Made by a program: the position numbers and the translations under genes
Source of the DNA: Holdemanella sp.
GTDB taxonomy: Bacteria; Bacillota_I; Bacilli_A; Erysipelotrichales; Erysipelotrichaceae
Reading direction: 5' to 3'
Length of the DNA: 11,785 nucleotides
Assembly (NCBI GenBank): GCA_021442845.1
Contig: JABUSD010000399.1
Span: forward strand, 1 to 11,785
Shown: positions 1-11,785 of the stretch, piece after piece
How positions within the stretch are numbered: position 1 is the first letter of the stretch
How the letters are laid out: each line of letters starts with the position of its first letter
Notes under the pieces: model-generated
Seen by the model: only the letters and a program-made list of their open reading frames with translations
Database searches by the model: none
Told to the model about the DNA's origin: nothing

Positions 1-18
1 GAGAAGCAATTGCTTCTC
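1..18 (-). terminator. Hairpin terminator at the left edge
   Basis: A perfect 18-bp palindrome (GAGAAGCAATTGCTTCTC) lies just after the stop of the minus-strand reductase gene. On the plus strand it is followed by CTTTTTTT. Read on the minus strand it is preceded by a matching A-tract, as in bidirectional intrinsic terminators. The minus-strand T-tract would lie outside the window, so termination in that direction cannot be confirmed. For plus-strand transcription arriving from the left, the hairpin plus T-run is complete. Confidence 0.7.
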
Positions 19-24
19 CTTTTT

Positions 25-1941
25 TTATAGGTTAATTGTTGCTTTATATGCATTTGTAATGGCATCCTGCAAGTTCCCGATTTTTTCACAATCACCAATG
101 AATGTAGCATTCTGGATGTTAAGCGGTACTGGTGTGTATCCAACTGCAAAGACAAGGGTATCTGCATTCTTGATTGTATGCGTTACGCCTTCCTGTTCAA
201 AATAGATTTCTGATTCTGAAACGCCTGTTACTTTTGCATTCATTTCAATTCGTACACCTTTTTCCATTAAGCGACGGGTTAACACACTCTTAGCTGCACC
301 ACCTTCACCTGGCATCAATGCATTTGTCATTTCAAGGATTGTCACTTTACGATTAGCTGGGAACATATCATTAATCAATGGAGCAAGATAATCAGCTGTT
401 TCACATCCGACACTTCCTCCTCCGATAATTACAATATTCTTACCTGGATATTTTTTGCCAGATAGAATATCATCCGCTGTCATTGTATTTTTAAATACTT
501 TAAATGCTTCAATCTCTTTTGATTTTGCTCCAGTTGTACATAAGATTGTATAGTCTTTGAATTCGTTTTCAATCATCTCATTTGTAACTTCTGTATTTAA
601 ACGGATATCAACATTTTCTTTCTTTAATCGCCGTACCATGAACTTGATTACTTTTGCTAAATCCTGTTTTGCGATAGGAATGGCAGCTAGGCGTAATAGA
701 CCACCTAATTCGTTTTCTTTTTCGCATAATACAACATTATGACCTCGTTTCTTACAAACATAAGCTGCTTCTAGACCGGCTGGCCCTCCTCCTACAATTA
801 ATACATTTTTCTTTTCATCTGAAGGTGCGATATAACTGTTTTCAACAGCAGGATTTACTGTACAACCAATTGGCTTTCCAAACATAACCCCTGTTAAACA
901 TCTTCCACATCCAATACATGGACGAATATCATCTGTTTGACCGGCAAAAGCCTTGTTGGCAAATTCTGAATCGCATAGGTTTGCTCGCCCCATCATACAG
1001 ATATCAGCTTTATTGTTTTCAAGTAATTCTTCGGCAATCCATGCTTCGTTGATTCTGCCAACAGTAGAGATAGGAATGTTTACATATTTCTTGATTTCTT
1101 CTGATAATAGACAGTGAGATCCCTGTTTTGTACCAGGTGCAGGCATAGAACTTGCACGTTTGATTGTATTCCCGCCTGAAACATGGATAAAGTTTACCCC
1201 ATTCTTTTCCAATTGCTTGCATACATAAATCATGTCATTTATATTTAGTCCACCATCGGAATATTCATCTCCGGAAATACGCACATCAATGATGAAATCT
1301 TCACCGCATTGTTTGCGAATTTCCTGAATGACTTCTAATGTCAAACGAAGTCTTGCGTTAATATCACCACCATATTCATCTGTACGCTTATTGTAAAGAG
1401 GCGTTAAGAATCCACCTAATAAACCGTGTGCGTGAGCAGCATGGACTTCAACTCCATCACAACCAGCAATTTGAGCACGTTTTGCAGCCTGGCCAAATTG
1501 TTTGATAATCACCTGAAGTTCTTCTACTGTTACTGGACGTGGCGCTTGTCTTGCATAATATGGTCCTACATTCGATGGCGCAATCAACTGGGGTGTTCCT
1601 GGTAATGGGTATGCCATAAATGCAGGGTGAAACAGCTGAGGCATAATTTTAGAATCATATTTGTGTACGGCATCTGCCAGTTTTTTCCATCCTTCAATAT
1701 AACTATCGTCTGCAATGGAAATATCACCTGGTAAATATGTATAGATTGGTTCTACAACAGTAACTTCAGTGATGATTAAACCAACACCACCTTTAGCACG
1801 GGTTGCATAGTGATCAACCAATGCATCGGTAATATATCCATGATCACATAAATTGGTAGATACGGGAGGCATAAAGATACGGTTTTTAACTGTAATATTA
1901 CCTAATTGAATCGGTTCAAATAGTTTTGGGAAATTGTTCAT
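25..1941 (-). CDS. NADH:flavin oxidoreductase, OYE/2,4-dienoyl-CoA reductase family (BaiCD/BaiH-like)
   Basis: Predicted cytoplasmic ene-reductase of 638 residues that moves hydride from NAD(P)H through FAD, a 4Fe-4S cluster and FMN to an activated C=C bond. An N-terminal FMN TIM barrel (about 1-340) carries the family phrases LFEPIQLGN, NRIFMPP and NKRTDEYGG. The cluster ligands are C342, C345, C348 and C360 (CX2CX2CX11C, spacing close to trimethylamine dehydrogenase). A C-terminal FAD/NAD(P) domain has dinucleotide motifs GGGPAG (384-389) and GGGSVG (507-512) and a late FIGDC (614-618). The active-site stretch reads HAAHAHGLL (167-175); the position where BaiH and many relatives have Tyr is His172. 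The start at 1941 is chosen because AAAGGAGC (1949-1956) sits 7 nt upstream. An in-frame ATG ten codons earlier lies inside a terminator hairpin. Substrate is unknown: bile acid or steroid enones, enoates and dienoyl-CoA are all possible. Confidence 0.93.
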   Translation of the reverse strand: MNNFPKLFEPIQLGNITVKNRIFMPPVSTNLCDHGYITDALVDHYATRAKGGVGLIITEVTVVEPIYTYLPGDISIADDSYIEGWKKLADAVHKYDSKIMPQLFHPAFMAYPLPGTPQLIAPSNVGPYYARQAPRPVTVEELQVIIKQFGQAAKRAQIAGCDGVEVHAAHAHGLLGGFLTPLYNKRTDEYGGDINARLRLTLEVIQEIRKQCGEDFIIDVRISGDEYSDGGLNINDMIYVCKQLEKNGVNFIHVSGGNTIKRASSMPAPGTKQGSHCLLSEEIKKYVNIPISTVGRINEAWIAEELLENNKADICMMGRANLCDSEFANKAFAGQTDDIRPCIGCGRCLTGVMFGKPIGCTVNPAVENSYIAPSDEKKNVLIVGGGPAGLEAAYVCKKRGHNVVLCEKENELGGLLRLAAIPIAKQDLAKVIKFMVRRLKKENVDIRLNTEVTNEMIENEFKDYTILCTTGAKSKEIEAFKVFKNTMTADDILSGKKYPGKNIVIIGGGSVGCETADYLAPLINDMFPANRKVTILEMTNALMPGEGGAAKSVLTRRLMEKGVRIEMNAKVTGVSESEIYFEQEGVTHTIKNADTLVFAVGYTPVPLNIQNATFIGDCEKIGNLQDAITNAYKATINL

Positions 1942-1948
1942 ATTATTA

Positions 1949-1956
1949 GCTCCTTT
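1949..1956 (-). promoter_or_regulatory. Shine-Dalgarno site fixing the start at 1941
   Basis: AAAGGAGC on the minus strand lies 7 nt before ATG at 1941. It begins one base after the T-run of the preceding terminator hairpin. This decides against the upstream in-frame ATG at 1971. Confidence 0.85.
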
Positions 1957-1957
1957 C

Positions 1958-1985
1958 AAAAAATGAGCCAATCAACGATTGGCTC
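1958..1985 (-). terminator. Intrinsic terminator or attenuator between the two reductase genes
   Basis: On the minus strand a perfect 9-bp stem, GAGCCAATC / GATTGGCTC (1965-1973 and 1977-1985), with a 3-nt loop is followed by ATTTTTTG. It starts 5 nt after the stop codon of the upstream reductase gene and ends one base before the Shine-Dalgarno of the downstream one. There is no room for a promoter between hairpin and gene. The downstream gene must therefore depend on readthrough or on a promoter inside the upstream gene. Confidence 0.85.
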
Positions 1986-1990
1986 TTTGC

Positions 1991-4003
1991 TTATATAGCG
2001 TTTGCAGCGTTATATCCTGTGCGAATCGCATTAGCAATATCGGATGTTCTTTCACCAGCGCAGTCACCTACATATGTGATAGGCTTTGTGATTCCTTCTG
2101 CATCAAAGACATTCTTTTTAGAACCAACGGCAAGTACGATTGTATCACATGGAATTTCAACAGTTTCTTCACCTTTAATGGCAAAGACTGTCTTACCATC
2201 TTCTGAGATTCCTGTTACCTTTGTATTTACATATTGTGCTACTTCATGGTCTTTAAAGTCTTTTAGAATGATTGGTAAGATTGTTGATGATTCGCCATTT
2301 GCGATTTTATCCATCATTTCTACAATCGATACTGTGCATCCTTTTTCTAATAGATATTCTGTTGTTTCGGTACCAACCAATCCACCACCAATCACAACAC
2401 AGTGTCCTGATGGAGTGGCATTGCCATTTAATACATCCCAGCTTGATACTACATTTTTTGTATTTCCTGATAATGGGATTGAAATATCCTGTGCACCAAT
2501 CGCAACGATAATCTGATCATATGCATTTAATTCTTCTTTTGATGGTACGGTATTTAATTTGATATCAACACCTAAAAGAGGAAGCACCGTTTCAAAATAT
2601 TTAACAGAACGAAGGATTTCTGATTTTCTTGGAGGCATTGCAGCTAAATGAATCTGTCCTCCTAGCTTATCGCTCTTTTCATATACAGTGACTTTTAAGT
2701 TACGTTTTGAAGCAACTCTTGCTGCTTCAAGACCAGCAATTCCACCACCGATAATCGCAACAGTTCCTTCTGTAGCTGGGTTGATAGAAATTGTTCCTTC
2801 ATCACCATTTTCTGCATTCAATACACAAGAGATATATCTTCTTGACTGGATTGCATCAACGCATCCCTTATTACAATTTAAGCACTCGCGCACTGGTTCA
2901 TCATTTTCAATTTTTAAAGCGATATCTGGATCTGTTAATAGGGAACGTCCATAACCAATCATATCCGCATCACCATTTGCAAGGATTTCTTCACCGTTTT
3001 TAACAGATACAACACGGCCTACTGTGATGATTGGAATGTTTACTAACTGTTTTGCCTTTCTAGCAACCGGTAATGTCCAGTTATATGGAACGGTACCCAT
3101 TGGAGGGATTGTATCTCCCATGTTTCCTGTGTGGTTTGCCTGTGCAATCTGGATCATGTCTACGCCTGCATCTTCAAGTAGTTTGGCAAACTGTAATGCT
3201 TCTTCTTCCAATAAACCACCTTTACCACGTAAACTTCCATCTTCATTCACTGTGATAACTGGCAATTTATATTCTACAAATAATGTAGGTGCGGCTTTTT
3301 TAATGGCTGCAACAACTTCCAATGCATAACGAACACGGTTTTCAAAAGATCCTCCATATGCATCTGTTCTATGATTCAACAAGGTAGAACATAGAGATCC
3401 TAATAAACGGTCACCATGTACTTCAATTGCATCTACATTGGCTTCCATAGCTCTTCTTGCACATTCTGCAATGGAATTCTTAATTCCTTCTAAAGCTTCA
3501 ACAGAAGCTTCTGATACGAAGAATTGCATATCGTGGTGTAATTTAGCGTATGCCTGGTCAGCAATCTTTTTGCTTTCTGCCATCTTAGCACCAAATGTTA
3601 CCATATCACCAGCTGCCTTTGCTTTTTGCCCTTCTACAGCCAGCATTCTTGACTGCATGATTAATCTTCCTACACCTGGCACATCGTATTCTGGGTGGAA
3701 AATCTGCAATGCCAGTTTACAATCATATTCATGCATTGCATCGGCTAATTTCTTAAATGTTGGAATTTGACGGTCATCACATAGCTTTGGTGTTGGACTT
3801 GCGGTATTGACTGGTGCAACATCACCAATAACAACATAAGAAACACCGCCTTTAGCTAATCTTGTATAGAAGTTAAAACTTCTATCACCGATAGATCCAT
3901 CTCTTTCTTCATATCCTGTCGTTAGAGGTGGAAACATAATGCGGTTTTTTAAAGTCACATTACCAACTTTTAACGGTTGTAATAGTGGGGAATTTTTACT
4001 CAT
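1991..4003 (-). CDS. NADH:flavin oxidoreductase, OYE family with divergent active site
   Basis: Second FMN/4Fe-4S/FAD ene-reductase, 670 residues, paralogous to its downstream neighbour but clearly diverged. FMN barrel features include LLQPLKVGN, NRIMFPPLTTG and NHRTDAYGGSFENR (210-223). Cluster ligands are C374, C377, C381 and C393 (CX2CX3CX11C, the 2,4-dienoyl-CoA reductase spacing). Dinucleotide motifs are GGGIAG (419-424) and GGGLVG (539-544), with VGDCAG (645-650) near the C terminus. The usual HxxH..Y/L active-site strand is shortened to HGDRLLG (196-202), about three residues shorter than in the neighbour, and lacks the second His and the Tyr. Between FHP (102-104) and His196 it is about 31 residues longer than the neighbour. 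The extra part is Lys/Ala/Met-rich and probably helical (about 115-165), where substrate-capping elements lie. AAAGGAGAC (4011-4019) supports the start. Substrate unknown. Confidence 0.92.
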   Translation of the reverse strand: MSKNSPLLQPLKVGNVTLKNRIMFPPLTTGYEERDGSIGDRSFNFYTRLAKGGVSYVVIGDVAPVNTASPTPKLCDDRQIPTFKKLADAMHEYDCKLALQIFHPEYDVPGVGRLIMQSRMLAVEGQKAKAAGDMVTFGAKMAESKKIADQAYAKLHHDMQFFVSEASVEALEGIKNSIAECARRAMEANVDAIEVHGDRLLGSLCSTLLNHRTDAYGGSFENRVRYALEVVAAIKKAAPTLFVEYKLPVITVNEDGSLRGKGGLLEEEALQFAKLLEDAGVDMIQIAQANHTGNMGDTIPPMGTVPYNWTLPVARKAKQLVNIPIITVGRVVSVKNGEEILANGDADMIGYGRSLLTDPDIALKIENDEPVRECLNCNKGCVDAIQSRRYISCVLNAENGDEGTISINPATEGTVAIIGGGIAGLEAARVASKRNLKVTVYEKSDKLGGQIHLAAMPPRKSEILRSVKYFETVLPLLGVDIKLNTVPSKEELNAYDQIIVAIGAQDISIPLSGNTKNVVSSWDVLNGNATPSGHCVVIGGGLVGTETTEYLLEKGCTVSIVEMMDKIANGESSTILPIILKDFKDHEVAQYVNTKVTGISEDGKTVFAIKGEETVEIPCDTIVLAVGSKKNVFDAEGITKPITYVGDCAGERTSDIANAIRTGYNAANAI

Positions 4004-4036
4004 AGTATTTGTCTCCTTTAATAATTCTATATATCT

Positions 4037-4045
4037 AGTATAACA
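4037..4045 (-). promoter_or_regulatory. Extended -10 promoter of the upstream reductase gene
   Basis: The minus strand reads TGT-TATACT, an extended -10 element, with a predicted start near 4030 and a leader of about 27 nt ahead of the ATG at 4003. No good -35 hexamer lies at 16-18 bp, which fits dependence on the TG extension or on an activator. An inverted repeat occupies the -35 zone directly upstream. Confidence 0.6.
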
Positions 4046-4061
4046 TTGTTTATATTAACAA
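4046..4061. promoter_or_regulatory. Inverted repeat, candidate operator (TTGTT-N6-AACAA)
   Basis: A 16-bp inverted repeat with perfect 5-bp arms abuts the extended -10 of the reductase promoter, in the -35 region. A bound protein there would control the promoter. It is AT-rich, so chance occurrence is possible. No cognate regulator gene lies beside it. Confidence 0.35.
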
Positions 4062-4065
4062 ATTC

Positions 4066-4078
4066 ACAAAACTTTTGT
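4066..4078. promoter_or_regulatory. Second short inverted repeat (ACAAAA-C-TTTTGT)
   Basis: A 13-bp perfect inverted repeat around one central base, immediately upstream of the TTGTT-N6-AACAA repeat and just downstream of the T-run of the dehydrogenase terminator. It could be a second operator half or chance AT-rich symmetry. Confidence 0.25.
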
Positions 4079-4107
4079 AAAAAAAGGAATTGCGTTAAAC
4101 AATTCCT
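4079..4107 (-). terminator. Intrinsic terminator of the alcohol dehydrogenase gene
   Basis: On the minus strand AGGAATTG / CAATTCCT (4100-4107 and 4085-4092) form an 8-bp stem with a 7-nt loop, followed by a T-run of seven. The first stem arm overlaps the TAG stop codon (4106-4108). This separates the dehydrogenase from the reductases transcriptionally. Confidence 0.88.
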
Positions 4108-5206
4108 AATCGATGAGGGTAATGGCATCTTTATACATGGATTCTATGCTTTCATATGATATTTCAAATGGAAATGTTTTTAATTTGGATGTTGTATTTG
4201 AAACTTTCTGAATGAAAGGATAGATTGTTTCTTTTTTTACTTTTACTTCAGGAAGATTGGATTTCATATATTCATCAAATTCATTGACGTCTTTAAATCC
4301 CAGATAATTACATATCTCCTTTACTGGTTCTGAATCGTGTTTTTCATATTCCTTTAGGTAGGATGGCTGGAAAATGCCACAGGCATGACCATGGCTGGCA
4401 TATCCGGCATAAGTGAAATCATAACCAAAATAGTGAGGAAGAGAAGTGCCTGTCTGTGAAATCGCCATACCAGCAATAGTAGAAGTCAGCATAAGATGCT
4501 GGGCACTATCTATATCTAATGTTTCCTTCTTTAATATATCTTTACAATCCTTCCAGAGTTCTAAGGCATATTTTGAAAACATGCGATTATATGGATTTGA
4601 AGATGTGTTCAGATAGCTTTCCAGGGCATGGGATAAGGCATCAATTGCGGTATTGATGACTAACTGTCTTGGTGCGTTCAGGATATATTTGCCATCAATT
4701 AACGCAAGAACAGGATAAGACTTATAAGGCATGCTTCCTTTTTTCTTTTCTGCATGATAAGTTAATACGGCATTTGGGGTAATCTCAGCACCTGTTCCGC
4801 ATGTAGTTGGAACCGTAATAACAGGAAGGAAGTCTAATTCTTCTGTTTTATGAAGAAGACAATCTTCTTTTTTTTCTGGATTCTTAATTAACATCGCAAT
4901 GGCCTTGGCAGCATCTAGTGGAGATCCCCCTCCGATTCCTATCACAAAGTCGGATTTATGTTCAATTCCGATACGGGATGCCTTATAAACTGTAGTAGTC
5001 GAAGGATTTTCTTCAACATCATCAAAGATATGATAGGGGATATTGTTCTTTTTTAATATAGAACATATATCGTTTAAAGAACCGTTTATTTTTGATGATT
5101 TTCCTGTAATGATAAAAGCTCGAGTCCCAACAGAACATATATCTTTTTCGTGGTTTTTAACGCATTCCTTTTCAACAAAAGCTTTGGTCGTATTATAAAA
5201 CTGCAT
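4106..5206 (-). CDS. Iron-containing alcohol dehydrogenase
   Basis: Single-domain Fe-ADH family protein (PF00465 type) of 366 residues, close to the usual 380 and lacking the aldehyde dehydrogenase half of AdhE. It should interconvert an alcohol and an aldehyde or ketone with NAD(P)H in the cytoplasm. Visible marks are the nucleotide-binding GGGSPLDAAKA (92-102), PTTCGTGAE (133-141) and the complete metal-ligand set Asp189, His193, His258 and His272. The ligand spacing agrees with FucO-like enzymes from memory (D-x3-H, and 14 residues between the last two His). Start: GAGGT lies 8 nt upstream of the ATG at 5206. It is divergent from the antiporter and ends in its own terminator. I see no convincing promoter hexamers in 5207-5300 on this strand; TGC-TAGATT is a weak possibility. 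Substrate cannot be deduced. It may reduce carbonyls alongside the neighbouring ene-reductases, but that is inference. Confidence 0.92.
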   Translation of the reverse strand: MQFYNTTKAFVEKECVKNHEKDICSVGTRAFIITGKSSKINGSLNDICSILKKNNIPYHIFDDVEENPSTTTVYKASRIGIEHKSDFVIGIGGGSPLDAAKAIAMLIKNPEKKEDCLLHKTEELDFLPVITVPTTCGTGAEITPNAVLTYHAEKKKGSMPYKSYPVLALIDGKYILNAPRQLVINTAIDALSHALESYLNTSSNPYNRMFSKYALELWKDCKDILKKETLDIDSAQHLMLTSTIAGMAISQTGTSLPHYFGYDFTYAGYASHGHACGIFQPSYLKEYEKHDSEPVKEICNYLGFKDVNEFDEYMKSNLPEVKVKKETIYPFIQKVSNTTSKLKTFPFEISYESIESMYKDAITLID

Positions 5207-5283
5207 ATGTGTACCTCATTTAATCTAGCATTTTCAATGTATCATGCATAAGACGATAGGAAAACTATTTTTTGAATTTTCAC

Positions 5284-5311
5284 TTAACAATTTTAGGATA
5301 CGTGATAAGAT
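5284..5311 (+). promoter_or_regulatory. Promoter of the antiporter gene
   Basis: TTAACA (5284-5289), a 16-bp spacer and TAAGAT (5306-5311), with TG at 5303-5304 giving an extended -10. The predicted start is near 5318, about 22 nt before ATG 5340. The promoter lies inside the longer alternative reading frame that begins at 5244, which argues for the start at 5340. Confidence 0.6.
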
Positions 5312-5339
5312 ATTCAATGTATTTGTGAGAGGGAAAAGT

Positions 5340-6632
5340 ATGGAGCAGATATTATTAAGCGTTTCTTTTGCGTTGATTGTAGGATTGTTGTTTTCAAGAT
5401 TGGCAAAGAAAACAGGACTGCCAGCTGTTACAGCGTATCTGATTGCTGGTTTGTTTATTGGTCCGTTCTGTTTAGGAAGACTTGGTATTCCAGGAATTGG
5501 ATTTAATACATTAGAACAGGTGGATGCATTTAAGATTGTTTCACAGGTTGCGTTAGGATTTATTGCCTTTGCGATTGGAAATGAATTTAGATTACATGAT
5601 TTACAAAGCATGGGGAAGCAAGCCATTATTATTGGTATATTACAGGCATTGATTACGACTATTATTGTTGATATTGCCTTAATTGGATTGCATTTTATAT
5701 TCCCGAATGTTATTTCCGTTAGTTCAGCGATTGTATTGGGAGCAATTGCAGCTGCCACAGCACCTGCAGCTACTTTAATGGTTGTACGTCAGTATAAGGC
5801 AAAAGGACCTTTGACAAAGCTTCTTTTGATGGTTGTTGCCATTGATGATGCGGTAGGTCTTATTGTATTTGCCCTATCGTTTGGAGTTGCTAGTGCTTTG
5901 GAAATGGGTGTAATCAGTGTAACAAGCATTCTTGTTGAACCGCTTCTTGAAATCGGATTAAGCGCTGTACTAGGTATTCTTGCAGGAATTGCTTTGGATC
6001 GTCTGGAAGTATATTTCGCATCAAGATCAAAGCGTGTGTCTTTGGCTGTTGCCTTTGTTTTATTGGCAACAGGCTTGTCTATGATGGAATTTGAAATTGG
6101 TGGGATTCACTGTGGATTTTCACTGTTGCTAGTCTGCATGATTACAGGTACAATTTTCTGTAATATATGCGATGCCAGTGAAGAATTGATGGATCGTGTG
6201 GATCGATGGACGTCTCCTATCAACGTATTATTCTTCGTTTTATCAGGAGCTGAACTTGATTTAGGTATTCTATCCAATCCTTTTGTTCTTCTTGTAGGAA
6301 TTGTATATATCATTTTTCGATCAACAGGTAAGATTTCCGGTTCTTATATCAGTTGTAAGTTAACAAAATGCAAGAAGACAATCCAGAAGAATTTAGGAAT
6401 TACCCTTCTTCCACAGGCTGGAGTTGCCTTAGGGATGGCAATTACGGCAGCTACATTATCCGATGGAAGCATGATTCGTAACGTTGTACTATTTTCTGTC
6501 ATGGTATATGAACTGATTGGTCCAACACTTACAAAACGAAGTCTTATCGATGCAGGAGAAATTGATGTGGCTGGTAAGAAGAATGCCAGAGAAATCAATA
6601 AAAAAGAGAAGACAGTACATAATATTCATTAA
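5340..6632 (+). CDS. Cation:proton antiporter, CPA2 (KefB/NapA-like) membrane domain
   Basis: Integral membrane Na+ or K+/H+ exchanger of 430 residues, probably with 12-13 membrane helices. The first runs from residue 3 and is followed by the family phrase KKTGLPAVTAYLIAGLFIGP (23-42). The core ion-binding signature is present: T140-A141-P142 in the unwound helix (TAPAATLMVVRQY) and the paired D169-D170 in AIDDAVGLIVF. The DD pair is typical of electrogenic CPA2 members such as NapA. The protein ends with a short charged tail and has no RCK/TrkA-N domain, so it differs from full KefB/KefC. The start is set by AGAGGG (5328-5333), 6 nt before the ATG. An upstream in-frame ATG at 5244 would add 32 residues but spans the predicted promoter. 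Role: pH, Na+ or K+ homeostasis; the ion is not determinable here. Confidence 0.92.
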   Translation: MEQILLSVSFALIVGLLFSRLAKKTGLPAVTAYLIAGLFIGPFCLGRLGIPGIGFNTLEQVDAFKIVSQVALGFIAFAIGNEFRLHDLQSMGKQAIIIGILQALITTIIVDIALIGLHFIFPNVISVSSAIVLGAIAAATAPAATLMVVRQYKAKGPLTKLLLMVVAIDDAVGLIVFALSFGVASALEMGVISVTSILVEPLLEIGLSAVLGILAGIALDRLEVYFASRSKRVSLAVAFVLLATGLSMMEFEIGGIHCGFSLLLVCMITGTIFCNICDASEELMDRVDRWTSPINVLFFVLSGAELDLGILSNPFVLLVGIVYIIFRSTGKISGSYISCKLTKCKKTIQKNLGITLLPQAGVALGMAITAATLSDGSMIRNVVLFSVMVYELIGPTLTKRSLIDAGEIDVAGKKNAREINKKEKTVHNIH

Positions 6633-6655
6633 AAAAGCAGCAATCGCTGCTTTTT
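6632..6655. terminator. Bidirectional intrinsic terminator
   Basis: AAAAAGCAGC / GCTGCTTTTT (6632-6641 and 6646-6655) with loop AATC is a perfect hairpin with A- and T-tracts on both sides. It sits between the convergent antiporter gene (stop at 6630-6632) and the AIM24-family gene (stop at 6661-6663), so it can end transcripts from both directions. Confidence 0.92.
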
Positions 6656-6660
6656 ATTGA

Positions 6661-7338
6661 TTATCCTTTTTGTGGCATTAATGACATTAATACATTTGCT
6701 AATTGGCTTACTGGCATTGTCTGTAGATAAACTTTTCCAGGTCCTGTTAATGTTGCAACGAACAATCCTTCTCCTGAGAATAATACGTTCTTAACGCCTT
6801 TGATTGTATCAATGCTGAATGATACAGTGTCTTCAAATCCAGCAACATATCCCTGATCAACTTTTAGAACTTCACCAGGTGCTAATACTTTTTCAACAAC
6901 AGCTCCGTCAATTTCAAGGAATGCTGTTCCATGCCCTGAGAATTTCTGAAGGATGAATCCTTCTCCACCAAAGAATCCAGATGAGAACTTCTTAGTGAAG
7001 CAAGTTTCAATGTTAACTGTTGGTTGTGCAGCTAAGAATGCGCGTTTCTGTGCAATAAATGTAGTACCGTTTAAATAGATAGGTAAAATCTTTCCTGCAA
7101 AAGTAGAAGCAAACGCAATGTTTCCATTATCTTTTTGAGAAGTGTATGTTGTCATAAAGAATGATTCACCAGTAAATGCTCTTCCCAATCCTTTAAAGAT
7201 TCCTCCATTTGTGTTTGTATCCATTTCAAAACAATCATCCATCCAGCACATTCCACCTGATTGAGTAACCATTTGTTCACCTTTGTCTAAAGTTACACTT
7301 ACAACAGGTAATTGTCCACCTAAAATTTCATATTTCAT
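6661..7338 (-). CDS. AIM24 / TIGR00266 family protein
   Basis: A 225-residue soluble beta-rich protein of the AIM24 family (PF01987; TIGR00266), length typical for bacterial members. Recognisable marks are the opening YEILGGQLPVVSVTLDKGE, SGGMCWMDD (27-35), FFGGEGFILQKFSGHG (122-137) and a C-terminal GEGLFVATLTGPGKVYLQT (189-207). There is no signal peptide or membrane helix. The biochemical role of bacterial members is not established; yeast AIM24 is mitochondrial and linked to inner-membrane organisation. Start: GGAGG (7348-7352) lies 9 nt upstream of the ATG. It has its own extended -10 promoter. No terminator separates it from the upstream Crp/Fnr gene, so it may also be transcribed by readthrough from the metal operon. 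Confidence 0.9.
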   Translation of the reverse strand: MKYEILGGQLPVVSVTLDKGEQMVTQSGGMCWMDDCFEMDTNTNGGIFKGLGRAFTGESFFMTTYTSQKDNGNIAFASTFAGKILPIYLNGTTFIAQKRAFLAAQPTVNIETCFTKKFSSGFFGGEGFILQKFSGHGTAFLEIDGAVVEKVLAPGEVLKVDQGYVAGFEDTVSFSIDTIKGVKNVLFSGEGLFVATLTGPGKVYLQTMPVSQLANVLMSLMPQKG

Positions 7339-7361
7339 ATGTATATACCTCCGATGTCTTA

Positions 7362-7370
7362 ATTATATCA
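7362..7370 (-). promoter_or_regulatory. Extended -10 promoter of the AIM24-family gene
   Basis: The minus strand reads TGA-TATAAT, a perfect extended -10, starting 22 nt beyond the stop of the upstream regulator gene. The predicted transcript start is near 7355, just ahead of the Shine-Dalgarno at 7348-7352, so the leader is only about 17 nt. The best -35 is TTGAAT at a long 19-bp spacing. Confidence 0.65.
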
Positions 7371-7392
7371 AAAACTATAGGATTTCATTCAA

Positions 7393-8076
7393 TTATTTGT
7401 CAAGCAAGTCATTTTTTAACTTGTTTTTAAACAGTGTTATTTTCTTATTGCCCTTATGGATATAGCCGTGTTCTTCCAGATAACGGATGCGTCTGGACAG
7501 CGTTTCTGGAGTTGTTCCTAAAAAAGTTGATAACTCTTTCATTGGAATAGGTAGTGATACAATATCACTTTCCTGTTCATCGGATAATTCCATCAAATAG
7601 TTTATTAAACGCACAAGAACGGATTCAACCGTGTTAGATGTAGCCTGATGATTAGAGTGAATCAATCGCTGATTGTATTGCTCTAATAGTTTTAAACTGA
7701 TAGATGGATATTTCATCAATAAGTCTATAAAGTCATCTCGTTTAATAAAACACGTTTCTAAATCTGTTAAAGCCTTTCCAAATGTATAGGTCTCTTTCGA
7801 AGAGAACAAGGCTTCTTCACCTACAAAGTCTCCTTCCTTTAACACTCTTAAAAGCATTTCTTTGCCAGAAGGGGATATTTCATAGACTTTCACTTTTCCT
7901 TTCCGAATCAGAAATAAACCTTCATTCTTGCTTGGCGTAAATAAAATATCATTCTTTGCGTATGTATTGTGTAGAGCAAGATTGCTGATCTTTAAAAGGC
8001 TTTCCTTATCAAGGTGTCTAAATATCTCTATTTTAGAGGCACAGGGTTCTTCATCAAAACAATGGCAGGCAATCAT
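7393..8076 (-). CDS. Crp/Fnr family regulator with FNR-like cysteines
   Basis: A 227-residue transcription factor: N-terminal cysteine segment, cyclic-nucleotide-binding-type beta roll (about 18-120), dimer helix (about 122-162) and C-terminal winged HTH (about 165-227). Cysteines are C4, C6 and C12 at the N terminus and C109 in the sensor domain. Aligned from memory with E. coli FNR, C109 (TCFIKRDDF) falls on C122. The N-terminal group is C-x-C-x5-C, not C-x2-C-x5-C. The recognition helix TPETLSRRI (189-197) keeps E191, S194 and R195, the FNR residues that read TTGAT. This suggests an Fe-S or thiol redox/oxygen sensor; metal binding by these cysteines is the alternative. The start overlaps the preceding stop (ATGA), with AAGGA upstream, so it is the last gene of the metal operon. 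Its likely target is the FNR box upstream of the operon (autoregulation). Confidence 0.9.
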   Translation of the reverse strand: MIACHCFDEEPCASKIEIFRHLDKESLLKISNLALHNTYAKNDILFTPSKNEGLFLIRKGKVKVYEISPSGKEMLLRVLKEGDFVGEEALFSSKETYTFGKALTDLETCFIKRDDFIDLLMKYPSISLKLLEQYNQRLIHSNHQATSNTVESVLVRLINYLMELSDEQESDIVSLPIPMKELSTFLGTTPETLSRRIRYLEEHGYIHKGNKKITLFKNKLKNDLLDK

Positions 8077-8318
8077 AGGAAATCCTTTTCCAATGTAGAA
8101 AGATGCGCATATGCTTTTTTATAGGTAGGACATGCATCATCAGGCGCTGTAAAGTTAGAAGTCACAGTTCTTAGTTTTTCAAATGTCTCACTTCTTGGAT
8201 TTTCTTTTAATGCAGTATATAGTTTTGCAACTTCATGCAGTTCTGGATGAACATCGCTATGTACTCTTTCTACAACGGGTAAAATCTTATCTAATTCTTT
8301 TATAATTTCATTGTTCAT
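8073..8318 (-). CDS. Small helical protein resembling part of a hemerythrin/RIC domain
   Basis: An 81-residue acidic, mostly helical protein with no signal peptide or membrane segment. Residues 14-30 contain VHSDVHPELHEVA, with three His at four-residue spacing. The wording V-H-x3-HPEL-x-E is what I remember from the hemerythrin domain of RIC/ScdA/YtfE Fe-S repair proteins. The rest of that domain (later HxxxE/HxxxxE iron ligands) is missing, so a full di-iron site cannot form in one chain. A later DDACPTYKKAY holds the only Cys. Start: GGAGG lies 5 nt before the ATG at 8318; a longer frame from 8345 overlaps the preceding HMA gene and lacks such a site. It lies 10 bp after the HMA gene and overlaps the regulator gene by 4 bp (ATGA), so it is translationally coupled. 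CDS is secure; function is a guess (iron or redox handling). Confidence 0.8.
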   Translation of the reverse strand: MNNEIIKELDKILPVVERVHSDVHPELHEVAKLYTALKENPRSETFEKLRTVTSNFTAPDDACPTYKKAYAHLSTLEKDFL

Positions 8319-8328
8319 ATAGGCCTCC

Positions 8329-8535
8329 TTACTTAATAATGACATATCCTAAATCGGTAATGATTTCTTTTAGAGTATCAAGATTGGTTACATTTTCATC
8401 AAATTCCACTTTTGCTTTGCTGGCATTGTAAAGAACAGATGCACTTGTTACCCCTTTTGATTTTAATAAGGCTGTTTCAATTTTCTTGGCACACATTGGA
8501 CATACCAATTCTTCCATCTGGATTGTTTTTTTCAT
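8329..8535 (-). CDS. Heavy-metal-associated (HMA) domain metallochaperone
   Basis: A 68-residue single HMA domain (PF00403 type, beta-alpha-beta-beta-alpha-beta), CopZ-like in size. The metal-binding loop is ELVCPMCAKKIE with C12 and C15. The usual GMTCxxC Met is replaced by Val11 just before the first Cys, and M14 lies between the cysteines. It follows the P-type ATPase gene by three bases, and its Shine-Dalgarno lies within the last codons of that gene. The ATPase has no N-terminal metal-binding domain of its own, so this protein may deliver metal to it or act as its detached metal-binding domain. Cu+ is the usual cargo of such domains. The ATPase motifs here are not copper-type, so the metal is open. 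Confidence 0.9.
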   Translation of the reverse strand: MKKTIQMEELVCPMCAKKIETALLKSKGVTSASVLYNASKAKVEFDENVTNLDTLKEIITDLGYVIIK

Positions 8536-8538
8536 TTT

Positions 8539-10365
8539 TTATTCCTCCTTTATTATTAATAAACGCATAGCGTTTAAAATGACAACCAATATGCTGGCTT
8601 CATGGATTAACATGCCGATAGCCATATGGACATATCCTGCTAGTAATCCTATTAACAATATCAGAACGGTACCTACCGCAATAAAAATGTTCTGATACAT
8701 AATCTGAATGGTTTTCCTTGCATATTGAAATGCTTTTACAAGGCTTGTCAGATTGGACTTTATTAATACGACATCGCTGCATTCAATGGCTACATCCGTT
8801 CCTGAACCTATCGCGATTCCTGTATTGGCAATAGTAAGGGCTGGACTATCGTTGATGCCATCACCAACAAAGGTAACTATATGACCTTCGCTCTGGTATT
8901 TTTTTATGATATCGAGTTTGTCAGAAGGAAGTAATTCGCTATAATACTTTGAAATTCCTATCTGATTAGCAACACATTCTGCACTTTCCTTATTATCTCC
9001 TGTCAGCATCACAATATTTTTAATACCTAACTGTTTTAGTTTTGTGATGGTTTCTATTGCATCCGCTTTAATTGTATCCGATATAGAAATTAGATTTGTG
9101 ATGGTTGCATCGATGCAGACCAGTACAATAGTAGAGCCATAGTTTTGTTCTGATTGTAAATCATTCAATACTTCCGCCTGGAATTCAATATTCATTTTAT
9201 CCATGAGTCGCTTATTTCCAACAAGTACTTCATGGTTATTGATGCTTGCTTTTATACCATATCCTCTAAGTGTTTCATGAGATTTGACATCATATAGGGA
9301 TTCTGAATCAATATATTCTAAAATCGCCTTGGAAATAGGATGGCTGGAAATCTGTTCTGCACTGGCAGCTAATAATAGGCCATCCTTATGTGCATATGTA
9401 TATACTTTGTTTACTCGTGGCCTACCATATGTTAAAGTGCCTGTCTTATCAAACATGAAGGTATCAGCTTTCGCAAATGTATTGACACTGTCTCCACCTT
9501 TTAAAAGGATTCCATCTTTTGCTCCTCTTCCGATTCCGGCAACATTAGCAATAGGCGCCCCAATCACAAGGGCACCAGGACAGGCGAGTACTAGAACTGT
9601 GATAGCTGTATCCAGATTTCTTGTGAGGATATAGACAGATAGTGCCATAACAACAACCGCAGGGGTGTAATACTTGGCAAATGTATCGATAAATCGCTCA
9701 ACCGGAGATTTGGCATCCTGGGCTTCTTCGACTAGTTCTATTATCTTGGCAAAAGTGGTATCTTCACCTACTTTTTCTGCTTTCATCTGGAAGGCTCCAT
9801 TTTCTAAAAATGTCCCTGCATAGACTTTAGAACCGATAATCTTGTGGGATAATTTGGATTCTCCCGTTATGCTGGCTTCATTGACATATCCTTCATTTTT
9901 AATGACAATGCCATCAACAGGAATCTGATTCCCTGTTTTTACAAGCAGAATATCATCTACTTCCACTTCATCTACATCAATTTCTTCGATATCATCCTCT
10001 ATGATGCGATAAGCAGTTGTTGGAGCCATATCACATAAGGCTTTAATGGCACTTCGTGTCTTCTTTGCGGTCTTTGTTTCCAGATACGATCCAAACTGGA
10101 ATAGGAACGTAACAATGGCCGCTTCGCTATATTCACCGATGATGCAGGCGCCAATGACAGCTAAACTGACAAGGGTTTCTATACCGATTGTCTTAAAACG
10201 AAGGCTTTGATAGGCTCTATAAAAAATCGGAATTCCTGAAAATGGCAATGCGATTAAATAGAGTAGGGAATTTTCTAAAAGAATCGCAAGAAGAATGATA
10301 ATTCCAGATATCCACATTCCTGTATTAGCATATCGATTGATAAATTTTGTAACTTTTATATTCAT
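8539..10365 (-). CDS. Heavy-metal P1B-type ATPase with CPG and HEAS motifs
   Basis: Membrane metal exporter of 608 residues with no N-terminal HMA domain. Helices lie at about 15-52, 59-96, 233-276 and 560-603. Catalytic motifs are all present: TGES (167-170), phosphorylated DKTGT (306-310, Asp306), SHP (341-343), TGDN (455-458) and GDGINDSPA (501-509). In the metal-site helix the usual CPC/SPC is CPG (262-264, ACPGALVIGAP). The last helix has HEAS (588-591) followed by ILVVILNAMRLL, resembling the HEGGT element of P1B-4 (Co/Fe/Zn-type) pumps, not the MSxS of copper pumps. The cargo is therefore likelier Fe2+, Zn2+, Co2+ or Mn2+ than Cu+; this is inference. First gene of a four-gene operon. 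No Shine-Dalgarno precedes the ATG, and a -10 hexamer lies only 6 nt upstream, suggesting a leaderless transcript. Its final Lys-Glu-Glu codons (AAGGAGGAA) double as the ribosome site of the HMA gene. Confidence 0.94.
   Translation of the reverse strand: MNIKVTKFINRYANTGMWISGIIILLAILLENSLLYLIALPFSGIPIFYRAYQSLRFKTIGIETLVSLAVIGACIIGEYSEAAIVTFLFQFGSYLETKTAKKTRSAIKALCDMAPTTAYRIIEDDIEEIDVDEVEVDDILLVKTGNQIPVDGIVIKNEGYVNEASITGESKLSHKIIGSKVYAGTFLENGAFQMKAEKVGEDTTFAKIIELVEEAQDAKSPVERFIDTFAKYYTPAVVVMALSVYILTRNLDTAITVLVLACPGALVIGAPIANVAGIGRGAKDGILLKGGDSVNTFAKADTFMFDKTGTLTYGRPRVNKVYTYAHKDGLLLAASAEQISSHPISKAILEYIDSESLYDVKSHETLRGYGIKASINNHEVLVGNKRLMDKMNIEFQAEVLNDLQSEQNYGSTIVLVCIDATITNLISISDTIKADAIETITKLKQLGIKNIVMLTGDNKESAECVANQIGISKYYSELLPSDKLDIIKKYQSEGHIVTFVGDGINDSPALTIANTGIAIGSGTDVAIECSDVVLIKSNLTSLVKAFQYARKTIQIMYQNIFIAVGTVLILLIGLLAGYVHMAIGMLIHEASILVVILNAMRLLIIKEE
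8542..8550 (-). promoter_or_regulatory. Shine-Dalgarno of the HMA gene embedded in ATPase codons
   Basis: The last three sense codons of the ATPase gene, AAG GAG GAA, form the ribosome binding site of the HMA gene, whose ATG (8535) follows the TAA stop after three bases. This arrangement ties translation of the chaperone to that of the pump. Confidence 0.8.
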
Positions 10366-10371
10366 ACTATT

Positions 10372-10377
10372 AGTATA
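10372..10377 (-). promoter_or_regulatory. -10 element of the metal-ATPase operon, probably leaderless
   Basis: TATACT on the minus strand, separated from the ATPase ATG by AATAGT. If the A of the ATG (10365) is +1, the hexamer occupies -12 to -7, the canonical position. A perfect FNR box is centred at -41.5 on the same scale, and no -35 hexamer is needed in that promoter class. An alternative TATAAC (10383-10388, preceded by TGT) would place the box at about -30, which suits repression better than activation. Confidence 0.6.
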
Positions 10378-10399
10378 CTAAAGTTATAACAAATATAAA

Positions 10400-10413
10400 T
10401 TGATTATAATCAA
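10400..10413. promoter_or_regulatory. Perfect FNR-type box (TTGATTATAATCAA)
   Basis: A 14-bp fully symmetric TTGAT-N4-ATCAA, matching the E. coli FNR consensus at all ten specified bases. It lies between the divergent ATPase operon and sugar-binding-protein gene and is centred 41.5 bp from the ATPase start codon. The regulator gene at the end of the operon encodes a recognition helix with the FNR E-x-x-S-R residues, so it is the natural candidate to bind here. Confidence 0.75.
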
Positions 10414-10479
10414 TTATTATATATTTAAACATAATAATGATATAACATATTTGAGTTAGATATAATAGATTTGTATCAT

Positions 10480-10495
10480 TGTGATATAAATCACT
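10480..10495. promoter_or_regulatory. CRP-like inverted repeat (TGTGA-N6-TCACT)
   Basis: TGTGATATAAATCACT matches the CRP consensus TGTGA-N6-TCACA at nine of ten positions. It is centred about 72 bp upstream of the predicted start of the sugar-binding-protein transcript. It differs from the FNR box, so a second Crp/Fnr-family protein, not the one encoded here, would be expected to read it. Confidence 0.4.
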
Positions 10496-10524
10496 AAATT
10501 TTTCGGATAGAGCATTTGTTCTTG

Positions 10525-10553
10525 TTGCAAGCGCTTTCAGACGGGTTTATAAT
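10525..10553 (+). promoter_or_regulatory. Promoter of the sugar-binding-protein gene
   Basis: TTGCAA (10525-10530), a 17-bp spacer and a perfect TATAAT (10548-10553), with the start near 10560. The leader is about 32 nt and contains AAGGAGG (10575-10581), 10 nt before the ATG. A cre-like operator overlaps the -35 and spacer. Confidence 0.7.
10526..10539. promoter_or_regulatory. cre-like operator (CcpA/LacI family)
   Basis: TGCAAGCGCTTTCA agrees with the cre consensus TGWAANCGNTNWCA at every specified position but one (C at the third base). It has the central CG-containing core typical of LacI-family operators. Lying on the -35 and spacer, it should repress when occupied, as in carbon catabolite control or by a local LacI-type sugar regulator. 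Confidence 0.65.
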
Positions 10554-10591
10554 GAATTTACAAGTAATCATGTTAAGGAGGATTTAGAGAC

Positions 10592-11722
10592 ATGAAAAAA
10601 TTAATTTCTGGAGTCCTTGCTGCTAGTATGGCATTATCTCTAGCTGCATGTGGTGGCTCTAAAACAAGTGGTGGGTCTTCTGGTAGCGACAAAAAGACAA
10701 TTTATGTAATGGGACCTACTCCTGATCACGGGTGGACAGCACAGGCTGGTTCTTATGCAGAAAAACGTGTTAAGGAAATCGAAGCAGAAGGTGTTTACAA
10801 AGCACAGTATATGCCTGCATCTTCTGGTGAAGAACAGGTTGACCAGGTTAAGACTATCGTAGCAAACGGTGATGCTGCTGGTGTTGTTATGATGGCATTA
10901 GATGACACTGCTCAATCAGGACAAGAACAATTGAATGCAGAAAACATTCCATTTATCTCATTCGACCGTATCATTGAAGCAACTGAACAATATGCAATTC
11001 TTAACTACTCTGGTGACAACTGGGCAGTTGGTGCTGGTATTGCTTACTGGTGCTTAAAGAATGGTATGCAGCCAGGTGATACAGTTGTAACTCTTTGGGG
11101 AGATAACGGAACTGTATGTACACGTCGTCAACAAGGATTTGAAGAATATTTATTAGGTAAACGTGAATATTTCGACAAAGACAAGAATGAAACTTATAAG
11201 ATTGAAACTCCATGGACTGAAGATCAAGTTAAACAGACTACTTCTAAATACTCTACAGTAGTAGATCCTAACTGGTCAGCTGACGGTGCTTATACTTATT
11301 TGGAAGCTCAGATTGATGCAATCGTTAACGATGCAACAGGAACTGGACGTTTATTTGTATTCTCACAAGATGATGAAATGACATTTGGTTTAATGAACCT
11401 ATTAGAAGGAAACTCTGTTTCTGAAGATACTAAGGCTAAATTAGAATCATTAAATGTTTATGTATCTGCAATCGGTGGTATGGCTGAATTATATGCTGTA
11501 ATCGACGGATCAAGCTCTCAGGCTGCAATCGCTCAGAAATATTTCGATGGATTAATTTCAATGAACTTCAACCCTAATATGATGATTAACGCTGTTAACT
11601 TCATGCTTCAATACTTAGATGGAAAAGATTGGCCATACAAGAAGGGTGAAGGAACTTATTCTGAAACTTGGATCGTTGACAAAGACAACGTAGCTAACTA
11701 CGAAGGATTCGCTGGTCACTAA
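10592..11722 (+). CDS. Sugar ABC transporter substrate-binding lipoprotein
   Basis: A 376-residue extracellular solute-binding lipoprotein of the type 1 periplasmic-binding-protein fold (PF13407-like, the ribose/galactose/xylose group). The N terminus is a lipoprotein signal peptide: MKK, a hydrophobic stretch to residue 18, and lipobox LAAC with the lipidated Cys20. A Gly/Ser-rich linker (21-33) leads into the first strand KTIYVMGPTPDHGWTAQAG. Later family-type phrases are VKTIVANGDAAGVVMMALDD and FISFDRI in the first lobe, and FVFSQDDEMTFGLMNLLEG in the second. It captures a sugar for import by an ATPase and permease that would be encoded beyond the right edge. Ligand cannot be named; aromatic and acidic residues fit a monosaccharide. 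Codon choice looks highly optimised (many GGT, GAA, AAC, GTT), consistent with strong expression. The cre-like site indicates catabolite control. Confidence 0.9.
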   Translation: MKKLISGVLAASMALSLAACGGSKTSGGSSGSDKKTIYVMGPTPDHGWTAQAGSYAEKRVKEIEAEGVYKAQYMPASSGEEQVDQVKTIVANGDAAGVVMMALDDTAQSGQEQLNAENIPFISFDRIIEATEQYAILNYSGDNWAVGAGIAYWCLKNGMQPGDTVVTLWGDNGTVCTRRQQGFEEYLLGKREYFDKDKNETYKIETPWTEDQVKQTTSKYSTVVDPNWSADGAYTYLEAQIDAIVNDATGTGRLFVFSQDDEMTFGLMNLLEGNSVSEDTKAKLESLNVYVSAIGGMAELYAVIDGSSSQAAIAQKYFDGLISMNFNPNMMINAVNFMLQYLDGKDWPYKKGEGTYSETWIVDKDNVANYEGFAGH

Positions 11723-11767
11723 TTCTAAATTTATAATAATTTGATTTTATAAATAGAAAATAAAAGC

Positions 11768-11785
11768 GAGCATGAATTCATGCTC
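11768..11785 (+). terminator. Hairpin after the sugar-binding-protein gene, cut by the window edge
   Basis: A perfect 18-bp palindrome (GAGCATGAATTCATGCTC) preceded by AAAAGC lies 45 nt after the stop codon. Any T-run would be beyond the window. It is either a full terminator or an intercistronic hairpin that lets the binding protein be made in excess over the downstream transporter subunits. Confidence 0.55.

Follow-up and report, generated by a model that had tools for sequence, protein, structure and literature searches.

Organization of the metal-ATPase operon

The window analysed here, a stretch of 11,785 nt from a Holdemanella sp. genome, carries a run of four genes on one strand, encoding in this order a P1B-type heavy-metal ATPase, an HMA-domain metallochaperone, a RIC-like protein and a Crp/Fnr-family regulator (Table 1). 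The ATPase has a CPG motif, which was present in all 51 aligned sequences (the window and 50 relatives); the usual forms of this P1B motif are CPC, CPH or SPC. HE-x-S in the last membrane segment was found in 50 of the 51. Among the papers listed by a literature search for a CPG ATPase subfamily, none mentions CPG. The RIC-like protein covers positions 164-201 alone of the 216-position RIC profile, and its start is the same as in the protein of the sister species G004. Gene order varies in relatives, with the RIC-like, the HMA or the ATPase gene in first place.

Table 1. Coordinates of the promoter elements and genes of the operon within the window
Feature	Position	Strand	Remarks
FNR/Flp-type box TTGATTATAATCAA	10400..10413	-	perfect 14-bp palindrome TTGAT-N4-ATCAA, 0 mismatches
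Spacer, box to -10	10378..10399	-	22 nt; length conserved in relatives
-10 element TATACT	10372..10377	-	6 bases to ATG; same hexamer in relatives
Predicted +1 = A of ATPase ATG, leader 0 nt	10365	-	from geometry and genus gene class
P1B-type heavy-metal ATPase, 608 aa	8539..10365	-	CPG motif; first gene of operon
HMA-domain metallochaperone, 68 aa	8329..8535	-	strong Shine-Dalgarno AAAGGAGG
RIC-like protein, 81 aa	8073..8318	-	strong Shine-Dalgarno TAAGGAGG; matches C-terminal part of RIC iron-sulfur repair family
Crp/Fnr-family regulator, 227 aa	7393..8076	-	helix ETLSR; Cys 4, 6, 12, 109

The first-pass annotation had assigned strong ribosome sites to the genes downstream of the ATPase. This holds for HMA and the RIC-like gene, two of the three, but not for the regulator gene, whose start overlaps the preceding stop (ATGA) with AAGGA alone ahead of it. 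Note that on the far side of the promoter a divergent gene for a sugar-binding protein (10592-11722) is preceded by a second palindrome, GTGATATAAATCAC (10481-10494). The same gene is also preceded by TTGCAAGCGCTTTCA (10525-10539), which we take to be cre-like. Input from CcpA, and perhaps from another Crp/Fnr protein, is possible at this gene. No RNA families were found in the window.

Promoter elements upstream of the ATPase gene

The box is the sole zero-mismatch TTGAT-N4-ATCAA site in the window. Sites with up to 2 mismatches numbered 15 (chance mean 18.5) and are thus not above chance, so that the weight rests on the perfect match of the box and on its place. When the A at 10365 is taken as +1, the box centre (10406.5) lies at -41.5, the position at which the activator site is centred according to the class II rule. 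Upstream of the ATPase ATG (AACTTTAGTATACTAATAGT) a Shine-Dalgarno sequence is absent, and the ATPase frame has a stop at 10380-10378 with zero start codons between this stop and the ATG. The first-pass annotation had proposed a perfect box, the TATACT, a distance of 41.5 bp and the lack of a Shine-Dalgarno, and the sequence confirms all four.

The candidate -35 element, TTTATA, is weak, the -35/-10 pair reaching 9 of 12 matches. Other -10-like words near the box are TAGTAT, at a spacer of 19, and TATAAC at 10388-10383. A palindrome around the -10 element (TAGTATACTA in direct reading) is not kept at the corresponding promoter of G004 (locus L052). The arrangement found, with the site at -41.5 and a fixed distance to the -10, is that of a class II Crp/Fnr promoter, provided that +1 lies where we predict it. 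The ATPase also looks like a leaderless gene, since its -10 ends some 6 nt ahead of the ATG and a Shine-Dalgarno is lacking.

Spacing between box and -10 element in relatives

To place the promoter among its relatives, the ATPase was taken from 35 of 315 genomes of the order, 30 of which were used as loci (window included), and from 26 of 395 genomes of the class, with 5 rows repeating order loci. With the window left out, every TTGAY-N4-RTCAA box at the remaining 50 loci was examined, giving 128 box orientations; each box was read in both directions, and thus many of these cannot be promoters. A TANNNT followed the box at a spacing of exactly 22 nt in 55 of the 128 orientations, whereas the 39 other spacings (5 to 44) averaged 5.6 and did not exceed 13. 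Hexamers with at least 5/6 match to TATAAT numbered 38 at 22 nt (mean 1.6 and maximum 5 at the other spacings). TATACT itself occupies the matching place in L066, L067, L068, L069 and L071. In 7 of the 50 relatives (L052, L054, L079, L080, L145, L146 and L156) no TANNNT stood 21-23 nt behind a box. Since the window shares the conserved 22-nt spacing, its box and -10 form one conserved class II-type promoter unit.

We also compiled a separate list of 57 box promoters, for which spacers of 21-23 alone were searched, so that the 55/128 count is the unbiased one; the list includes L055, with a wrong start, and box 327 of L143, which is probably not a promoter. At 13 of the 51 ATPase loci (L053, L056, L059, L061, L063, L064, L067-L069 and L147-L150) a further short gene downstream of the ATPase is preceded by a separate box-N21..23-TANNNT promoter. 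These short genes begin like HMA proteins (e.g. MKxATIQLETLT) in 12 of the 13 cases, L056 being the exception. As judged from these sites, several promoters make up the putative regulon in relatives.

Leader length in relatives and in the window

Eleven relatives have the ATPase as first gene behind a box and -10 (L056, L058, L063, L066, L067, L068, L069, L071, L154, L155 and L159). Each has a Shine-Dalgarno that matches over 4 to 8 bases, in a count that preferred Shine-Dalgarno-preceded starts where there was a choice. The distance from -10 to ATG is 21-31 nt, corresponding to a leader of 15-25 nt, and the box centre lies 56.5-66.5 from the ATG. In the window the distance from -10 to ATG is 6 nt, unique among the 57 listed box promoters (the 0 of L055 reflects its wrong start). 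Conservation of the box spacing, which the first-pass annotation had put forward as a test, therefore has a divided outcome: the 22 nt to the -10 are conserved, the 41.5 bp to the ATG are not. The message very probably begins at the pump start codon, and there is good support for a leaderless start. As in relatives this promoter is followed by a leader that carries a Shine-Dalgarno, loss of the leader in the genus of the window is most likely, and its absence is probably the derived state.

Occurrence of the box in the genome and the order

The genome of the window (G000; 2.2 Mb in 430 contigs, 90.4% complete, 4.99% contamination) contains 8 zero-mismatch boxes, with 2 for the reversed-pattern control. 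The remaining 7 all lie within stop-free frames of 116-733 codons, and none of them (0/7) is followed by a TANNNT after 22 nt; at L008 a TATTAT stands at 21 nt within a 397-codon stop-free frame. Two places in the genome match box-N22-TANNNT (control 1), namely the window promoter and a site within a 229-codon stop-free frame. We considered a wider FNR regulon in G000, but as no TANNNT stands at 22 nt behind the other perfect boxes, the box looks local to the metal-pump operon, counting perfect boxes.

Across 315 genomes of the order, the full pattern box-N22-TANNNT-N6-ATG gave 18 matches (control 2), of which only that in the window is not embedded in a long stop-free frame and also has a long gene beginning at its ATG. 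A match in G201 was set aside because a 12-codon frame alone follows the box, as was one in G233, where the box lies within a 237-codon stop-free frame. Judged by pattern and context, the window is the single convincing case in these 315 genomes.

Leaderless-type genes in the genus

Stretches were sampled from three genomes of the genus (G000, G004 and G001, the last after the signal had already been seen in the other two) and from two leadered relatives (G190 and G036). Genes were called with a simple ORF caller (at least 120 aa), so that the following leaderless-type counts are approximate: among ATG starts lacking a Shine-Dalgarno, a -10-like hexamer ended exactly 6 nt ahead in 13/63 genes of G000, 8/36 of G004 and 20/53 of G001, the background per position being 0.65, 0.31 and 0.75, respectively. 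The same geometry was seen in 1/32 genes each of G190 and G036. Overall, 41 of 152 genes in the genus compare with 2 of 64 in the two relatives (Fisher p = 2e-5). Note that the 41 include the window ATPase and its G004 orthologue. Among genes with a Shine-Dalgarno of at least 5 bases, -10-N6-ATG was found in 0 of 1,059 over the five samples (304, 153, 202, 202 and 198), and hence in 0 of 659 in the three samples of the genus. Two sets were excluded, namely genes with a 4-base Shine-Dalgarno match (93, 49, 60, 64 and 63) and ORFs in which no ATG could serve as start (4, 1, 3, 9 and 6).

The class amounts to about 5% of the 811 scored genes of the genus. Leaderless-type genes thus form a regular class in this genus and look markedly commoner than in G190 and G036, and a lineage-level change in initiation mode is possibly behind this frequency. 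Together with the conserved 22-nt spacing, the regular -10-N6-ATG arrangement supports the earlier proposal of a class II-type site at -41.5 joined to a leaderless start.

The sister species and the origin of the probable leader loss

G004 shares the ATPase, HMA and RIC-like genes with the window, its ATPase being 61% identical. At L052 this ATPase again has TATACT-N6-ATG without Shine-Dalgarno, and the starts of the two proteins differ by at most one residue. The box has decayed to a single TTGAC half. The G004 operon (L081, 4010-5544) ends after the RIC-like gene, with a LacI-type regulator gene where the Crp/Fnr gene would be, and a search of G004 for the Crp/Fnr regulator gave no match at E <= 1e-30. 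With the box decayed and the regulator gene absent there, just one promoter in the genus has both box and leaderless start, a point against the mode of expression proposed below. A search of the genus with the regulator at E <= 1e-40 matched the window's own genome alone, among 5, and a scan of genome contigs yielded 5 loci, all of them lacking HMA and RIC-like matches.

L051, L052, L053 and L054 group together in the ATPase tree (support 100/99), their order within the group being unsure (96/54). L054 lacks both the box and TATACT-N6-ATG and L053 is truncated at the end of its contig, so that the origin of the leader loss rests on few rows. The simplest story, drawn from two informative rows, would be that the leader was lost in the common ancestor of the window and G004 and that the regulator was then lost in G004.

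Identity of the regulator

The first-pass annotation had named FNR as the regulator. The protein scored 36.6 bits against the NCBIfam FNR model (NF008365; cut-off 228) and 74.3 bits against the CRP model (cut-off 266), below both cut-offs. By its sequence features it is best described as a Crp/Fnr protein of the Flp kind rather than FNR proper. Flp-kind regulators combine an FNR-type recognition helix, for which the pattern is E..SR, with two conserved cysteines, and the window protein has the helix ETLSR together with Cys12 and Cys109. Among the 120 matches listed of 166, the helix reads ETLSR in 117 and ETISR in 1, with no motif match in 2. Among the matches listed, Cys12 is present in 50/52 close and 63/68 distant homologues and Cys109 in 52/52 and 68/68. 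FNR proper has an N-terminal C-x2-C-x5-C (E. coli spacing) and one Cys in the sensor domain. This spacing occurs in 37/52 close and 0/68 distant homologues (again among matches listed), the window protein having C-x-C-x5-C; the extra N-terminal cysteines mark the close homologue group. Iron-sulfur, thiol and metal sensing by the regulator are all possible on these features, candidate signals being O2, NO, a metal or thiol redox. A homologue labelled Erysipelotrichaceae showed 57% identity, and the regulators P0002-P0005 showed 65-68%.

Relatives of the order with both the ATPase and a regulator match (E <= 1e-30) had the box in 17 of 17 cases. It was still present in 8 of the 12 without such a match, where a more distant regulator is possible. 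Box and regulator thus go together in part only.

Proposed mode of expression and alternatives

Starting from the observed geometry, its conservation and the gene class of the genus, we consider it very likely that the operon has a regulator-activated class II promoter with TATACT as -10 and a leaderless ATPase start (leader 0-2 nt). The 51 bp spanning box and start codon would be the promoter of the operon ATPase-HMA-RIC-like-regulator. The operon's own Flp-kind regulator would bind the box and, as its position at -41.5 suggests, activate RNA polymerase from there. With +1 on the A of the ATPase ATG, the operon mRNA would be leaderless; ribosomes would start the ATPase on the 5'-terminal AUG, and HMA and the RIC-like gene via their Shine-Dalgarno sites. 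As the first-pass annotation proposed, pump synthesis may then be tied to translational as well as to redox state. The leader would have been lost in the genus from a promoter that in relatives has both leader and Shine-Dalgarno.

We regard it as unlikely that the box is instead a repressor or dual site, at which the bound regulator would keep the promoter shut and be released by a metal or oxidant. Such a role would agree with the box covering the -35 region, and autorepression would suit a metal-pump operon that encodes its own regulator last. Repressor sites, however, need no fixed spacing to the -10, and the exact 22-nt spacing in dozens of promoters fits class II activation, as does the weak -35 TTTATA.

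The AT-rich region holds several -10-like words, and a transcript from the hexamer TATAAC would start near 10376 with an 11-nt leader. We judge this highly improbable: TATAAC lies merely 11 nt behind the box and is not a TANNNT, and the resulting leader would lack a Shine-Dalgarno. Moreover, the 11-nt spacing gave 0 hits of at least 5/6 and 7 TANNNT among the 128 orientations, against 38 and 55 at 22 nt. Translation from the next in-frame ATG (codon 17), on an mRNA with a 48-nt leader, has hardly any likelihood. Although this Met recurs in L052 and L054 and has GGA directly ahead of it, the GGA is too near the ATG to serve, the sister species has a similar stretch ahead of the same Met (15 residues versus 16), and the leadered relatives start with a Shine-Dalgarno at the place matching the upstream ATG.

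Relation to known systems and implications

The proposed class II promoter with leaderless start resembles the class II FNR promoters of E. coli, which have the -41.5 site, the TTGAT-N4-ATCAA palindrome and a weak -35. It differs from these in its leaderless start and in a regulator that falls below the FNR cut-off and has C-x-C-x5-C. In Lactococcus lactis, flpA and flpB are reportedly distal in their operons, with TTGAT-N4-ATCAA near -41.5; compared with these operons, the first gene of the operon studied here would have no leader. A further likeness is the Flp-kind regulator, FlpA being named among the metal-homeostasis regulons of lactic acid bacteria (PMC3616900).

The view that a leaderless gene would be unusual in Bacillota was not supported. 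The leaderless share of mapped mRNAs is 8.6% for Streptococcus pyogenes and 9% for both S. agalactiae and S. pneumoniae (PMC6431027), and leaderless genes were predicted in 56 of 209 Firmicutes genomes, on average 4.2% (PMC3160421). A TANNNT some 12 bp ahead of the ATG is given as a sign of a leaderless gene (PMC3160421). The window shares this arrangement with leaderless genes in streptococci and Lactococcus (PMC6431027, PMC3160421) and adds to it an activator box of class II type. It is the combination of the two that is less common, by which activator site, -10 and start codon would stand in one fixed register. No leaderless FNR or Flp promoter in Bacillota was found among the literature matches listed, going by title and start of abstract.

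A bolder scenario, possible but doubtful, is that a broad shift of the genus (probably Erysipelotrichales) to leaderless genes caught a Flp-controlled pump operon and deleted leader and Shine-Dalgarno up to +1. With the pump made via a 5'-terminal AUG and its chaperone and RIC-like partner via Shine-Dalgarno sites, the ratio of pump to partners would then vary with initiation-factor balance or stress.

In conclusion, the finding is real and its main reading probably right, with a leader loss that looks derived and fits a genus-wide habit. It is a modest variant of known parts, a known promoter type minus leader and ribosome-binding site. Its value lies in a natural before-and-after pair, an activator-type promoter to which relatives attach a leader and Shine-Dalgarno but which in one genus has neither, and hence in a clean system for the effect of leaderless translation on an inducible stress operon. 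It also points to a Bacillota genus in which leaderless-type genes look markedly commoner than in two relatives.
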